From Fodinicurvata sp. EGI_FJ10296 (GTDB taxonomy: Bacteria; Pseudomonadota; Alphaproteobacteria; DSM-16000; Inquilinaceae), in NCBI RefSeq assembly GCF_040712075.1, contig NZ_JBFCVL010000008.1, positions 62,001 through 126,000 of the forward strand: 64,000 bases of DNA, given 5' to 3'. The notes beneath the pieces are model-generated. The model was not told where the DNA came from and did not search any database. It saw nothing but the letters and a program-made list of their open reading frames with translations. Below are positions 1 to 64,000 of this stretch, in pieces. Numbering within the stretch: position 1 is the stretch's first letter; each line of letters begins with the position of its first letter. Made by a program: the position numbers and the translations under genes.

Positions 1-167
1 TAGAGCACGGGTGCATCCTTCCATCGACAGCCGGAGATCAGCACATGGATAATCCCGCCGATCACCCGCCGGTCATCGACTCGCGGCTTGCCTCGGGTAT
101 CCCGTGGCAACAGCGGTTCAAGCCGCGAAAACTGCTCGTCGCTCAGCCAGAAATAGCCTTGATCCAT
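1..167 (-). CDS. IS5-family transposase, N-terminal part (partial)
   Basis: First ~56 codons of the same transposase that is complete at 1505-2260; the rest lies outside the window. The ATG at 165-167 is preceded on the minus strand by GGGAG with 7-nt spacing, which favours it over the TTG one codon upstream. The visible part is the helical N-terminal region and lacks the DDE residues. It is identical in sequence to copy 2. Confidence 0.9.
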   Translation of the reverse strand, partial: MDQGYFWLSDEQFSRLEPLLPRDTRGKPRVDDRRVIGGIIHVLISGCRWKDAPVL

Positions 168-239
168 CAATGATCTCCCTTCGGAGTCATTGAATCAAAA
201 CATCGCCGCCGGGGGAATCCCCTTTATGGGTCCTGGCCC
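1..239 (-). mobile_element. IS5-family element, right-end part (copy 1)
   Basis: Bases 1-239 are identical to 2094-2332, the right end of the complete element at 1495-2332, in the same orientation. The copy enters from beyond the left window edge and ends with the same terminal repeat (GGGTCCTGGCCC) followed by TA at 240-241. Perfect identity over the visible part suggests recent duplication. Together with the full copy it brackets the AT-rich island at 242-1492, a composite-transposon arrangement. Confidence 0.93.
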
Positions 240-335
240 TAGGAGAAAGTTGTATGCGCTGCCGTAGCAATTGCAAAGACAATCATTGCCAACCCACTGA
301 GTACAGTAATGAGTCTTCCACCAGGAGAGTCCTCC

Positions 336-884
336 CTACACCCTGCTATGCGAATAGCAATGTAGCCATATGCCGCCATTATGAAAATTCCTATCAAGCA
401 CTGAATGGAAAATAATAATAGAAACTGTTGATATATATAGATAGAATACAATGAATTGGGTGTAGAACGACGTATAAAATACGATCATTTTAGGGTTCAG
501 TATGTCGATTATAAATCCCTCTGCAAAGCGACTATTTAGGATTACTTCATTATCTCTAGTGGTTTTTGACCCTATCACCCTTATTGCAGATATTAACATT
601 TGATATCCAAGGTAGATCAGGTAGATGGCGCCTGCCATCTGGATCGGAGATTTCAAAGTCGGGAATGAATCAAAGAAGGCCGAAACACCTAACCACGCTG
701 CAAGCGCCCAGATTAGATTGGCAACCACTGCGCCAAGATAGGTTGGAAACACTGAGCTATAACCATATCGGACAGCATTTCTCATGGTTAACGCCATAAG
801 GGGGCCAGGCGTCGCAATTAAAAGCGATATTATCACAACATAAGTGAGCAACAGTGAAATAATCATGATAGTTTCCGTGGTCAT
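336..884 (-). pseudogene. LysE/RhtB-family amino-acid exporter, frameshifted
   Basis: The protein starts MTTETIMII and shows the LysE-family hallmark ATPGP near the first membrane helix, several hydrophobic segments, and the LNPK motif with the following FYTSF helix. Just after 'TQFI' (about 440-460) the reading frame fails. The expected C-terminal helices (QQFLLLFSIQCLIG, then SGLAMIVFA) continue in another frame to 242. The break lies near a TATATATA run, so a one- or two-base slip is likely. The family exports amino acids across the inner membrane. The gene is strikingly AT-rich compared with the chromosome around it, which indicates foreign origin. The last codons merge into the IS end, and the TAG stop at 239-241 is formed by the IS junction. 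A sequencing error is the alternative to a true pseudogene. Confidence 0.8.
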
Positions 885-1174
885 CGTTGAGAATGGCGAT
901 CTTTTCTTTTTTCTTCTCAAACTAGTTCCGCGATTGAAGCAATCTTCGGCCGGCGCCAAAGCAGATCCACCTGACGATTTAACTCGAAGGTTTTGTTAAT
1001 CGCTTGGACGATTAAGATCTATTGAATAGAATGGCTCATGATGGCAAATAAATTAGAAATCTGTGCAAGTTTTTCTTCTTTAAAAATATTATTCCAAATA
1101 TATACTATGTTGTTCGATAATTTTCCGTCGCTGCATATTTAAAGTTTATCTGACTCATTCGTCTTGTGCGAGAA

Positions 1175-1303
1175 CTAACGTAGCATCCTCACATCAGCCT
1201 TACCGTTGCTGCTCTTAGGAATTTCTTCAAGAAACTTAAAATCCCTTGGTACCGCAATAGCGGGTAGGCAATCAAGCATAAAGGTGCGAATTTTGGCAGT
1301 CAT
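1175..1303 (-). pseudogene. C-terminal remnant of an adenylation (AMP-binding) enzyme
   Basis: Reading the minus strand from the ATG at 1301-1303 gives 42 codons ending in TAG. The peptide includes CLPAIAVPRDFKFLEEIP followed by SSNGKAD. This matches the C-terminal subdomain of NRPS adenylation domains and acyl-CoA/amino-acid ligases, LPxxxVPxxFxxLxxxPxxxNGKxD. The lysine of NGK is the A10 residue that contacts the adenylate. The frame extends upstream only to a TGA at 1322-1324, so the ~450-residue body of the enzyme is missing and the product cannot be active. Composition is AT-rich like the neighbouring LysE gene, so both probably arrived together. Whether the parent was NRPS-type or stand-alone cannot be told. 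Confidence 0.75.
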
Positions 1304-1494
1304 CTGAGTTGTGTTCAAATTTCATACACCATTGGTGAGTAGACAATAAGCAATTAGATTGAAAGAATCTCGTGTGGGCCGCATTACGTCAATGACGCAA
1401 CTTTGAATAAGAGGATGGGGCCGGACGGCTTCCGCAACTTCAGCGACCTGGACACGCTCGCCGCCCAGATTGAGGCAATCGTCTCCACGGCCTA

Positions 1495-2332
1495 GGGCCG
1501 AGACTCATAACCAGTAGCTGGCAATGGCGGCAATCTGGACGGCAACCAGAAAGTTGACGGCGAGGCGATCGTATCGAGAGGCAATGCGGCGGAAATCCTT
1601 CAACCGCCCTAACATGCGCTCCACAGCGTTGCGGCTGCGGTACAGGTAGGGCGAGAAGCAGCTTTTCCAACGGCGATTGACCCTGGACGGGATGTTGGGC
1701 GCCGCGCCTCTGGCTTCGATTTTCCGTCGCACGGCGTTGGTGTCGTAACCCTTGTCCCCGTGCACCAGGTCGACGGTCGTCATCTCGTCCAGCAGCCTGT
1801 CGGCGGCCCTGCAATCAGCCACTTGCCCACCGGTCAGCAGAAAGGCGATGGGGCGGCAGGCCGTGTCGGTCAGGACGTGGATCCTGGTGGTCCGCCCGCC
1901 GCGCGACCGGCCGATTGCCTGACTCCGCCCCCCTTTTCCGCCGGAGGCGCAGCGGTGCGCCCTCACGGCTGAACTGTCGATCAGTAACTCGGCCGGTGGG
2001 CCATCGGCTGTCGCCAGCGCATGGAACATGTTGGCCCAGACGCCTTCGGCGGCCCACCGCTGAAACCGGTTGTAGAGGGTCTTGCGCGGGCCGTAGAGCA
2101 CGGGTGCATCCTTCCATCGACAGCCGGAGATCAGCACATGGATAATCCCGCCGATCACCCGCCGGTCATCGACTCGCGGCTTGCCTCGGGTATCCCGTGG
2201 CAACAGCGGTTCAAGCCGCGAAAACTGCTCGTCGCTCAGCCAGAAATAGCCTTGATCCATCAATGATCTCCCTTCGGAGTCATTGAATCAAAACATCGCC
2301 GCCGGGGGAATCCCCTTTATGGGTCCTGGCCC
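1495..2332 (-). mobile_element. IS5-family insertion sequence (complete copy 2)
   Basis: An 838-bp element with imperfect terminal inverted repeats. Reading inward, the left end begins GGGCCGAGACTCATAA and the right end begins GGGCCAGGACCCATAA. TA dinucleotides flank it at 1493-1494 and 2333-2334, the target duplication usual for IS427-like members of the IS5 family. It carries one uninterrupted transposase gene. The right 239 bp are identical to the copy at the window start. Confidence 0.92.
1505..2260 (-). CDS. IS5-family DDE transposase
   Basis: This 251-residue protein catalyses cut-and-paste movement of the IS. The N-terminal half contains the DUF4096-like segment (WxLSDEQFxRLEPLLP, CRWKDAP). 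Catalytic acids are visible as LIDSSAVRAH (first Asp), VHGDKGYD (second Asp) and RNAVERMLGRLK (Glu of the Y/R-x-E signature). It ends shortly inside the left IS terminus. The start is the ATG at 2258-2260, behind GGGAG with 7-nt spacing. Many IS427-group elements split this gene over a programmed frameshift; here the frame is continuous and looks intact, so the element may be active. Confidence 0.93.
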   Translation of the reverse strand: MDQGYFWLSDEQFSRLEPLLPRDTRGKPRVDDRRVIGGIIHVLISGCRWKDAPVLYGPRKTLYNRFQRWAAEGVWANMFHALATADGPPAELLIDSSAVRAHRCASGGKGGRSQAIGRSRGGRTTRIHVLTDTACRPIAFLLTGGQVADCRAADRLLDEMTTVDLVHGDKGYDTNAVRRKIEARGAAPNIPSRVNRRWKSCFSPYLYRSRNAVERMLGRLKDFRRIASRYDRLAVNFLVAVQIAAIASYWL

Positions 2333-2333
2333 T

Positions 2334-2622
2334 ACTCCGGGGCTCACAATTCCCACGATCTCGTTGCCCGTGTGGACCCCTGTGTGTCGCGCTTTTGCTA
2401 TCATGATGGGAGCGGGCGGGAGATCGTTGGACCCCTGGTCATCAAGACCGTTATCCGGCACTGATCCCCGCCGGATGTCGCTGCGCTCCTCCGGGGATGG
2501 GATTGGGGGCGGATGCTGCATCAATAAACACAGTTGCCCGATCGATGCCGGGGGCGATCCGTAGATGGGACTCGCCGTCCAACCGCCTGTCACCGAAAAA
2601 ACCGCGGATCTGAATACGTGGG
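2334..2622. other. Intergenic DNA with an inverted repeat
   Basis: No credible gene is seen between the IS and the pmbA-like gene. Around 2465-2503 an imperfect inverted repeat (GATCCCCGCCGGA ... TCCTCCGGGGAT) with a GC-rich loop could form a hairpin. It sits downstream of the minus-strand pmbA-like gene, so it may be an extragenic palindromic repeat or act in 3' end formation. No T-run follows it. Confidence 0.4.
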
Positions 2623-3969
2623 TCAGCGTCCGGCCACGGTCATACCGTCGACGCGAAGGGTCGGTGCGTCGACACCGGTGCGCAATTCCAGGTCGTCGGC
2701 CGGCGTGATCGCCTTGAACATGTCCTTCAGGTTGCCAGCGATCGTGACCTCGTTGACCGGATACGCGATCTGCCCATTCTCGATCCAGAACCCCGAAGCG
2801 CCACGGCTGTAGTCGCCCGTCGTCATGGAAATGCTCGAACCCAGCATCTGGGTGACCAGCAGCCCCTGCTCGACGCCGCCGATCAGATCGCTGCGGGTCG
2901 TCTTTCCTGCGGCCATATGAAAATTCGCCGGTGACGGGCTCGGTGGGGAGCCCGCGCCGCGCCCGGCATGGCCGGTGGGGGCGAGCGAAAGCTGGCGGGC
3001 GGACCGCAGGCTGAGCAGCCACGATGTCAGGACGCCGTCGTCGACGATCGACATCTTGCGCGGCGCCAGCCCCTCGCCGTCAAACGGCCTCGACCGATGG
3101 CCGCGGGGAATGAAGGGATCGTCGATGATGGTAATGCCGGGCGCAAAAACCGGCTGGCCGAGCCGGTCGATCAGAAAGCTCGTGCCCCGGGCGACCGCGG
3201 CGCCGTTGATGGCGCCGAGCAGGTGGCCGAGCAGGCTGCTGGAAACCCGCCGATCAAAGATGATGGGCACACGGTTGGTGTTTACCTTCCGCCCGCCGAC
3301 ACGGCTGACAGCGCGCTCGCCCGCCCGCCGTCCGACATCTTCCGCCGGATCCAGGTCTTCTGCGTAGACGGCCGTCGTATAGTCGTAGTCGACCTCCATC
3401 GCAGTGCCTTCTCCGGCGATGACGGCACAACTCAATCCCCGCGAAGACCGTGTATAGGCGCCGCTGAACCCGTTCGAGGCCGCCAGGGATATGCCGGTAC
3501 GGCCCCATGACATTTCGGCACCCTCGGAATTGGTGACACCGCTGACGGCCAGTGCGGCTTCCTCGGCCCGGCGCGCATAGTCGATCATACCCTCCGCCTC
3601 GGGTTCGGCGGCGTCGTTCAGGTCGAGATCAGGGAAGGACGAGGCGATCTGCTCCGGATCCGCCAAACCGCTATAGGGGTCTTCCGGGACCGAGCGCGCC
3701 ATGGAAATTGCCCGGTCGACCAACTCGGCTATGGTCGCCTCGCGGCGGTCGGATGTGGAGACGATGGCGGCTTGCCGGCCTATGAGCACCCGGAGTTCGA
3801 CGTCGGAGGATTCGGCCCGCTCAAGCTTTTCCGGTTTGCCGAGGCGCTGCGACACCGAAAGCGCCACGCTGTCGGCAACGATGGCATCGGCGGAATCGGC
3901 GCCGGCTTTTAACGCCCTGTCGATCAGGTCGCCCAGAAATCCCAGATTATCCGACGTCGCTGGCGCCAT
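2623..3969 (-). CDS. pmbA: TldD/PmbA-family protein, PmbA (TldE) type
   Basis: A 448-residue homologue of PmbA/TldE, the subunit that pairs with TldD to form a cytosolic metalloprotease acting on peptides such as microcin B17 and CcdA. The zinc-binding HExxxH belongs to TldD and is absent here, as expected for PmbA. The N-terminal half shows the expected DAIVADS, SxSQRLGKPEKLERAESSD and SDRRE segments. The C-terminal half has SLLGHLLGAINGAAVARGTS, IIDDP and the conserved SRGASGFWIENG near the end. The start is the ATG at 3967-3969 (MAPATSD), preceded by GGGAGAAGG; an upstream alternative would add 14 residues. No tldD lies in the window. Confidence 0.93.
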   Translation of the reverse strand: MAPATSDNLGFLGDLIDRALKAGADSADAIVADSVALSVSQRLGKPEKLERAESSDVELRVLIGRQAAIVSTSDRREATIAELVDRAISMARSVPEDPYSGLADPEQIASSFPDLDLNDAAEPEAEGMIDYARRAEEAALAVSGVTNSEGAEMSWGRTGISLAASNGFSGAYTRSSRGLSCAVIAGEGTAMEVDYDYTTAVYAEDLDPAEDVGRRAGERAVSRVGGRKVNTNRVPIIFDRRVSSSLLGHLLGAINGAAVARGTSFLIDRLGQPVFAPGITIIDDPFIPRGHRSRPFDGEGLAPRKMSIVDDGVLTSWLLSLRSARQLSLAPTGHAGRGAGSPPSPSPANFHMAAGKTTRSDLIGGVEQGLLVTQMLGSSISMTTGDYSRGASGFWIENGQIAYPVNEVTIAGNLKDMFKAITPADDLELRTGVDAPTLRVDGMTVAGR

Positions 3970-4134
3970 TGCCTTCTCCCACCTACAAATAATTGTATTG
4001 CGGCGTTCCACCGCGCGTTCCCGATACGATATCCCCGACTATCAGACTCCGGCGACCGCGCCAAGCCCTCGATAGCGGGTTGACGTGACGGGTTACCGTA
4101 CCGGTCTGGCAGAACCCGGCCTGACTGTGCCGTT

Positions 4135-5460
4135 TCACCAGCGGGCGCCTGACGAGACCCCGTCCGCCGGAGGTTCGGCCGTGTCGGCCTGCCTTCCCTG
4201 AGCCTTACGGGTGTGGATGTGGGCGCCGACGGCGCCAAGGGAAACCGCAACGATGACAATAAGCATCGGCAGCGCGCTGGTCGTAACGAGGATACCGACG
4301 ATGACGCTGACCGCTGCGCCGATGCCCATCTGGATGAAGCCCGAAAGCCCGCTCGCGGACCCGGTCAGGCCAGGGCTGACGCTGATCGCGCCCGCCATGC
4401 CGTTGGGCAGCACCAGACCGTTGCCAAATGTCATCATCACCATCGGCAGAAAAAGGGCCAGCGGATGGTTCATTCCGGCCAGCGCCGGCAGCAGCATCAA
4501 CACCGCGCCGGAAAGCGTCACCGCCACACCCCACGCCATCATGCGATCGACGCCCAGACGCTGCGAAATGCGACCGGCGGTGAAATTTCCAGCCATATAG
4601 CCGATCGCCGTCATGATGAAATAGAGGCCATAGGTGCCGGGCGACCGGTCCATCAGTTCGACCACGACATAGGGCGCGCCCCCGAGGAACGCGAAGAAGC
4701 CGGCCGTCATCGCCGCCGTCTGCGCGGTATAGCCGAGGAATACGGGGTTGCGCAGCAGTTTGGCATAGGTAGCGGCCATCCGGCCGATTCCCGGCAACAT
4801 GATACGCTCGTGGTTGGTCTCAGGCAGGCGCCGCCAGGTGAGAGCAAGGACAGCGCAGGCAGCAACGAGCAGCAATGCGAAGCTGGCCCGCCAGCCGAAT
4901 GCCGTGTCGATGAATCCCCCCATCAGCGGAGCGACCATGGGCGCGACGACCATCGCCATGGTGACATAGGCAATCATGCTGGCGGCTTTGTCCCGCTCAT
5001 ACAGATCTCTTACAATGGCGCGCCCCAGAACGATGCCGGCCGAGCCACCGATGGCCTGCAGGAAACGCGCTGCGATCAGGATTTCGATCGTCGGCGCCAG
5101 AAAGGCCGCAAGCGTTCCGGCGAGATAGACCGCCAATCCGGCGAGCACCAGCGGCCGGCGCCCGAAGCGATCCGAGAGCGGACCGTAGATGAGCTGGGAT
5201 ACCGCCATCCCGACCAGATAAACCGACAGCGTCAGTTGTACGGCGCCATAGGGAGCGCCGAAATATTCGCCCAGCCCGGGCATCGACGGCATGAAGATAT
5301 TCAGGGCCAGCGGCCCCAATGCCGTCATCGAGACCAGAAGGAACAGCGAAGGCCGGCGAACGCCGTTGGTGCCGGCCCCGACCCCGGCTCCGGATGTGCC
5401 GCCGGCGCTCACGCGCTTGCCACCGCTGCTGCCCGACGCTGCTGTTTGGATCTGGGGCAT
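4135..5460 (-). CDS. MFS multidrug efflux transporter, Bcr/CflA type
   Basis: About 441 residues with 12 predicted membrane helices, typical of the DHA1 Bcr/CflA subfamily of drug:proton antiporters in the inner membrane. Family marks include the opening LGPLALNIFMPSMPGL, motif A GPLSDRFGRRP between helices 2 and 3, the helix-4 region FLQAIGGSAGIVLGRAIVRDL, and PMVAPLMGGFI. An N-terminal tail rich in Gly and Ser (about 35 residues) precedes helix 1. The start is uncertain: the ATG at 5458-5460 lacks a good ribosome site, and the frame stays open to 5562. A second pump of the same subfamily lies at 7083-8351; the two are related but clearly diverged. Confidence 0.9.
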   Translation of the reverse strand: MPQIQTAASGSSGGKRVSAGGTSGAGVGAGTNGVRRPSLFLLVSMTALGPLALNIFMPSMPGLGEYFGAPYGAVQLTLSVYLVGMAVSQLIYGPLSDRFGRRPLVLAGLAVYLAGTLAAFLAPTIEILIAARFLQAIGGSAGIVLGRAIVRDLYERDKAASMIAYVTMAMVVAPMVAPLMGGFIDTAFGWRASFALLLVAACAVLALTWRRLPETNHERIMLPGIGRMAATYAKLLRNPVFLGYTAQTAAMTAGFFAFLGGAPYVVVELMDRSPGTYGLYFIMTAIGYMAGNFTAGRISQRLGVDRMMAWGVAVTLSGAVLMLLPALAGMNHPLALFLPMVMMTFGNGLVLPNGMAGAISVSPGLTGSASGLSGFIQMGIGAAVSVIVGILVTTSALPMLIVIVAVSLGAVGAHIHTRKAQGRQADTAEPPADGVSSGARW

Positions 5461-5746
5461 TGGGTCGACACCGTTTCTGACATCGATGGAGGGCGCACCG
5501 GAGGTTGATCGGGAAAGCTTCTTAGCATAGATAGTTAGAAAAATGATTAGCTGAAAACACATTCTATTACAACCAAGGATTTTTAATCAGGCCGGGTTTC
5601 TGCGGATGCGATAGCGGCGCCGGCACTGGTTCGTGCGCCCGGCATGGGATATAGCCACCCTGCACAGCCCATTGCGCCGCTGACCCCGCGGCTGCCGGCA
5701 ATCCTGAGCCGCGCAGCCGGCAACCCTGAAAGGCAACGCCGACCCC

Positions 5747-6517
5747 ATGACGTCAACTGACCATTGGTCCCGCCATGCTCCCGAACTCCTGAACAGGGAC
5801 GGGCCTGAACACCGGCCGGAAGAACGGCAGAACCGGCTTGACCGGGCGTTCGGCTATCCCTATCCGGCACCGGAACACAGCTATCTGTTCGTCGATGGTA
5901 ACGCCCAGCCGCTGGCCGCTCATTTTCAGGCAGACATCGAGCGCGACGGCCGCATTCCCGTGCTGGCATTCGGGTCTAATCGGGCGCCGGCCCAACTGGC
6001 GCGGAAATACCAGGGTTGGCCCACCGGCACGACAATCCCGGTGACACGGGCGCTGATAACCGGTTGGGACGTCGTCTACGGCAGCCATATCGCGAGCTAC
6101 GGTTCCCTTCCGGCCTGCCTGTACCCGTCGCCGGGAACCATGGCCACCATCGCTGTCAACTGGCTGACGCCGTCGCAACTGGATCGCATGCACGAGACCG
6201 AAGGGCCGCACGACTATGCGTTCTCCAGTGTGGAAGCCGTCGATCTCGCCATCGACGCCCTGCCGACACCGGAAACCGTCTATTACTATCGCCCGCTGCA
6301 CACGCCGTTCATGCATGAAGGTGCCCCGGTCGCGTTGTCCGCCGTTAGCGCGCGCGGCCGGCGCTGGCGCGAAAGCGACCAGCGCGGCGCCCAGATGCTG
6401 CTTCGCGACGTGCTGGCACCCGACTCGACCCTGGAAGATTTCGTTTGGGCGGGCATCACTGATGCCGAGGTCCGGCGCGACAGAACCCGGCGGCTCAGAG
6501 CGAAGCCGATCAAGTAG
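5747..6517 (+). CDS. Hypothetical protein, gamma-glutamylcyclotransferase-like motif
   Basis: A 256-residue soluble protein with no signal peptide. Near residues 75-85 the segment VLAFGSNRAP resembles the glycine-rich YGSN loop of the gamma-glutamylcyclotransferase (GGCT/AIG2) fold. The expected downstream catalytic glutamate could be in 'HETEGPHDY', but the match is weak. Codon use and composition match the chromosome, so the gene is probably real. It stands alone between a minus-strand MFS gene and the marR-MFS pair. Function not established; the GGCT-like idea is inference from one motif. Confidence 0.7.
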   Translation: MTSTDHWSRHAPELLNRDGPEHRPEERQNRLDRAFGYPYPAPEHSYLFVDGNAQPLAAHFQADIERDGRIPVLAFGSNRAPAQLARKYQGWPTGTTIPVTRALITGWDVVYGSHIASYGSLPACLYPSPGTMATIAVNWLTPSQLDRMHETEGPHDYAFSSVEAVDLAIDALPTPETVYYYRPLHTPFMHEGAPVALSAVSARGRRWRESDQRGAQMLLRDVLAPDSTLEDFVWAGITDAEVRRDRTRRLRAKPIK

Positions 6518-6588
6518 CTGACTGGTGACCGGAAGCGGAATCGACCGCTTGCCGAAAGCGACATTCGATGCCAGTTATTGGCCTGCTA

Positions 6589-6605
6589 ATTAGTAGCTCG
6601 CTAAT
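6589..6605. promoter_or_regulatory. Probable MarR operator
   Basis: ATTAG and CTAAT form an inverted repeat with a 7-nt spacer in an otherwise GC-rich stretch, 17 bp upstream of the marR-type start codon. AT-rich inverted repeats just ahead of the gene are the usual autoregulatory site of MarR proteins. Binding is inferred. Confidence 0.5.
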
Positions 6606-6621
6606 AATATTGGAATAAGCA

Positions 6622-7086
6622 ATGTCGGATTCACCTGGCATCGGGTTCCTGCTGAACGACATCGCCCGGCTGATGCGGTTGTCGTTCGAGCGCAAGGCCG
6701 GCCCCGGCAGCCTCAGCCGCGCCCAATGGTCCGTGCTGGCCAATCTCGATCGTAATGACGGCATCAGCCAGGCCGAACTGGCCTGCCTGCTTGAAGTCGA
6801 TCCGGTGACGGTCACCCGGCTGGTGGATCGGTTGGTCGCGGCCGAACTGGTGGTAAGATCGCCGGACCCCGACGACCGGCGGGTTCACAGGCTGTCGCTC
6901 ACGGCCCATGCGCAACCGCATCTGGCGAGAATGGCGGAAATCGCCGGCATCGTGCGCTCCGAGGCGCTGGACGGCCTGGAGCCGGAGGAAGTCGAGCGTT
7001 TCACCCGCGTCGCCGACCATATCCGCAGCAATCTGTCCCGAGCCAGAACCCAGCATGCTGGGCGCGAGAAGGCAGCCGGCCGATGA
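6622..7086 (+). CDS. MarR-family transcriptional regulator
   Basis: A 154-residue winged-helix repressor. The recognition region reads SQAELACLLEVDPVTVTRLVDRL and the wing VRSPDPDDRRVHRLSLT, both characteristic of MarR. The protein should bind DNA as a dimer and be released by a small phenolic or lipophilic ligand. The next gene, an MFS drug pump, overlaps its stop by 4 bases (ATGA at 7083-7086), so the pair is almost certainly co-transcribed and translationally coupled. A palindromic operator candidate lies at 6589-6605. Ribosome site GGAA precedes the ATG. The pump is its probable regulatory target along with itself. Confidence 0.92.
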   Translation: MSDSPGIGFLLNDIARLMRLSFERKAGPGSLSRAQWSVLANLDRNDGISQAELACLLEVDPVTVTRLVDRLVAAELVVRSPDPDDRRVHRLSLTAHAQPHLARMAEIAGIVRSEALDGLEPEEVERFTRVADHIRSNLSRARTQHAGREKAAGR

Positions 7087-8351
7087 CCCCGGGGACCCGG
7101 TCCGATCGCGACGCCGCATCGGCGGCGGATCAGGACCTTTTGTCGCGCCACGGTCTGACAGTGGGCGGCATCACGGCGTTGACGACACTGTTCACGGCCC
7201 TCGGCCCGATTTCCATGTCCATGTACGCCCCGGCGATGCCGGCTCTGGCCCGGACACTGGACACGACCGTGGGCATGGTCCAGCTGACGCTGACGATCTA
7301 TCTGATCGCCTTTGCTGTCGCCCAGCTGGTCCACGGCCCGCTGTCGGACCGGTTCGGACGCAAGCCGGTGTTGATGGCAGGGCTGGCCATTTTCGTCACC
7401 GGCAGCCTGGCCGCGGCCCTGGCACCGAGCATCGGATGGCTGATCGCGGCCCGGTTCGTTCAGGCAATCGGGGTGTGCGCCGGTGCGGTCATCGCGCGTG
7501 CCATCGTGCGCGACCTGTTCGACGGCGCGGCCGCCGCGCGGGTCATGGCCGCGATCGGCATGGCGCTGACCATCGCGCCGGCAATCGGCCCGATCCTGGG
7601 CGGCTATCTGACCGCCTGGCTCGATTGGCGGGCGATTTTCGTTTTCCACACGTTATGCGGCCTGCTGCTTGCCGCGCTGACTTATCGGTCGCTGCCTGAA
7701 ACCAATGTCCACAAGGACCCCGGCGCCCTGGACCCCACACGCATGGCCGGAAATTTCGCCACCATGCTGGTGACGCCGCAATTCGTCGGCTTCGCCGTCA
7801 TCAACGCCTGCATGCTGGCCGGATTGTTCCTGTTCGCCGCGGTCGGTCCATTCGTGTTCATCGATGTGCTGGGCGTCCATACCGCCAATTACGGCTGGCT
7901 GACCCTGCTGACGACCAGCGCTTATTTCGCCGGGGCGACGATCGCGCGGCGGCAATCCGGCCGATGGGGCATGCGCAGGATGGTGCTGATCGGCGCCGGC
8001 TGTTCGTGTCTCGGCTGCGCCCTCCTGGTCGGCGCCGTCGCCACCGGAATCGTTACGGTCGTATCGATGATCACGCCGATGATGATGTTGACGCTCGGTA
8101 TCGGCCTGTCGATGCCGGGCGCGATGGCCGGTGCGCTGACACCGTTTCCGCATATCGCCGGCTCGGCCTCGGCATTGCTGGGTTTCCTGCAGATGGGTCT
8201 GGGCTCGGTCGCACTGGTGATCGCCGGGATCATGGGCCAGAACACCGTGCTCGCGCTTGCCGCCATTCCCACCGGGGCAATGATCATCGGTCTGACCGTT
8301 TTTCTGACCATGGTACCGGCGTCGGCCGATCTGGAGAAGTCCGCCTCGTGA
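7083..8351 (+). CDS. MFS multidrug efflux transporter, Bcr/CflA type
   Basis: A 422-residue inner-membrane transporter of the DHA1 Bcr/CflA group with 12 hydrophobic segments. Key marks are LGPISMSMYAPAMP in helix 1, motif A HGPLSDRFGRKPVL, FVQAIGVCAGAVIARAIVRDL in helix 4 and APAIGPILGGYL in helix 5. It starts inside the end of the marR-type gene (ATGA overlap), so expression should follow MarR de-repression. Its own stop overlaps the GTG of the DUF58 gene, joining it physically to the following operon; whether transcription is continuous is unknown. Substrate cannot be predicted. Confidence 0.92.
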   Translation: MTPGTRSDRDAASAADQDLLSRHGLTVGGITALTTLFTALGPISMSMYAPAMPALARTLDTTVGMVQLTLTIYLIAFAVAQLVHGPLSDRFGRKPVLMAGLAIFVTGSLAAALAPSIGWLIAARFVQAIGVCAGAVIARAIVRDLFDGAAAARVMAAIGMALTIAPAIGPILGGYLTAWLDWRAIFVFHTLCGLLLAALTYRSLPETNVHKDPGALDPTRMAGNFATMLVTPQFVGFAVINACMLAGLFLFAAVGPFVFIDVLGVHTANYGWLTLLTTSAYFAGATIARRQSGRWGMRRMVLIGAGCSCLGCALLVGAVATGIVTVVSMITPMMMLTLGIGLSMPGAMAGALTPFPHIAGSASALLGFLQMGLGSVALVIAGIMGQNTVLALAAIPTGAMIIGLTVFLTMVPASADLEKSAS

Positions 8352-9631
8352 CGGACCCGATCGCCTCTTCCGGTAGCGACCGGCGTATCTCTCCGGGCGC
8401 CCGGCTGGCGCTTTTCGGCTGGCCCGGTATCGGCGTTCTGGCAGCGCTGACGCTGGCCGGGGCCTGGTATGGCATGACGGCGGTGACACTGCTGGGGGCG
8501 CTGGTCGCCGGTACCGGTCTGATCGCCCGCGGCTGGGCCGCCCTGGCACTGACCGGCCTTACCGCCGAACGCAGCCTCTCCGGCCGGCGCGCGTTTCCCG
8601 GCGACACTGTCACGCTGACAATCACTCTGGACAACGCCAAGCCGTTGCCGCTCAGTTGGGTGCGCGCGGAACAGATCCTGCCGCGCGCGCTCTCGCCCGC
8701 CCCGATCCCCGGCAAGGACGACACTGGCCCCGATCCTGCCCTGACCGACGGTCCGACGGCCGAGACGCGGCGACTGACGGTGGAGACACCTCTGGGGTGG
8801 TATCAGACGGCGACCTTGACCCGCAGGTTCGCGTGCCACAAGCGCGGCTGGTATCCGCTGCCGGGTCTGGAAGTCGCCAGCGCCGACGTATTCGGCCTGT
8901 TCGTGCGCAGCCGCACCACGACCGGCGACGACGCCGTTATTGTCTATCCGCGCATTCAGGCACTGGGCGATCTGGGCCTGCCTGCGCGCCATCCGCTGGG
9001 CAACACGCGCGACCCGCGCCGACTGTTCGAAGATCCCAGCCGCCCCATGGGCATTCGCGAATATGGGCCGGAAACGCCGTTCAAGGCGATTCACTGGAAA
9101 GCGTCGGCACGTACCGGCCAGCTTCAGGCGACGGTGTTCGAGCCGACCGTCGCGCTGGAAACGGTGGTGCTGCTGGCAGCCGACGGCTTCGCCGGTCCGG
9201 AGGCCGATCGCGCCTTCGAGATCGGCGTAAGCGCAGCGGCCTCGCTGGCGCATCGCGAACTCGGCCGCCGACGCGCCGTCGGGCTCTATTCCAACGGCCA
9301 TCAGGCACCCGACCGGGGCGCGATCCTGATCCCGCCCGGCCGCGAAGCCGACCGCGAAATGATGCTGCTGGAGGCCCTGGCCCGCCTGCAGCGCCGACCG
9401 ACCGAACCGCTGGCCGCGTTTCTGGATGAACGCGTCGGGCGATTCGGCGCCGGTGCGACGCTGGCGGTGATCGCCGACACGCTGCCGATCGCGGCCCTTG
9501 CCCGGCTGGACGCGATCAATCGCCGCGGACGACCGGTCGTGCTGCTCCGGACCGGTGACGGCACTATCCCGGCGGTCTCGTTTCCGGTCCGCCAACTGTC
9601 GCTCGATACCGGCAACGGAGTGGCCGCATGA
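8348..9631 (+). CDS. DUF58 domain protein
   Basis: A 427-residue protein anchored by two N-terminal membrane helices (about residues 17-55). After a beta-rich extracytoplasmic-type segment comes the DUF58 signature near residues 220-250: the SRPMGIREYGPETPFKAIHWKAS region, split as RxYxxGDxxxxIHW in the family. A von Willebrand-like fold follows. DUF58 proteins accompany MoxR ATPases in envelope-related or metal-insertion chaperone systems. The GTG start at 8348 overlaps the upstream stop (GTGA) and its own stop overlaps the next ATG (9628-9631), showing tight coupling to the DUF4129 gene. Confidence 0.9.
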   Translation: MTDPIASSGSDRRISPGARLALFGWPGIGVLAALTLAGAWYGMTAVTLLGALVAGTGLIARGWAALALTGLTAERSLSGRRAFPGDTVTLTITLDNAKPLPLSWVRAEQILPRALSPAPIPGKDDTGPDPALTDGPTAETRRLTVETPLGWYQTATLTRRFACHKRGWYPLPGLEVASADVFGLFVRSRTTTGDDAVIVYPRIQALGDLGLPARHPLGNTRDPRRLFEDPSRPMGIREYGPETPFKAIHWKASARTGQLQATVFEPTVALETVVLLAADGFAGPEADRAFEIGVSAAASLAHRELGRRRAVGLYSNGHQAPDRGAILIPPGREADREMMLLEALARLQRRPTEPLAAFLDERVGRFGAGATLAVIADTLPIAALARLDAINRRGRPVVLLRTGDGTIPAVSFPVRQLSLDTGNGVAA

Positions 9632-11049
9632 TCGGGCTGGCGCTGTTCATCGCAATGGAAATGGCCTGGATCGCCGCCGTCGCCCTTTTGACGGACGGCT
9701 TCATTACCGGCACGCCTCACACGATGCTTGCCGCCGTGGTACTGGCTTATCCGGTGGCGACCGCGGCCAGTGGGCAGATCGACCGCCTGAACCGCCCGGT
9801 CTGGCGCGTCGCCGCTACCACCCTGGCATACGCAGTTGTGGCGTCCGGCGCCATCGCCTTGCTGGTTCCCGATCTCACCGCCCCGGCATCGCTGCGGCTC
9901 GGATCGATCGGATCGTGGCTGGCTGACGACCGCGCGGCCCATCGCTCCATTGCCATCGCGGCCATTGTCGGTTTCTGCTGGGTTCGCGGCACCATGCTCG
10001 CCGGCCGGCAGATCGACGGCTATGTCGTCGGATTGGGCTTCCAGATCGGGCTGGCCGCCCTGCTTGCCGTCCACGGGCTGGCGGCACTGCGCGGCATCGA
10101 CCTGCCCGGCGCTGTGGCGGTGACCGTCGTCTTCGTCTGCACCGGGCTTCTGGCGCTCTGGCACACGCGGGCGGGCAGCCGCGACGGTCGCCGCCGCGAC
10201 CCCGCCGGCGCCATTCTGGGCCTGGCGCTGGTGCTGATTTTCGCCGGCGCGGTCATGGTCGCCCTCAACCCGGCGGTGCTGCAGGCCGGGCTCGACCTGC
10301 TCGCCCGGTTGTGGTCGGCCGTCGTAGCCGTTGTTATCTGGTTTCTATCGTTGTTCCCGGACCCCGACACCGAACCGATGGACCTGCCGCCGCCGGACGC
10401 GGCGCCAATGTCAGGCCGACCCGAACCACAGGCGCCGGTCTTTCAACCCATGGCCTGGATGCGCACGCTGTTCGGCATTATGTTCTTCGGCGGCTTCGCC
10501 GTAATGATCGCCTTGATGCTGCTGGTCAATCTGCGCGACCTGATCGCTTGGCTGCGCCAGCGGATCCAGCGCACGCCGGGATTGGCCTATGACCGATCCC
10601 GACGCCGCTTCGGTGCCACATTCCTGGCCATATGTGCGGCACTGATCGAGGGGCTTGCGGCGTGGGCGCGGCGCTGGCGCCAACGGCTCACGTTCGGCTG
10701 GACGCGCAGCGAACGGCCGACGGCCGAGCGGCGCTTGTATCGAACGCTCCTGGCCCGACTGACGGCACGCGGTTGGCCCCGGCGGGCCAGCGAAACGCCG
10801 CTGGAATATGCCGGCCGGATGAAGGGCACCTGGCCCGGCACCGGCGGCGACATGCATGTGCTGACCCGGCGTTTCATGGCCGATCGCTATGGCGCCGTCA
10901 CCCGGCATCCGAGCGCCCGTCTTGATCGTCTGTGGAAGAAGATCCGGCGCTCCCTCGACAAGGTACCCTATCGCCCCGATTCCCCGCCAACTGACCAGCC
11001 ATCCGGCCAGCCAACCAATATGGACCAAGACGATGCCCGACGCCGATGA
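9628..11049 (+). CDS. Membrane protein with C-terminal DUF4129
   Basis: A 473-residue polytopic membrane protein. About seven hydrophobic segments fill residues 1-240, then a Pro/Asp-rich linker (DTEPMDLPPPDA) and one further helix near residue 285. The soluble tail has the DUF4129 pattern: LYRTLLARLTARGWPR, SETPLEYA and a run of basic helices. DUF4129 often occurs at the end of transglutaminase-like proteins next to DUF58 and MoxR genes; here no transglutaminase domain is visible, so the scaffold is reduced. It overlaps the DUF58 gene by 4 bases and runs 17 bases into the moxR-type gene, consistent with one operon. Confidence 0.82.
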   Translation: MIGLALFIAMEMAWIAAVALLTDGFITGTPHTMLAAVVLAYPVATAASGQIDRLNRPVWRVAATTLAYAVVASGAIALLVPDLTAPASLRLGSIGSWLADDRAAHRSIAIAAIVGFCWVRGTMLAGRQIDGYVVGLGFQIGLAALLAVHGLAALRGIDLPGAVAVTVVFVCTGLLALWHTRAGSRDGRRRDPAGAILGLALVLIFAGAVMVALNPAVLQAGLDLLARLWSAVVAVVIWFLSLFPDPDTEPMDLPPPDAAPMSGRPEPQAPVFQPMAWMRTLFGIMFFGGFAVMIALMLLVNLRDLIAWLRQRIQRTPGLAYDRSRRRFGATFLAICAALIEGLAAWARRWRQRLTFGWTRSERPTAERRLYRTLLARLTARGWPRRASETPLEYAGRMKGTWPGTGGDMHVLTRRFMADRYGAVTRHPSARLDRLWKKIRRSLDKVPYRPDSPPTDQPSGQPTNMDQDDARRR

Positions 11050-12034
11050 CCTGACGCACCGAGCCGCCGCCGAAATGCCGACCGGCGAGGACGCCGCGGC
11101 GGCCGTGAAACCCGCGGCGCACCAACTGATCGATGCCGTTGGCCAGGTCATCGTCGGCCGGCGCGACACCATCACGCTGGTGGTCGTTGCCCTGCTATGC
11201 GAGGGGCATGTGGCACTGGAAGATATTCCCGGCATGGGCAAGACCCTGCTGGCCAAGGCCGTGGCCCGGTGCCTGGACGGCAGCTTCAAGCGCATCCAGT
11301 TCACGCCCGATCTGCTGCCGTCCGACGTGACCGGCATCAATGTCTACGATCAGCGCGACGGCGCGTTCAAATTCCGCCCCGGCCCGGTGATCGCAAACAT
11401 CGTGCTCGCCGACGAAATCAACCGCGCGACACCCCGCACCCAGGCCTGCCTGCTGGAAGCAATGGAGGAGCGCCAGGTGACGGTCGACGACACCACACAC
11501 ACGCTGCCCCGCCCGTTCCTGGTCATGGCAACCCAGAACCCGGCGGAACAGGAAGGCACGTTCCCGCTGCCCGAAGCCCAGCTCGACCGCTTCCTCGTTA
11601 CACTCGGCCACGGTTACCCGACCGAGGAGGAGGAAGAAGAGATCATCCTGAGATTCGAACGCACCAACCCGCTGGACGGCCTGTCGCCGGTGATGACGGG
11701 GGAAACGCTGCTGCGCCTGCGCGAACTCTGCCGGTATGTGCGGGTCGAGGAAACCATCCGCCGCTATCTGGTCCGCGTCGTGCGCGCCACCCGCGAGCAT
11801 CCCGCCATACGCCTTGGTGCCAGCCCGCGCGCCGCCCAAAGGCTTTATACCGCCTGCCAGGCGCTGGCCGCCATCCGCGGGCGCGGCTATGTGATCCCGG
11901 ACGACGTCAAGGATCTGGCCGTTCCCGTGATGGCCCACCGTATTATTCCCGGCGCCGAGGCAGGACTGAAGGGCATCACCCGCCCCGACCTCGTCCGCGC
12001 CGCCGTCGACACCGTGGCGGTCCCTGTAAACTGA
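11033..12034 (+). CDS. MoxR-family AAA+ ATPase
   Basis: A 333-residue cytosolic AAA+ chaperone. Walker A appears as EDIPGMGKTLLAKA (GxxGxGKT/S variant), Walker B as IVLADEINRATPRTQ, sensor 1 as MATQNPAEQEGTFPLPEAQLDRF (the MoxR hallmark), and the C-terminal lid contains ASPRAAQRL. MoxR proteins remodel partner proteins, commonly working with DUF58/VWA partners on membrane or metalloenzyme maturation. The start ATG at 11033 lies inside the end of the DUF4129 gene; the frame is open further upstream but homology begins after it. Order here is DUF58-DUF4129-MoxR, whereas MoxR usually comes first. Confidence 0.94.
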   Translation: MPDADDLTHRAAAEMPTGEDAAAAVKPAAHQLIDAVGQVIVGRRDTITLVVVALLCEGHVALEDIPGMGKTLLAKAVARCLDGSFKRIQFTPDLLPSDVTGINVYDQRDGAFKFRPGPVIANIVLADEINRATPRTQACLLEAMEERQVTVDDTTHTLPRPFLVMATQNPAEQEGTFPLPEAQLDRFLVTLGHGYPTEEEEEEIILRFERTNPLDGLSPVMTGETLLRLRELCRYVRVEETIRRYLVRVVRATREHPAIRLGASPRAAQRLYTACQALAAIRGRGYVIPDDVKDLAVPVMAHRIIPGAEAGLKGITRPDLVRAAVDTVAVPVN

Positions 12035-12043
12035 ACAGCGCCG

Positions 12044-15000
12044 TCAGAACCGCAGTGTTGCCTGCGCCGAAAGGCCGTGGTCGGTCTCTTCGGCGTTGAA
12101 GCGGCCGCGATAGCTGGCGCCGATATCCGCGATTCCTTCCCATCTCCAGGTCAGATCCAGGTCGAATGCCGCCGTATCGGGCGAGCGTTCAGATCCGCGC
12201 ACCGCGAACCCGCTGCCGGGCATGGCGGCGAAGGCGGCATCGAAGCTGTCGGGATCGCCGTTGAGGTCGCGCAGCCAGGCGACACGCCCCGACGCCCGCA
12301 GGCTCTGGCCGTTGCCCCAGTCGACCCGTTCCTCGATCCGGAGACCGATATCCGATGTCAGACGCTCCGAGCCACCGCTGATGCGCAGTGCCGCCCCGGT
12401 GCCCGCGTCCCGTTCCTCGAACGCCTGATACCGGCCGCTGGCAAAGCTCAGCCCGGCATAGGGGGTGGTGATCGTCGTCGCGGTCAGCGCCAGCTCGTGA
12501 CCGGCCTCGGCGCCGACCGACCAGGCATCGGCATCGAATTCGCCCGTCAGGACGCCTTCTGCCTGCCCGGCATCGATCGCGCGATGCGCACTGCCCCGAT
12601 AGCTGCCATAGCCCGCCATGGCGCGCAGATAGCTGGCGCCGAGATCCATCTGCCCGAAAATGCCCAACTGAGGGCCGTCATAGGACAGCGACCCGCCGTC
12701 ATCGATGAAATCCAGATCCGCCGAATAGTACCCACCAACAAATCCGGCCCGGATCGACGGGGTGAATTGATGCTCCACGCCGGCTTGCAGCCCGAAGCGG
12801 GCGTGATCGAAGCCGGGCGCCTCGACATCGCCATCGATCTCGGCCCACGACCCCTGGGGCGCGATCCACATGGCGCTGAGCCCGTCGCGGCTGGTTGCGG
12901 TCGTGCTACCGCTGTCGTCCCGCGCCTCGTCGCCAGGCGGGGTCGCTGTCAGCGGCCCGCGATCCAGACGGTTGGCCGCCGCACCGGCAAGCAGGTCCAG
13001 CGACGTCGCGATCGAGTACATGCCCTGCGCATACTGCGACCCATGCAAATCGTCGATCGCCTCGCGGTACTGGTCGGCATCGAGTTCGAACAGGCCCGCC
13101 ACCAATGCCGCATAGTCCGAGGCGGCGTTCGCCCCGGACAGCAGTTGGCCGTAGCTGCCCTCCAGCCCCTGGCCCGCGGCCCGCTGGTTGCGGGTCAGGC
13201 CATCGACCGCGTCGAATCCGACACGATCCAGACTCAGGATAAGGTTTCCAGCCGATCGGCCGCCCCTGTTATCGCGGGCGACAAGCAACGGCGTCGCTGA
13301 GGTGATCGACTGCCAGCGCCCGGTCAGGGCACCGGTGGCGGTAACGACGTTCTGATAGCTGACGACGTTGCCATACAAACCGGCGCGGGGTCTGATCTGA
13401 GCGGCGCCGTCCAGCGAGACGGTATTGGCGTTGATCTGGCCGATGACATTGCCCGGCGGACCGGCAGCGGCGCTGCCGGCCGCCGGTGCGATCTCGAATA
13501 TCACGGTGCCGTCGGGACCCTGCTCGAAACGGTCGACATTGATTTGCGACGCACCGTTGACGTCGTCCAACGACAGAAGGAACGCACCACCATCGCCGAT
13601 GGCCATCGTGCCCCGCCTTACCGGATTGTTCACCACGCCGCCGAACTGCGTCAGCCCATTGGTGACCTCGATACGGTCCTGCGGCCGGATATTGATCTTG
13701 CCGAAGATCGTTGCCGGACCCTCGGACCCCATCAGCCTGATCGTGGCGGGCGCGCCGGGAAGCGGGTCGCCGTCAGAATCGATCAGGGTTATCGCGATGC
13801 CATGACGCACCGCTTCGCCCGGTCCGTCGGATCGTCCGGCGATCAAGCGTGCACTGTCGTTTACGATCATCGTACCGGCACCGATCTCCGTGTCGTCGGC
13901 AAAGCCGATGGCGACCGACTCCGTGGTCGCCCCCTCGGCAAGGGTTAACAGACTTGCGCCCGCGCCTTCGTTTCGGATCTCGCCAGCAAACAAGTCCAGA
14001 TCGATATGGATGCCCTGTGCCGCGCCCCCGCCGTCCGCCGCGCGGGCTTCGACCCACAATTCACCGGTATTTCCGATGTCACTGTCCGCATCGGCCGCAT
14101 CGCCTTCGACGACAATACCGCGCGCCGCTGCCACGGCGTTCGCCGCCCCGGTCGTCGAGCTCTCAGCATCGGCGCTGACGGACAGGAAACCGCTGTTGAG
14201 GAACCGGGCCGTGCCGGTGCCCATGGATTGCCGGACGCCCGTGGCGCCGGCCACGGCGATTGCTGGACCTTCGGAGATCGCCCGCGACGACGCAGCGATC
14301 GTCATCCGGCCGGAGTTGGCGCCGCGTATCGAGACACCGTCGCCAAACGCGTCCTGGTTGATACCATACACTTCTGCATCCGCCGCGGCCGCCATGGCGC
14401 CGCCGAACGCCCCATCCGTCTCGGCTCGGGCCCGGCCTTCGACGAAAAGAATGCCGCTGTTGTCGAGGGTTGCCGAAGCCCCGTTCGACGAATCGGCGAT
14501 CTGGTCGATGCCGAAGATGGCGTCGGCTCCGGCTGCAGCCAGTGCGCCGTCCGTGACGGCGTCGGATTGGGCCGTTGCCTGCGCGTCGAGATCGGCACGA
14601 ACGGTCAGCCGGCCGCTATTCTCTGCGACGGCCACGGCCCTGCCTGTTTCGGTAGAGGCTTCCTGCCGGATGCCCGCACTGGAGGAGACAACAGCGCCCG
14701 TTGCCGAGCCGGCATCGTCGCCCCTTACCAGGGACCGCGCCACGGCGGAAAGGTCGAGAGCGAGCGACCCGGAATTGACCACGGATCCGACGCTGTCGCC
14801 GTTTTCAGACTCCGACAATTGCGCAAGGGCCCAGGCATCGAAAATTGTGGCGACCGATTGCGCGCCCGAAAACTCGGCATCTGCCTGGGTTCTGGCGTCG
14901 GCCATGGCCGAGACCCGGACCGACGCCAGGCCGGCATTGTCGATGGCGGCGAACGTATCGCCGTCCTCGGACAGGGACGATTGACCGATACCGAAAATCC

Positions 15001-16141
15001 GTCTGGAAATCGCCGCTGCGGTTGCTTCGGCGTCGGCGCCCCCGGCCAGGGCCTGTGCCCGGCTGTCGAGTTCCACCTCGACACGGCCGCTGTTCGAGAC
15101 AACCGCAAGTCCGTGGGCGTCGAGTGATTCCGCCCGCTGGGCAATACCGCCGAATTCCCGAATGGTCGCGATCGCGGTCGCCGTAGAAAGATCGCCGTCG
15201 GTGGCCGCCGCATCCGACCCGGCCGTCGCCCCGGCAGCCACACGGCCGCTGTTGTCGACATTGGCAATACTGTCGCCGGCCCCGGTTGCGGCTACCTGCC
15301 CGGTTGCGGCTACCTGATTGATCCCGCTGCTCGCAGCGATCAACGAACGGGCCCTACCAGTCACCTCGTCGTCCGAACCGCCAAGCCCCCTGGCATCGGC
15401 GGCGGCGTCGGCAATGATCTGCGTCTCGACAGTGCCGGTGTTGTCCAGCTGCGCGAGGCTGTCGCCGTTTTCGCTCTCGACTCTCTGGCGCGTACCCCGG
15501 ATTCCCCCATGCAACGATGCCGCCACCGCCCGGGCAGTGGTCGCTTCTGCCCCGGCCGTGGCCGATCCCGCATTCACGGCCCGAACGACGCCACGGTTGT
15601 CGAGGATGGCAATACTATCCCCGCTTTCCGAAAGAGAGAGTTGGCGAATGGCATGAATGCCCGCGGCGCCGGCGATTGCCCGTGCGCGCGCGAACCCGAT
15701 CGGGCCGCTTCTCGTCGCGACTGAACTGCTGACGGAGGTTGTCTCCACACCGATCACGCCATTATTCAGCAATGCGCTCAGGCTCAGACCGGTTTCCGAG
15801 TGCGCATACTGGTGCAATGACCGGACGTTGAATAACTGGGCAGCATCGTCGATTGTCCGGGCCTTGGCAACCAAGCGCAATTCGGCTGAATTCCGGATCG
15901 TACCGGAGGCCACGTCATCGGCGGAAAGAGATTGGCAGAATGCAAACGCCTCGTCCCAAACAGAATGGTCGTGGGAAATGATCACTGAAACGACTTGATC
16001 CGGGCCGCCAGACGTCCGGTCTGCGCATACCCCATCGCCGGGGGCTGCGTCGGCATTCCGGGTACTGCCGACGGCGGCCAGGGCGAGCGCCATCGCAGAC
16101 CCCGCCAGAAGGAACCGAGACACAAAGGTCGTTTTTTTCAT
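12044..16141 (-). CDS. Type V autotransporter with repetitive passenger
   Basis: A 1365-residue secreted/outer-membrane protein. A Sec signal occupies about residues 1-33 (MKKTTFVSRFLL, Ala-rich core, cleavage near ADA). The passenger (about 35-1080) contains many degenerate 55-65-residue units, each built around [DE]N[ST]G[RIT] (for example LDNTGTV, VDNSGRV, VSNSGRV, AENSGRL). This is the pattern of a beta-helix. The last ~280 residues form the autotransporter barrel, beginning near MWIAPQGSWAEIDGD and ending in Phe (SAQATLRF), as required for BAM insertion. No protease triad or RGD motif stands out; adhesion is a guess. The ATG at 16139-16141 is chosen by the signal peptide. A TTG at 16171 is also possible. 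Confidence 0.88.
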   Translation of the reverse strand: MKKTTFVSRFLLAGSAMALALAAVGSTRNADAAPGDGVCADRTSGGPDQVVSVIISHDHSVWDEAFAFCQSLSADDVASGTIRNSAELRLVAKARTIDDAAQLFNVRSLHQYAHSETGLSLSALLNNGVIGVETTSVSSSVATRSGPIGFARARAIAGAAGIHAIRQLSLSESGDSIAILDNRGVVRAVNAGSATAGAEATTARAVAASLHGGIRGTRQRVESENGDSLAQLDNTGTVETQIIADAAADARGLGGSDDEVTGRARSLIAASSGINQVAATGQVAATGAGDSIANVDNSGRVAAGATAGSDAAATDGDLSTATAIATIREFGGIAQRAESLDAHGLAVVSNSGRVEVELDSRAQALAGGADAEATAAAISRRIFGIGQSSLSEDGDTFAAIDNAGLASVRVSAMADARTQADAEFSGAQSVATIFDAWALAQLSESENGDSVGSVVNSGSLALDLSAVARSLVRGDDAGSATGAVVSSSAGIRQEASTETGRAVAVAENSGRLTVRADLDAQATAQSDAVTDGALAAAGADAIFGIDQIADSSNGASATLDNSGILFVEGRARAETDGAFGGAMAAAADAEVYGINQDAFGDGVSIRGANSGRMTIAASSRAISEGPAIAVAGATGVRQSMGTGTARFLNSGFLSVSADAESSTTGAANAVAAARGIVVEGDAADADSDIGNTGELWVEARAADGGGAAQGIHIDLDLFAGEIRNEGAGASLLTLAEGATTESVAIGFADDTEIGAGTMIVNDSARLIAGRSDGPGEAVRHGIAITLIDSDGDPLPGAPATIRLMGSEGPATIFGKINIRPQDRIEVTNGLTQFGGVVNNPVRRGTMAIGDGGAFLLSLDDVNGASQINVDRFEQGPDGTVIFEIAPAAGSAAAGPPGNVIGQINANTVSLDGAAQIRPRAGLYGNVVSYQNVVTATGALTGRWQSITSATPLLVARDNRGGRSAGNLILSLDRVGFDAVDGLTRNQRAAGQGLEGSYGQLLSGANAASDYAALVAGLFELDADQYREAIDDLHGSQYAQGMYSIATSLDLLAGAAANRLDRGPLTATPPGDEARDDSGSTTATSRDGLSAMWIAPQGSWAEIDGDVEAPGFDHARFGLQAGVEHQFTPSIRAGFVGGYYSADLDFIDDGGSLSYDGPQLGIFGQMDLGASYLRAMAGYGSYRGSAHRAIDAGQAEGVLTGEFDADAWSVGAEAGHELALTATTITTPYAGLSFASGRYQAFEERDAGTGAALRISGGSERLTSDIGLRIEERVDWGNGQSLRASGRVAWLRDLNGDPDSFDAAFAAMPGSGFAVRGSERSPDTAAFDLDLTWRWEGIADIGASYRGRFNAEETDHGLSAQATLRF

Positions 16142-16180
16142 GGGAGGACTGCCGCGTTCCGGGTCGGGCAATACCTCCTT
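16142..16180 (-). promoter_or_regulatory. Leader of autotransporter gene: displaced ribosome site
   Basis: On the minus strand a strong AAGGAGGT lies about 30 bases before the ATG at 16141, too far for normal initiation. The bases directly before the ATG are CCTCCC, complementary to that GGAGG. A hairpin could bring the two together, or a TTG start just after the AAGGAGGT could be used. Which start is real cannot be decided here. Confidence 0.4.
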
Positions 16181-16289
16181 GTTCTCGTCATTGTGGAAGC
16201 GTGCTGCCCATCACGGCGAACACTCGCACGCGGCCATCAAATTTTACAACTACTTTTTAAATCAAATCCATTGGAACTGAAGGATCCCG

Positions 16290-16889
16290 TCAGAGTTCTC
16301 CGACGAGCACTTCGGTATTTGCGAACACATGCCCGGTCAACCGGTACAGAAAGTTGCCGTGGCCGACTACGGCGATGCGCTGCTCGGGCCGCGCCTTGAG
16401 CCAGAGCGCGAACGCCTCGATTCGCCGGGCGTAGACATCCTGCGGCTCTTTCTCATAGGGGGCCGTGCTTGCGGAATCGACATACCACCAGGGATTCGGC
16501 AGATGATCGAACGCCAGCATCCCGAACTCGGCCGCAAGTTCGGCAGGCGCCCGGCCGACGTCGCAGTAATTGTCCAGATACTCCCGATGCGTATCGATGA
16601 TCAGTTTCGGCGCCGAGTGACCATCGAAGGCACAGAGTGCTGTCTGAATCGCCCGCGTAAGGGGAGAGATGACGACGAGTTCAATATCATCGACGCCGCA
16701 GAAGCGTTCCTGCAACGCCCGTGCCTGCTCGTGACCGAGATCGGTCAGCGGCGCATCGCGGACCATCGGATCGCCGATCGACGACTCGGCCAGAGCGTTG
16801 TGCATGGACTGTGCATGACGAATGAAATGGAATCTTTGCCGGGACAAGGGGACGCCTGTATCTGCGAAAGTCAAAGGTGACGCTAGCAT
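16290..16889 (-). CDS. Histidine phosphatase (phosphoglycerate-mutase-like) family protein
   Basis: A 199-residue protein of the branch-1 histidine phosphatase superfamily. The catalytic motif is FIRHAQSMHN (RH with the phosphorylated His; the usual RHG is RHA here). Other conserved points are PLTDLGHEQA, SPLTRAIQT (the second Arg) and VVGHGNFLYRL, with the second catalytic His in the C-terminal VGHG. Substrate unknown: sugar phosphates, phosphoprotein or small phosphates are possible. The start ATG at 16887-16889 follows GGAAG at 5-nt spacing; the frame is open further but would run into the desaturase gene. It lies 76 bp downstream of that gene on the same strand. Confidence 0.88.
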   Translation of the reverse strand: MLASPLTFADTGVPLSRQRFHFIRHAQSMHNALAESSIGDPMVRDAPLTDLGHEQARALQERFCGVDDIELVVISPLTRAIQTALCAFDGHSAPKLIIDTHREYLDNYCDVGRAPAELAAEFGMLAFDHLPNPWWYVDSASTAPYEKEPQDVYARRIEAFALWLKARPEQRIAVVGHGNFLYRLTGHVFANTEVLVGEL

Positions 16890-16965
16890 ACCGACTTCCG
16901 CATCTCCACCACCGTGCCGCCGCCGTCCCCCTTCCGCTCGGGCACTGATGTGACCGGAGCACCCG

Positions 16966-18030
16966 TCAGGCCGTCTCCGGTTTGACAGAGGTGTGGTTTT
17001 TTGGATCCGATCGCGCATGCGCCTCCCGGAACGACACCAGACGGCGCTCATCCTCGTCCCAAAGCACGAGCCGGACGCACCGGAAGCTCTCCATCATGGT
17101 AAGGCGGCCGATCGAGCGCAGTTCGGCGTGATCGCGCATGACGTCGGGAAGACGGTAATACGGAATCCGGCTCGACAGGTGGTGGACGTGGTGGACGCCG
17201 ATATTGGCCGTGAACCACCGTAGAATGCCCGGCAGTTCGTAGTAGGAACTGCCATGCAGCGCGGCGTCATGAAAACGCCAGTTCTCGTCGTGCTCCCAGA
17301 ACGTCTCCTCGAACTGGTGCTGAACATAGAACAGCCAGACGCCGATGGAGGCGGCGAGCAGCGTGATCGGCACCTGAACCATCAGGAAGGTCGCCGCCCC
17401 GCCGAACCACATGACCGCCCCCGCCAGCAGGGCGATCGATGCATTGGTTGTCATCGCGCTTATCAGCACACGCCGATCGCTGTTCATCGAGCCTGTCGGC
17501 AGCCGGTGGCTGAACACGAAGAGATAGGCCGGTCCGATGCCGAACATGACGAACGGATGCCGGTAAAGCCGATAGTAAAGTCGCCGCAGAGGCGTACGGG
17601 CCTCGTACTCGCGCACCGTCAGGGTATCGATATCCCCGATGCCCCGGTGATCCAGATTGCCGGAATTCGCATGATGCAGGGCATGCGACCGCCGCCAGAA
17701 ATCATATGGTGTCAGTGTCAGGACGCCGATGATCCGGCCAACCCAGTCGTTGGCCCGTCGGTTCCGGAAAAAGGAGCCGTGCCCGCAGTCATGCTGGATC
17801 ATGAACAGGCGCACCAGAAAGCCGGCTGCCGGTATCGTCAGCAGAAAGCCTGCCCAGTACCCCGCATCCAGGGCGGCCCACATGAGCGCCCATAAAAGCA
17901 CGAAGGGTATGAAGGTGATCGCCAGTTCGACGAGGCTGCGGGTGTTGCTGGAAACCCGATAGGGGGCAAGGGCACGGATGAGTTGACGGGGGTCGGGCGC
18001 TACCTGGTCACTCGACACTTGTTCAGACAT
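16966..18030 (-). CDS. Fatty acid desaturase, membrane di-iron type
   Basis: A 354-residue integral membrane enzyme with three histidine boxes: HDCGHGS (box 1), RRSHALHH (box 2) and VHHVHH (box 3), which ligate the di-iron centre. The hydrophobic pairs surrounding the boxes match acyl-lipid delta-12/omega-3-type desaturases. It introduces a double bond into fatty acyl chains of membrane lipids using O2 and reducing equivalents. A QHQFEETFWE segment precedes box 3, as in the DesA-like group. The gene is divergent from a Crp/Fnr regulator whose start lies 324 bp away, so that regulator may control it in response to oxygen or redox state (inference). Confidence 0.93.
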   Translation of the reverse strand: MSEQVSSDQVAPDPRQLIRALAPYRVSSNTRSLVELAITFIPFVLLWALMWAALDAGYWAGFLLTIPAAGFLVRLFMIQHDCGHGSFFRNRRANDWVGRIIGVLTLTPYDFWRRSHALHHANSGNLDHRGIGDIDTLTVREYEARTPLRRLYYRLYRHPFVMFGIGPAYLFVFSHRLPTGSMNSDRRVLISAMTTNASIALLAGAVMWFGGAATFLMVQVPITLLAASIGVWLFYVQHQFEETFWEHDENWRFHDAALHGSSYYELPGILRWFTANIGVHHVHHLSSRIPYYRLPDVMRDHAELRSIGRLTMMESFRCVRLVLWDEDERRLVSFREAHARSDPKNHTSVKPETA

Positions 18031-18354
18031 TCACGGTTTCCTCAGTGACCGCACCGACCGGCTTGCTACTGCAGAACCGGCGATCGGCCACTCGTCAAGG
18101 TTTGCAGGGACGACGCTGCATACTGTCACCATAGTATGACCATGGTATGATAAGGGAGCGTAGGGTGTGCGGTGTGAACCTACCCATCCTGCAGTATGCC
18201 AAAACCGAATCCCAATGGTCGGAAAGCCGAAATCGCGGATTCGGGAGCGGGAACAAACCACGGGCGCGCGGAGATGTCTGAGCAATATTGAACACTTTCC
18301 CCAGACCGGCAACTTATTAGCATCCGAGCAGCCGGATTGAAAGGATCGACGACC
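18031..18354. promoter_or_regulatory. Divergent promoter region, desaturase / Crp-Fnr gene
   Basis: A 324-bp region less GC-rich than its neighbours. It contains ACCATGGT (18139-18146) flanked on both sides by TATG, a plausible regulator site, and an AATATT core near 18283. I see no clear canonical FNR box (TTGAT-N4-ATCAA) and no gene. Confidence 0.4.
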
Positions 18355-19038
18355 ATGCCGACAGACCCTGGCCGGGATTTCGATGCCAAAACGTTTCTTG
18401 CCAAGGTGGGGGACGGCCGCAGCGTTGCCGACTATCGAAAGGACGAGACCGTCTTTTCTCAGGGGGACGCCTGCGATGCGGTCTATTTCATCCAGCAGGG
18501 ACAGATCAAGATCAGCGTCGTGTCGGAACAGGGCAAGGAAGCCGTGGTCGCCATGCTCGGCCGGGACGATTTCTTCGGCGAAGGCTGTCTCGCCGGGCAG
18601 CATCAGCGCATCGCTACGGCCCGCGCCATGACCGAAGCCGTCGTAACCCGCATCGAGAAGGAGACCATTCTTCGCCTGATCCGGAACGATCCGGCGGTCT
18701 CGGAACTGTTCACCGCCCATCTGCTTGGCCGGGCGGCCCGGGTCGAGGCGGACCTCGTCGATCAGCTCTTCAATTCCAGCGAAAAGCGCCTGGCCCGGAC
18801 ACTGCTGCTACTCGCGAAATTCGGCCAGGAAGGAAAGCCCGAGCCGGTCATCGCGAAGATCAGCCAGGAGACGCTGGCCCAGATGATCGGAACGACACGG
18901 GCGCGGGTCAGCTATTTCATGAACAAATTCAGGAAGCTCGGCCTGATTTCGTACAATGGCGGGATCGAAGTGCACAGCTCGCTGTTGAACGTGATCCTCT
19001 ATGATCAGCCGCCCGATGATGTCTCTCCGGACTCCTGA
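18355..19038 (+). CDS. Crp/Fnr-family transcriptional regulator
   Basis: A 227-residue protein with an N-terminal cyclic-nucleotide-binding-like beta-roll (DAVYFIQQGQIKISVVSEQGKEAVV, FFGEGCLAG) and a C-terminal winged helix (KISQETLAQMIGTTRARVSYFMNKFRKLGLI). The N-terminus lacks the cysteine cluster of oxygen-sensing FNR, so it does not look like a 4Fe-4S sensor. The ligand is unknown; a nucleotide or a lipid-related signal is possible. The ATG at 18355 follows AAAGGA at 8-9 nt, preferred over a TTG at 18337. Divergent from the desaturase gene and convergent with the cobalamin-transport operon. Confidence 0.92.
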   Translation: MPTDPGRDFDAKTFLAKVGDGRSVADYRKDETVFSQGDACDAVYFIQQGQIKISVVSEQGKEAVVAMLGRDDFFGEGCLAGQHQRIATARAMTEAVVTRIEKETILRLIRNDPAVSELFTAHLLGRAARVEADLVDQLFNSSEKRLARTLLLLAKFGQEGKPEPVIAKISQETLAQMIGTTRARVSYFMNKFRKLGLISYNGGIEVHSSLLNVILYDQPPDDVSPDS

Positions 19039-19062
19039 ACCGCTTGCCGCCCCCGGCCGGAA

Positions 19063-19839
19063 TCAGGCCGTAGCCGCGAGCGGGAAAAACCGGATCTGCG
19101 GCACGCCGTCGCCCCCGGCGATCACGTCGGCCCCGACCTCGTAAACCTCGGCGATTCGCTCGGCGGTAAGCACTTCCGTCGGCGTCCCGGCGGCCACGAC
19201 CCGACCGTCGCTGAGCATGACGATCCGGTCGCAATAGCGCGCCGCCAGGTTCAAATCGTGCAGCGCCGCCAGCGCGGTCACGTCCAGACGCCGTATCAGC
19301 CCCAGAAGATCGAGCTGATAGCGGATATCCAGGTGATTGGTCGGTTCATCCAGGACCATGAACCGGGCGCGCTGCGCCAGGGCCCGCGCCATCAGCACGC
19401 GCTGCTTCTCACCCCCGGACAGACTCATGAATTGCCGGTGCCGCCGGTCGTGCATACTGACGAGATCAAGACAGCGATCAACGATCTGCTGATCCTCGGC
19501 CGTGTCTGAGTCGAACATCCCCTGGTGGGGATGCCGCCCCATGAGAACCAGTTCCCCGACGGTGAAATCGAATTCGCCCATGCGTTCCTGTGCGACGACG
19601 GCCACGCGCTGGGCAGTTTCCCGGGCGCTGAGGGCCCAGATATCCTCGCCATCAACGGTCACTCGGCCGGTGCGCGGCTTCAATACACGATAGATCGTGC
19701 GCAGCAGGCTCGATTTGCCGCTGCCGTTGGGACCGACCAATCCGACGAAGGTGCCGGACTCGACGTCGAGATCGACGGCGTCGACGATCCGCTGACCGTC
19801 GATGTCGATGGAGATATTCTGAGCAGAGACGCGGCTCAT
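19063..19839 (-). CDS. btuD: ABC transporter ATPase, BtuD/FecE type
   Basis: A 258-residue nucleotide-binding subunit. Walker A LVGPNGSGKSSLLRT, Q-loop VAVVAQE, signature LSGGEKQR, Walker B FMVLDEPTNHLD and switch ALHDLN are all intact. It powers the FecCD/BtuC-type permease encoded directly upstream (ATGA overlap at 19836-19839) and should act at the inner membrane with two copies per transporter. The cobalamin riboswitch heading this operon makes corrinoid uptake the likely role; FecE-type ATPases of iron-siderophore systems are very similar, so specificity rests on context. The ribosome site AAAGGGG precedes the ATG. Confidence 0.93.
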   Translation of the reverse strand: MSRVSAQNISIDIDGQRIVDAVDLDVESGTFVGLVGPNGSGKSSLLRTIYRVLKPRTGRVTVDGEDIWALSARETAQRVAVVAQERMGEFDFTVGELVLMGRHPHQGMFDSDTAEDQQIVDRCLDLVSMHDRRHRQFMSLSGGEKQRVLMARALAQRARFMVLDEPTNHLDIRYQLDLLGLIRRLDVTALAALHDLNLAARYCDRIVMLSDGRVVAAGTPTEVLTAERIAEVYEVGADVIAGGDGVPQIRFFPLAATA

Positions 19840-20948
19840 GACGTCCCCTTTGGCTGCCAGCGGCGCGTGGCGAGCATCCAGATGAAGAACGGCCCGCCGA
19901 GCAGCGCCGTGATGACACCGACCGGCAATTCGACCGGCGCGAATACCATCCGCGCGCCGACATCGACCCAGACCAGGAAGATCGCCCCGACCAGAATTGC
20001 CACCGGCACCACGCGCCGATGATCCGACCCTACCAGCATGCGCGCCATGTGCGGGATGACGAGGCCGACGAACCCGATCGCACCGCTGACCGCGACCATG
20101 ATTCCGGTCAGCAGCGACAGGACGACGAAAAGGACCCGCCGCAGGCTGTGGACGTCGACCCCCAGCGTCGCCGCCGTCTCGTCGCCCATCAGCAGGGCGT
20201 TCAGCGATCGCGCCGAAAATCGCAGATAGATGGTCCCGGCGATCAGAACAATGGCTGGCAGTCCCAGATCGGCCCATCGGGCGCCGCCGAGACTGCCCAG
20301 CAGCCACTCCATCGCCGCCCGCGCCAGTTCGCGGTTGTCCGATGTCAACACGATCAGACTGGTCAGGCCGGCAAGTGTATAGGAACACGCCATACCCGCC
20401 AGGATCAGCCGCAGCGGCGACATCTGGCCACCGGCATTCGCCACCAGAAAAACGAGGACGAAAGCGGCAATCGCGCCCAGAAAAGCACCGACGGAAACCC
20501 CGTAGAGCCCCAGCGCCGAAAGCCAGCCCAGACCCAGCACGGCCACCGCACCCACCGAAGCCCCGGATGAGATGCCCAGAATATAGGGGTCGGCCAGCGG
20601 GTTGCGCACCACGGCCTGCATCGCGACCCCGACCGCCGCCAATCCGGCGCCGACCACCGCCGCCAGCAGCACACGCGGCAAGCGCAGCATCATGACGATG
20701 TTGGCCTCGGCCGTGCTCCAGTCGCCTGCTTCGCCGGTGATCCTGGCCAGCGCGATCCGCCAGACCGTTGTCATCGGTACCTGGACCGGCCCGATCGTGA
20801 CCGCCAGTGTGATCGACAGAAACAACACAGCGGCGAGCGCCGGCACGACGAACGAGATCGGGACAGTCTGGACACGCGCCCACGCCGGGCGCCCCGCTGC
20901 CGGTGTCTGTGCCGCCGTTGTCGGTGCTGCCGCCGTTCCTGCGGTCAC
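19836..20948 (-). CDS. btuC: FecCD/BtuC-type ABC transporter permease
   Basis: A 370-residue inner-membrane permease. After a ~35-residue Ala/Pro-rich tail, about ten helices follow. Conserved FecCD marks are RLPRVLLAAVVGAGLAAVG, MQAVVRNPLADPYILGIS(S)GA, the cytoplasmic coupling region LNALLMGDETAATLGVDV, and GxIGFVGLVIPHMAR. The GTG start at 20946-20948 overlaps the TGA of the binding-protein gene, and its own end overlaps the ATPase start, so all three are translationally coupled. Predicted substrate is cobalamin or a precursor, inferred from the riboswitch. Confidence 0.94.
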   Translation of the reverse strand: MTAGTAAAPTTAAQTPAAGRPAWARVQTVPISFVVPALAAVLFLSITLAVTIGPVQVPMTTVWRIALARITGEAGDWSTAEANIVMMLRLPRVLLAAVVGAGLAAVGVAMQAVVRNPLADPYILGISSGASVGAVAVLGLGWLSALGLYGVSVGAFLGAIAAFVLVFLVANAGGQMSPLRLILAGMACSYTLAGLTSLIVLTSDNRELARAAMEWLLGSLGGARWADLGLPAIVLIAGTIYLRFSARSLNALLMGDETAATLGVDVHSLRRVLFVVLSLLTGIMVAVSGAIGFVGLVIPHMARMLVGSDHRRVVPVAILVGAIFLVWVDVGARMVFAPVELPVGVITALLGGPFFIWMLATRRWQPKGTS

Positions 20949-21913
20949 CGGAACAGGTCCGGATAGAAGCCCTCGGCAAGGGTGCGCACTGCATCGGCAT
21001 TGCGCACGCCTTCGAATGCGCCGGGAAGCGGCAGCACAACGAAGCGGTCGTTTTCTATGGCGGGAATACTCGCCAATGCCGGGCGGTCCTTGAGCATGGC
21101 GATCTTGGCTTCGGCGCTGGTCTCGCCATAGTCGTTGATTACGATGACCTCCGGATTGCGCACGACAGCCTCTTCCCAGCTCACCATGGCCCAGGTGTCA
21201 TCGATGTCGTCGAAAATGTTGCGGCCGCCGGCAAGCTCGATCAACGCGGTCTGAAGCGCCTGTCCGGTAGTGTAGATGCCGTCATGACCGCTGTCGTAAA
21301 CCAGAACGTCGACGGGGTCCGCTACCTCGGCGAGCGTTGCCTGCACCGCGCTGATTTCTCCTTCGATGCTGTCGATCAGCGCCGTCGCGCGCGGCTGAAC
21401 ATCGAATATCAGTCCCAGATTTCGGATATCCTCGTATACGTCGTCCATCGTCGCGCCGTGGATCACGGTGCCCTTGACGACATAGGCGTTTATGCCGACA
21501 GCACCGAGGCGCTCGACCGAACCGACAGCCGTGTCGCGATAGGCACTGTCGCGGCCATAGGTAAAGTCGGCGCCGGCCCCGAGCAGGACTTCCAGCGATG
21601 GATAGCCGGTACCGTCGGAAAGCACCGGGACTTCGTCATAGGCGGCTTCGAGCGGTTCAAGTACGGGATAGTTCATATAGGCGGTGCCGACCATCCGGTC
21701 GCCGAGACCGAGCGTCAGCATCAGCTCGGTCGTATGGCCGTTGAGGCTGACCGCCCGTTCCGGCGGTGCGTCGATGATCAAGGTATGATCGCCGTTCTGG
21801 ATGGTGACCGGGTAGTCGGTTTCCTGCGCGTCGGCGGGCACGGCGGCAGAGATGGCAATGGTGAGAGCGCCGGCACCGATAGCGGCCAACCCGGCCATGG
21901 AACCTGAGGACAT
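20945..21913 (-). CDS. btuF: Periplasmic corrinoid-type substrate-binding protein (BtuF/FepB family)
   Basis: About 322 residues. A Sec signal peptide (MSSGSMAGLAAIGAG, cleavage near ADA-Q) is followed by a class III binding fold. Typical segments are RAVSLNGHTTELMLTLGLGDRMVGTAY, PSLEVLLGAGADFTYG, and a long linking helix. It would deliver a metal-chelate ligand to the permease encoded next (GTGA overlap). Start choice: ATG at 21911-21913 has GGAGA at 8-nt spacing, better than the ATG seven codons upstream, which has none. It follows the ferredoxin-like gene after about 60 bp on the same strand, under the same riboswitch. Cobalamin versus cobinamide or siderophore cannot be separated by sequence alone. 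Confidence 0.9.
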   Translation of the reverse strand: MSSGSMAGLAAIGAGALTIAISAAVPADAQETDYPVTIQNGDHTLIIDAPPERAVSLNGHTTELMLTLGLGDRMVGTAYMNYPVLEPLEAAYDEVPVLSDGTGYPSLEVLLGAGADFTYGRDSAYRDTAVGSVERLGAVGINAYVVKGTVIHGATMDDVYEDIRNLGLIFDVQPRATALIDSIEGEISAVQATLAEVADPVDVLVYDSGHDGIYTTGQALQTALIELAGGRNIFDDIDDTWAMVSWEEAVVRNPEVIVINDYGETSAEAKIAMLKDRPALASIPAIENDRFVVLPLPGAFEGVRNADAVRTLAEGFYPDLFR

Positions 21914-21976
21914 GGAAGGTATCTCCGTCAGCATTCGATTGAAGAATGAAAATGAATTGTTCGGGTGTCGGCTGGA

Positions 21977-22795
21977 TCACCGGACCGGCACTGTCGCCGG
22001 TGTCGCCGGTGTCGCCGCCCGGATCGCCGCCCGTCCCGTCTCTGGCGGCTGCGCGGCTGGCTCCGGCGGCGGCACTGTATGGATCAGAAGATCGTCCAGC
22101 GACTCTCCCGCCACCAGAACCCGCGAAACGAACCGTTCCACCGATTGCTGATCAGGCAGACGATACCACTCGCCGCGCGGATAAACGGCCACGATAGGGC
22201 CCCGATTGCAGGGAAAAAGACAGCCGGTCGTTGCAAGCAGGCAGTCCCGGTCGGCACCAGCCGCTATCAGCGCCTCCTTCAGCATCGTGCGGAGATCAGC
22301 GGCATCGCGAAAATGGCAGCGCGGGCCCGAGCACACCAGCAGGTGATGCTTGAACGCCGGTGGCTCCTGCCAGCCGGGCTTGCCAAGCCGTGCTTCGGCG
22401 GGATCGATCCGCCTTGCCGTTTCGCCAGCGGTCGCGACGTCGCTTATGACGCCGGCCATGACGGCCTCGCTGCCACTCTGATCGTCGCCAAGCAGTACCC
22501 GGGGACAGCGGTCCGCCCTGTGCTCCCGCTCCTGCAGCCAGTGTGCGAGTGCGCCTGGCAGCCATGCGGCCAGACTTTGGGAGAACGGCAGGCCCAGCGG
22601 CTGGACCAGGATGACACCGTGGCCCTCCGCTGCAACGTCGTCCAGCACCCGGCCCAGCGCCTGCCCGGTCCCCTGCAGTCGGACCAGCCGCCATGGCGGC
22701 CCCCCGGCGGCATCGATGGACGCGGCGAGTCGGCGCTGTTGTGCTGAATTCAGGTGAAGTTCGTTGATTGTATAGATTATGGCGTCAGGCTGCAT
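21977..22795 (-). CDS. CbiX-like / thioredoxin-fold (2Fe-2S) ferredoxin fusion
   Basis: A 272-residue cytosolic protein, first gene after the cobalamin riboswitch. The C-terminal part (about 148-235) is a (2Fe-2S) thioredoxin-like ferredoxin: C155-x4-C160 in LLVCSGPRC and C192-x3-C196 in TTGCLFPC. The N-terminal part (1-125) looks like a divergent CbiX/chelatase-like alpha/beta domain (AIIYTINE, VILVQPLGLPFS, RCPRVLLGDD), but that assignment is tentative. A Pro/Ala-rich tail ends the protein. Role is inferred: cobalt chelation or redox handling in corrinoid biosynthesis or salvage. The ATG at 22793-22795 follows GAGAGGG. That ribosome site lies inside a hairpin that the riboswitch may control. 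Confidence 0.8.
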   Translation of the reverse strand: MQPDAIIYTINELHLNSAQQRRLAASIDAAGGPPWRLVRLQGTGQALGRVLDDVAAEGHGVILVQPLGLPFSQSLAAWLPGALAHWLQEREHRADRCPRVLLGDDQSGSEAVMAGVISDVATAGETARRIDPAEARLGKPGWQEPPAFKHHLLVCSGPRCHFRDAADLRTMLKEALIAAGADRDCLLATTGCLFPCNRGPIVAVYPRGEWYRLPDQQSVERFVSRVLVAGESLDDLLIHTVPPPEPAAQPPETGRAAIRAATPATPATVPVR

Positions 22796-22801
22796 TTCCC
22801 T

Positions 22802-22818
22802 CTCTCCTGTCAGGAGAG
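22802..22818 (-). promoter_or_regulatory. Hairpin occluding the ribosome site of the riboswitch operon
   Basis: CTCTCCTG and CAGGAGAG form perfect 8-bp arms around a single base, 7 bases upstream of the ATG at 22795. On the RNA the distal arm overlaps the purine-rich ribosome site (GGAGAGAGGG). This is a textbook sequestering hairpin. A competing pair, CCTGCCG at 22911-22917 with CGGCAGG at 22871-22877, could connect ligand binding to its formation. Confidence 0.6.
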
Positions 22819-22910
22819 GGCCACACAAAGCCATCGGCCACGAATGTCGATTCGCGAGTCATTACTGCCCCCTGCCGGAACCCCTCGTCCGGCGCAATGG
22901 TCCTGGGTCG

Positions 22911-23069
22911 CGGCAGGTCTCCTGGCTTGCGGTTCGAACGTGGCGCTGCCGCCTTCCCGGCTCGATCGGCCAGTGGCGTTGGCAGCGGCACTCACCGCTC
23001 ACAGTTGCGAGGGCAGCCACGGCATTGTCCCCTGATGGGTAATCCGCACCGTGTTCCCTATTAATCCGT
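22911..23069 (-). ncRNA. Cobalamin (adenosylcobalamin) riboswitch
   Basis: On the minus strand the conserved landmarks occur in order: AATAGGGAA near 23056-23064; GGGGAC followed by GCTGCCCTCGCAACTGTGAG, close to the consensus GCTGCCCCCGCAACTGTAAG; the GCCACTG core; CGGGAAGGC; and the B12 box AGCCAGGAGACCTGCC ending at about 22912. The RNA lies 115 bases upstream of the first gene of the ferredoxin/BtuFCD-like operon. Binding of B12 should lower expression, probably through the hairpin over the ribosome site. Confidence 0.96.
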
Positions 23070-23222
23070 CCCAATGGCGGAACCGCGACAGGCCCAGACT
23101 TACCTGAGAGCGGTTCTGCGGGCAAGCGCCGCGTTCGCCGGCATCCACCTTCGGGGTGGCCGCGCAATCGGGCATTGCAATAAGGCAAAGGATTCGCATA
23201 TTAGTTTAATTTGAGGAAAATT

Positions 23223-23285
23223 ATGCTCAACAGCACGGAGGGGGCGGCCGCCGTGCGATCATCATTGCAACCCAACAACACCTAG
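23223..23285 (+). CDS. Possible 20-aa small ORF upstream of tpsB
   Basis: ATG with GAGGA six to seven bases upstream opens a 20-codon frame (MLNSTEGAAAV...) that ends in TAG, between the riboswitch leader and the TpsB gene. The ribosome site is better than average, but the peptide matches nothing I recognise. It could be a leader peptide or chance. Confidence 0.25.
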   Translation: MLNSTEGAAAVRSSLQPNNT

Positions 23286-23366
23286 GGGCGAATATCCATC
23301 GGCAGACCCCTTGTATTCCTGTACTGGAACGCTGCTATCGGACCACCGCCCAGCCGGAGCCGTCGA

Positions 23367-25046
23367 ATGAGTCAGAATGGTTTTGGCCGCCGAATCCGCC
23401 CACTCGGGGGGCTGGCGGCGTCCGGCATGGCACTGGTCGCGGCCGGATCTCTGGCGATGTCCGCTTCCGCCCAACCGCTGCAGGCGCGGCCCGACGCCGG
23501 AACACTGCTGCGCGACGGACTGCAAACGGAACCAGCCCACCCTGAATCTGAAATCGACGACCATCAAACCCCCGATTCCAGCCCCCCCGACTCTCACGCG
23601 CCCACCTCTCCAGCAGGCCAGTCCACCGACCGGGCGCGAATTGCAATCACCTCGATCTCGATCGCCGGCAATAGCGTCTTCGACGACCAGACGCTGCTGG
23701 CGGAACTGGAAGGCTATCAGCATCGGCGATACGAGCTTGCGGGCCTGCAAGCCCTGGCCGGCCAGATTGCCGCCCATTACCGCGACAACGGCTATCCGTT
23801 CGTTCGTGCGATGCTGCCACCACAGGAAATCGGCGACGGCAGCCTGACGATCGAGGTCGTTGAAGGCCGGTATGGGCAGGTACGCGCCACCGGGGACGAC
23901 GCGGCGCTCGCCCGCGCGGCCCAACGTTATCTGGACGGCCTGAGACCGGGCGCCGTCATTGCCGAAACCGGCCTGGAGCGGGCAACGCGGATTCTCGACG
24001 ACCTGCCGGGAATGGATATCGCGCCGGTGCTGCGGCCCGGCCAGTCACCGGGTACCGGCGATCTGGAGGTCGAGGTCGAACCCGGCCGCCGCTGGGCCGC
24101 CGTTGTCTCCGCCGACAATTACGGCAACCGCTATTCGGGTCCCCATCGGGCACGCATCGCACTGACCGCCAACAGGCTATTGATGGTTGGCGACGAAATC
24201 GCCTTTTCGGCCGTCTATACCGACGAAGACCTTTGGCTCGGGAGTCTCGACTATAGTGTGCCGGTAGGGATCTCGGGCCTCAGGGCGTCGGCCGGGTTCG
24301 CCCGCACCGAATATCGGCTGGGCGACACATTCAGCGGATTCACCGGCACCGCGACCGTTGGCTCGTTGGGGCTGAGCCATCCCGTCATCCGGCGCCAGTC
24401 CGGCAATCTGACGGTTTCGGCAGAAGCACGCTACAAGGTCCTGGAGGACCAGCTCTTCGGTCGCACTTTCGACCGCAAGGACGCCTATACCGGAACGCTG
24501 GGATTGACTTTCGATCGGCGCGACCGGATGGCGGGCGGCGGCGTCACCTACGGCGGCCTGTCCGCGACCGGCGGCGTCATCGACAACAAGCTGCCGGGAC
24601 GCGACGGCGGGGCCTTCCTCAAACTGAACGGCAGAGTGGCACGGCTGCAGCACCTGCCCGGCCGGTTCTCGCTGCAGGGTTCCGTCCGATTTCAGGCCGG
24701 CGATGACCTGGATGGATCGGAGAGCTTCTCCCTCGGCGGACCGAACGCCGTCCGCAGTCACCCGGCGGGCGAAGCATCGGCCAGTGCCGGAATCCTCGGG
24801 CGGACCGAGTTGCGTTATACCATGGAGACTCTTGCACCGTACCTGTTCGCCGATTTCGGCCACAGCACGGGCCTGGGTTCGGGGAGCCCCCGCAGCCTGG
24901 CGGGCGCCGGCTTTGGCATCCGGGCAACCCACGAAAGCGGCATCGAAGCAGACGCCGCCGTCGCCTGGCAGATCGGGAGCGACGATGCCGTCTCTGATGA
25001 CCGTCAGCATCCACGTGTGTGGCTGTCGGTACGCTATCGGTTCTGA
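23367..25046 (+). CDS. TpsB/ShlB-type outer-membrane transporter (two-partner secretion)
   Basis: A 559-residue outer-membrane protein. After the signal peptide (about 1-36, ending SASA-Q) and a Pro/Asp-rich linker come a POTRA domain (RIAITSISIAGNSVFDDQTLLAEL, HYRDNGYPFVRAMLPPQEI) and a second POTRA-like segment with LTIEVVEGRYG. The 16-strand barrel of ~310 residues ends in RYRF with the terminal Phe. The loop-6 motif of the Omp85 family appears as FSLGGPNAVRSHPAGEA (VRGY/F position modified to VRSH). It would secrete a large TpsA exoprotein, but none lies nearby. The start ATG follows GGAG with 7-nt spacing. Confidence 0.9.
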   Translation: MSQNGFGRRIRPLGGLAASGMALVAAGSLAMSASAQPLQARPDAGTLLRDGLQTEPAHPESEIDDHQTPDSSPPDSHAPTSPAGQSTDRARIAITSISIAGNSVFDDQTLLAELEGYQHRRYELAGLQALAGQIAAHYRDNGYPFVRAMLPPQEIGDGSLTIEVVEGRYGQVRATGDDAALARAAQRYLDGLRPGAVIAETGLERATRILDDLPGMDIAPVLRPGQSPGTGDLEVEVEPGRRWAAVVSADNYGNRYSGPHRARIALTANRLLMVGDEIAFSAVYTDEDLWLGSLDYSVPVGISGLRASAGFARTEYRLGDTFSGFTGTATVGSLGLSHPVIRRQSGNLTVSAEARYKVLEDQLFGRTFDRKDAYTGTLGLTFDRRDRMAGGGVTYGGLSATGGVIDNKLPGRDGGAFLKLNGRVARLQHLPGRFSLQGSVRFQAGDDLDGSESFSLGGPNAVRSHPAGEASASAGILGRTELRYTMETLAPYLFADFGHSTGLGSGSPRSLAGAGFGIRATHESGIEADAAVAWQIGSDDAVSDDRQHPRVWLSVRYRF

Positions 25047-25228
25047 CCGCGCATTGCGCCCGACGGCAGCGGCGCTTGCCGGAATTTCCCACAATGGACC
25101 CAAATTCCACGTCAAATGTTCATCAAGAGGGCGTGAATCACTGCTGATCGACGGCTACCATTGGCGAAAGGCGCGCGCCCGGTCGTCAACATGAGCAGCG
25201 CTCTTCGATTTCTGCTGGAGCCGGCGTA

Positions 25229-26524
25229 ATGAATATATTGATGGTCACGAATTCGTTTGCCCCATTGGTCAGCGGGGTCGCCCGCTCGGTAGCGGATTAT
25301 GCCCGAGAGTATCGCCACCGGGGACACGGGGTGCTCGTCGTCGCGCCGGAATTCGATAACCAATCCGAGGACGAAGCCGGCGTCATGCGCCTGCCCGCCA
25401 TTCAGCATTTCAACGGCAGCGATTTCTCCGTCGCACTGCCGTTCTCACGCCTTGTCAGATCCGAGATCGACGAATTCCGGCCGCAGATCGTCCATTCACA
25501 CCATCCGTTCCTGCTGGGCGCGACCGCGGTCCGCATCGCCCACCATTTCGACTGCCCGCTGGTCTTTACCCATCACACCATGTACGAGCAGTACACGCAC
25601 TATGTTCCCGGCGATTCGCCGCCCCTGAAAAGGTTCGTCATCGATCTCGCCACCCATTACGCCAATCTCTGCGATCAGGTAATCGCGCCGAGCGAGAGCA
25701 TCGCGGCGATCCTTCACCGCCGCGGCGTCCACACACCGGTGGACGTCGTTCCGACGGGAATTCGAGTGCGGGACTTCGCCGACGGGGACGGCGCGCAGTT
25801 CCGCAAGGCGTATGCCATTCCCGAGGATGCGCCCGTATTCGGCCATGTCGGAAGACTGGCGCCGGAGAAAAATCTGGGTTTCCTGTCCAGAGCCGTCGCC
25901 CTGGTTCTCGCCAACCACCCCGATGCCCATTTTCTGGTCGTCGGCTCCGGCCCGAGCCGTGTTGAACTGGAACGCCTTTTCAGCGAGCGGGGGCTGTCGG
26001 GACGTGTTCATGCGACCGGCACGCTCGAAGGCAGAAAGCTGGCCGACGCCTATCACGCCATGGATGCGTTCGTCTTCGCATCGTCGAGCGAGACGCAGGG
26101 GCTCGTCCTGGTCGAAGCGATGGCCGCCCGGCTGCCGGTCATCGCCATCGACGGCACAGGCGTCCGGGAAACCGTCGTCGATCAATACAATGGCCGCCTT
26201 GTTCCCGATGACGTGAGCGAGCAGGACTTCGCCGACGCGATGAAATGGCTTCTGGCGCAACCGCCGGCCGAGCGCAATCGCCTTTCAAACGGCGCTTTCG
26301 AAACGGCAGACCGGCTGTCGATCGAACGGTCGGCGGCGCGCTGTCTGGAGCTTTATCATCGGCTCCTGGACCGCGACGGCAGCGATCGGAATGCCGAGGC
26401 CTATCGGCTCTGGGCAGCGACGCGGCGCCGCGTGGCCACCGAATGGGCCTTGTTGCGAAGCCTATCGGAATCGATGCAGTCGGCGCTTCAATCGCGTCAG
26501 TTCACCCATGATGATGAACCGTGA
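25229..26524 (+). CDS. Glycosyltransferase family 4
   Basis: A 431-residue GT-B fold retaining glycosyltransferase. The N-terminal loop NSFAPLVSGVARS, the sequence HSHHPFLLG and the acceptor-side segment HHTMYEQYTHYVP are typical of GT4 enzymes acting on lipid acceptors (diacylglycerol or phosphatidylinositol). The donor-binding half has GRLAPEKNLGFL, VVGSGPSR and the E-x7-E motif SSSETQGLVLVEAMA. No signal peptide; probably peripheral on the inner membrane. The C-terminal tail (about 380-431) is charged and helical. A small membrane peptide gene follows at 26632. Exact sugar and lipid are not predictable. Confidence 0.9.
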   Translation: MNILMVTNSFAPLVSGVARSVADYAREYRHRGHGVLVVAPEFDNQSEDEAGVMRLPAIQHFNGSDFSVALPFSRLVRSEIDEFRPQIVHSHHPFLLGATAVRIAHHFDCPLVFTHHTMYEQYTHYVPGDSPPLKRFVIDLATHYANLCDQVIAPSESIAAILHRRGVHTPVDVVPTGIRVRDFADGDGAQFRKAYAIPEDAPVFGHVGRLAPEKNLGFLSRAVALVLANHPDAHFLVVGSGPSRVELERLFSERGLSGRVHATGTLEGRKLADAYHAMDAFVFASSSETQGLVLVEAMAARLPVIAIDGTGVRETVVDQYNGRLVPDDVSEQDFADAMKWLLAQPPAERNRLSNGAFETADRLSIERSAARCLELYHRLLDRDGSDRNAEAYRLWAATRRRVATEWALLRSLSESMQSALQSRQFTHDDEP

Positions 26525-26631
26525 GGCGGAACCGTGCGCCGCTGCAACAGTTAGGAGCAGGACCGGAGGCGGGAACGACCCGAAAGGGCGAAACGGTCTC
26601 CGCCGCATGACGCCAATCGGAGGTCGCAGAA

Positions 26632-26718
26632 TTGTTCAAATTTATCGGCGGTACGGCCCTGATCATCTTTCTGATCGGCCTTCTTGTGGTAATCGGAATC
26701 CTTTCTCTGATTTTCTGA
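26632..26718 (+). CDS. Small single-helix membrane protein (28 aa)
   Basis: TTG start with CGGAGGT seven bases upstream, followed by 28 codons ending in TGA. The peptide begins FKFIGG, then nearly 20 hydrophobic residues (ALIIFLIGLLVVIGIL), and ends SLIF. A very strong ribosome site in front of an almost purely hydrophobic reading frame makes a real small membrane protein likely. It lies 107 bp downstream of the GT4 gene on the same strand and may be co-transcribed with it. No function assigned. Confidence 0.6.
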   Translation: MFKFIGGTALIIFLIGLLVVIGILSLIF

Positions 26719-26766
26719 TGACCGACAGTCTGCAGGCGGCCGGGCCGTTTGTGCCTATCTGGCCAG

Positions 26767-27435
26767 CTAGTCCCGACAAGCGCGCCAGATTGTCGTCTGC
26801 TTGACGACGGTCGTTTCCAGATCGAGCGACGTTTCCAGACTGTACGTGACGACCGGCTCGAACCCGGAGGCACTGCCGTCGGCCACGGGGCCGAATTTTC
26901 GGCTCGGATCGGCCAGATAGACGGCTTTGCCCAGGCGGGCAAGCGCCTTCAGCCAGTCCTTGAACCTGTTGGCGGTGTCGAACTCGTAGCAGACATCGCC
27001 AATCAGGACGACCTCGGCCGTTACCCGTTCCGGCGGCCAATCCGTCAGATCGCCTTCCAGCAGATTGACCACCAGACCGTTGAGCTCGGCCGCCAGCCGG
27101 ATCGCCGTCAGCGCATGAGGATCGATGTCGTTGGCGCTGACCGCCGCTGCCCCGGCCCGGGCTGCGACCAGCGCCGCCAGACCGCAACCGCTTGCCACAT
27201 CCAGCACCCGCTTGCCCGCCACGATGGCCGGATCGTCACGCAGCAGCAGCGCGAAGGCGCGGCTTCCGGGCCAGGCAAAGGCCCAGTATGGCGGCGCCAC
27301 TCCGCCCTCGGTCAGGGCGCTGTCGGTCACTTCCCACAGCGGCGTGATTTCGTCAGCCAGGTAGAGCGTGATATCCGGTGCTTCGGCCACGGTGAGCGGC
27401 CGGGTGTTGTCCAGCACGAAGGCCGTCGCGGTCAT
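26767..27435 (-). CDS. Class I SAM methyltransferase, ETF-beta lysine methyltransferase type
   Basis: A 222-residue cytosolic methyltransferase of the seven-beta-strand class. Motif I is VLDVASGCGLAALVAARAG, the acidic end of beta-2 is ANDIDPHAL, and motif IV reads VLIGDVCYE in place of the usual DxxY. WAFAWPGSRA in the N-terminal lid and the overall length match bacterial homologues of ETFBKMT (METTL20), which methylate lysines of electron transfer flavoprotein beta; a PrmA-like target is the alternative. The ATG at 27433-27435 lies 2 bp after the ubiA stop on the same strand, so the genes are co-transcribed. Confidence 0.83.
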   Translation of the reverse strand: MTATAFVLDNTRPLTVAEAPDITLYLADEITPLWEVTDSALTEGGVAPPYWAFAWPGSRAFALLLRDDPAIVAGKRVLDVASGCGLAALVAARAGAAAVSANDIDPHALTAIRLAAELNGLVVNLLEGDLTDWPPERVTAEVVLIGDVCYEFDTANRFKDWLKALARLGKAVYLADPSRKFGPVADGSASGFEPVVTYSLETSLDLETTVVKQTTIWRACRD

Positions 27436-27437
27436 GT

Positions 27438-28415
27438 TCAGCCGACACCAGCGCCTGCGGCGCCCCCCACACCGGCGGCACCAACGAGAATCGCCACCAG
27501 TACCAGCGCGGCGAACCAGCCATTGGCCTTGAAGGCGGTCAGGCAGCTCCGGGGGTCCTCCGGGCGCCATCGGGCGATCACCACGGCCAGAAACCCGCCT
27601 GCGACCGCAAGACCGATCAGATATACCACGCCAAGATCGGCACTGAGTCCGGCGGCCGCAAGACCGGACAATGCCAGCCCCGCGAAGACCCCGATCATGG
27701 GTTTGCTGTGATCGCCGAGACGCCGGGCTGCGGATTTCACGCCGACCTTGATGTCGTCCTCGATATCCTGATGCGCATAGATGGTATCATAGGCGAGCGT
27801 CCAGGCGATGCCGGCGGCATACAGGATGACCGGCGGCAGGGCGAGCGATCCTTCGGCGGCGGCCCACCCGACCAGCGCGCCCCAGTTGAAGGTCAGCCCG
27901 AGGAACGCCTGCGGCCACCACGTCACCCGCTTCATCAGCGGATAGACGATGACCAGCCCCATGGCGGCCAAAGCCATCACGACCGCTACCACATTGAACT
28001 GGACCAGAACGATCAGCGCCAGCCCCAGAACCCCGCCGAGCAGCGCAAAGGCACCGGAAAGCGAGACCGCGCCGCTGGCAAGCGGCCGGCCAGCCGTGCG
28101 CTCGACCCTGCGGTCGATATCGCGATCCCACATATCGTTTATGATGCAGCCGGCGCCGCGCATCAGCAGACCGCCGATCAGGAACAGCACACCGTACCAG
28201 ACCGCTCTGACCGGGTCGGATACCGGCAAACCCGACAGCGCCAGCGACCACAGGCACGGGAACACCAGCAGCCATGTGCCGATCGGCCGGTCCAGACGCA
28301 TCAGGCGTATGTAGGGTTGCAAACTCGCGCGCCATGCCTCCGGCGTCAGACGGTCGATCAGCGGCGTCTTGCGAATGTCGGTATGGGCTTGCCGGGTCAT
28401 CGGGCGGTAGATCAC
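27438..28415 (-). CDS. ubiA: 4-hydroxybenzoate polyprenyltransferase
   Basis: A 325-residue inner-membrane prenyltransferase that attaches the polyprenyl tail to 4-hydroxybenzoate in ubiquinone synthesis. The two Mg-binding motifs are present: NDMWDRDIDRRVERTAGRP (NDxxDxxxD) and the DIEDD segment (DxxxD) in YAHQDIEDD. About nine hydrophobic helices follow the family pattern. Length is usual (~300-320) with a short N-terminal extension. The start is a GTG at 28415 or an ATG five codons later; neither has a strong ribosome site. Divergent from rsmE and coupled to the ETF-beta methyltransferase-like gene. Confidence 0.95.
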   Translation of the reverse strand: MIYRPMTRQAHTDIRKTPLIDRLTPEAWRASLQPYIRLMRLDRPIGTWLLVFPCLWSLALSGLPVSDPVRAVWYGVLFLIGGLLMRGAGCIINDMWDRDIDRRVERTAGRPLASGAVSLSGAFALLGGVLGLALIVLVQFNVVAVVMALAAMGLVIVYPLMKRVTWWPQAFLGLTFNWGALVGWAAAEGSLALPPVILYAAGIAWTLAYDTIYAHQDIEDDIKVGVKSAARRLGDHSKPMIGVFAGLALSGLAAAGLSADLGVVYLIGLAVAGGFLAVVIARWRPEDPRSCLTAFKANGWFAALVLVAILVGAAGVGGAAGAGVG

Positions 28416-28522
28416 ACTTGCCGTTTCACGTTATTCATCCATCGTCTGACTTACACCGTCCCTCCTTCACCGGTTAAGGTACACGGGTTGGAATTCACTG
28501 GGGGGAGCTTATCCCAGAGATC

Positions 28523-29257
28523 ATGGAAACGACCAAGTCCAAATGCCGTCTTTTCGTCGCGGCCGAGCTAGACGCCGGCGCCACGATCGAAACCGACCCC
28601 GGCCACGCACATTACCTCCGCGCCGTGCTTCGCGGCAAACCCGGGGATCCGGTGACCCTGTTCAACGGACGCGACGGCGAGTGGTCGGCCGAGATCGCCG
28701 CGCTGGCGAAGACATCCGCGCAACTGACAGTCCGTGCCCAGCGACGACCGCAAACTGTTTCCCCGGATTTGACACTGTGTTTCGCGCCGCTGAAGAAGGC
28801 CGCTCTGGACGTGTTGATCGTCAAGGCCACGGAACTCGGCGCCACACGACTGAAACCGGTTTTCACCGACCACACCGACGTCACGCGGCTCAACACCGAG
28901 CGCATCGCCGCCAATCTTCGTGAAGCCGCCGAGCAGTGTGAACGCCTGGATGTCCCGGCAATAGACGATGGGCGGCGCCTGGAGGATCTGCTTCGGGACT
29001 GGCCACGGGAGCGGCCGCTGCTGGCCTGCGCGGCCCGGCGCGAGGCGCCGTCGATCGGAACCGTCGCGAGCGAAGTCGGCGCGCCGGCGGCGATCCTGGT
29101 GGGACCGGAAGGCGGCTTCGCCGAGCGGGAGCTTGACCTTCTTGCCGAACTGCCCTTTGTTCACCCTGTCGGCCTCGGGCCGCGAATCCTCCGCGCCGAA
29201 ACGGCGGCGATCACGGCTCTTGCCTGCTGGCAGGCCGTCGCCGGCGACTTCCGATAA
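28523..29257 (+). CDS. rsmE: 16S rRNA (uracil-1498-N3)-methyltransferase
   Basis: A 244-residue SPOUT-class enzyme that methylates N3 of U1498 in the 30S subunit. The N-terminal PUA-like domain (CRLFVAAEL, HAHYLRAVLR around residues 8-35) precedes the knotted SPOUT domain. Its signature loops are ILVGPEGGFAERELDLL and GPRILRAETAAITAL near the C-terminus, where S-adenosylmethionine binds. KATELGATRLKPV is another hallmark. Length matches the family. The gene stands between divergent ubiA and gshA. Confidence 0.95.
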   Translation: METTKSKCRLFVAAELDAGATIETDPGHAHYLRAVLRGKPGDPVTLFNGRDGEWSAEIAALAKTSAQLTVRAQRRPQTVSPDLTLCFAPLKKAALDVLIVKATELGATRLKPVFTDHTDVTRLNTERIAANLREAAEQCERLDVPAIDDGRRLEDLLRDWPRERPLLACAARREAPSIGTVASEVGAPAAILVGPEGGFAERELDLLAELPFVHPVGLGPRILRAETAAITALACWQAVAGDFR

Positions 29258-29326
29258 GAGGACCCGCGCCCGAAAGCCGACACGGCTTGCAACTTATGCC
29301 CCTTCAACTGATTACGGACCGGCGCC

Positions 29327-30694
29327 ATGTCCGCCCCGCCGATTGCTTCGACCGAACCGGTCACCTCGAAGGATGATCTGGTTGCCCATCTGGATTCCGG
29401 CAACAAACCGCGCGAGCGGTGGCGAATCGGTACCGAGCACGAGAAATTCGCGTTCGACCGCGACACGCTGCGGCCATTGCCCTTCGACGGCGATCGCGGA
29501 ATCGAAGCACTGCTGAAGGGCATGACCCGCTTTGGCTGGATTCCGATCGAAGAAGGCGGCCGGACCATTGCGCTCAAGGACGATGCCGGCGGCTCGGTCA
29601 CGCTCGAACCGGGCGGACAGCTCGAACTTTCCGGCGCCGCGCTGCAGACGATTCACCAGACCTGCGCCGAGGTGCAGGAGCATCTGCGTCAGGTGCGGAC
29701 CGTCAACCGCGACATCGGTGCCGGCATGCTTGGGCTTGGTTTTCAACCGAAATGGCGCCGCGACGAAATCCCGTGGATGCCCAAGGAACGCTACGGCATC
29801 ATGGGGCGCTATATGCCCAGGCGCGGCAATCTCGGCCTCGACATGATGACCCGGACCTGCACGGTCCAGGTGAACCTGGATTTCGCCAGCGAAGCCGACA
29901 TGGTGCGGAAATTTCGCGTCAGTCTGGCGCTGCAGCCGATCGCGACCGCTCTTTTCGCCAATTCGCCCTTTACCGAAGGCCGCCCGAACGATTTCATGTC
30001 CTATCGCAGCCATATCTGGACCGACACGGATCCAGACCGCTGCGGCGACCTGCCGTTCGTCTTCGAGGACGGTTTCGGCTTCGAGCGCTATGTCGACTAT
30101 GCGCTCGACGCCCCGATGTATTTCATCTATCGCGACGGCCGCTATATCGATTGTGCGGGCGAAAGCTTCCGGGCCTTCATGGACGGCAAGCTGCCGCAGC
30201 GTCCGGGCGAGCGCCCGCTGATGTCGGATTGGAGCGACCATCTGACCACGCTGTTCCCCGAAGTCCGGCTCAAGAAGTTTCTGGAGATGCGCGGCGCCGA
30301 TGGCGGACCGTGGCGCCGGCTGTGCGCCTTGCCCGCCTATTGGGTCGGCCTTCTCTATGACGACGACGCCCTGTCAGCGGCTGAGGACCTGGTCCGCGAC
30401 TGGAGCGCCGAGGAACGCGCCCATCTCCGGGCCGAGGTGCCGCGCCGGGCGCTGCAGACGCCGTTCCGCGACAGGTCGGTCCGCGAGATCGCCCTGGAAA
30501 CGCTGAAGATCGCCGAGACGGGCCTGCAGAACCGCGCCCGGATCGACGGTTTCGGCGAGTCCGAGGCCCATTTCCTCAGCGCGCTCTGGACCATCGCAGA
30601 GACCGGCCGCACGCCGGCGCAGGAACTGCTGGAGAAATACCACGGCGCCTGGGGCGGGTCGGTCGATCCGGTGTTTACCGAATACGCCTATTGA
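29327..30694 (+). CDS. gshA: Glutamate--cysteine ligase, plant/alphaproteobacterial type
   Basis: A 455-residue enzyme making gamma-glutamylcysteine, the first and controlling step of glutathione synthesis. The motif [11 protein letters not shown] near residues 28-40 gives the catalytic glutamates of the GCS2 fold. [19 protein letters not shown](T)[17 protein letters not shown], and the C-terminal [13 protein letters not shown] segment are all characteristic of class III (plant-type) GshA. No transit or signal peptide. The ATG at 29327 is well placed, 69 bp after the rsmE stop, so the two may be one transcript. gshB is not in the window. Confidence 0.95.
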
Positions 30695-30739
30695 TCGGCT
30701 TGTGATCCGCTTGATCGGCCCCGGAGAGAGGTAGTGACG

Positions 30740-30985
30740 ATGTTCGAGCACACAAACTGGCCATGGGTCCGGTCATGGGCGCAACGTCTGTTCGCCGCCG
30801 TGTTCCTGCTGATGGTGTTCACCTTCATGACCGCGTCACCCGTGCTGCGGCCGGGCGGCGCGATTGCGACCCTGCCGGACGCGTTGTGGTTCGCCAGTCT
30901 GGTTTCGCTCGGCGTCACGCTGGCGGCCGGGGTCGCGCTGGCAGCTTATTCCCATCAAAAGGGCGGCCGGCACCAGAACCACTGA
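30740..30985 (+). CDS. Small two-helix membrane protein
   Basis: An 81-residue protein with two hydrophobic segments (about 13-32 and 46-68), a short charged N-terminus and a His-rich tail. The ATG at 30740 follows GAGAGG at 8-nt spacing; a GTG two codons upstream is an alternative. Its last 71 bases overlap, tail to tail, the end of the minus-strand MFS gene. It sits 45 bp after gshA on the same strand. No family recognised and no function proposed. Confidence 0.65.
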   Translation: MFEHTNWPWVRSWAQRLFAAVFLLMVFTFMTASPVLRPGGAIATLPDALWFASLVSLGVTLAAGVALAAYSHQKGGRHQNH

Positions 30986-32300
30986 CCGCCGGGTTCAGCC
31001 GTGGATGAGTTTCCTCGCCCCACCACCACAGCGCGGCGCCCGACAGAAACATCGAGATCGCGACAAACCAGAACGCCGCCTCGGTCGCGCCGGCGACATG
31101 CGCCGCGATGCCAAGGCCGAGCGCGCCGATTCCGTAGCCCAGATCGCGCCAGAACCGGTATATGCCGATCGCCGAACCACGCCAGTTTGGCGGCGTAATA
31201 TCGGCCACTGCAGCCGACAGGTTGGGATAGAGCAACGCCATCCCGAACCCGATGATGCCGGCAGAGAGCGACCACCACAGGACGCCGCTGCCCAGCACCA
31301 CGAGCGCCACGCCCGCGCCACAGATCCACATGCCGAGCACATTGAGCCGGAATCGCCCGACGTGATCGGAAAGCCGCCCGGTGAAAAGCTGCGCCCCGCC
31401 CCAGACGAATCCATAGACGCCGACGATCCAGCCAATCTCGGTCAGGCTGGCGTCCCGGCCGATCAGGAACACCGGAAACATGACCCAAACCAGAGCGTCG
31501 ACGAATTTCTCAACGAGGCCTGCCTGAGACACCGCAGCCAGACGGGGGTCGCGCCATGACATGACGGCGAACACTTCCCAGGTTCCCGGCGTATCGGACA
31601 CACCCGGCGGATACCGGGGGCGAAAGGCGTCGTCGCCAGCGGCGCGACTGCTGGCGGCGGCCTCGGCCCTGGCCCAGGGCAGCGTGTCGCGGCCCCAGAG
31701 CAGGGTCAGCACGATCCCGGCGGCAACGACAGCCACGCCGAAAATCAGCAGGCCCACCCGGGGACCAAGCAGGCTCGCCGCATAGGCGGTGACGATCCCG
31801 GCGAGCGCCACCCCGACATAGCCCGAGAACTCGTTCAGGCCCAGGGTGAGACCACGCTGATCGGCCCGCGTGATGTCGAGCTTCGAGGTCTGCGTCATCG
31901 ACCATGCCAGGCCCTGATTGATACCCAGCAGCACCGTCGCCGCCACGATCCAGCCCCAGCCCGGCGCAAACCAGATCATGAAGGGGATCGGAATCGCGAC
32001 GACCCAGCCGATCAGAAGAACGTTCTGCCGGCCGATCCGTTCGGACAGCCGTCCGGCAACGAAGTTCAGGACGCCCTTGACGACACCGAAAGCCACCACG
32101 AACGAGGTCAGCAGTATGAACGACCCCTCGGCCACGCCGAATTCGCTCTCGGCCAGGGCGGGAACGACGGTCCGCATCATACCGATGGCAAAGCCGACCA
32201 GCAGCACCTGCACGAGCTGGTGAATGAACTGACTCATGTTCTCGCGGATGCCGAGGGAATAGGCAGGCGTGGAACGCTCTTTCCGGCCCTCAAGGGTCAT
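30915..32300 (-). CDS. MFS transporter
   Basis: A 461-residue 12-helix inner-membrane carrier. Motif A occurs twice in the two halves: GRLSERIGRQNVLL and GRLSDHVGRFRLNV. The N-terminal half has QLVQVLLVGFAIGMMRTVVPALAE; the middle carries a hydrophilic loop rich in Arg, Ala and Pro (about 205-235). The C-terminal tail is basic and overlaps the small gene on the other strand. The ATG at 32298-32300 follows AAGGA at 7-nt spacing, so the longer open frame upstream is not used. Substrate unknown; not the Bcr/CflA type seen at 4135 and 7083. Confidence 0.88.
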   Translation of the reverse strand: MTLEGRKERSTPAYSLGIRENMSQFIHQLVQVLLVGFAIGMMRTVVPALAESEFGVAEGSFILLTSFVVAFGVVKGVLNFVAGRLSERIGRQNVLLIGWVVAIPIPFMIWFAPGWGWIVAATVLLGINQGLAWSMTQTSKLDITRADQRGLTLGLNEFSGYVGVALAGIVTAYAASLLGPRVGLLIFGVAVVAAGIVLTLLWGRDTLPWARAEAAASSRAAGDDAFRPRYPPGVSDTPGTWEVFAVMSWRDPRLAAVSQAGLVEKFVDALVWVMFPVFLIGRDASLTEIGWIVGVYGFVWGGAQLFTGRLSDHVGRFRLNVLGMWICGAGVALVVLGSGVLWWSLSAGIIGFGMALLYPNLSAAVADITPPNWRGSAIGIYRFWRDLGYGIGALGLGIAAHVAGATEAAFWFVAISMFLSGAALWWWGEETHPRLNPAVSGSGAGRPFDGNKLPARPRPPA

Positions 32301-32409
32301 GGGTTCATCCTTTTCGACGCTATCGCATTTTCTCGCCGGTCTCGCCCCCGCGCAAGAGGTCCCGGCCTTCAGCCGCCTCGTCCGCATAGCCGGCTTCATG
32401 ACAGGGCAG

Positions 32410-32495
32410 GATTCGTTTTCCGGCTTCATTTCTGCCGAGTCGGGAATTTTTATTGACGCCGATTCGACCCATGCGCCACTTTGAGCCGGTGAGTC
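32410..32495. promoter_or_regulatory. Cluster of four GANTC sites at the ccrM start
   Basis: GATTC at 32410, GAGTC at 32437, GATTC at 32461 and GAGTC at 32491 lie within 86 bp, spanning the region just before and at the first possible codons of the GANTC methyltransferase gene. In Caulobacter the ccrM promoter is itself controlled by GANTC methylation. The cluster therefore suggests feedback control of the same kind here. Confidence 0.6.
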
Positions 32496-32521
32496 GAGAA
32501 ACCCGGAACGCCAAATCCACA

Positions 32522-33619
32522 ATGCTGGCCGAAGACCGAATCCTGGTCGGGGATTGCATCGCTGCGATGCAGTCGCTTGAGCCTGGCTCGATCGATTGCG
32601 TCTTTGCGGACCCGCCCTACAACCTGCAGCTCGGCGGTGATCTGCATCGGCCGAACAATTCGCGCGTCGACGGCGTGGACGAGGATTGGGACCGGTTCGA
32701 GAATATCGGCGCCTATGACAAGTTCACACGCGAATGGCTGTCCGCCGCAGCGAACGCTCTCAAGGCCGACGGCACGCTCTGGACCATCGGCTCCTATCAC
32801 AACATTTTTCGCGTCGGGGCCATTCTTCAGGATCTGGGCTTCTGGATTCTGAACGATGTCATCTGGCGCAAGACCAACCCGATGCCGAACTTTCGCGGCA
32901 CCCGCTTTACCAATGCGCACGAGACCCTTATCTGGGCCGCCAAGTCACCGAACGCCCGTTACACGTTCAACTACGAAGCGATGAAGAACCTCAACGAGGA
33001 TCTTCAGATGCGCAGCGACTGGCTGCTGCCGGTCTGTTCGGGCGGCGAGCGCCTGAAAACCGACGCCGGTTCAAAGGCACACCCGACGCAAAAGCCGGAA
33101 TCGCTGCTATACCGGGTCATTCTGGCGTCGACCCGGCCGGGCGAAACCATCCTCGACCCGTTCTTCGGCACCGGAACGACCGGCGCCGTCGCGCGCCGGA
33201 CCGGACGCCGGTTCGTGGGTATCGAGCGCGATGACGACTATGCCGCCGTGGCGCGGGCACGCATCGAGGCGATCACCGAGCCGGCGGACCTGACGCTCTA
33301 TCAGACATCGGGCCGTCGGCAGGCGCAGCGCATCCCCTTCGGGACCGTGGTCGAACGCGGACTGATCCGCCCCGGCACCGTCGTAACCGATCAACGCCGC
33401 CGGTATACCGCGCGGGTCAAGGCCGACGGCACCCTGATCTCGGTATCGGAATACGGCCACCACAAGGGCTCCATCCATCAGGTCGGCGCTGCGCTGCAAC
33501 AGGCGCCAAGCTGCAACGGCTGGACATTCTGGCATGTGGAAGACGAAGACGGCAGCCTGCTATCGATCGATATCTATCGCCAGCGCGTGCGCAGCGAGTT
33601 GGACGGCGCCGCACTCTGA
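32522..33619 (+). CDS. ccrM: CcrM-type adenine DNA methyltransferase (GANTC)
   Basis: A beta-class N6-adenine methyltransferase acting on GANTC, essential for cell-cycle control in many alphaproteobacteria. Motif IV is FADPPYNLQLGGDL near residues 28-41, followed by DDxWDxF-like DEDWDRFENIGAYDKFTREWL. The SAM motif is DPFFGTGTTGA at about 212-222, and the C-terminal ~85-residue extension (RVPFGT-like RIPFGTVVERGLI, CNGWTFWH) is specific to CcrM. By homology the protein starts at ATG 32522 (MLAEDRILVGDC); ATG 32471 and TTG 32453 are possible, and no start has a clear ribosome site. Neighbours mutY and smc match the usual alphaproteobacterial order. Confidence 0.95.
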   Translation: MLAEDRILVGDCIAAMQSLEPGSIDCVFADPPYNLQLGGDLHRPNNSRVDGVDEDWDRFENIGAYDKFTREWLSAAANALKADGTLWTIGSYHNIFRVGAILQDLGFWILNDVIWRKTNPMPNFRGTRFTNAHETLIWAAKSPNARYTFNYEAMKNLNEDLQMRSDWLLPVCSGGERLKTDAGSKAHPTQKPESLLYRVILASTRPGETILDPFFGTGTTGAVARRTGRRFVGIERDDDYAAVARARIEAITEPADLTLYQTSGRRQAQRIPFGTVVERGLIRPGTVVTDQRRRYTARVKADGTLISVSEYGHHKGSIHQVGAALQQAPSCNGWTFWHVEDEDGSLLSIDIYRQRVRSELDGAAL

Positions 33620-33682
33620 TTTGCCGTAACGGCGCCTTCCGCGCCACGCGGAGCGCGGGTCAAAGCCGGCGACGAAATCAGT

Positions 33683-34828
33683 TCATTCCGCGATGCGGGT
33701 GCCATGGGCCAGAGCGTGGCGCACGACCTTGCGCATGACCGTCGGCAGGGCTTCGTCGCCCAGAGCCTCCAGGGCAACCCACCGGCCATTGGCGACCGGC
33801 GCATAGGGAATCCGCGCGACGGCGACCTTCAGTTCCAGATGGAAATGGGTAAAGGTATGCCGGACCATGCCGGGCAGCAGCCGCCATCCCGCCGGCAGCG
33901 GTGCCTGCTTTGCGGCGGCATCCAGAGCCGGAAAATCCGCCTCTGCCAACCATTCGCTGCTCGGCACCTCCATCATGCCGCCCAGCAGACCCTTTTCCGC
34001 CCGGCGGCGCAGGAACACGTCGCCTTTGCCGTTGACCGCCCAGAAGACGATTCCCCGGCGGACAGGTTTGGGCGGCTTGGCCTTTTTCGCCGGCAGGCCG
34101 GCTTCGGTTCCGGCCAGTCGCGCCGCGCATTCCGCCGACAACGGGCATAGAATGCAGCGCGGCTTGCGCGGCGTGCAGATCGTCGCGCCGAGATCCATGA
34201 GCGCCTGGGCGACATCGCCGGGGCGCTCGCCCGGACTGTCGGGAAAGAACGCCCCCGCAAGCCGTTTGAGTTCGGGCTTGGCCCGGGGCAGCGGCGTGGC
34301 GACATTGAACAGCCGGGCCACGACCCGCTCGATATTGCCGTCGACCACCGTGGCCGGCCGGCCGAACGCGATCGCCGCTACTGCAGCGGCCGTATAGTCG
34401 CCGACGCCTGGAAGCTGCCGCAATTCCTCGACAGTATTCGGGAATACGCCGTCATGGCGCTCGACAACTGTACCGGCGCAGCGATGAAGGTTACGAGCCC
34501 GTGCATAATAGCCCAGTCCGGCCCAGGCTTGGAGAACCGAGTCCAGTTCGGCGGCGGCCAGCCCCTCGACCGTGGGCCAGCGCGACACGAACGCTTCGAA
34601 ATACGATTTCACCGTCGCAACCGTCGTCTGCTGGAGCATGATCTCGCTCAGCCAGACGTGATACGGGTCGGGATAACCGCCGGGCAGCGCGCGCCAGGGC
34701 AACGCCCGCCGGTGATGGTCGTACCATGTCAGCAACCGGACACGCCGGTCGCGCGCCACAGCCTGGTCCACCGCCCCGGCATCCTCGTCCTGCGCGCTCT
34801 CGACCGTGTTTCCCATCGTTCCCGGCAC
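33683..34828 (-). CDS. mutY: A/G-specific adenine DNA glycosylase
   Basis: A ~381-residue repair enzyme that removes adenine mispaired with 8-oxoguanine. The catalytic Glu lies in WLSEIMLQQTTV, the helix-hairpin-helix reads LPGVGDYTAAAVAAIAFG with VDGNIERVVARL after it, and the 4Fe-4S ligands are in Cx6Cx2Cx5C (CTPRKPRC-IL-C-PLSAE-C). The C-terminal NUDIX-like domain (FLRRRAEKGLLGGMMEVP) reads 8-oxoguanine. Start: GTG at 34826-34828 just after GGGAGGAGATA is best supported; an ATG four codons downstream and a GTG at 34873 are alternatives. Faces ccrM tail to tail. Confidence 0.95.
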   Translation of the reverse strand: MPGTMGNTVESAQDEDAGAVDQAVARDRRVRLLTWYDHHRRALPWRALPGGYPDPYHVWLSEIMLQQTTVATVKSYFEAFVSRWPTVEGLAAAELDSVLQAWAGLGYYARARNLHRCAGTVVERHDGVFPNTVEELRQLPGVGDYTAAAVAAIAFGRPATVVDGNIERVVARLFNVATPLPRAKPELKRLAGAFFPDSPGERPGDVAQALMDLGATICTPRKPRCILCPLSAECAARLAGTEAGLPAKKAKPPKPVRRGIVFWAVNGKGDVFLRRRAEKGLLGGMMEVPSSEWLAEADFPALDAAAKQAPLPAGWRLLPGMVRHTFTHFHLELKVAVARIPYAPVANGRWVALEALGDEALPTVMRKVVRHALAHGTRIAE

Positions 34829-34977
34829 TATCTCCTCCCTTACCGCGCCGACCGTCGGCGTATGGATCGTCACGGCCCGTTGGCGGCGGCACGACGATCA
34901 TGCTATCGGATCGGCGTCGGATTCGGACCGTCCCTTGCTGCCGCCGACGGCTCCGGCTGTCCACATACGAGGTATCC

Positions 34978-35481
34978 ATGGCCGGCCCCCGCTCGCTGAC
35001 CTATATAGCGCATCCGATCGCCAGACGCGCCCTCGGTAAAAAGCATGCCGATCTGGGATTGCTGCTGGACCACTGGGACGATATCGTCGGCGGCGACCTG
35101 GCACGATATGCGGTTCCCGACCGCATCGCCAAGGGTCGCAAAGGCGGCGCGACGCTCCATGTGCGCGTTGCCCCCGGCGCGGCATCCCGTTTGCAGCACG
35201 ACATCCCGCGCCTGATCGAGCGACTGAACGCGGTCCTGGGAACCGGCGCGGTCGAAAGCGTCCGACTCACACAAACGAATGTCGGCGCCGGCCCCAAACG
35301 CAGCCGGCGCCCGCCGCCGTTACCGGCGCAAGAGGCCGCGACGCTGGACAGTCTGATGCTCAGCGTTCAGGACCCGTCCCTGCGTGCGGCACTGAGCGCG
35401 CTGGGCGAAGGCATCTTTCGCCGGTCCGCAACCGCGCAAAGGCCGGAGACCGCTCGAAACGCCCCGCGAAAAACACAATGA
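34978..35481 (+). CDS. DUF721 (DciA-like) protein
   Basis: A 167-residue basic protein with the DUF721 core at about residues 20-105 (LGLLLDHWDDIVGGDLARYAVPDRI, RLIERLNAVLGTGAVESVRL), a KH-like fold related to DciA, the loader of the replicative helicase DnaB in bacteria without DnaC. The C-terminal half is Pro/Arg-rich. The ATG at 34978 follows ACGAGGT; the frame is open upstream but overlaps mutY. In many alphaproteobacteria DUF721, a DsbA-like gene and smc are consecutive, as here. Confidence 0.85.
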   Translation: MAGPRSLTYIAHPIARRALGKKHADLGLLLDHWDDIVGGDLARYAVPDRIAKGRKGGATLHVRVAPGAASRLQHDIPRLIERLNAVLGTGAVESVRLTQTNVGAGPKRSRRPPPLPAQEAATLDSLMLSVQDPSLRAALSALGEGIFRRSATAQRPETARNAPRKTQ

Positions 35482-35531
35482 CTTGACAGACAGACCATTG
35501 AAACCCCAACATTTTGTGCGAGGAGACAGAC

Positions 35532-36194
35532 ATGCAACGACGTAGCCTTCTGAGAACGGCCGGTCTGGCCACCGGCACCGCAGCATTCGGCGGGTTGGCC
35601 GGGGTATCCGGTATTGTCGGGCGGCAGCCCGTGGGCCTGATCGGCTCCGCCGCCGCGTCCGACGCCTGGCCGCCGGCCGTCGGCGAATACGACATGGTAC
35701 TGGGCGATGACGACGCGCCGGTCACGATGATCGAATACGCGTCGTTCACCTGCGGCCATTGTGCCAATTTCCACACCGAAAGCCTGCCAACGATCAAGGA
35801 AGACTACATCGACCAGGGCCATGTTCGGCTGATCTTCCGTGATTTCCCGCTCGACGGGATGGCGCTGCGGGCGGGGCTGATTGCCCGGGCCGCCCCGAAA
35901 AGCCGCTATTTCAGTGTCGTCGACGTCATGTTCCAGCAGCAGTCGCGCTGGGTTCAGGCCTCCGATCCGATCGCGGCCCTGTCGAATATCGCATTGATGG
36001 CTGGCGCCAGTCAGGAAGACATCGACGCCAACCTGCAGAACGAGCCGCTCGCGGACGCCCTGATCACGCTTCGAACCGAGGGCGAGTCGCGGTATCAGGT
36101 CAGCGCGACGCCGACCTTCGTGATCGAAGGAGAGGTGATCTCCGGCAACATGCCGCTGGCCGACATGCAAAGCACGCTGGACAGTCATATTTAG
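35532..36194 (+). CDS. DsbA-like thiol:disulfide oxidoreductase
   Basis: A 220-residue periplasmic thioredoxin-fold protein. The N-terminus begins QRRSLLRTAGLA and continues with a long Gly/Ala stretch, a twin-arginine-like signal (RR followed by two Leu). The active site is C74-G-H-C77 in ASFTCGHCANFH; the cis-Pro loop reads VSATPTFVI. DsbA family members of this kind (DSBA-like/Com1) oxidise or isomerise disulfides of secreted proteins. The ATG at 35532 has AGGAG at 6-nt spacing. It lies between the DUF721 gene and smc. Confidence 0.93.
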   Translation: MQRRSLLRTAGLATGTAAFGGLAGVSGIVGRQPVGLIGSAAASDAWPPAVGEYDMVLGDDDAPVTMIEYASFTCGHCANFHTESLPTIKEDYIDQGHVRLIFRDFPLDGMALRAGLIARAAPKSRYFSVVDVMFQQQSRWVQASDPIAALSNIALMAGASQEDIDANLQNEPLADALITLRTEGESRYQVSATPTFVIEGEVISGNMPLADMQSTLDSHI

Positions 36195-36258
36195 CACCGG
36201 CCGCGGCTTATCAGCCCCCGGCTTTACGCCTGCGGCCTAACGAGCAAGGTGGTCGCCG

Positions 36259-39200
36259 TTGCGCTTTTTGAAATTGCGGCTTTCCGGTTTCAAGTCCTTC
36301 GTCGATCCGACGGAATTGGCGTTGGAACAGGGAATTACGGCGATCGTCGGCCCGAATGGCTGCGGCAAATCGAACCTCGTCGAAGCGCTGCGCTGGGTCA
36401 TGGGCGAAAGCTCGGCCCGGCGTCTGCGCGGCGGCGATATGGACGATGTGATTTTCGGTGGAACGGTGTCGCGTCCGGCCCGCAACATCGCCGAAGTCTC
36501 GCTGCAGATCGACAACAGCGCCCGCACCGCGCCGGCCGGATTCAATACCGACGACACGCTTCAGGTCGTCCGGCGCATCGAGCGTGACAAAGGCTCGGAC
36601 TACCGTCTCAACAATCGCTCGGTCCGGGCGCGCGACATTCAGACGCTGTTCCAGGACAACGGCGCCGGCGCATCGTCCGTTGCACTGGTCAGCCAGGGCA
36701 GCGTCGGCGCCCTGATCGCCGCCCGCCCCGGTGAGCGGCGCCGCATCCTTGAGGAAGCGGCCGGCGTCGCCGGCCTTCATTCGCGCCGGCAAGAGGCCGA
36801 GGGCCGGCTGAAAGCGGCGGAAGACAACCTTTCTCGCACCGAAGATGTCCTGAACGCGGCCAGATCGCGCATCGATGGACTCCGCCGTCAGGCTCGCCAG
36901 GCCGAGAAATACCGCCAGATATCAGAGCGAATTCGCCATCTCGATCACCTGTTGATCCATCGCCGCTGGCGCGACGCGACCGAGGCCCTGAATGCCGCCC
37001 GCCGGTCATACGAGGCGAACGAGCGCTCGATCGGCGAAGCCATGGTTGCCCTGGACCGGGCCGACGCAGCCCACAAGGCTGCCGAGAACGCCGTTGCGCC
37101 GGTCAAAAAGCGCGAGGCCGATACGGGAGCCACTGTTCAACGTCTGGTGGTCGACTCCGACCGCCTGGACCGGGAAGCCGAGAAGGTCGGGGAGACCCGC
37201 CGTGACATGGAAGCCCGTCTGAAGCAGATCGACCGCGACGCCGAGCGCGAAAAGAGCCTGATGGCGGATGCCGATACCGCGACCGCAGTTCTGCTCCGCG
37301 AACGCGATCAACTTCAGAACGAACTGGCCGGGTTGCCGGACGAGCGCGATCAGGCCGACGCCGCGCTCCAGAGCGCCCGAAATGCGCTCGCAGCCGAGGA
37401 AGAGGCCGTCGGCGCCTTGACGGCACAAGCCGCCGCCGCCGACGCCTCGGTGACGGCGGCCGATCGCCGGATCAAGGAACGCGACGCCGAGGCCGCCCGT
37501 CTGGCGACCCGGCTTCAGGCCGCGCAGAAGGCGCTGGCCGATGCCGAAGCAGCGGCCGGCGAACTGGCCGATCCCGAGCCATTAACCGCCCGTGCCGAAG
37601 AGGCCGAAGCGGCCATCGATCAGGCGCGCCGCGATGCCGAAACCGCTCGTCAGGAGACCGAGGCCGCCGAAGCCGAGCGGCGGCGCGCCGACGACGATGC
37701 CGCCGCAGCCGCCGGACCGGTCCAGAAGCTCGAATCCGAAGCCGCCGGCCTGCGCTCGATCCTCGACCGGCCAAGCGCCGGAAAGGGCGGCAGCAAGACC
37801 TCGGCCCAACCCGGTCCGGACGCGGGCGGCGCCATCGTCTTCGACCGATTGAGCGTTGCGCCGGGATACGAATCGGCGGCGCCTGCCGCCTTGGGCGATG
37901 GTATTCGCGCCGTGCTGGGGGATGGCGGACCGTGCTTCTGGCGCGACCTGTGCGCCGGCGGATCGGGCAATGACCCATCGGACGGTTCAGGGACGGACGC
38001 CCCGCCCGCTCCGGACGGCGACAGCGGCCAGCTCCGGCCTCTGAAGATGGTCGTCGACGGACCCGAGGCCATTCGGCGGCGGCTGTCGGCGACCTGGGCG
38101 GCGGAGACACTGGACGCTGCGCTTTCCTGGCAACCGGCGCTGAAGCCCGGTCAGCGGATCGTGACCATGGACGGGGCCGTCATCGACTGGGACGGTTATG
38201 TTCGAGCCGCCGACGCCCCCGCGCCCGAAGCGGCACTGCTCAGGCACCGGAATCGATTGGCCGAAATCGATGACGAACTGGCGGCGGCACGACAGGTGCT
38301 GGCCACCTCGCGCACACGTCAGGACACAGCGCGCACCTCCCTGGCCGACGCCAAAAGCCGCGAACAGGCCACACGCGAAGCAGCGGCGCGATCGGAAGCC
38401 GAGGCTCGCGCAGCGCGTGACGCCGCCGCGGAGGCCGTCCGCGAGGACGATCGCCAGCGCGCCCGCATCGACGCGGCCCGCACGGCGCTGGAAAACACCG
38501 ACGAGGCTGCCGCCGAAGCCCGGCGCGCGGCAACGGCGGCACACAGCGAACGCCAGGGGCTGGAGGATCCGGCAGCCTTGCGCCGGGATCTCGACGCCCG
38601 GCGCAAGGCCCGCGACGCCGCGCGGCGGGATGAAGAACATCGGCGCGAGTCCGTTCAGACGCTCGAACGGCGGATCGGTGGCAAAAAACGGCGTCTTGCA
38701 GCGATTGCCGAGGAATTGGAAGGCTGGAACAAACGCCGCGCCACGGCAACAGAACGGGTCGCCGATGTCGACCGGCGGGCCGGTGGATGCCGCAAGACCC
38801 TGGCGGATCTTGAGGGGCGACCGGAAGCGATCGCCGCGGAGCGCACCGCGATTGCCGACCGGCTGGAAGCCGCCCGCGCCGATCAGCGGGACGCCGCCGA
38901 CGCCGCGGCAAAGGCGGAAGATACCGTCCGCGAAACGGCCAGGGCCCATCGCGATGCGGAGCACCACCTGGCCGGCCTGAAGGAAACACGCGCGAGGCTC
39001 GAAGGCGATGTCCGCCACGCCCGTGACCTGCTCGCCGCGATCCGCGACCAGTCCGAAGAGAAAATGGGCGCGCCGCCGGAGTCGCTACCCGAACCGGCTT
39101 CGATGCTGCGAAACGACGGCAGCACGCCGTCTGGCGAATCACCCGCCAGCGACGTCCCCGAAAGTGTCGAAGCAATCGCAGCCGAAGGTGAAACGCTGCG

Positions 39201-39855
39201 CCGGTCCCGCGATGCGTTGGGGCCAGTCAACCTGCGCGCCGAGCAGGACCTGGCCGAAGCCCTGCAGTCGATCGAAACCATGGAAGCGGACCGGCAGGAC
39301 ATCATGGACGCCATCGCGCGACTGCGCGACGGAATAGCCAGCCTCGACCGTGACGCCCGCACGCGTCTGACGGCGGCCTTCAAGGAGGTCGACGCCCATT
39401 TTCAGTCCCTCTTTTCACGGCTGTTCGGCGGCGGCAGCGCGGCGCTGAAGCTGACCGACATGGACGACCCGCTGTCATCGGGGCTGGAAATCCTCGCCAG
39501 CCCGCCGGGCAAACGGCTGCAGCACCTGTCGCTGCTGTCCGGCGGCGAGCAGGCGCTGGCGGCCCTGGCGCTGCTGTTCTCGGTGTTCCTGACCCGGCCA
39601 TCGCCGATATGTGTGCTGGACGAGGTCGATGCGCCGCTGGATGACGCCAATGTCGACAGGCTCTGTTCGCTGCTGGAAGAGCTTGCCGATCAGGACATTT
39701 CGCGGTTCGTCATGGTGACCCACCACCGGCTTTCCATGGCCCGCGCCCACCGCCTCTATGGCGTCACGATGCGCGAACAGGGCATCTCCAACCTGGTATC
39801 GCTCGATCTCGGCCGGGCCGAGGCGCTGCGGCAACCGGAACTCGCCCTGGCCTGA
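36259..39855 (+). CDS. smc: Chromosome segregation ATPase SMC
   Basis: A 1198-residue condensin subunit. The N-terminal head has Walker A VGPNGCGKSNLVEALRWVMGE (about 31-52). Two long coiled coils (about 170-500 and 680-1010), very rich in Ala, Arg and Glu, flank the hinge near 515-640. The hinge has an unusual Gly/Asp/Pro-rich insert near residue 575 (GSGNDPSDGSG). The C-terminal head holds the signature LLSGGEQALAALALLF at ~1092 and Walker B VLDEVDAPLDDANV at ~1118. It compacts the chromosome with ScpA and ScpB, which are not in the window. The start is a TTG with AAGGTGG six bases upstream; an ATG is not available in a suitable place. Confidence 0.96.
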   Translation: MRFLKLRLSGFKSFVDPTELALEQGITAIVGPNGCGKSNLVEALRWVMGESSARRLRGGDMDDVIFGGTVSRPARNIAEVSLQIDNSARTAPAGFNTDDTLQVVRRIERDKGSDYRLNNRSVRARDIQTLFQDNGAGASSVALVSQGSVGALIAARPGERRRILEEAAGVAGLHSRRQEAEGRLKAAEDNLSRTEDVLNAARSRIDGLRRQARQAEKYRQISERIRHLDHLLIHRRWRDATEALNAARRSYEANERSIGEAMVALDRADAAHKAAENAVAPVKKREADTGATVQRLVVDSDRLDREAEKVGETRRDMEARLKQIDRDAEREKSLMADADTATAVLLRERDQLQNELAGLPDERDQADAALQSARNALAAEEEAVGALTAQAAAADASVTAADRRIKERDAEAARLATRLQAAQKALADAEAAAGELADPEPLTARAEEAEAAIDQARRDAETARQETEAAEAERRRADDDAAAAAGPVQKLESEAAGLRSILDRPSAGKGGSKTSAQPGPDAGGAIVFDRLSVAPGYESAAPAALGDGIRAVLGDGGPCFWRDLCAGGSGNDPSDGSGTDAPPAPDGDSGQLRPLKMVVDGPEAIRRRLSATWAAETLDAALSWQPALKPGQRIVTMDGAVIDWDGYVRAADAPAPEAALLRHRNRLAEIDDELAAARQVLATSRTRQDTARTSLADAKSREQATREAAARSEAEARAARDAAAEAVREDDRQRARIDAARTALENTDEAAAEARRAATAAHSERQGLEDPAALRRDLDARRKARDAARRDEEHRRESVQTLERRIGGKKRRLAAIAEELEGWNKRRATATERVADVDRRAGGCRKTLADLEGRPEAIAAERTAIADRLEAARADQRDAADAAAKAEDTVRETARAHRDAEHHLAGLKETRARLEGDVRHARDLLAAIRDQSEEKMGAPPESLPEPASMLRNDGSTPSGESPASDVPESVEAIAAEGETLRRSRDALGPVNLRAEQDLAEALQSIETMEADRQDIMDAIARLRDGIASLDRDARTRLTAAFKEVDAHFQSLFSRLFGGGSAALKLTDMDDPLSSGLEILASPPGKRLQHLSLLSGGEQALAALALLFSVFLTRPSPICVLDEVDAPLDDANVDRLCSLLEELADQDISRFVMVTHHRLSMARAHRLYGVTMREQGISNLVSLDLGRAEALRQPELALA

Positions 39856-39880
39856 GGGCGCTGCTGCTGTTTCTCTTTCC

Positions 39881-39910
39881 TTGACATTTCGTCGGGTGTC
39901 TCACTAATTT
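39881..39910 (+). promoter_or_regulatory. Probable sigma-70 promoter of the atp operon
   Basis: TTGACA at 39881-39886 and TAATTT at 39905-39910 are separated by 18 bases, about 70 bp before the atpI start. This is one of the best -35/-10 matches in the window. Confidence 0.65.
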
Positions 39911-39981
39911 GCGGCGCTTCTCCGACCCAGGCATGGGATGGGGATACGAGATTATCATGAGCAACGGGGTACTGCACCACC

Positions 39982-40440
39982 GTGGCAGACAATGGCCGGG
40001 GTCCGGGCGACCATAGCCGGGGCGACCAGAATCCAGGCAACCCGGATCCGGTTGACCCAAATCCGGGTGATCGGGATCCGGGCGACGGGTTGCGCAAGCT
40101 TGACCGCCGCCTTAGGGAAGTGCGGGCCCGCCGTTCTGCGGCGAGCGCGCCTTCCGCCTCCAACCGGGGGATGGGCGCCGGGATGCGGATCGCTGTCGAG
40201 TTGTCGGCCGCCATCGTGGTCGGTACGGCGATCGGTATCGGTCTGGACCGATGGCTGGGCACCACGCCGTTGTTCCTGATCGTGTTCTTTGTGCTCGGCT
40301 GCGGCGCCGGTTTTCGCAATGTCATGGCGACGGCGAAGGAACTGGACCGACGGGCGCGTGAAGATCGGGCCGGCCAAAAAGGGTCGGAGCCGAATGTCGA
40401 GCGGTCCCGCGTCAATGATGGCGATCGGGATCAAGGCTGA
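39982..40440 (+). CDS. atpI: F0F1 ATP synthase subunit I (AtpI/AtpQ-like)
   Basis: A 152-residue membrane protein. The first ~35 residues are a hydrophilic repeat of Asn, Pro, Gly and Asp (GDQNPGNPDPVDPNPGD). A basic helix follows, then two transmembrane helices (IAVELSAAIVVGTAIGIGLD and TPLFLIVFFVLGCGAGFRNV) matching the AtpI family, thought to help assemble the c-ring or transport Mg. A charged tail ends the protein. The GTG at 39982 is the first reasonable start. It leads the cluster atpI-B-E-F'-F with 20 bp to atpB. Confidence 0.88.
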   Translation: MADNGRGPGDHSRGDQNPGNPDPVDPNPGDRDPGDGLRKLDRRLREVRARRSAASAPSASNRGMGAGMRIAVELSAAIVVGTAIGIGLDRWLGTTPLFLIVFFVLGCGAGFRNVMATAKELDRRAREDRAGQKGSEPNVERSRVNDGDRDQG

Positions 40441-40460
40441 ACGAAAACGGGAGATGCCCC

Positions 40461-41183
40461 GTGGCGGGTCCTTTGGAGCAGTTCGAGGTCGAGCCGATCG
40501 TCCCTATTCAGGTCGGCACGTTGGATCTGTCTTTTACGAATGCGAGCTTGTGGATGGTCATTTCGGTGGTTCTCATCACCGGAATGCTGACCGTTTGCAT
40601 GCGCGGACGGGCTCTCGTGCCCACGCGAATGCAATCACTTGCGGAAATGTTCTACGAAGTCATCGCGAACATGATCCGTGACAGTGTCGGCAATGACGGC
40701 CGCAAATATTTCCCCTTCGTGTTTTCGCTGTTCATGTTCATCCTGTTCGGCAATCTGCTGGGGATGATACCAGGCAGCTTTACGTATACCAGCCATATCA
40801 TCGTAACATTCGGTCTTGCGGCGGTCGTCTTCATCGGCGTCACCGTGATCGGTCTGGTACGGCACAAGGCCAGGTTCTTCACCCTGTTTTTCCCCCATGG
40901 TGCGCCCGTCTGGACGGCGATCATTCTCGTTCCGATCGAATTGATCTCCTATCTGTCCCGGCCGATCAGCCTTTCGGTGCGGCTTTTCGCCAATATGACC
41001 GTGGGCCACCTGATGCTGAAGGTGATCGCCGGATTCGTCGCGGCCATGGGCGTTTTCGGAATTCTGCCGATCGCCGGTCTGGTCGCCGTAACGGCGCTGG
41101 AGTTCCTGATCGCCGCCATTCAGGCATATGTTTTCGCGATCTTGACTTGCATCTATCTCCACGATGCGCTTCACCTTCACTAG
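40461..41183 (+). CDS. atpB: F0F1 ATP synthase subunit a
   Basis: A 240-residue inner-membrane proton-channel subunit with five to six helices. The essential arginine is in the ISLSVRLFANMTVGHLML segment of helix 4, and the C-terminal helix has EFLIAAIQAYVFAILTCIYL. FGNLLGMIPGSFTYTSHI is typical of the alphaproteobacterial form. It translocates protons against the c-ring encoded next. The GTG at 40461 starts the conserved MAGPLEQFEVEPIVPI opening, 20 bp after atpI. Confidence 0.97.
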   Translation: MAGPLEQFEVEPIVPIQVGTLDLSFTNASLWMVISVVLITGMLTVCMRGRALVPTRMQSLAEMFYEVIANMIRDSVGNDGRKYFPFVFSLFMFILFGNLLGMIPGSFTYTSHIIVTFGLAAVVFIGVTVIGLVRHKARFFTLFFPHGAPVWTAIILVPIELISYLSRPISLSVRLFANMTVGHLMLKVIAGFVAAMGVFGILPIAGLVAVTALEFLIAAIQAYVFAILTCIYLHDALHLH

Positions 41184-41310
41184 CCAACCACCCATGGGGG
41201 CTGCTGATGGCGTCTATCCAGGGCGCTTGAGCGGTTCCCTATCCTGCCCCTACCAGTCACCACCTTCAGAAACCACCTCCTAGCAACCGACGTAAAAAGG
41301 ATTTCGTCTC

Positions 41311-41535
41311 ATGGAAGCAGAAGCTGCACGCTTTATCGGCGCCGGTCTGGCCGCCATTGGTATGATCGGCGCCGGCCTGGGTGTCGGTAACGTCTGGTCG
41401 TCCTACTTCCAGGCCATTGCACGGAACCCGGCCGCCAAGGAAGACATTGGACCGAGCGTCTTCATCGGCTTCGCCGTTACCGAGGCCATCGCGCTGTTCG
41501 CCCTGATCATCGGTCTGATCGCGCTGTATGGATAA
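41311..41535 (+). CDS. atpE: F0F1 ATP synthase subunit c
   Basis: A 74-residue two-helix proteolipid that forms the rotor ring. The proton-carrying glutamate is in helix 2 (FIGFAVTEAIALFALIIG), and the glycine-rich helix 1 (GAGLAAIGMIGAGLGVGNVW) and polar loop ARNPAAKEDI match alphaproteobacterial c-subunits. The ATG follows an AAAAGGA site. The 127-bp gap after atpB carries no gene. Full length and intact. Confidence 0.97.
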   Translation: MEAEAARFIGAGLAAIGMIGAGLGVGNVWSSYFQAIARNPAAKEDIGPSVFIGFAVTEAIALFALIIGLIALYG

Positions 41536-41740
41536 CATTCCGGTTTGGCCGGATTTCCGGACGGACCGCCGGACGGAACCACGTCAGGTGCGATGAGGAA
41601 TCACCGCCCGAGGGCCACATATGTCTTCGGGCGGCCCCCCTTCGACCGCCCCAGCTACCGGAAGACGGCGTCCGGATCCTCCCCGTGCCAGCCCTTGGCA
41701 GTCGGAGACCAGGCTCTATCCGTACGACGAGGAGCGCATC

Positions 41741-42235
41741 ATGCCTCAATTCGACCCGTCATCCTTCATCAGCCAACTGTTCTGGCTGGCGGTGACGTTC
41801 GTCGCTCTCTATTTCCTTATGAGCCGTATTGCCCTTCCCCGCATTGCGGAAGTTCTCGAGGAACGTTCGGAGCGTATTGCCGACGACCTCGATCGCGCCG
41901 AGAACCTGCGCAGCGAGGCTGAAACCGTGATCACCCAATACGAGGCGGCTCTGACCAAAGCCCGGTCTGAGGCAACCTCGATGATCGTCGGCACCCAGCA
42001 TGACATCGACAAGACGATCGAAGAGCGCACGCGCGATTTTGATGCTCAGCTTGGCGCACGTCTGCGCGAGGCAGAAGAACGAATCGGCAAAGCCAAATCC
42101 GACGCACTTCAGCAAGTGCGGGATATCGCCGTCGACATTACCGGTGACATCACCACACGGTTGACCGGCGAAACCCCGGACTCGAAGGCTGTCGCCGCCG
42201 CCGTGGACGCCAGAATGGGTGGAGTGCCTCAATAA
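41741..42235 (+). CDS. atpF': F0F1 ATP synthase subunit b'
   Basis: A 164-residue stator subunit with one N-terminal membrane helix (FISQLFWLAVTFVALYFLMSR), the PRIAEVLEERSERIADDLDRAE segment conserved in b', then a long coiled coil rich in Glu, Arg and Ala. Together with the b subunit encoded next it forms the heterodimeric peripheral stalk found in alphaproteobacteria and phototrophs. The ATG at 41741 follows GAGGAG at 7-8 nt. Its stop overlaps the next start (TAATG). The 205 bp between atpE and this gene hold no gene. Confidence 0.95.
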   Translation: MPQFDPSSFISQLFWLAVTFVALYFLMSRIALPRIAEVLEERSERIADDLDRAENLRSEAETVITQYEAALTKARSEATSMIVGTQHDIDKTIEERTRDFDAQLGARLREAEERIGKAKSDALQQVRDIAVDITGDITTRLTGETPDSKAVAAAVDARMGGVPQ

Positions 42236-42714
42236 TGGAGATCACCAATCTTTGGCTTCTGATCGCGCTTGTCATTTTCCTGGTCATCGCCTGGAAGCCT
42301 GCCAAGCGCGCCGTTCTCCAGATGCTCGACAGCCGCTCGGATCGTATTCGCGCGGAATTGGAAGAGGCTCAGCGCCTGCGGGAGGAAGCCCAGGCGGAAT
42401 TGGCGAATGTTCAGCGGCGTCATCGGGATTCTCTCGCCGAGGCCGAGGACATCATCGCCCATGCCAGGGTTGAGGCCGAACGCATCCGTGAACGATCCAT
42501 GGCCGATCTCGAACGGGCCATGGAACGCCGCGAAAGCCAGGCCATGGACCGCATTGCTCAGGCCGAGGCAGCGGCCACGTCGGAAGTACGGACAGTCGCC
42601 GTCGATACGGCCATTGCCGCCGCCGAACAGGTGCTACGCGATGGGCTGACCGACGCCACCCGCCAGAAACTCATCGACTCGGCAATCGAAGACCTTCCCA
42701 ACCGGCTGAACTGA
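42235..42714 (+). CDS. atpF: F0F1 ATP synthase subunit b
   Basis: A 159-residue stator subunit. The N-terminal membrane helix (ITNLWLLIALVIFLVIAWKP) is followed by an amphipathic coiled coil (LDSRSDRIRAELEEAQRLREEAQ) and a C-terminal dimerisation part ending NRLN. The ATG overlaps the b' stop by one base. It closes the F0 cluster; the F1 genes (delta, alpha, gamma, beta, epsilon) are elsewhere, the arrangement known from alphaproteobacteria. Confidence 0.95.
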   Translation: MEITNLWLLIALVIFLVIAWKPAKRAVLQMLDSRSDRIRAELEEAQRLREEAQAELANVQRRHRDSLAEAEDIIAHARVEAERIRERSMADLERAMERRESQAMDRIAQAEAAATSEVRTVAVDTAIAAAEQVLRDGLTDATRQKLIDSAIEDLPNRLN

Positions 42715-42737
42715 TCTTTCTGATCAACTCCCGCCCT

Positions 42738-42801
42738 CTACAATTCCCGGTCGCCGCGCGGCACTATGTGACGCGCCGCTGACCCGGGATTGCGCAGCAA
42801 C
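42738..42801. repeat. Dispersed repeat, copy A
   Basis: About 65 bp starting CAATTCCCGG and containing GTGACGCGC and CCCGGGAT, similar (roughly 70% by eye) to 43701-43767. The two copies lie in direct orientation on either side of the IS110 remnant. Origin unknown. Confidence 0.45.
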
Positions 42802-42919
42802 TCTCGATCGTTATACATGGACAGGCACATCCGGATCGGGGCCCCTGATCATGTATGGACGGCCCCGTTGCAAGGGTTTTCTGCAGCATGGCTTTGTCGA
42901 GGCATTCGCTTGCGGTCAT

Positions 42920-43453
42920 GTATCCGGCCTGTTTGTGCGGTCGGAATGACCGCTGGCCAATAAGGCGGCCGCGACATGGGTCCCATTCAAGTCATCGCTC
43001 TGGCTGAGCGTTGATCCGGTCGGGTTTGGCCCGCGTCGTGGCGCGATGCACGTGACCGCCATGCTGTCATCGTCCCTCGCAATCTCAGCGGCCGCGCCGG
43101 CTTCAGGCGCGGGCCGGGCGCGGCGGTAGGTCTCTCCCCGGCTCATGACAACCCAGGCTATGCGGGCAGCCTTGTTGGCCAGAGCGGTCGCCGCAACGGG
43201 GGTTGGCCGGCGCTGCTGCAAGGCGGCAAGCCAGGGGTCGGTGCCGCCTTGGCTTGTCTTGTGATGGCGCAGCGAGGTGGCGCCCGGTCTTGAAGTTGCG
43301 GGCATCACCAATGGTCGCAGGTAGGGCCGCGAAAAATCGAATCACAGCATCGCGCCGCAACCGTTTGATCAGCAAAGCCTCTCCAGTATCGTCGACGCCC
43401 TGAACCTGAAATACGCGCTTGGCAATATCCAGCCCGATCAGCTTGACTTCCAT
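42920..43453 (-). pseudogene. IS110-family transposase remnant, internally deleted
   Basis: The N-terminus is intact (MEVKLIGLDIAKRVFQVQGVD, with the first catalytic Asp) for about 46 residues. It then jumps directly to the C-terminal segment TIGDARNFKTGR, which in full IS110 transposases lies some 180-200 residues later. At about 43280 a second jump and a frame change lead to GATSLRHHK ... PWLAALQQRRPTPVAATALANKAARIAWVVMSRGETYR, the conserved end. Most of the RuvC-like core and the serine-containing segment's context are lost, so the product is inactive. The frame runs on to about 42920 without meaning. The deletion points have no obvious repeats. Confidence 0.88.
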
Positions 43454-43544
43454 CGTGGACGGCTCCTCTCGTATGCGGTTGGACCACAACCACATTGGCA
43501 CATTGCGATGCCGTAGAGGTGGGGCCGTCCACACCTTCAAGTCA

Positions 43545-43586
43545 GGGGCGATCAGGTGGGGGCGATCAGGTGGGGGCGATCAGGAG
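43545..43586. repeat. 14-bp tandem repeat, three units
   Basis: GGGGCGATCAGGTG occurs three times head to tail (43545, 43559, 43573), the last unit with one change (AG for TG at the end). It lies upstream of the IS110 remnant's start. There are no spacers, so this is not CRISPR. Related short duplications CCACCTA[TC]TCCAATTCCCG occur near 43600 and 43690. Confidence 0.8.
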
Positions 43587-43700
43587 GGGTGGCGCGTTTC
43601 CACCTATTCCAATTCCCGGGTCAGCAGTTATCGGCGGGCAATATGCGAACCTCCATGGAAATCGCGGGCGCCATTCTTACCCTTCCACCTACTCCAATTC

Positions 43701-43767
43701 CCGTGCGCGGTGCGGCACGCAGTGACGCGCTGCAGGCCCGGGATCGCGCGCAGTAACTTCCCACGGG
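43701..43767. repeat. Dispersed repeat, copy B
   Basis: Partner of 42738-42801: CAATTCCCGTGC, then GCGGCAC, GTGACGCGC and CCCGGGAT in the same order. Together with copy A it encloses the IS110 remnant. Between 43454 and 43822 there is otherwise no gene. Confidence 0.45.
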
Positions 43768-43822
43768 CGAAACGGGAACCGGGCTCAGCAGCATCCGGAA
43801 CCGGAAACCCGGGGCGTCGACC

Positions 43823-45001
43823 CTACCGTCGATCCAGATCCGATTTCAGCGCCAGAAAGTTCATGAGATCGCGAAGCGACAGAATGCCGACCAGTTCGAT
43901 CTGGCTGCCATTGTGTCTCTTTGCCACAAGCAGGCGCGACTTTCCGGTACGCTGCATCTGCATCAGGGCAGCGGCTGCGTCCTCGTTCGGGGCGATGAGC
44001 GCATCCTCGGTCACCGGCACCATGACCGCACTGACGGACTTCCCGACAGCATCGTCCCGGTCACCCAGTTGCTCTGTTCCCAGCACGCCGACAAGGCTGC
44101 CGCCGTCCATTACCGGAAATGTCTTGTAGAAATACCGGTAGAAATAGTCGTCGATCGCTTGCGGGACCGGCAGGTCGGCCGGCACTGCCACGATGTTGCG
44201 CCGCATGAACCTGCTTACCGGCTGGCCCGACAGGATCGATTGCGTCATCTGGTGGCGAACCTGCCCCTGAGCGGCAGCATGAACGAACAGTCCCAGAATG
44301 AAGTACCAGACACCGCCGATGACATTGCCGCCGATAAAGGATGCCAGCCCCAGGCCCATCAGAATCGCGGCAAACACGCTGCCGGCGGAGGCTGCGATCC
44401 GCGTCGCCCAGATCAGGTCGCCTTTCCAGGCCCAGAGTGCCGAGCGCAGCACGCGGCCGCCGTCGAGCGGAAAGGCCGGAACCATGTTGAAGACGGCCAG
44501 CAGAAGATTGATGAATGCGACATAGCCAAGAACCAGACCGATCGGCGAAACGCCTGGTTGCCCGGTGAGCGTTTCGGAGGACCCTGCACCCGATAGGCCG
44601 CCCCCTGAGAAGCCGGCCGCCGCCCAGAACAGGAACGCCACCACGAGCGACATGATCGGGCCCGCGATCGCCATGAGGAATTCTCCCTTGGCCGTCGGCG
44701 GTTCGCGCTCCATTTCCGCAACACCACCGAAAATGAACAGGGTGATACTCCTGATCGGCATGTCATAGCGCCTGGCAACGACGGCATGAGCGAGTTCATG
44801 GGCGACGATCGACGCCGCCAGGCCGAACAGACCGATGACGCCCATGGACCAGTATGTGCCGGCACTCTGGCCGGGAAGCAGGACTGGAAAGAGTCCCGTG
44901 GACAGGCTCCAGACGATAAGAACCGCCAGCAACAGCCAGCTTGCGTCCACCATGATTCTGAAGCCGAACAGTGTGAACAGGGTCAATCGGTTCGCGAACA
45001 T
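43823..45001 (-). CDS. Site-2 protease (M50) with CBS domains
   Basis: A 392-residue membrane metalloprotease. Zinc ligands are H68-E-L-A-H72 in SIVAHELAHAVVA, and the third ligand is in NMVPAFPLDGGRVLRS. Six hydrophobic segments make the catalytic core. From about residue 250 two CBS motifs follow (VSRFMRRNIVAVPADLPVPQAI and SAVMVPVTEDALIAPNEDAAAALM), which usually bind adenosyl ligands. Such proteins cut membrane-bound regulators inside the bilayer. The ATG at 44999-45001 is chosen from the conserved beginning MFANRLTLFTLFG. Its start is 194 bp from the divergent BacA-like gene, so they share a promoter region. Confidence 0.93.
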   Translation of the reverse strand: MFANRLTLFTLFGFRIMVDASWLLLAVLIVWSLSTGLFPVLLPGQSAGTYWSMGVIGLFGLAASIVAHELAHAVVARRYDMPIRSITLFIFGGVAEMEREPPTAKGEFLMAIAGPIMSLVVAFLFWAAAGFSGGGLSGAGSSETLTGQPGVSPIGLVLGYVAFINLLLAVFNMVPAFPLDGGRVLRSALWAWKGDLIWATRIAASAGSVFAAILMGLGLASFIGGNVIGGVWYFILGLFVHAAAQGQVRHQMTQSILSGQPVSRFMRRNIVAVPADLPVPQAIDDYFYRYFYKTFPVMDGGSLVGVLGTEQLGDRDDAVGKSVSAVMVPVTEDALIAPNEDAAAALMQMQRTGKSRLLVAKRHNGSQIELVGILSLRDLMNFLALKSDLDRR

Positions 45002-45103
45002 TTCTTGCGCCTTATGACGTGGATCTACACCACGTCGGTATGCTGTCCGGCCGATCAAGGGGGGACTGTGCCAATGCCCTCACCACCCTGCCCGTCCGGA
45101 CAA

Positions 45104-45153
45104 TCATAAATCTCGTTAAAGTTGTATATAATTCGGTTTATGCTATTAATAGC
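45104..45153 (+). promoter_or_regulatory. Promoter and palindromic operator of the BacA-like operon
   Basis: An AT-rich patch in GC-rich DNA. TATAAT lies at 45127-45132; the -35 region is poor (CATAAA-like), suggesting activator control. Twelve bases downstream a perfect 12-bp palindrome GCTATTAATAGC (45142-45153) sits 41 bp before the ATG, as expected of a repressor site. No regulator gene is next to it. Confidence 0.5.
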
Positions 45154-45194
45154 GGAACATCGAAATCGGAAGTGCAACGAAGGACCGAAGAGCC

Positions 45195-45758
45195 ATGTCG
45201 CTTGGCGGGACATCATTGAACCTGCACACGCTGGGACCGGAGGGAACGAATTGCGCCGAGGCTGCGCGATTCTGGCTGTCGCGGTCGTCACCAGCCGCGA
45301 GATCTGCCGAGGACCGGATCGTCCTGCACCCCACGCTGGAGCTGGCTTCATTGGAACTGGCCGACCCCGAGCGCGATCGACTGCTTAGCTGTGCGGCCTA
45401 TCCGGAATTGCATACTTTCATCTTCTCCAGACTCGATCGGCTCGTGATGACGGATGCTTTCGTCATGCCGACCCATGCCATGGTGCTTGCCCGCCAGCAA
45501 ACCGTGGCGCCCGATAGCGGTCGGGCTCCGGTAATTGCCACTCATCCCGCCCCCCGGCATCTGGCAGAATCCTGCGCCGCAGAAGGAGCTGAATTCATCG
45601 TTGCGACCAGCAATGCCGATGCGGCCGTCCGATGCGCAAAGGGTGAGGCGGATATTTGCGTGACGACTACCGCCGCCGCGCGGATATATGATCTTGCCGT
45701 GCTTCAGGACTTCGGCCCCGTGCCTATGGCGTTCCTCATCCATGCCATGCTGCCATGA
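45195..45758 (+). CDS. BacA-like prephenate decarboxylase homologue
   Basis: A 187-residue protein related to the prephenate-dehydratase catalytic domain but as short as BacA (~204 aa) and without an ACT domain. Seen: LHTLGPEGTNCAEAA (BacA: TLGPEGTSSEYAA), HTFIFSRLDRLVM, PVIATHPAPRHL (BacA has VIVSHPSPINL), a TSNADAAVRCAKGEADICVTT segment followed by ARIYDLAVLQDFGPVPMAF (BacA: KTFKSIPMSW). BacA-type enzymes decarboxylate prephenate to dihydro-4-hydroxyphenylpyruvate, the entry to anticapsin, without aromatising. The comparison is from memory, not an alignment run. The last 4 bases overlap the next frame. A true prephenate dehydratase is less likely because of length and missing TRF motif. Confidence 0.75.
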   Translation: MSLGGTSLNLHTLGPEGTNCAEAARFWLSRSSPAARSAEDRIVLHPTLELASLELADPERDRLLSCAAYPELHTFIFSRLDRLVMTDAFVMPTHAMVLARQQTVAPDSGRAPVIATHPAPRHLAESCAAEGAEFIVATSNADAAVRCAKGEADICVTTTAAARIYDLAVLQDFGPVPMAFLIHAMLP

Positions 45759-45778
45759 CCACGTCGGGAGGCAGTTCC

Positions 45779-47011
45779 ATGCCGGTCGATCGGAACGACG
45801 CTCCACCATCGATCCTGTTGCGCATCATCGACATGGTCGACAGTGTGCGGCCCTATCAGGGTGTGGACGGGACGATCGCAAACCACCCGCCACAGGCCTA
45901 TCGGCTGATCCAGGCACTGGTCGACATACTGGAACATGACTACGAGGAAGTCCCGGGACTCACGCGGCCGCTGGCGCTTGCGACATCGGGCGATTTGCGG
46001 CGGTGGCTTGAATCGGGACTGAATACGCCGCCGGCCTTCGATGCCACGATCGCGGCCTTCCCCCCACCGGAGAACGGTTCGCCGATCTTTCTGTTGGCCT
46101 GCATGATCGCAACCAACGGACCGCAACCGACAGGGCGCTTCCTTGAGGCCGTGTTCGGCTATCGGCGGGAATCGCAAATATTGGCCGAGGCCGAAAGCTA
46201 TTGCGGCGGCTACGAAAAGGCCTTCGACTGCATCCAGCTGACCGAGGCGTCGGCCGGATTTCGACAGGGCAACTGCATCGTTCTGTTTCCGGAATCCGTC
46301 GCCCGCGCCAAACGGGTCGAGCGCCAGACCTTTGCGCTTTTCTTCTTCAACAAGTTCAGACGAATCTATCACGAACTCACCATGCCGGAAGTACGCCGCC
46401 TGTTCGGCCCCGAAGACCAGTGCTTTCCAGGCTCCGGACGTTGGCTGAGCGCCGACATGACCGAATCGGCAATGTACGACGCCCGCTGTCTCTGGGGCTA
46501 CTTGCACGACTATGCGCACCACACCGGGCCTCGCCCGCTCGATCAGTCCCTTTCCCTGAAGATCGGCTGGCATACCGGTTTGTTGGAGGAACTGAAATGC
46601 GATCTGATCGGCGCCCTGGTCATGGCGCGCAAGCAACCCCGCTATTGGCGCGAGATCATCGAGTTCATCATCTGGGAGCGGATGCTGCGCTATCCCCGGG
46701 CCTGGCGCGATCGCAATACCTTCGACGCCGGCACCGGCGTGCTGCTGTTCGGTGAACTCTGGCGGTCCGGCGCCATCCGGCCCGGCCGAGAGTCGTATCT
46801 CGCCGTGAATCTGGCCGGCGTTCTGGAGACGGCAGACGCACTCGTTCGCGAGATCGAGGATCTGGAGCGGCTCGACGATACCGCCTATCCCGACGCCGCC
46901 CGTGCTTTCGTCGAGGCGCGCCTTGGCGCCCCATCGCCGCCGGACCGATACGACCGCGCAGGAACGATACACGCGGATGTTGTTTTCAGCGCGGATATCA
47001 TGCAATCATAA
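45779..47011 (+). CDS. DUF6421-like protein, putative metal enzyme
   Basis: About 410 residues, no signal peptide. Fragments fit DUF6421: DSVRPYQGVDG near the start, GNCIVLFPESVA, a YDARCLWGYLHDYAHHTGPRPL segment, LLEELKCDLIGALV and a final DAGTGVLLFGEL. H243-D244-x-x-H247-H248 and E270-E271-x-x-x-D275 could form a metal site (inference; family function unknown to me). The ATG at 45779 has GGGAGG seven bases before it; an ATG at 45755 would overlap the upstream stop as ATGA. Either way the gene is coupled to the BacA-like gene. Position in the cluster suggests it transforms the BacA product or the dipeptide. Confidence 0.65.
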   Translation: MPVDRNDAPPSILLRIIDMVDSVRPYQGVDGTIANHPPQAYRLIQALVDILEHDYEEVPGLTRPLALATSGDLRRWLESGLNTPPAFDATIAAFPPPENGSPIFLLACMIATNGPQPTGRFLEAVFGYRRESQILAEAESYCGGYEKAFDCIQLTEASAGFRQGNCIVLFPESVARAKRVERQTFALFFFNKFRRIYHELTMPEVRRLFGPEDQCFPGSGRWLSADMTESAMYDARCLWGYLHDYAHHTGPRPLDQSLSLKIGWHTGLLEELKCDLIGALVMARKQPRYWREIIEFIIWERMLRYPRAWRDRNTFDAGTGVLLFGELWRSGAIRPGRESYLAVNLAGVLETADALVREIEDLERLDDTAYPDAARAFVEARLGAPSPPDRYDRAGTIHADVVFSADIMQS

Positions 47012-47035
47012 GAAGCAGGGGCATCGGTTCTCGGG

Positions 47036-48007
47036 ATGACAATGCGTCTATCGATCTACACTTTTCTGATTCTGGGGCTATTCTCGGCCAGTTGGATCGT
47101 GTCCAAGGATATCGTCTCGGACCTGCCCGCCGCGCACGCAACGGGGCTGAGGCTCACGGCGACCGCAGTGGCGCTATGGATCATCGTTGCCATTCACAAG
47201 CCGGGACGATTCCCGCTCGCCGATCTTCCCCGGGCGCTGATCGGGTTCGTCATTCTGGCCGTCCTCGGTTTCGCCGGGTATTTCCTCCTGTCGTTCGGGG
47301 CATTGATCCCGCTTCAGGCCAGCCAGTTGAGCATGGTCCTGTCGTCGATTCCGGCCATCACCTATCTGATCGCCCTGGCGCTCGACCTGGATAAACCCAA
47401 TGCCCTGAAATTCGTGGGTGTACCCCTGGTCACGATCGGCGCCGTCTGGTTCAATCTGGCCGACGCGCGTGGTCTGTCGGTCGAGCAGGTGACCGGGCTC
47501 GCGATGGCTGCGACCGCGGCACTGTCCTATGCGCTTTATGGCCTGGCCTCGAAAAAGCTTCTCGCCGGGCGTCCGCTTCTGGGCAGTCTTGCCTGGATCA
47601 CGACCTTTGCCGCCCTGATGTTCGTGCCCGTCTATATCGCCGATCCACTGCCGCTGCAGACCCTGGTGCCCGCTGATATCATCAAGCTCGCACTTCTGGG
47701 CGCGATCCTTTCCGCCCCGATCTATGTCCTGTATCAGATCGTGCTGGCGGCCGGCGGCGTCGTTTACGCCAACTCGATCGGGGTCATGGCCCCCTTTGTG
47801 ATCCTTGCGGCCGAACTTGGTGTCGGGTTCCGCAACGACGTGACACTGCCGGAAATCGTGGCGATGATGATCGGTGCCGTCGGTGTCGCCCTGCTGTTCA
47901 TTGACGCCATGCGCGGCGAACTGCGGCAGGCTCCGCCGCCGGACACGGCCGCCCTGGCCCGCAGCGAGTTGCGCCGCGCACGCGCGTCGCGATCGGCGAC
48001 GCGATGA
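47036..48007 (+). CDS. DMT-superfamily transporter (EamA type)
   Basis: A 323-residue inner-membrane protein with ten helices in two EamA repeats (first: LGLFSASWIVSKDIVSDLP, second: GLAMAATAALSYALYGLASKKL). Such carriers often export amino acids or small metabolites. It starts 24 bp after the DUF6421-like gene and overlaps the ATP-grasp gene by 4 bases (ATGA, 48004-48007). In bacilysin operons a different exporter (BacE, MFS) plays the analogous role, giving self-protection. The C-terminal tail is Arg/Ala rich. Confidence 0.88.
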   Translation: MTMRLSIYTFLILGLFSASWIVSKDIVSDLPAAHATGLRLTATAVALWIIVAIHKPGRFPLADLPRALIGFVILAVLGFAGYFLLSFGALIPLQASQLSMVLSSIPAITYLIALALDLDKPNALKFVGVPLVTIGAVWFNLADARGLSVEQVTGLAMAATAALSYALYGLASKKLLAGRPLLGSLAWITTFAALMFVPVYIADPLPLQTLVPADIIKLALLGAILSAPIYVLYQIVLAAGGVVYANSIGVMAPFVILAAELGVGFRNDVTLPEIVAMMIGAVGVALLFIDAMRGELRQAPPPDTAALARSELRRARASRSATR

Positions 48008-49272
48008 CGAGTGCAACGAAGATGTCGGGGGGACCGGTACTGCTGGTCTGTCAGCGCAGCGCGAAACTGCCCTTCGTTTTCGAGGCGGCGTCGCGCGCGG
48101 GGATCGACCTGATCGCCCTTCACGACAGCGGCGAACCGGCGCCCCTTGGCGTGCCGGCCGTCGTCGACACCCTGGCCTTGCCGGTGTTCACCGACCCGGA
48201 ACGCGCCCTGGACGAATTGGCCGAACAGGCCGGACGGCTGGGACTTGCCGGCGTGTTTACGGTTCGCGAAGAAGCCGTCGTGTGGACAGCCAATGCTGCC
48301 GCCCGTCTTTGCCTGCCGGCGCTGTCGCCCAAGGCGGCCGCGCTGACCCGGGACAAGGGCGCGATGCGCCGGGCTTTTCAGGCCGCCGGCCTTCCGGTTC
48401 CCGGTTTCGTCAGCCTGAACGGCCCGGAGAACATTGACGCCGCGCGGCATCTAAGCCCGCCCCTGGTCGTCAAACCGTCCGGCGGATGGTCATCGACCGG
48501 CGTCATCCGCGTCGACAGCCAGGATGCGCTGCCTGGCGCCATGTCGGCGGTCGCCGCAATCCAGAAGCGCGATCTCAATCGATACTATGGCGGCATGGCG
48601 CCCCGGATCATCGTCGAGGAATATCTCGACGGCGCCGAGTTCGTGGTCGAGTGCTTTGTGCGCGCGGGCAACGTCCATGTTCTGGCTGTCGGGGACAAGG
48701 GATGTCCGACGGGCCCCTGGTTCGAGGAAACCGTCTACGCCGTTCGCAACGACCTGGACGATCCGGCCATTGCCGCCCTGATCGAAGCCGCAGCGAACGG
48801 CATCCGGGCCATAGGCCTCACCACCGGACCGGCCCATGTCGAATTACGCCAGGACCGGCATGGCCGGCCCCATCTGTTGGAGATCGGCGCGCGAATCGGC
48901 GGTTCCGGCGTTTCCGATTTCATTGTGGAAGAAGCGACAGGCCTGTCGTTCACCGGCCTTTGTCTGGACGCCGCTCGCGGTCGGCAGATGCCGGAATTAC
49001 CGCCGGTTTCGTGGCCGACCCGCATACCGGGCAACTATATCATTCCGCTGGCGGGGCATGGCCGGTTCGACGGCATAGACGGACTGGAGACTGCCCTTGC
49101 ACATCCGGATACACGCCGGGTTGTGCCTTTGCTGCCCGAGGGGACCCAGGTTCCGGCCCCGCCCGCCTTTGCCGGATATCCGGGCTTCATATTTTCGGTG
49201 CACGATACACCCGATGACGCCCGCGCTTATCACCAATGGCTCGACCAAATGGTACGCCCGCGCTGGCGCTGA
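48004..49272 (+). CDS. ATP-grasp ligase, BacD/L-amino-acid-ligase-like
   Basis: A 422-residue enzyme with an ATP-grasp core. The nucleotide-binding loop reads PLVVKPSGGWSSTGVIRV, the grasp segment VEEYLDGAEFVVECFV, and the Mg-binding end HVELRQDRHGRPHLLEIGARIGGSG (E/N ligands). The N-terminal pre-ATP-grasp domain (VLLVCQRSAKLPFVFEAA) resembles BacD and carbamoyl-phosphate-type ligases. BacD joins L-Ala to anticapsin. Other members of this group ligate D- or N-acyl compounds, so specificity is an inference from the adjacent BacA-like gene. The ATG overlaps the exporter stop. Last gene of the operon; 38 bp later the kinase gene ends on the opposite strand. Confidence 0.82.
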   Translation: MTSATKMSGGPVLLVCQRSAKLPFVFEAASRAGIDLIALHDSGEPAPLGVPAVVDTLALPVFTDPERALDELAEQAGRLGLAGVFTVREEAVVWTANAAARLCLPALSPKAAALTRDKGAMRRAFQAAGLPVPGFVSLNGPENIDAARHLSPPLVVKPSGGWSSTGVIRVDSQDALPGAMSAVAAIQKRDLNRYYGGMAPRIIVEEYLDGAEFVVECFVRAGNVHVLAVGDKGCPTGPWFEETVYAVRNDLDDPAIAALIEAAANGIRAIGLTTGPAHVELRQDRHGRPHLLEIGARIGGSGVSDFIVEEATGLSFTGLCLDAARGRQMPELPPVSWPTRIPGNYIIPLAGHGRFDGIDGLETALAHPDTRRVVPLLPEGTQVPAPPAFAGYPGFIFSVHDTPDDARAYHQWLDQMVRPRWR

Positions 49273-49310
49273 TCAGCGCAAGCCAGCTTACCGGTCCGGA
49301 ACAGGCGCAG

Positions 49311-50477
49311 TCACGCCGCCTTTCGGTCAGCGCCCTCGGCATGCTTGGCAAGGGCCAGATGGAAAAGCTTTCCGCGGCCTTCGACGAAATGCCAGGTCAG
49401 CCGGGCGCCGGAAAGAACGGCCAACCGGTCGGCGAGCAGCAGCGAAATCGAAACGCTGGTCGCATCGCCGACCCCTTCGGGAGAGTTGGTGGCTTCGCGT
49501 TCCGCCACGAAACCGCGATCGGCAAGGCCTGCGGGAACATCGTTGCGATCCAGTGCGCGCCCGTTATCGGCGATCGACAGTGTCACGCCTTCCGCGTCCG
49601 TCGTGGCCGAGACCGTCACGCGCCCGGCTTTCTGTTCATTGGACGCCGTCGTCTCGATCGCCACGCCAATGACGTTCATAATCGACTGAATCAGGGCGGA
49701 GCGATCGGCCAGCACACATGCCGAGCCGGCCATCGTGGCGGAGATATCAACCCCGGCGGCGCCCGCGTGCAGATGCTTGGCCCGCACCGCTTCGTCAACA
49801 GCCTGATCGAGCGACACCGATTCCATCGCCAGTGACAGGTCCCCGGATTCCATCTGGCTGAGGTCCAGGATTCGCTGTATCCGGTCGAGAAGCTGCTGAC
49901 TGCTGGTTTCGATATCGCGGGCATAACCGCGATAGGCCTTGGTACCGAGCGGGCCGAGCATTTCGTTGTGCATCATCTGGGAAAAGCCGACGATGGCGTT
50001 CAGCGGCGTTCTGAGGTCATGCGACAGGCGGGACAGCATGCCGAAGACCTCTTTCTTTTCCGCCGTTGTCGCTTCCCTGGCCGCTTTGGATGCCGCCAGC
50101 GCATAGTCGAGCCGGGTCAGCCCCTCCTGGATATCGGCCATCAGCCGTGCGGCCGCATCGACGTCGTCTCCGGATTCCGACGGCAGACGCGGCAGTACCC
50201 CTGTTTCAAGGTATTGGCGGATCGCGGCCGACGACGCCCGGACGGGCGCAAGCAGGGCATAGAGCGCCGCGAATGTCGCCACGGTGCCTCCCACTGTGGC
50301 CACCAGAAGCACGACCACCACCGGCAACACCGTGGTCATGGCGATGTCGGAAAGGAGCAGGAGATACAATATCAGGGCGATGAGCGGTATATGGACGCCG
50401 ACAAAACTTACGAACAGAATTTTGCCGATATAGCTCCTCGGGCGCGGCAATCTGGACAGCAGGCGATAAAAGCGCAT
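49311..50477 (-). CDS. Sensor histidine kinase
   Basis: A 388-residue membrane kinase. Two N-terminal helices (about 18-43 and 50-76) leave almost no periplasmic domain, so it probably senses the membrane or cytosol. A HAMP-like and coiled linker precedes the HisKA motif with H153 in LSHDLRTPLNAIVGFSQMM. The ATP-binding domain is degenerate: the N-box is weak and the G1 box reads SIADNGRALD. It may be a weak kinase or act as phosphatase. The ATG at 50475-50477 has GGAGA at 7-8 nt; upstream in-frame starts are less good. No response regulator gene is adjacent. Confidence 0.87.
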   Translation of the reverse strand: MRFYRLLSRLPRPRSYIGKILFVSFVGVHIPLIALILYLLLLSDIAMTTVLPVVVVLLVATVGGTVATFAALYALLAPVRASSAAIRQYLETGVLPRLPSESGDDVDAAARLMADIQEGLTRLDYALAASKAAREATTAEKKEVFGMLSRLSHDLRTPLNAIVGFSQMMHNEMLGPLGTKAYRGYARDIETSSQQLLDRIQRILDLSQMESGDLSLAMESVSLDQAVDEAVRAKHLHAGAAGVDISATMAGSACVLADRSALIQSIMNVIGVAIETTASNEQKAGRVTVSATTDAEGVTLSIADNGRALDRNDVPAGLADRGFVAEREATNSPEGVGDATSVSISLLLADRLAVLSGARLTWHFVEGRGKLFHLALAKHAEGADRKAA

Positions 50478-50701
50478 GGGGTATCTCCAGCGGGATAAAC
50501 GGTGCGGCAACGACATAGCCGATCCAGATTAATATTCCCCTATATCCAGATCCCCGGCAGGCCGGCAGGCATCCTTTTATTCCGCGCCACAACCTACGGC
50601 AACGGGCGACAGGCACGCGCCATTGCTGTACGCTGAAACAACCTCACCGAGCCCAACGACGGCGTTTCTTAACCCGCAACAGAACCGAGGGAGACGTAAC
50701 C

Positions 50702-51115
50702 ATGTTCAAGACAATCATGGTGCCGGTGGACCTTTTCCATGCCGGCACTCTCGACAAAGCACTCGCCACCGCTGCGGGCCTGGCCAGGCAGTTCGACGCA
50801 ACTGCAGTCTATGTCGGCGTCACCAGCAGCGCACCCAGCGAGGTCGCGCACAATCCGCAGGAATTTCAGGCAAAGCTGGACGCCTTCGCCGCAGAACAGG
50901 CCGCAAAGCACGGCATTTCGGCAAAGGCACAGGCCTTGGTCAGCCATGACCCGACGACCGATCTGGACCGGACCCTGGCGAAGGCCGTTGGCGACATCGG
51001 GGCGGATCTCGTGGTGATGGCCTCGCATGTGCCGGGGATGACCGAACATCTGATCAATTCCAACGCCGGATGGATGGCGGCCCATCTCGACGTTTCGGTT
51101 TTCGTCGTTCGTTAG
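50702..51115 (+). CDS. Universal stress protein UspA family
   Basis: A 137-residue single-domain USP. It begins MFKTIMVPVDLF, has the ATAGLARQFDATAVYVGV alpha/beta pattern, and ends VSVFVVR. The ATP-binding glycine motif (GxxGxx9G[ST]) is not clear; the segment DLVVMASHVPGMTEHLINSNAG resembles the corresponding region without the full motif. Expected to be cytosolic and induced by stress. Stands alone between the divergent kinase gene and the convergent regulator gene. Confidence 0.9.
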   Translation: MFKTIMVPVDLFHAGTLDKALATAAGLARQFDATAVYVGVTSSAPSEVAHNPQEFQAKLDAFAAEQAAKHGISAKAQALVSHDPTTDLDRTLAKAVGDIGADLVVMASHVPGMTEHLINSNAGWMAAHLDVSVFVVR

Positions 51116-51152
51116 GACACCGTCGCCCGCCCCGCATCGAAGGCCAGCGGGT

Positions 51153-51737
51153 TCAGGTGTCGTCGACAATCGCCATGAACCCGCAGTCGGTGGGAGCCGA
51201 ATTCGACAGAATGCTGCCACTTGACGCGGCGGGAGATGCAGCAAGACTGCCGAAAACGGAATCGGTCCCGGCCACCGACAAGCCCTGCGCGGCGCCGGGC
51301 GTGGGCGCCGCCGGGACGGTACCGGTACAGAAAACGCCATAAAGCGCCCGGATCACCGGCACGACCTTGGGATCGCGAAGCTGGTAGAACACGACCTTCG
51401 CCTGACGGCGTGATTGTCCGATCAGCCTTGCTTCGCGCAGGATCGCGATCTGCTGCGACAAGGTCGGCTGACGGATTCCCAGCATCTCTTCCATCTGTCC
51501 GACCGACCGTTCGCCCTCCAGCAGAAAGCACAGGATCATCAGGCGATTGGGATTGGCCAGCAGACGAAGCAGCCCACTTGCCTCGGCCGCCGCGGAAGCC
51601 ATGGCCGCCGCGTCCATTCCGTCAGCTGCCCTGGGCTCCATGACCGCCGCTGTTGCCTGCGGTATCTTACCGGCCTGCTCTGTCATTGTTTCAAAGTTCC
51701 CGTCTTGCGGTTCAGTCATGTCATGAAAATTGGTCAT
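51153..51737 (-). CDS. ArsR-family regulator, SqrR/BigR-like
   Basis: A 194-residue winged-helix repressor. The core is ANPNRLMILCFLLEGERSVGQM, the recognition helix RQPTLSQQIAILREARLI, and the wing SRRQAKVVFYQL. Two cysteines, C70 in MILCFL and C137 in GVFC, are 67 residues apart, nearly the spacing of the sulfide/persulfide-sensing pair in SqrR (C41/C107) and BigR. This suggests a reactive-sulfur or redox sensor. Unusual are a 50-residue N-terminal tail and a 55-residue C-terminal tail ending near DCGFMAIVDDT. The ATG overlaps the upstream peroxiredoxin stop (ATGA), so both are co-translated. Confidence 0.82.
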   Translation of the reverse strand: MTNFHDMTEPQDGNFETMTEQAGKIPQATAAVMEPRAADGMDAAAMASAAAEASGLLRLLANPNRLMILCFLLEGERSVGQMEEMLGIRQPTLSQQIAILREARLIGQSRRQAKVVFYQLRDPKVVPVIRALYGVFCTGTVPAAPTPGAAQGLSVAGTDSVFGSLAASPAASSGSILSNSAPTDCGFMAIVDDT

Positions 51738-52399
51738 GTCACCGGACGCATATACCAGAAGTCTCGATCGCCGCCCGCCGATTCCGCGGTCGGATCGGCA
51801 TCTTCGACGGCCAATTCAATTGGCTTCAGCACCGCGTCACCTGGAACCCAACCCTCGGGCGTGCAAACCGAAGTCTGGCGGACCGCCTGAAGCGCGCGAA
51901 CCAGGCGAAGCAATTCCTGCACATTGCGGCCTACGGCCATCGGATAGAACTGCATCGCCTGAATGACGCCGTCCGGATCGATCGCAAACACCCCACGCAC
52001 CGTTGCCGTCGATGCCGAACCGTCATGAATCATGCCGTAGGCTCTGGCTATGGAGAGCCCGATATCTTCGACCACCGGGAAGTCGATTTTCCTGCCGGTA
52101 TTGGTCTCGATCGATCGGATCCAGGCGAAATGAGCCGGCAAACTGTCAATGGAATGGGCGACGATCTCGCACCCGATCGCATCGAACTCCGGCTTCGCCG
52201 CCGCCAGGGCAATGAATTCACTGGTGCAGACCGGCGTGAAATCGGCCGGATGGGTGAACAGCAGCACCCAGCGGCCGCGCCGGTCCGAGAGCCGCACCGG
52301 TCCCATGGTCGACCGCGCCGTAAAATCAGGCGCCATGTCGCCAAGTCCGGGCCGGGCCCGCACCGGCGATCCGGCTCCCTGCATCGTACCCTCTGACAC
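51734..52399 (-). CDS. Peroxiredoxin, AhpC/TSA (1-Cys Prx6-like)
   Basis: A 216-221-residue thiol peroxidase. The peroxidatic Cys58 lies in the motif HPADFTPVCTSE; VRGVFAIDPDGVI and the C-terminal CTPEGWVPGD are conserved in the family. A second Cys (in SVCTPEGW) is a possible partner. It reduces H2O2 and organic hydroperoxides in the cytosol. The GTG at 52399 or the ATG at 52384 may start it; the ATG has AGAGGG four bases before it. Stop overlaps the ArsR-type start, so regulator and enzyme form one unit. Confidence 0.88.
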   Translation of the reverse strand: MSEGTMQGAGSPVRARPGLGDMAPDFTARSTMGPVRLSDRRGRWVLLFTHPADFTPVCTSEFIALAAAKPEFDAIGCEIVAHSIDSLPAHFAWIRSIETNTGRKIDFPVVEDIGLSIARAYGMIHDGSASTATVRGVFAIDPDGVIQAMQFYPMAVGRNVQELLRLVRALQAVRQTSVCTPEGWVPGDAVLKPIELAVEDADPTAESAGGDRDFWYMRPVT

Positions 52400-52451
52400 C
52401 GCTTTCTCATCCCTTTCGAAAACCGGGCAAATCGGCCAATCCTGATTGCCC

Positions 52452-52465
52452 GATTGGATACAATC
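52452..52465. promoter_or_regulatory. Inverted repeat upstream of prx-arsR
   Basis: GATTG and CAATC flank four bases, 53 bp upstream of the peroxiredoxin start. It is a candidate operator for the SqrR/BigR-like repressor. The remaining divergent region to 52722 has an AT-rich patch (AATTAATATAGTGATTAAG at about 52547-52565), a likely promoter, and no gene. Confidence 0.4.
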
Positions 52466-52722
52466 AATCGACTATCCGTGCAAAGGCGGCGTTCGCATCG
52501 CCTTACAACGGCTCCGTCAGCGCCACATCCGCAACATCCAATCCGTCAATTAATATAGTGATTAAGTTTACCCGATAAAGGGTCCTGGTTCCATGGCGGC
52601 CATTGGGCGGCACGGCCACGCGGCCGGAGCCGCCCCCTGCTCTTGTACCCGGGGGGGCATGCCGGATACGATCCGTTCAAATGCACGGCCAACAGCCATA
52701 ACAACAGCAAACGGGGGCGGCA

Positions 52723-55700
52723 ATGACCCATCCCGCGGCGGCGCGACGCCGGACCATCCTTGTAACGGCGACAATGCTCCTTCTGCCGGGCGTCGTGTTG
52801 GCGCAAGACCGGTTCTGCGATCCGGTCCCCATCCCGGAGATCGCCGGATGCTCGCCCGCCGCCATGCTCGACGCGCTCAACGGCGACCAGATCATCACCG
52901 GGCCCCGTTCGCCGCAGGTGGTATTCGCCGAAGGGCAGACGCGGCCCGGCCAGGGCTATCTCGACATTTCCGGACTGGTGGGCGAGTTTGGCTCCGTCTG
53001 CGCTCAACCGGTCTCCGCCCTGACGACGGACGGCCTGATCATGTCGGGCGCACTGCGCGACATCTCACCTCGGGATCTGCTGGGCGACGGCGACGTGACC
53101 GGCGGCATCGGAACGGTCATGGAATTCATGAGCCGAATGTCGGCGGGCGAAGCGCCGTCGGGCAACATGGACGCCGATATGCTCAATGTCCTGATCCCGC
53201 CGGATTCCGATATGCGCGATGTCGTGTTCGAACTCTCCAGCCCGAATGCCTTCACGCTGGAAAGCGGGGTCCTGGGCAATCCGATATGGATCGAACACAG
53301 CGGCGCCACCGGGTGGAGTCCCCGCTCGGCCAGTCACTTCGTGGTCCAGCTTCCGGACACCACGCCTGCCGATCTGCAGCCCGGCGAAGTTTACCGCGCC
53401 ATCGCCACCGCCCCACGCGACGGTGATGGCGCATCCGGAGCGATGCCGACGCTGGCGGCGTTCTACACGACCTGGGACGGCAGGTTCCGACGTTTCAGCC
53501 AGCCGGACCAGGCCGCCCCGCCGATGGCCGTGCCGTTTCTCAGGGACATTCAGCGCAATCTGGAACTTCCTGACGGAATCGGCGGTCTGGACATCGCGCA
53601 GATGGCAATCTCCGGCGAGGGCCAGGCCTTCGCCGGCGAAATCACCATGGTCGGCGGCCGGCTGAACGGCACCGTAACGATCGATGAGATCACCGATACC
53701 ACGGTTTACGGACGGCTAGAGCTTTCCGGCGACGCCTGGGCCGAGACCGATACGCGGGAATTCACCTATGACGACGAGGGCCAACTCGATGGCAGCCGGC
53801 GGGTCGATATCTCGCAACAGGATGCATCGCTGACGGTCTACGGCGGGTTTGCGGCCCCCAATCAGGGCAGCATGACCCATATCGGCCACAGTGCCGTCGC
53901 GATCGACGGACGCGGCGGCGACCGCCCGCCGGTTCTCGGCGTCGAAGCGAATTTTCCCGCCTCCGGGGCGAAGAACCTCGACTTCGACGACCCGCGCCTT
54001 GAGGTCGTTTTCGACCGCGCCATCGACCCGGCGAGTATCGGCCCGGGGACGGCCTATCTCGAATACCGCAGCGCCAGCGGCGGCATGGCGCGGGTCGATG
54101 TCACCGCCGACGTTGACGACGATACGCTGCACTTCCATCCGGTTGATGCGCTGCCGCCCGGCGCCTGGTACCGCCTGATCGTCGAAGGCGGCCAGACGGG
54201 GCCGGCAGGCCGTGACGGCGCGGTATTGCCGGGCCCTTTCGGGCTGACATTCGCGACGGTCCCGGACGAGTTCGAGATCACGCCCGTCGTTATTCAGGTC
54301 GCGCGCGACGCGCCGCTGGTCGCCGGCAAGACCACCCTGACGCGGCTTTATATTGACTGGGAACGCCCGGAAGGCACCGTCCACGAATCCTGGCACGTCC
54401 GCGACATTCCGGCCAATGCATGGGTCACGGACGAACGTGAGGGGCAGCTTTACGAGACGAAAGAGGACGTGCCCGTGCCGAACGAGGATCTGGCCACCCC
54501 CGATCAGCAGCGGGTCGCGAACAACACCGTGAACTTCTTCGGCTGGGACCCGATGCTGCGCGAAACGCGCGAAGTGCTGGGCTTCATCGAGCCTCTCGAT
54601 CCGTGCGACCAACCGCTGGGCGAAGAAGACGGCAAGACCGGTGTGACCTGGACGGATCTGCAGCGCGACCTCACCTTCGATTATTACATGATGCGGGTTG
54701 GCCCCTGGGCGGACGGCATTTCGCCCGCCGCACGGGGTGCGCTGCGATCGGTCGCGCACAACGCCGCTCGTTTTACCCAGCAGACCTTTCCGGTGACCGG
54801 CGTCTCCGGGCGCTTTGCCGGCGACTATACCCCGACACGCGACTGGCAGGAACGGTATGGCGACAACCTTCCCGACAGCTATTCCGGCGACGCCGAACTC
54901 ATGTTGATGAGTGAGCTTCACGATGCGGTCGCCCAGTTCAGCAACGCTGACATGATCGTGGCGTTCCTGCCCACCGAAGTCAGCCAGGGCGGGTCCTCTT
55001 ACGGGCCGGTACCCTTGGCGGACGGGGGCAACGAGTTCCGCTGGTCCCAGCCGGTCCGATTCCGAACACCCACTGTTGCCATGCAAGGCGTGGCGCGCGG
55101 CGCCATGGTGCCCGCCATCACTCATGAATTCGGTCATGGCTTCGGATTACGGCACGTCCCGGACGTCGCGAATGTGGGCGAACGACAGGCAGAGTGCGAC
55201 TCGGGCCGGACCGAAATGGCGGGCATCGAAGGATTTCGCCTGTCGTTGGACGGCAGTGGCGGCAACAACAAGTCGTTCGAGGAAGGCAACGGTGAAACGA
55301 CCTGGGGGCTGTTGCCGTTGATGTATCCATGCGCCGAGGAATATTCGAAGCACTTCATCCTGCGTGACTATTATTTGCAGCTGATTGATGGCATTCGCAC
55401 ACATGCGGCCGCAGAAACCCCGGAGAATACCGGTCCAAGCTATGCGCAGTCTCTGCAATCGATACTGGTCGGCGGCCCGGCTCAAGCTGCGGACGGGTGG
55501 TCCGACGGGGGTCCACAGCAATTCGTCGTCGTCGGAACCCTCGGCGAAACGACGGCGACCGCCAGCATAGACCGGATGGCGCCAGCCCTGCGGCGCTTCC
55601 GCGATACCGGGCCCGAGGGCGACTTCACGCTGATCGCGCGCGACCGAAGCGGCAGCATCCTCGCCCAACGCCCGCTCGGCGCCGACATGACGGGTGAGAA

Positions 55701-56718
55701 CGGAAGTCCGTTCTTCTCGGTCATCTCAACGTCGCGGCCGCCTTTCAGCCTCGAAATCCGTCACGGCGAAAAGACGGTCGCCCAACGGCGCCGATCGCTG
55801 TCGCCGCCCCAAATCCACGGCTTTCGGCTGGCGGACAGCGGCGGCGATATTGCGCGGCTGCGCTGGGAGGCTGAGGACAGCGACGACGATCCGTTGCGCT
55901 ATACCGTGCTGTTCCGCAGCGCAGAGGATGACGGCTGGCGCGTGGTGGCCGTTGCTGGGGACGGCGCCACTGCCGCCGTTCACCGCGCCGCCCTGCCGGC
56001 CGGACCCGACCCGACGTTTCGGCTGATCGCCAGTGACGGAATGGATCAGGCGACCGCCGACATTTCCGCCGCAGCCGCCGCGCGGCCTCCGGAATTGTTA
56101 CCAGAGGCCGACACTGCTGAAGACGGGTCGGACGCCGCCGGCGAAGCCGATTTTGTGCCCGACCCCGGCCCGCCACGCCTCGGCGGCGGCTTGGCCGAGA
56201 CGGATCCCACGAGCGAGGCGGACGCCGCAGACGACACGCGAGAAACCGGGAACGTTGATGCGCCGGAGCCGCGCTCCGGCAGTGCAGCCGGCGGTTCCAA
56301 TCTTGGCACGATCGCTTTCGGTGGCGAGAGCCACGAATTCGCCCTGCGCGCATGCACCCGGACGACAGTCGGTCCCGACACCCGGCTCATCGACATCTCC
56401 GGCGCGACGGCACCTGAGGGCCAGACGCGGCTGGTCGTCAGCGCTACCATCGCCGACTTGCCCGGCGGCGGCAATCAGGTGGTCGAGGCCCGCCGGGTCG
56501 ATGCCGGCGGCGATGAAATCGCGGTCTACGTCGCGATGCGCACGAACCAGGGCGGCGAATGGGTGACCGGCCTGGGCGATCCCGCCAATGGCCCGCTTCT
56601 GACCGTCGATGGCACGACGATCAGCGGGTCGGGCGAGTTCCTCGACCGCACCGGCATGCCGGAATCCTTGGGAACCGGCCGGTTCGAAGCGCATTGCCAG
56701 TCCTTTTCGGATGGATGA
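52723..56718 (+). CDS. Large secreted metzincin-like zinc metalloprotease
   Basis: A 1331-residue exported protein. The signal peptide is about residues 1-27 (MTHPAAARRRTILVT, ending VLAQ). Residues ~390-520 resemble a bacterial Ig-like Big_5 domain (LDFDDPRLEVVFDRAIDP). The zinc site is H801-E-F-G-H805-x5-H811 in HEFGHGFGLRH, the extended HExxHxxGxxH of metzincins, with the Met-turn at M867 (PLMYP). A Fn3-like segment follows at about 1030-1110, then an acidic linker (1120-1200) and a C-terminal beta-rich domain. Bilobal family assignment is not possible; it may be undescribed. No barrel or LPXTG anchor; release by Sec and another pathway is unknown. Confidence 0.82.
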   Translation: MTHPAAARRRTILVTATMLLLPGVVLAQDRFCDPVPIPEIAGCSPAAMLDALNGDQIITGPRSPQVVFAEGQTRPGQGYLDISGLVGEFGSVCAQPVSALTTDGLIMSGALRDISPRDLLGDGDVTGGIGTVMEFMSRMSAGEAPSGNMDADMLNVLIPPDSDMRDVVFELSSPNAFTLESGVLGNPIWIEHSGATGWSPRSASHFVVQLPDTTPADLQPGEVYRAIATAPRDGDGASGAMPTLAAFYTTWDGRFRRFSQPDQAAPPMAVPFLRDIQRNLELPDGIGGLDIAQMAISGEGQAFAGEITMVGGRLNGTVTIDEITDTTVYGRLELSGDAWAETDTREFTYDDEGQLDGSRRVDISQQDASLTVYGGFAAPNQGSMTHIGHSAVAIDGRGGDRPPVLGVEANFPASGAKNLDFDDPRLEVVFDRAIDPASIGPGTAYLEYRSASGGMARVDVTADVDDDTLHFHPVDALPPGAWYRLIVEGGQTGPAGRDGAVLPGPFGLTFATVPDEFEITPVVIQVARDAPLVAGKTTLTRLYIDWERPEGTVHESWHVRDIPANAWVTDEREGQLYETKEDVPVPNEDLATPDQQRVANNTVNFFGWDPMLRETREVLGFIEPLDPCDQPLGEEDGKTGVTWTDLQRDLTFDYYMMRVGPWADGISPAARGALRSVAHNAARFTQQTFPVTGVSGRFAGDYTPTRDWQERYGDNLPDSYSGDAELMLMSELHDAVAQFSNADMIVAFLPTEVSQGGSSYGPVPLADGGNEFRWSQPVRFRTPTVAMQGVARGAMVPAITHEFGHGFGLRHVPDVANVGERQAECDSGRTEMAGIEGFRLSLDGSGGNNKSFEEGNGETTWGLLPLMYPCAEEYSKHFILRDYYLQLIDGIRTHAAAETPENTGPSYAQSLQSILVGGPAQAADGWSDGGPQQFVVVGTLGETTATASIDRMAPALRRFRDTGPEGDFTLIARDRSGSILAQRPLGADMTGENGSPFFSVISTSRPPFSLEIRHGEKTVAQRRRSLSPPQIHGFRLADSGGDIARLRWEAEDSDDDPLRYTVLFRSAEDDGWRVVAVAGDGATAAVHRAALPAGPDPTFRLIASDGMDQATADISAAAAARPPELLPEADTAEDGSDAAGEADFVPDPGPPRLGGGLAETDPTSEADAADDTRETGNVDAPEPRSGSAAGGSNLGTIAFGGESHEFALRACTRTTVGPDTRLIDISGATAPEGQTRLVVSATIADLPGGGNQVVEARRVDAGGDEIAVYVAMRTNQGGEWVTGLGDPANGPLLTVDGTTISGSGEFLDRTGMPESLGTGRFEAHCQSFSDG

Positions 56719-56746
56719 CACCCCCGGCGGCATCGCCGGGGCCGCA

Positions 56747-58360
56747 TCACCGCTCGCTGAGGGCGCGGCGCAGCCGCCTTAGCAGCGCGTTTCGAGCCCG
56801 TTCATCCGCCAAGCGATCCAGCGCGTCGTGGATATCGATGGCAAGCTGCGCATAGTCGTTGTGCCAATCCTCGCGCCCCATCGCTTCTTTGGGCAGCCTT
56901 GGATGCGGTACGGCAGGCGGGGCCGGAGGGGCACGCGGCGCCTCTCGCGGTCCGGCCAGGTCAACCACGGAATCAAGCTCGGGACAGGAAATCCGGTCGA
57001 TCGCCAGCCCTGCCGCCCCCAGACGCTCGACCATGGCGCTGCGGGCATCGTCTTCGCCATGGACCAGAAAAATCGTGCCGCCGACCGGCAGCCGGCCGGT
57101 TACCCAGTCGATCAATTCCGCTGAATCAGCATGGCCGCTATAGCCGTCGAGCGTGCGGATCCGGGCGGCGACGGCGGTTTCCTCGCCATGGATGCGCACG
57201 ACCTTGCGGCCTTCCTGCAACAAGCGCCCCATCGTGCCAACCGCCTGAAATCCGGTCAGCAACACCGTGCAGTCCGAGCGCCACAAATGCGCCTTCAGGT
57301 GATGGCGGATGCGCCCGGCGTCGCACATGCCGCTGCCGGCCATGATGATGGCGCCGCCCCTGATCCGGCCGATCGCCTTGCTTTGTTCCACCGTCTCGGT
57401 GATTTTCAGGTTGCGCAAGGTGAACGGATCGACCCCGCGGGGCATGTTTTCCAGCTCGTGGGCGTGTTTGGCAAAGACGGCCGTCGCCCGTGCGGCCAAC
57501 GGCGAATCAAGGAACACTGGAATCGATTTCAGGGCACCGGACACGAACAGGGCAGCAAGATCGACCAGAATTTCCTGGGTACGCTCCACAGCAAAGGCCG
57601 GAATGAGCAGATTGCCACCTCGATCGATGGCCGTTTGCACCTCGTCCCGCAGCACCTCGCGCCGCTCGGCAACGTCAAGACGCACCCGGTCCCGCGCGCC
57701 ATAGGTGGACTCGCAGATCAGATGATCGATCCCCGACGGCGCCGCCGGGTCGGGGTGAAACAGCTTGTGGCCGGGACCAATATCGCCGGAGAACAGCAAC
57801 CGCGTCCGGTCTCCGCCCGTCGTGCCCGCCTCCTCGACCGCGAGTTCGACCGAGGCTGAACCCAGCATATGCCCGGCATTCCAGAATCGCGCCGAAACGC
57901 CGGCTCCCGGCTCGATCCAGGCGTCATAGTCGACGGGCCGCAACCGGTCCAGCGTATGGTCGGCATCCTCGGCCGAATAGATTGGCGTCACCGGCTCCTG
58001 GCCGCGCTGCCGCCTGCGGCGATTCAGGCGTTCGACCTCCGAGGCCTGAACATTGGCTGAGTCGGGCAGAACGAATTGCAGCAGATCGCAGGTCGCGGTC
58101 GTGGCGTAAATAGGCCCCTTGAATCCGGCGGCGACCAGTTTGGGCAGCAGCCCGGCGTGGTCGATATGGGCATGCGTCAGCAGAACGAATTCCAGCGCAG
58201 CGGGGTCGAAGGGAAACCCCTGATAATTCAGTTCCTTAACTGTTTTCGTGCCCTGAAACATGCCGCAGTCGATGAGAAACGCACCGGCCGGCGTGGCGAG
58301 GCGAAAGCAAGATCCGGTGACGGTGCCGGCCGCCCCGTAGAACCCCAATTCGACCGTCAC
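56747..58360 (-). CDS. MBL-fold beta-CASP RNA nuclease
   Basis: A 537-residue metallo-beta-lactamase-fold protein. The metal motif is H63-A-H65-I-D67-H68 (LTHAHIDHAGLL); further ligands are in WNAGHMLGSAS and FSGDIGPG. The beta-CASP region contains LLIPAFAVERTQEI (motif A), FLDSPLAARATAV, IMAGSGMCDAGRIRHHL (motif B) and LDGYSGHADSAEL (motif C). This arrangement matches YSH1/CPSF73-like ribonucleases. A C-terminal helical extension after ~ residue 460 is rich in Pro/Arg. The start is GTG at 58358-58360. Function: RNA processing or decay, cytosolic. Confidence 0.93.
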   Translation of the reverse strand: MTVELGFYGAAGTVTGSCFRLATPAGAFLIDCGMFQGTKTVKELNYQGFPFDPAALEFVLLTHAHIDHAGLLPKLVAAGFKGPIYATTATCDLLQFVLPDSANVQASEVERLNRRRRQRGQEPVTPIYSAEDADHTLDRLRPVDYDAWIEPGAGVSARFWNAGHMLGSASVELAVEEAGTTGGDRTRLLFSGDIGPGHKLFHPDPAAPSGIDHLICESTYGARDRVRLDVAERREVLRDEVQTAIDRGGNLLIPAFAVERTQEILVDLAALFVSGALKSIPVFLDSPLAARATAVFAKHAHELENMPRGVDPFTLRNLKITETVEQSKAIGRIRGGAIIMAGSGMCDAGRIRHHLKAHLWRSDCTVLLTGFQAVGTMGRLLQEGRKVVRIHGEETAVAARIRTLDGYSGHADSAELIDWVTGRLPVGGTIFLVHGEDDARSAMVERLGAAGLAIDRISCPELDSVVDLAGPREAPRAPPAPPAVPHPRLPKEAMGREDWHNDYAQLAIDIHDALDRLADERARNALLRRLRRALSER

Positions 58361-58428
58361 CTCAACCCCCTATGCCTGTCCGTCGACGCCCGGTGCACAG
58401 CGACGGCTTCCATCATAGACGGATCGCG

Positions 58429-59430
58429 TCACGCGGTCGAATGTTCAAGCGATAGGCGGCCCTCGGCATTGACGACAACCGGAACCGGATCGGCGATCGC
58501 GCCGACAAACGGTTCGTCGCCTACGGTCTGAAGAAAGCCCAGCAGAACCAGCCCCTCGTCCGTGGCGACAATCTTACCGGCATAACGACGGCAGGGATCG
58601 GCGCCGTCGAGGAACGGCCCCGGTGCGACCGTCCAGGGACCGCGCGGGTCGGGCGCAGTCAGATAATGGGTGCCCGTAACCGGCACCCCGGGATAGGCGT
58701 CGCGCCATGCGCGCGACCAATGCGCATGCTCGTTGCAGAACAGGCAGTACCAGCGCTCCCGCCACCGGAAGACCTGCGGCACTTCCATCTGGCCGAACAT
58801 GCCACCGCGATAGACCGGCGGCTGCAGCGTCCAGTCATAAAGATCGGGCGACGTCGCAAAGCCGATGGTGCCGCCGGCATTGGCCTCGGCGGTGCTCGGC
58901 TCCCGCGCGGTGAAATACATCAGCCAACCGTCGCTATCGGGATCGCAGATAACCCAGGGGTCGCGCATCGCCCGGTCGTGCCAATGGCCGGGGCTGTATT
59001 CCTCATAGTCGGGATGCAGCACGCCATTGTCGTCGACGATATCCAGCGCCGGTTCGGTGCCGACACGCACCCAATTGTGCAAATCGGTCGACACGGCATG
59101 GCCGATGCGTTGCTTCATACCGTTATCGGCCCGAGACGTGCCGGTATAGAACAGATGCCAGCGTCCGTCCTCCGCTCCGCCATGCACGACCGATCCGGTC
59201 CAGGTCGTCAGATCGTCGAAAGCCGGGCCGCCGGATGGCCGAAAACAGGTTCCAAGCGGCGTCCAGGCCCGCAGGTCCCGGCTGACCGCATGTCCGACAG
59301 AAACATTCCAATGGCGAAGATCCGGATCTCCCAGCGCCTTGTCCGCCTGAAGAAAAAAGACGTGCCAGTCGGCCCCGTCGCGGGCGAGCCAGAAATCCCA
59401 TATCCATTTGTCGTCGAGTGCGAGTACCAC
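58429..59430 (-). CDS. Glycoside hydrolase, GH32/GH43-like five-bladed propeller
   Basis: A 333-residue cytosolic protein (no signal peptide). The nucleophile-type start KWIWDFWLARDGADWHVFFLQADK, the RDPW motif near residue 160 (MRDPWVICDPD) and MEVPQVFRW (acid/base Glu) fit the clan GH-J/F beta-propeller. GH32 members cleave fructosyl bonds; GH43 members arabinosyl or xylosyl bonds. It is the last gene of the sugar ABC operon, 24 bp after the MalG-type permease gene, so it probably hydrolyses the imported sugar in the cytoplasm. Confidence 0.85.
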   Translation of the reverse strand: MVLALDDKWIWDFWLARDGADWHVFFLQADKALGDPDLRHWNVSVGHAVSRDLRAWTPLGTCFRPSGGPAFDDLTTWTGSVVHGGAEDGRWHLFYTGTSRADNGMKQRIGHAVSTDLHNWVRVGTEPALDIVDDNGVLHPDYEEYSPGHWHDRAMRDPWVICDPDSDGWLMYFTAREPSTAEANAGGTIGFATSPDLYDWTLQPPVYRGGMFGQMEVPQVFRWRERWYCLFCNEHAHWSRAWRDAYPGVPVTGTHYLTAPDPRGPWTVAPGPFLDGADPCRRYAGKIVATDEGLVLLGFLQTVGDEPFVGAIADPVPVVVNAEGRLSLEHSTA

Positions 59431-59454
59431 GAAGCCCCGTTCCTTTGACTGTTA

Positions 59455-60333
59455 CTATCCCTTGATGCCGCTGCCGACGACCGATTGCACGAATTGCCGC
59501 TGAAACAACAGGAAAAGTGCGAGAATCGGCAGCGTGATCAAGGCGGCATAGGCCATGATTTGCCCCCATTCGACGGTGCGGCCGAAGAAGATCTGGATGC
59601 CCGGCATGACCGGCCGCGCGCCTTCGCCCTGCACCACCATGACCGGCCAGAGATACTGATTCCACATCGCCATCAACAGGATAATCGCGACGGTCGAAAT
59701 GATTGGCTTGGCGTTCGGCATGACGATCCGCCAGTAAATGTCCCACGGCGTGGCGCCGTCGACGGTGGCGGCTTCATCCAGTTCGCGCGGGATATCCCGA
59801 AAGAACTGATAGAAGAGATAGACCGAGAACGCATGGCCGATGAAGGGAATGATCTGGACGTGATGGGTATTGAACCATCCCCAATCCAGGACCGGCCAGC
59901 CGCCGGACAGGCCAATCGACGGCAGTTTCGACACCAGCACCAGCAGGGGAATGGCGATGGCTTCGAACGGAATGATCAAAAGCGCGATCACGCCGACCAG
60001 CACCATTTCACGGCCGCGCCAGCGCATACGCTGCAGCGAGAACGCCAGCATCGAGTTGACGATTACACCGGCCCCGACGGTGATCAACGAAATCAGAAGT
60101 GAATTGGCGAGGTAATAGATGAAGCTCGTCTCGAACAGAACATAGCGGAAGTTCTCAAGCCCGATATCGCCCACGGGCAGAAACGCCCAGATCGAACGGG
60201 CGTCGGCCAGGATCGAATTACGATCCTTCAGCGCGGACATGAACATGAAAACGATCGGAAAGGCGAAATAGCACCCCACGAGACCCATGACGGCATAGAT
60301 CCGGACGCGGCTTGAGCTTTTCTTCGTCATCAC
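59455..60333 (-). CDS. Carbohydrate ABC transporter permease, MalG type
   Basis: A 292-residue inner-membrane subunit with six helices. The cytoplasmic EAA loop that contacts the ATPase reads LDEAATVDGATPWDIYWRIVMPNAKP. It pairs with the MalF-type subunit encoded upstream; the start (GTG at 60333 or the ATG right after) overlaps its stop. Belongs to the CUT1 family importing di- or oligosaccharides. Confidence 0.92.
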   Translation of the reverse strand: MMTKKSSSRVRIYAVMGLVGCYFAFPIVFMFMSALKDRNSILADARSIWAFLPVGDIGLENFRYVLFETSFIYYLANSLLISLITVGAGVIVNSMLAFSLQRMRWRGREMVLVGVIALLIIPFEAIAIPLLVLVSKLPSIGLSGGWPVLDWGWFNTHHVQIIPFIGHAFSVYLFYQFFRDIPRELDEAATVDGATPWDIYWRIVMPNAKPIISTVAIILLMAMWNQYLWPVMVVQGEGARPVMPGIQIFFGRTVEWGQIMAYAALITLPILALFLLFQRQFVQSVVGSGIKG

Positions 60334-61409
60334 TCGCCCCCCTTGTCGATCAGACGCCGCTGAATCAGTGCAACTCCAAGAACCAGCAGGAAATAGACCA
60401 GCGTGATGGTGGATCCGTATGCGATGTTCTGTTCGCGAAAGCCGGTGCGCACGGCATGGTACACGACCGTGGAACTGGCGCCGCTGGGGCCACCGCCGGT
60501 CATCACATCGATCTGCGTGAACAGGCCAAAGGCCAGGATGGTGGTCGATATGACCACGAATACTGTCGTGTTGCGTAATCCCGGTAGAGTAACATGGCGG
60601 AATTTCTGCCAGGGCGTTGCGCCGTCAACCGATGCGGCGTCGTACAGGTCACGGTTGATGCCCTGCAATCCCGCGAGAAAGATCAACATCTGAAAGCCGG
60701 CGCCCTGCCATGCGGACATTACGGCAATGGCTGGAATCACCAGCGCCTCCGACCCCAGAAAGTTGAACGGTCCGAGCGTGCCGAGACTGAGAAATCCGAC
60801 GAAGCCGTTGATCATGCCGTGGTTGGGGTCGAGCAGGAAAGTCCAGATGATGGAAACCACGACCATCGAGGTAACGACCGGCATGAAGTAGACGAGGCGA
60901 AAAAAGGTTCGCCCTGGAATCATTCGATTGACCAGCAGAGCCAGAGCCAACGCCGACCCGCACTGAAGCGGAACGACCAGAAAGGCAAACAGGAATGTGT
61001 TGAACAACGACTGCCAGAACATCGGGTCCTGGCTGAGCAATACGTATTTCCGCTCAAAGACCTCAACTTCGATCATCGGCCGGTACCGGCGAAGATCGGG
61101 ATCGGCGCGAAGGATGCCGCGCAGGGCCGGAAAAACAGCCTGGCCCTGTTCGTCGGTCACGGTCGCGCCGGTTTCGGTCGTGTCGGGATCGACGGCAATG
61201 ACCGACAGCCCCAGAAGACGCTCGTAATTCTGCAGTCCGACGAAACTGGTCGGATTGGGCGAAATCAGTCGCTGGTCGGTAAAGGTCAGGACGAGCGCCA
61301 GAAAGAACGGCACGATCACGAACAGCGTGATCAGTGCCGCCCCCGGCCCGGCCATCATGGCGACCGAGGTCCAGCGGGCCGTCGTCAGCGATCGCGATGT
61401 GCCGGACAT
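60330..61409 (-). CDS. Carbohydrate ABC transporter permease, MalF type
   Basis: A 359-residue inner-membrane subunit. The EAA loop is DAASVDGATPWQKFRHVTLPGL. Between helix 1 and helix 2 there is an extra periplasmic region of about 90 residues (roughly 48-135, with the DPDTTETGATVTDEQG segment), longer than in ordinary CUT1 MalF subunits. The genes before and after are the binding protein and MalG partner on the same strand. No ATPase gene is in the operon, so a shared MsmK/UgpC-like ATPase is expected elsewhere. Confidence 0.92.
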   Translation of the reverse strand: MSGTSRSLTTARWTSVAMMAGPGAALITLFVIVPFFLALVLTFTDQRLISPNPTSFVGLQNYERLLGLSVIAVDPDTTETGATVTDEQGQAVFPALRGILRADPDLRRYRPMIEVEVFERKYVLLSQDPMFWQSLFNTFLFAFLVVPLQCGSALALALLVNRMIPGRTFFRLVYFMPVVTSMVVVSIIWTFLLDPNHGMINGFVGFLSLGTLGPFNFLGSEALVIPAIAVMSAWQGAGFQMLIFLAGLQGINRDLYDAASVDGATPWQKFRHVTLPGLRNTTVFVVISTTILAFGLFTQIDVMTGGGPSGASSTVVYHAVRTGFREQNIAYGSTITLVYFLLVLGVALIQRRLIDKGGE

Positions 61410-61487
61410 TCCGCGCTCCGCTCAGGTTCCCGGTGGTTGGCCGAAAACCGGCCGGTGGCGGCGCCCCCGGCCGATCATCGATGCAGG

Positions 61488-62753
61488 CTATTCGAAGCCA
61501 TAGCCCTGATTGTCAGCGATGTTGATTTCGACCGCATCGACATAGCCATCGAGCGCGGATTGAACGTCAGCGCCATTCATGATGTCACGGAAGACCCGCT
61601 CGAACGTCGAACTGATAAAGGGATATCCCGGCGTTTCCGGCCGCAGCATTGCGAAGCGGTCGGCGAACTCGAAGAATATCCGGGCTTCCTGGCCCTCCTG
61701 ATAGTAATCCGACATGGGCAGCGCATCGGCGGATACCGGGATGAGACTGGTCGCGTTCGACGCTTCTGCGATCTTCTCCGGCGTCATCAGCATGGCGATG
61801 AAATCGGCGGCGGCTTCGGGATGCTCGCAACTGGCGGAAACGCCCCACTGCCAGGAAGCAGCACCGATCACGGGGCCATTGCCCATATCAGGCAATGGCA
61901 TCACGACAAGATCGTCGCCGAATTGTTCCTTTAGTGGCCCGTAATTCCACGATCCGGAATAATGAAATGCCGTCTCACCGTTCGCCAGACCGCCGCCGCC
62001 GGAATTGGTCGAGGCATGGCCGTCGGTGAACAGGGATTGAAACCACGTCGCCGCTTCGACGGCTTCCGGACCGTTAGCCACGCCTTCGGCAGTCAGGAAC
62101 GTCGAGCGATCGATCAGATCGCCCCCCGCCGACTGAATCAACGGCGCGAAGGCATAAGCGAACCACTCACCCTGTGTGCCGGATTCAACGTCGATGGCGA
62201 AATTGAAGTCGCCGCTTGCCGTGATCGTCTCAAGGATTTCCGACAATTCGTCGGCGGTATAGGGCTCCTCGACCGTTGCGGCGCGGAATCCATATTCATC
62301 CAGCGTCGATTGTGTCGAATAAAGCGTCAGCGCTGCGTCCCAAAGCCCCACCGAATACAGGCTGTCCTGATAGGTCCCGCGGGCGCCGGTCGTAAACGCA
62401 TCGGCGAAGTCTTCGCCCAGATAGGGCGTCAGTTCGGCAACATGGCCACCCCATGCAAAGCTGGGCACGACCGGCTGATCCATATCGAAAACACACGGCA
62501 AGGTGCCCGCCGCAGCAGCCGCCTGAATTGTATTGGTATAGCTGCCTTCGGGTATCAACTCGCGCACGATCCGGAATTCGGACTGGCTGGCATTGAACTC
62601 GGCGATGGCGTCGGCGAAAAAGTCCAGTTCGGCCTGGTTGGCCGTTTCATGCTCCCAGAGCAGCAGTTCGGTCTGAGCCATGGCTGGCGCGAACAGAGCC
62701 GGCGTCAGGGTCAATATGGCAGCCGCGCTGCCGAACAGGATTCCTCTTTTCAT
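61488..62753 (-). CDS. Sugar ABC transporter substrate-binding protein
   Basis: A 421-residue periplasmic protein of the CUT1 binding family. The signal peptide is about 1-26 (MKRGILFGSAAA... APAMAQ). Features seen are LLLWEHETANQAELDFFADAI, an AAAAGTLPCVFDMDQP segment and the hinge region with EWFAYAFAPLIQSAGGDLI. The ATG at 62751-62753 has GGGAGGAAGC nearby; the upstream open frame is not needed. It is first in the operon with the two permeases and the hydrolase. Ligand is unknown; a fructosyl or arabinosyl oligosaccharide is suggested by the hydrolase. Confidence 0.93.
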   Translation of the reverse strand: MKRGILFGSAAAILTLTPALFAPAMAQTELLLWEHETANQAELDFFADAIAEFNASQSEFRIVRELIPEGSYTNTIQAAAAAGTLPCVFDMDQPVVPSFAWGGHVAELTPYLGEDFADAFTTGARGTYQDSLYSVGLWDAALTLYSTQSTLDEYGFRAATVEEPYTADELSEILETITASGDFNFAIDVESGTQGEWFAYAFAPLIQSAGGDLIDRSTFLTAEGVANGPEAVEAATWFQSLFTDGHASTNSGGGGLANGETAFHYSGSWNYGPLKEQFGDDLVVMPLPDMGNGPVIGAASWQWGVSASCEHPEAAADFIAMLMTPEKIAEASNATSLIPVSADALPMSDYYQEGQEARIFFEFADRFAMLRPETPGYPFISSTFERVFRDIMNGADVQSALDGYVDAVEINIADNQGYGFE

Positions 62754-63125
62754 TCGTGCTTCCTCCCTCTGGTTCGTTGAATCGTCCCGGTCGGTCGACA
62801 CCGATTCATGACCGTGGCCGTACAGCCTCCCATCACCACGCGACGGAGCCGCGGATCCGGGTCCACCGTCGGCACGATTCGAGAGTGCTGTCGGGCTGGA
62901 ATCGGATGCCGACGCCCACACCGATCAGGACGAGGAGGCTTTGGAAGGGGCCACAGGACCTGAGTTCGCCGCAGAAGGGCGCTGGATGTCGGCACCGGGC
63001 GGATATCCCGGGTGACACCAGCGTTATACCTTCTGACAGAGTGAGTCGGCAACCCCTGGATGAGGAATACGAAAATTATTTAATCAAAAGATGCATTTCA
63101 GCTTGTCGATTGCGGGGTTCCGGCC
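62754..63125. promoter_or_regulatory. Upstream region of the sugar operon
   Basis: Between the serine hydrolase stop and the binding-protein start, both on the minus strand. The part near 63068-63100 is AT-rich and probably contains the promoter. No clear palindromic operator or gene is visible. Confidence 0.35.
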
Positions 63126-64000
63126 TCAGGGTCGCCGAAACGTGCCCATCCCGGCGCGGTCAAAGAACTCCACCCGAAGACTTCCCATCGCTTCAGTCTC
63201 ATCCAACGAGAAATCGACCGCCGAGATGGTTCCGATCGGTGCATTTTCGTTCTGGATATCGAACACGAACCGGTCGCCCGACCAATGGCGCAGGGGATAG
63301 ACCTGCGGTTCCGGGCCGATCGACAGATGGAGTCGGTCACCCTCGACCCCGATCTCGACGGGCCCGAAATAGGCGTTGTCGTAGGTGCCGGCATAGGCGT
63401 CAGCGGTACGAGCCGGTTCGGGATCGACAGGCGGTTCGGTGCCGACGAGGCTGCCGATCGGTTCGCTGATCGATGCCATCATCGGCTGATAACCGGCCAG
63501 CCAGTCGCGCGTGACTTCTCCGAACTGGACCAGATCGGCAAAGGCGGCGCCGATGGTCTCGACCGCCCCGACCGGCGCCGCATTGCTGAGGACCACGATG
63601 CCGGTATCCGCAGAGGGGATGATCGAATAATGTGTCGCCCAGCCCAGGGCAAAAGCGCCGGAATGACTGAGCACGACCCGTCCGGAGGGTTGATAGCCGA
63701 CGCCGAAGCCAAAGCCGTAAAAGCCCGCCCGGGCATCGACAGTCCGGGGTGGCGACGAGATCGCCTGCGGACTGGTCGCGGCAAGCAATGCCTCGGCATC
63801 GATGATCGGCGTGCCGTCGATGCTGCCGTCATCGAGTACCATGATCATCCAGCGGGCCATGTCGATCGCGGTTGAGTTGACGCCGCCCGCCGCCGTCTGG
63901 GCATCCGGCCGGCGCTCGAACCGCGCTTCGTAGCTGCCGTCGACCAACACATGTCCGGCGGCACGGTTGGACCGGGCGAGAAAATCGTCATGGCGCGAAC
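63126..64000 (-). pseudogene. Beta-lactamase-type serine hydrolase, C-terminal part, probable frameshift
   Basis: About 290 codons are visible; the gene's 5' end lies beyond the right edge. The sequence follows the class C beta-lactamase/esterase pattern: AAGGVNSTAIDMARWM, YGFGFGVGYQ, and HSGAFALGW (the KTG-box position is HSG, as in CubicO-type hydrolases), then a C-terminal lipocalin-like domain (AGTYDNAYFGPVEI). Near 63943-63950 the reading frame seems to shift: the adjacent frame gives HDDFLARSNRAAGHV, the usual NRAxGH stretch, which should join directly to LVDGSY. A two-base deletion or a sequencing error explains this. Function: hydrolase of unknown substrate; cellular location not visible. 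Confidence 0.7.

Follow-up and report, generated by a model that had tools for sequence, protein, structure and literature searches.

What does the DUF6421-like protein of this locus do, and why is its gene placed between two genes that an earlier note called BacA-like and BacD-like? The window, that is, the whole stretch of DNA analysed here, covers 64,000 nucleotides of Fodinicurvata sp. EGI_FJ10296. The note had described the protein as bearing an unrecognised metal or acid-base centre of seven residues in a family without assigned function. The open reading frame (ORF) lies where the note had put it. Its first in-frame ATG at 45755 gives a protein of 418 aa, and the ATG at 45779 gives 410 aa. 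A GGGAGG Shine-Dalgarno sequence precedes ATG 45779 with a spacer of 7 nt and is better than the one at 45755. Thus, the start at 45779 preferred by the note is plausible. Residues are numbered here in the 418-aa ORF, and 8 is to be added to numbers of the 410-aa frame used previously. In addition, the DUF6421-like assignment was borne out by the Pfam family PF19985 (DUF6421), which matched the ORF with 64.8 bits (E 7.8e-18) against a gathering cut-off of 25 bits. The ORF, its motif codons and its neighbours are as follows.

45195..45758, plus strand: prephenate dehydratase (PDT)-like protein of 187 aa, TdaC/BacA type, putative prephenate decarboxylase that does not aromatise (sub-threshold PF00800, PDT fold, no TRF motif)
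45755..47011, plus strand: DUF6421/PolE-like, Fe(II)- and probably pterin-dependent oxidase (PF19985, phmmer match to PolE, fold)
46505..46519, plus strand: HDYAH codons, H251-H255, with H251 and H255 as the first two predicted iron ligands (45/45, at the position of PolE HExxH)
46586..46591, plus strand: EE codons, E278-E279, where E279 is predicted to be the third ligand and corresponds to Glu230 of PolE (45/45, rule HE/DXXHX(21-23)E)
47036..48007, plus strand: EamA/DMT-type transporter, probable product exporter (PF00892, E 4e-17; EamA/DMT also in the Pantoea and Staphylococcus clusters)
48004..49272, plus strand: ATP-grasp L-amino-acid ligase of the BL00235 type, LAL_C2 (Pfam; 3vot)

The four genes lie on one strand with overlaps or gaps of at most 24 bases, and judging from this arrangement they read as one operon. 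Upstream, a divergent gene (43823-45058, minus strand) codes for an M50 site-2-type protease that carries two CBS domains. An ORF with MEVKLIGLDIAKRVFQVQG (43103-43540, minus strand), which lies between the operon and the ATP synthase genes, is apparently a fragment of an IS110-type transposase. Downstream, a large, secreted-looking ORF of 1331 aa (52723-56718, plus strand) carries HEFGHGFGLRH, a metzincin-like zinc motif.

A described member of the DUF6421 family is PolE, which desaturates L-Ile and requires Fe(II), O2 and BH4 (PMC12614342, Nat Chem, October 2025). The metal motif HE/DXXHX(21-23)E is common to the family, soluble motif mutants of PolE had no detectable activity, and DUF6421 is remotely similar to dipeptidyl-peptidase III (DPP III) without having its HExxGH (PMC12614342). 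The ORF follows the same rule, with HDYAH, 23 residues and then E279, invariant in 45/45 sequences. Therefore, the iron triad is likely to be H251/H255/E279 (H243/H247/E271 in the earlier numbering). In the family alignment of 45 relatives, as the note had proposed to check, H251, D252, H255, E278, E279 and D283 (formerly H243, D244, H247, E270, E271 and D275) were identical in 45/45, and H256 (formerly H248) in 41/45. This conservation is far beyond chance. The idea of a conserved metal centre at these residues was thus upheld, with six of the seven invariant, and the seven-residue centre is corrected to two His and one Glu. However, because PolE had already been described in October 2025 as an Fe/pterin oxidase with the same motif (PMC12614342), neither the centre can be called unrecognised nor the family be said to lack an assigned function.

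The fold leads to the same relative. An AlphaFold2 model of the ORF, made from the 45-row alignment, had pLDDT 88.7 and pTM 0.88. In this model, H251 and H255 are on helix 237-255 and E278 and E279 on helix 272-293, two successive long helices, and this layout is the HExxH...E arrangement known from PolE and DPP III. A fold that places the residues apart, which would have counted against the note, was not seen at the helix level of the model. Furthermore, the first six chains found by Foldseek were all PolE (E 6e-15 and weaker), and VIA-align superposed 360 residues of the model on PolE structure 9j3g with Z 30.9, which establishes the same fold. To PolE and to DPP III alike, the alignment extends along the entire model. 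The top five solved matches were all Fe/pterin-dependent PolE (Z 30-31, about 360 residues). Sequence searches agreed: phmmer against solved structures found PolE 9j3g with E 5.8e-13 and 9j2e with E 6.4e-11, and the profile of the 45 sequences reached PolE at E 3.7e-28. The ORF protein is a distant cousin of the Fe/pterin amino-acid oxidase PolE. On balance, we favour its being a PolE-type mononuclear non-haem iron oxidase that works in an operon for a prephenate-derived dipeptide.

The partner gene bears on the substrate. The PF00800 score of the PDT-like neighbour is 20.4, under the cut-off of 25.2, and prephenate dehydratases were the best matches of its AlphaFold model. The catalytic-Thr motif TRF of dehydratases is missing in it, and PMAF stands there instead. 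Its sequence identity is 41% with TdaC of Phaeobacter, 42% with a Proteus protein whose gene adjoins that of a DAHP synthase, and 28% with the annotated BacA of Streptomyces goshikiensis. BacA lacks TRF as well. The missing motif, as the one basis for this reading, suggests a prephenate decarboxylase that does not aromatise. Judged by these identities, the neighbour labelled "BacA-like" is nearer TdaC than this BacA. A PDT fold would also suit an ordinary dehydratase, with the oxidase acting on phenylalanine or tyrosine as classic Fe/pterin enzymes do on aromatic amino acids (PMC12614342), and with a phenylpyruvate- or phenylalanine-derived product. However, the paired PDT-like proteins have no TRF, and the host already has its own PheA, which retains NTTRF; such an aromatic route therefore seems unlikely.

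At the other end of the operon, both ATP-grasp_4 and LAL_C2 scored over the cut-off in the ligase, which establishes its class as an L-amino-acid ligase. Among solved structures it matched BL00235 (3vot) with E 9e-88 and BacD with E 8e-12. Thus, "BacD-like" was right as to an amino-acid ligase, but the type is that of BL00235.

An earlier genome scan with a single sequence found nothing, and an alignment-based scan using DUF6421 motifs alone was used instead; it gave 47 loci of this DUF6421 subtype from about 24 genera and several phyla. A PDT-like gene lay within 4 kb of DUF6421 on the same strand, usually adjacent, in 47/47 loci, which are not independent because many are from Streptomyces. 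The gap is about 1.1 kb in Micromonospora and some Streptomyces, and in Paenibacillus the two genes are about 4 kb apart with genes between. The TRF motif is absent from the paired PDT-like proteins. In addition, a predicted aminotransferase is near DUF6421 in 35/47 loci and an LAL-type ligase in 20/47. Plasmids of Pantoea and Staphylococcus xylosus carry the full set together with an EamA/DMT exporter. In S. arlettae, Priestia, Marinobacter and P. endophytica, a transporter of the EamA/DMT family is found with genes for the ligase, the PDT-like protein and DUF6421. The Pseudoalteromonas locus has an extra aminotransferase and a DAHP synthase/chorismate mutase, which points to prephenate supply.

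The trees of the two proteins were correlated with rho 0.57 (maximum of 500 shuffles, 0.17), a value inflated by shared host ancestry. Among 398 genomes drawn evenly from the phylum, two had DUF6421 and both had the PDT-like gene; a third strong PDT-like match was a tropodithietic acid (TDA) cluster. TdaC-like genes thus occur without DUF6421 too, for example in TDA clusters. No PDT-like gene was found within about 8 kb of the distant DUF6421 genes of Nonomuraea, Tsukamurella and Burkholderia, and no relative of the PDT-like protein was found in phage records. In Proteus mirabilis H63 (L015 7274-10463), the neighbours of a TdaC/BacA-like gene are a class II DAHP synthase and an RraA-like gene, with no DUF6421; this is possibly another prephenate-derived pathway. 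In Paracidovorax anthurii (L025 7296-9191), the PDT-like and DUF6421 regions are in one reading frame of 631 aa. We did not take this as firm evidence of a fusion: in its relative L024 the two genes are separate, and the end of the PDT region differs, so a frameshift is possible.

Taken with the operon, we infer the substrate, the order of amination and oxidation, the outcome of the reaction and pterin use in this clade as follows. The TdaC/BacA-like protein would decarboxylate prephenate without aromatisation, and an aminotransferase encoded elsewhere in the host would turn the product into a dihydrotyrosine-like amino acid. In the DUF6421 oxidase, Fe(II) would be held by H251, H255 and E279; a reduced pterin would serve to activate O2, and the resulting ferryl species would abstract H from, or add O to, this small amino acid, so that it is desaturated, hydroxylated or epoxidised. 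The ATP-grasp ligase would then couple the oxidised amino acid to a second one, and the EamA protein would export the dipeptide. The probable role of the operon is thus the synthesis and export of a small dipeptide derived from prephenate. The note had offered oxidising, aminating or rearranging the first enzyme's product as the role of the protein; oxidation is probably right in outline and more likely than either of the others. The host has a gene for pterin-4a-carbinolamine dehydratase, unlinked to the operon, and no classic aromatic amino-acid hydroxylase was found in its genome, which is a faint hint of pterin use by the ORF protein.

The electron source of the clade could instead be an alpha-keto acid, either 2-oxoglutarate or the keto-acid product of the PDT-like enzyme, as in 4-hydroxyphenylpyruvate dioxygenase (HPPD). 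The PDT-like partner should yield an alpha-keto acid, and the motif resembles that of HExxH Fe/2-oxoglutarate oxygenases (PMC12614342). Furthermore, R137 and R244 are invariant in the PDT-paired clade and absent from unpaired members, among them the PolE-like protein of Burkholderia; R244 lies two helical turns before H251. These arginines might bind a keto acid and permit keto-acid-driven chemistry, and being found only in this clade, they are a reason to keep such a variant in view. However, PolE needed BH4, and its model has no 2-oxoglutarate pocket (PMC12614342). In addition, F140, Y157 and Y280, which were mutated in deposited PolE structures, align with F178, F196 and F323 of the ORF, all invariant in the PDT-paired clade, and HPPD-like chemistry would destroy the alpha-carbon required by the nearby aminotransferases and ligases. 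We therefore consider a keto-acid-driven enzyme improbable. A zinc-dependent hydrolase or peptidase like DPP III is hardly credible, since DPP III, although the next best fold match after PolE (Z up to 18.6), falls far below the PolE match (Z 30.9) and needs HExxGH and a catalytic His, which are missing in DUF6421 (PMC12614342), while the ORF carries HDxxH.

For the PolE-type oxidase with its prephenate-derived substrate, we put forward tentatively, as a possibility rather than an expectation, that the cassette of four genes represents the minimal pathway to an undescribed class of dipeptide antimetabolites present in several phyla. In this pathway, DUF6421 would oxidise a non-aromatic dihydrotyrosine, for example by epoxidation. 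If true, the oxidation of dihydrotyrosine would be a substrate and a reaction new for any iron/pterin enzyme. To our knowledge, iron/pterin enzymes were long known solely as aromatic amino-acid hydroxylases, and PolE contributed one new reaction. A large subgroup of DUF6421, encoded together with a prephenate-decarboxylase-like enzyme, suggests a second chemistry for the family, and small antibiotics could be found by expressing the four genes. It also offers a candidate enzyme for oxidising prephenate products that are not aromatic; in bacilysin-type pathways, such oxidation is poorly accounted for. The metal centre and a function of the family were already known; it is the strict link of DUF6421 to a TdaC/BacA-like gene in a compact, widespread cassette that appears unreported. 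No description of the gene pair was found in the open-access literature, which leaves out most subscription journals.

The idea that GlmS confers self-resistance and would point to an anticapsin-like product was considered and rejected, for the positions of glmS are otherwise explained. The genome of Vibrio sp. Of7-15 has a single full-length glmS, which is preceded by a regulator-sized gene and closely followed by the PDT-like/DUF6421 cluster (L044 4652-9257). The region just downstream of glmS is the usual attachment region of Tn7. The cluster thus sits at a common insertion place. In the genome of the window, the first GlmS adjoins GlmU, and the second full-length GlmS (L085, contig 7), 76% identical to the first, is in an exopolysaccharide cluster.

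Compared with known systems, the operon resembles the bacilysin operon of Bacillus (BacA-BacG) in uniting a prephenate-decarboxylase-like enzyme, an L-amino-acid ligase and an exporter. However, it has DUF6421, its ligase is nearer BL00235, its PDT-like protein is only 28% identical to BacA, and genes of the bacB, bacC, bacF and bacG types were not found among its four genes. BL00235 (3vot), the closest solved relative of the ligase, formed Met-Gly and Met-Met in vitro (PMC6920838). Among annotated proteins outside DUF6421 loci, TdaC of the Phaeobacter TDA clusters is close to the PDT-like protein, and both end in VPMxF; the TDA clusters, in the stretches read, have neither DUF6421 nor a ligase, whereas the window operon has both. 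DPP III shares a remote fold with the ORF, but it is a zinc peptidase with HExxGH, and in the HDYAHH of the ORF Asp replaces Glu and there is no inserted residue. PolE of the polyoxin pathway (9j3g, 9j2e, 9j2r) shares the DUF6421 family, the whole fold, the metal triad and the aromatic active-site positions. Nevertheless, identity to PolE is only about 20%, and the substrate and co-substrate of the ORF can therefore differ. The ORF clade has Phe for Y280 and adds R137 and R244; PolE acts on L-Ile beside PolF, whereas the ORF clade is tied to the PDT-like gene.

What the first reader, a model, noticed from the sequence alone, without database searches (positions are those of the whole stretch)
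52723..56718. 1331-aa secreted metzincin-like protease of unclear family
Extended zinc motif HEFGHGFGLRH, Met-turn and several beta-domains form an unusual architecture. A domain resembling a bacterial Ig fold lies before the catalytic part, and a long acidic linker after it.
Basis: partly seen in the sequence, partly recalled or inferred. Interest (0 to 1): 0.62.

Follow-up and report, generated by a model that had tools for sequence, protein, structure and literature searches.

The report
Unlisted family of exported zinc proteases
This gene encodes a large exported zinc protease belonging to a rare, unnamed bacterial family that shares its core fold with snake-venom proteases and with a bacterial mucus-cutting enzyme, and its host carries six old, distinct copies.

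Summary
Window 52723-56718 (+) is one intact 1331-aa gene with a signal peptide (by eye), a Pfam Big_5 Ig domain (407-512), a zinc motif HEFGHGFGLRH (801-811), a Met-turn (LMYP, 866-869), more beta domains and an acidic linker (about 1122-1191). AlphaFold2 models put an adamalysin-like metzincin core at about 644-898. The only listed PDB match that also covers the beta-sandwich in front of it is StcE (MEROPS M66). No member whose cut-offs were shown reaches a Pfam cut-off for the catalytic part, and NCBIfam finds nothing for the window protein. I read it as a new metzincin family with its own signature: HExxHxx[GASW]LxH, then R-(10)-KSxxxGN, then [LVM]MxP. The family is rare (2 of 385 class genomes, 2 of 398 phylum genomes, both counting this one) but spread over Alpha- and Gammaproteobacteria, Gemmatimonadota and Acidobacteriota. 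The host has six copies in several old lineages. In 17 of 24 testable loci a small, probably exported partner gene lies directly upstream; the window copy has none. The genome shows no general type II secretion system, so how the protein crosses the outer membrane is open. Substrate unknown; no paper on the family found in my searches.

The parts
52723..56718 (+). whole gene, 1331-aa exported metzincin (residues 1-1331 plus stop)
   Evidence: ORF; family profile matches its catalytic part in G000:C8
52723..52803 (+). signal peptide, residues 1-27, probable cut after VVLA
   Evidence: read by eye; no predictor available
52804..53922 (+). N-terminal region 28-400, no family match; conserved with Fodinicurvata, two Roseovarius, Roseospira and a Rhodobacteraceae isolate
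   Evidence: alignment A6, 32-55% identity to the window protein; Pfam 0 families
53941..54258 (+). Big_5 bacterial Ig-like domain, residues 407-512
   Evidence: 29.5 bits, cut-off 23.6; listed for 9 of 9 full-length members at E up to 1; fold like CopC/PcoC/SbsC
54271..54657 (+). second beta-sandwich directly before the catalytic core, residues about 517-645
   Evidence: models; among listed catalytic matches covered by StcE only
54658..55437 (+). metzincin catalytic domain, residues about 646-905
55123..55155 (+). zinc-binding motif HEFGHGFGLRH, residues 801-811
55225..55290 (+). family signature IEGFRLSLDGSGGNNKSFEEGN, residues 835-856, between the third His and the Met-turn
   Evidence: R839, K850, S851, G855, N856 in 26 of 26
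55318..55329 (+). Met-turn LMYP, residues 866-869, followed by Cys870
   Evidence: Cys870 goes with a Cys in the preceding loop in 11 of 11 members that have it
55516..55791 (+). C-terminal beta-sandwich, residues about 932-1023
   Evidence: model 1 secondary structure
55795..56088 (+). FnIII-like domain, residues 1025-1122
   Evidence: Z 9-11 with FnIII and cytokine-receptor domains
56086..56295 (+). acidic disordered linker, residues about 1122-1191
   Evidence: pLDDT under 50; 25% D+E over 1120-1190
56293..56715 (+). C-terminal beta domain with two cysteines (1211, 1325)
   Evidence: no Pfam match

Best explanation
A Sec-exported zinc endopeptidase, the window's member of an unlisted metzincin family. 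Shown by sequence: invariant zinc ligands, Met-turn, family signature, Big_5 domain. Shown by prediction: an adamalysin-like catalytic core behind a beta-sandwich, arranged as in StcE. Inferred: the three His hold zinc and Glu802 activates water to cut peptide bonds of a protein outside the cytoplasm (periplasm, cell surface or medium); the flanking Ig/FnIII-type domains and the N-terminal region bind and place a structured substrate, and the acidic linker spaces the last domain. In most relatives a small exported partner, encoded directly upstream, probably folds, tethers or restrains the enzyme; the window copy does without such a neighbour.
For: Zn ligands 26 of 26, Met 25 of 26, R/KS/GN signature 26 of 26. 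Fold: Foldseek prob 1.00 to adamalysins and ADAMs; VIA Z 12.6-12.0 over 175-188 residues; StcE Z 13.3 over 305 residues spanning protein 517-1089 and Z 11.2 over 296; entry 6o38, titled a chaperone-substrate complex (CpaA-CpaB, recalled), is third in Foldseek. Kept as separate lineages: six copies in G000 on different branches. Upstream partner in 17 of 24 testable loci, several sharing 1-4 bases with the protease gene.
Against: No activity, substrate or zinc has been shown. The models rest on 16 sequences; mean pLDDT 71.8 and 75.7, with residues 757-791 (before the zinc helix) under 50. The Gly of the motif is not invariant (21 of 26; Ala, Trp or Ser otherwise). The genome has no GspG match and only one sub-cut-off secretin, so release to the medium lacks the type II route of CpaA and StcE. 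The partner idea does not apply to the window locus itself.
Confidence: 0.72

Rival explanations
1. It is a far-diverged O-glycoprotease of the StcE (M66) or CpaA (M72) kind: the beta-sandwich and Ig modules read sugars next to the cut bond on glycoproteins.
For: StcE is the only listed PDB chain that covers both the beta-sandwich and the core; a CpaA-type entry appears in Foldseek; both known enzymes combine Ig-like domains with a metzincin core (PMC7542363, passages); the partner gene recalls CpaB.
Against: Pfam M66 below cut-off in every member shown, matching mostly the zinc helix; NCBIfam metallo_CpaA weak, 2 of 26 members, best E 0.14; no type II secretion genes in G000; no host-glycoprotein context evident for these mostly saline free-living bacteria (judged by name).
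Confidence: 0.2
2. It belongs to the bacterial reprolysin-like branch of M12B and is ordinary except for its extra domains.
For: Best Pfam match Reprolysin_5, 25.3 bits against 27; adamalysin fold.
Against: Below cut-off in all members listed with cut-offs; most matches cover only the zinc helix and its neighbourhood; a private signature R..KSxxxGN and an extra beta-sandwich are constant.
Confidence: 0.12
3. The enzyme and its upstream neighbour form an offence-and-protection pair used against other cells, with the neighbour as inhibitor or immunity protein.
For: Sparse, partly plasmid-borne, multi-copy distribution; closely placed small partner, with a lipobox by eye in three; a Listeria metzincin is paired with a TIMP-like lipoprotein (PMC8235301, passages).
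Against: No toxin-delivery gene noticed next to the copies; the window, Fodinicurvata_a and five other loci lack the partner.
Confidence: 0.1
4. A dead enzyme kept as an adhesin or surface-structure protein.
For: Many Ig-type domains, with S-layer protein SbsC among the fold matches of the Ig part.
Against: All catalytic residues invariant in 26 of 26 aligned members.
Confidence: 0.04

Closest known systems
StcE, MEROPS M66 (PDB 3ujz)
   Same: Beta-sandwich directly before an adamalysin-like metzincin core; match covers residues 517-1089 (Z 13.3, 305 residues, rmsd 4.4, 12% identity)
   Different: Pfam M66 cut-off not reached; Big_5 is outside the aligned range and the N-terminal region was not modelled; no general type II secretion system in the host, whereas StcE leaves by one (PMC7542363, passages)
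CpaA, MEROPS M72 (PDB 6o38, complex with its chaperone; identity of the entry recalled)
   Same: Exported metzincin with several Ig-like domains and a chaperone encoded next to it (PMC7542363, passages); Foldseek rank 3
   Different: NCBIfam CpaA model not matched by the window protein; catalytic domain C-terminal in CpaA, central here; window copy has no neighbour partner
Adamalysins and ADAM/ADAMTS/TACE, MEROPS M12B
   Same: Catalytic fold, Z about 11-12.6
   Different: Below Pfam Reprolysin cut-offs; insertion with R..KSxxxGN before the Met-turn
Listeria Mtz-Tim pair (PMC8235301, passages)
   Same: Bacterial metzincin gene next to a small lipoprotein partner
   Different: Gram-positive, partner downstream there; no sequence comparison was made here

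Membership tests
Metzincin clan MA(M) | HExxHxxGxxH/D zinc motif | tested here: met
   Window protein exact; three His and Glu 26 of 26, Gly 21 of 26
Metzincin clan MA(M) | Met-turn after the third ligand | tested here: met
   25 of 26; the exception is a broken reading frame
Metzincin clan MA(M) | Metzincin fold | tested here: met
   Predicted model only: VIA Z 12.6 to adamalysin-type chains
M66 (StcE, Pfam PF10462) | Pfam model at or above its cut-off (20.6) | tested here: not met
   Not listed for the window protein at E up to 1; listed for 6 of the 10 members scanned singly, 11.2-13.7 bits; for the remaining members bit scores were not shown, best E overall 0.012
M66 (StcE, Pfam PF10462) | Beta-sandwich plus core arrangement | tested here: met
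   Predicted model
M72 (CpaA) | NCBIfam metallo_CpaA model | tested here: not met
   Nothing for the window protein at E up to 1; 2 of 26 members, best E 0.14
M12B (Reprolysin) | Pfam Reprolysin_5 at or above 27 bits | tested here: not met
   Window protein 25.3; listed for 6 of the 10 members scanned singly, at most 23.9 bits
M12B (Reprolysin) | MEROPS peptidase-unit similarity | not testable with these tools
   MEROPS is not held
O-glycoproteases (function) | Cuts beside O-glycans | not testable with these tools
   Needs an assay

The most novel reading that the evidence does not exclude
A new metzincin family forms a transferable two-gene module: an exported multi-domain protease plus one of at least two unrelated small exported partners that fit or restrain it. 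Some lineages, such as the window's, have escaped the partner by carrying their own regulatory N-terminal region.
Probability: 0.25. Interest if true: 0.68.

Novelty: new variant of a known kind. Interest (0 to 1): 0.45.

Why it matters
Protease families with no model stay invisible in annotation: the three plasmid relatives are called 'Ig-like domain-containing protein' or 'hypothetical protein'. A defined signature and a 26-member alignment let the family be found and tested. The closely placed partner genes offer a case for how bacteria hold dangerous exported proteases in check, and the StcE-like arrangement makes glycoprotein cutting directly testable in enzymes from salt-loving bacteria.

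Tried and rejected
Phage or virus origin: no match in phages or viral contigs. Defence gene: PADLOC none. Partner in trans for the window copy: a profile of the upstream family finds in G000 only the tandem pair beside copy C1b. Homology of the partner with the window's N-terminal region: hhalign probability 0.3%. Whole-model Foldseek on 932 residues gave mainly multi-Ig sugar hydrolases with TM-scores near 0.1 and was not used. PDB profile search: best archaemetzincin, E 5.6e-4, but only over the zinc helix. Promoter and terminator scans gave nothing. Papers: searches listed no description of this family; that is a statement about those searches and an open-licence library only. Families not listed by the fold searches are not thereby excluded.

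Full report
Observation. The ORF at 52723..56718 (+) encodes 1331 aa from an ATG. The zinc motif HEFGHGFGLRH starts at nt 55123 and is the only HExxHxxGxxH in six frames of the 64-kb window. Pfam gives Big_5 at 407-512 above its cut-off, and Reprolysin_5 and Reprolysin_3 below theirs; NCBIfam gives nothing. Cysteines lie at 32, 43, 93, 628, 825, 870, 1211 and 1325. The first 27 residues look like a signal peptide (my reading).

Surroundings. The gene stands alone: upstream, on the other strand, a peroxiredoxin (AhpC/TSA) and an ArsR-type regulator; downstream, on the other strand, a beta-CASP metallo-beta-lactamase protein.

Relatives in the same genome. With all 26 first-look candidates scored, G000 has six matches at E up to 1e-6: the window copy on C8 and five paralogues on contigs C1 (two), C3, C7 and C10. 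The first search, with the single window protein, found these and no match in 60 other genomes, 16 of them of the same family.

Relatives elsewhere. Three plasmids carry members: Croceibacterium, Roseinatronobacter and Qingshengfaniella. A scan of genome contigs gave 16 loci: Fodinicurvata, a Rhodobacteraceae isolate and a Rhodobacteraceae bin, Paracoccus, two Roseovarius, Roseospira, Aquibaculum, Sedimentitalea, Pontibaca, Halomonas, Marinicella, two Gemmatimonadota bins (one Longimicrobiales) and two Acidobacteriota bins. Two scans of viral contigs gave none. Profile searches found members in 2 of 385 genomes of the class and 2 of 398 of the phylum; both pairs are G000 and G173, and at most the four best candidates per genome were scored there. 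In G173's family 3 of 12 genomes have members. G173 is probably Aquibaculum arenosum, since its contig 1 has the same length. Many of the named organisms come from saline or alkaline places, judging by names and source notes.

Conservation. In the 26-row catalytic alignment (realigned): H801, E802, H805, H811, R839, K850, S851, G855, N856 and P869 are in 26 of 26; Met867 in 25 of 26, the exception being the Qingshengfaniella copy whose frame breaks just before it; Gly808 in 21 of 26, otherwise Ala (2), Trp (2) or Ser (1). Eleven members have Cys at the position of Cys870, and all eleven have a Cys in the loop after the third His; of the 13 others whose loop was counted, four do; two rows were not counted because the search pattern missed their Met-turn. 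I infer a disulfide 825-870 that ties the loop to the Met-turn.

Fold. The second model (517-905, mean pLDDT 75.7, pTM 0.80) gave adamalysins Z 12.6-12.0, ADAM and TACE Z about 11-12, and StcE Z 11.2 over 296 residues from end to end; Foldseek gave a venom metalloproteinase, ADAM33 and 6o38 (CpaA-CpaB, recalled) at the top. Model numbers were shifted by 399 and 516 to give protein numbers. The loop at 757-791 is unreliable.

Family membership. Ten members scanned singly stay below every Pfam metzincin cut-off, most matches covering only the zinc helix. For the remaining members the tool showed only the best E-value per family: Reprolysin_5 2e-5 (the window itself), M10 6.3e-4, M6 0.008, M66 0.012; NCBIfam's best were an M6 domain model at 8.3e-5 and archaemetzincin at 0.0032, so a hit over cut-off in one of those members is not strictly excluded. 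The family is metzincin by motif, Met-turn and predicted fold, and is not M66, M72 or M12B by the models available. Structurally it resembles StcE and CpaA as far as the core is concerned.

Lineages. The maximum-likelihood tree of 26 catalytic domains pairs the window copy with Fodinicurvata (100/100); puts C3 with Roseospira and Roseovarius (96/99), C1b with Aquibaculum C24 (99/96), and C10 at the base of that larger group (97/98); C1a and C7 group with weaker support (84/77). The six copies are thus not a recent burst.

Partners. Of 27 loci compared, three begin less than 400 bases before the protease and cannot be judged. Of the other 24, 13 have a gene of one family directly upstream (181-439 aa as called) and four have a gene of a second family (226-236 aa). 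Where both starts are clear, the distance runs from a 4-base overlap (both Gemmatimonadota bins, the Rhodobacteraceae isolate, Roseovarius confluentis) to 95 bases. The first family has signal peptides by eye, with a lipobox in Croceibacterium and both Gemmatimonadota copies. Neither family matched Pfam above a cut-off. The seven loci without a partner are the window, Fodinicurvata_a, C1a, C7, C10, Marinicella and an Acidobacteriota bin. CpaB, encoded next to CpaA, is a membrane-bound chaperone whose tail blocks the CpaA active site (PMC7542363, passages), and Listeria pairs a metzincin with a TIMP-like lipoprotein (PMC8235301, passages). The analogy is mine.

Export. GspG has no match in G000 and GspD only one, at 129 bits against a cut-off of 351; 11 of the 17 member genomes searched have no GspG match. 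The route past the outer membrane, if any, is unknown.

Verdict. Function beyond zinc endopeptidase is inference.

Noticed in passing
window 22895-23102 (-): Cobalamin riboswitch, 123.6 bits; the gene it controls was not examined.
   Followed up: no
L016:3820-5850 and similar genes in six loci (component 8): Genes of one similarity group, with a VWA domain in the one scanned, lie within the fetched flanks of 6 of 27 protease loci from several branches.
   Followed up: partly
L015:5856-6614 and four similar loci (component 10): A 252-287-aa exported-looking protein with an SH3b-like stretch (by eye) sits before the partner gene in 5 of 27 loci, the plasmid-type branch; no Pfam match for the one scanned.
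   Followed up: partly
L013:5335-6582: The partner of copy C1b is a tandem: two halves match the partner profile.
   Followed up: partly
L017:7278-9560, L032:6432-9263, L042: Three relatives have interrupted reading frames, so the gene may be decaying or misassembled there.
   Followed up: no
L073, in G397 contig C7: The Fodinicurvata genome has a partner-family gene on a different contig from its two proteases.
   Followed up: no
window 56747-58360 (-): Downstream neighbour is a beta-CASP, RMMBL-type metallo-beta-lactamase protein.
   Followed up: no
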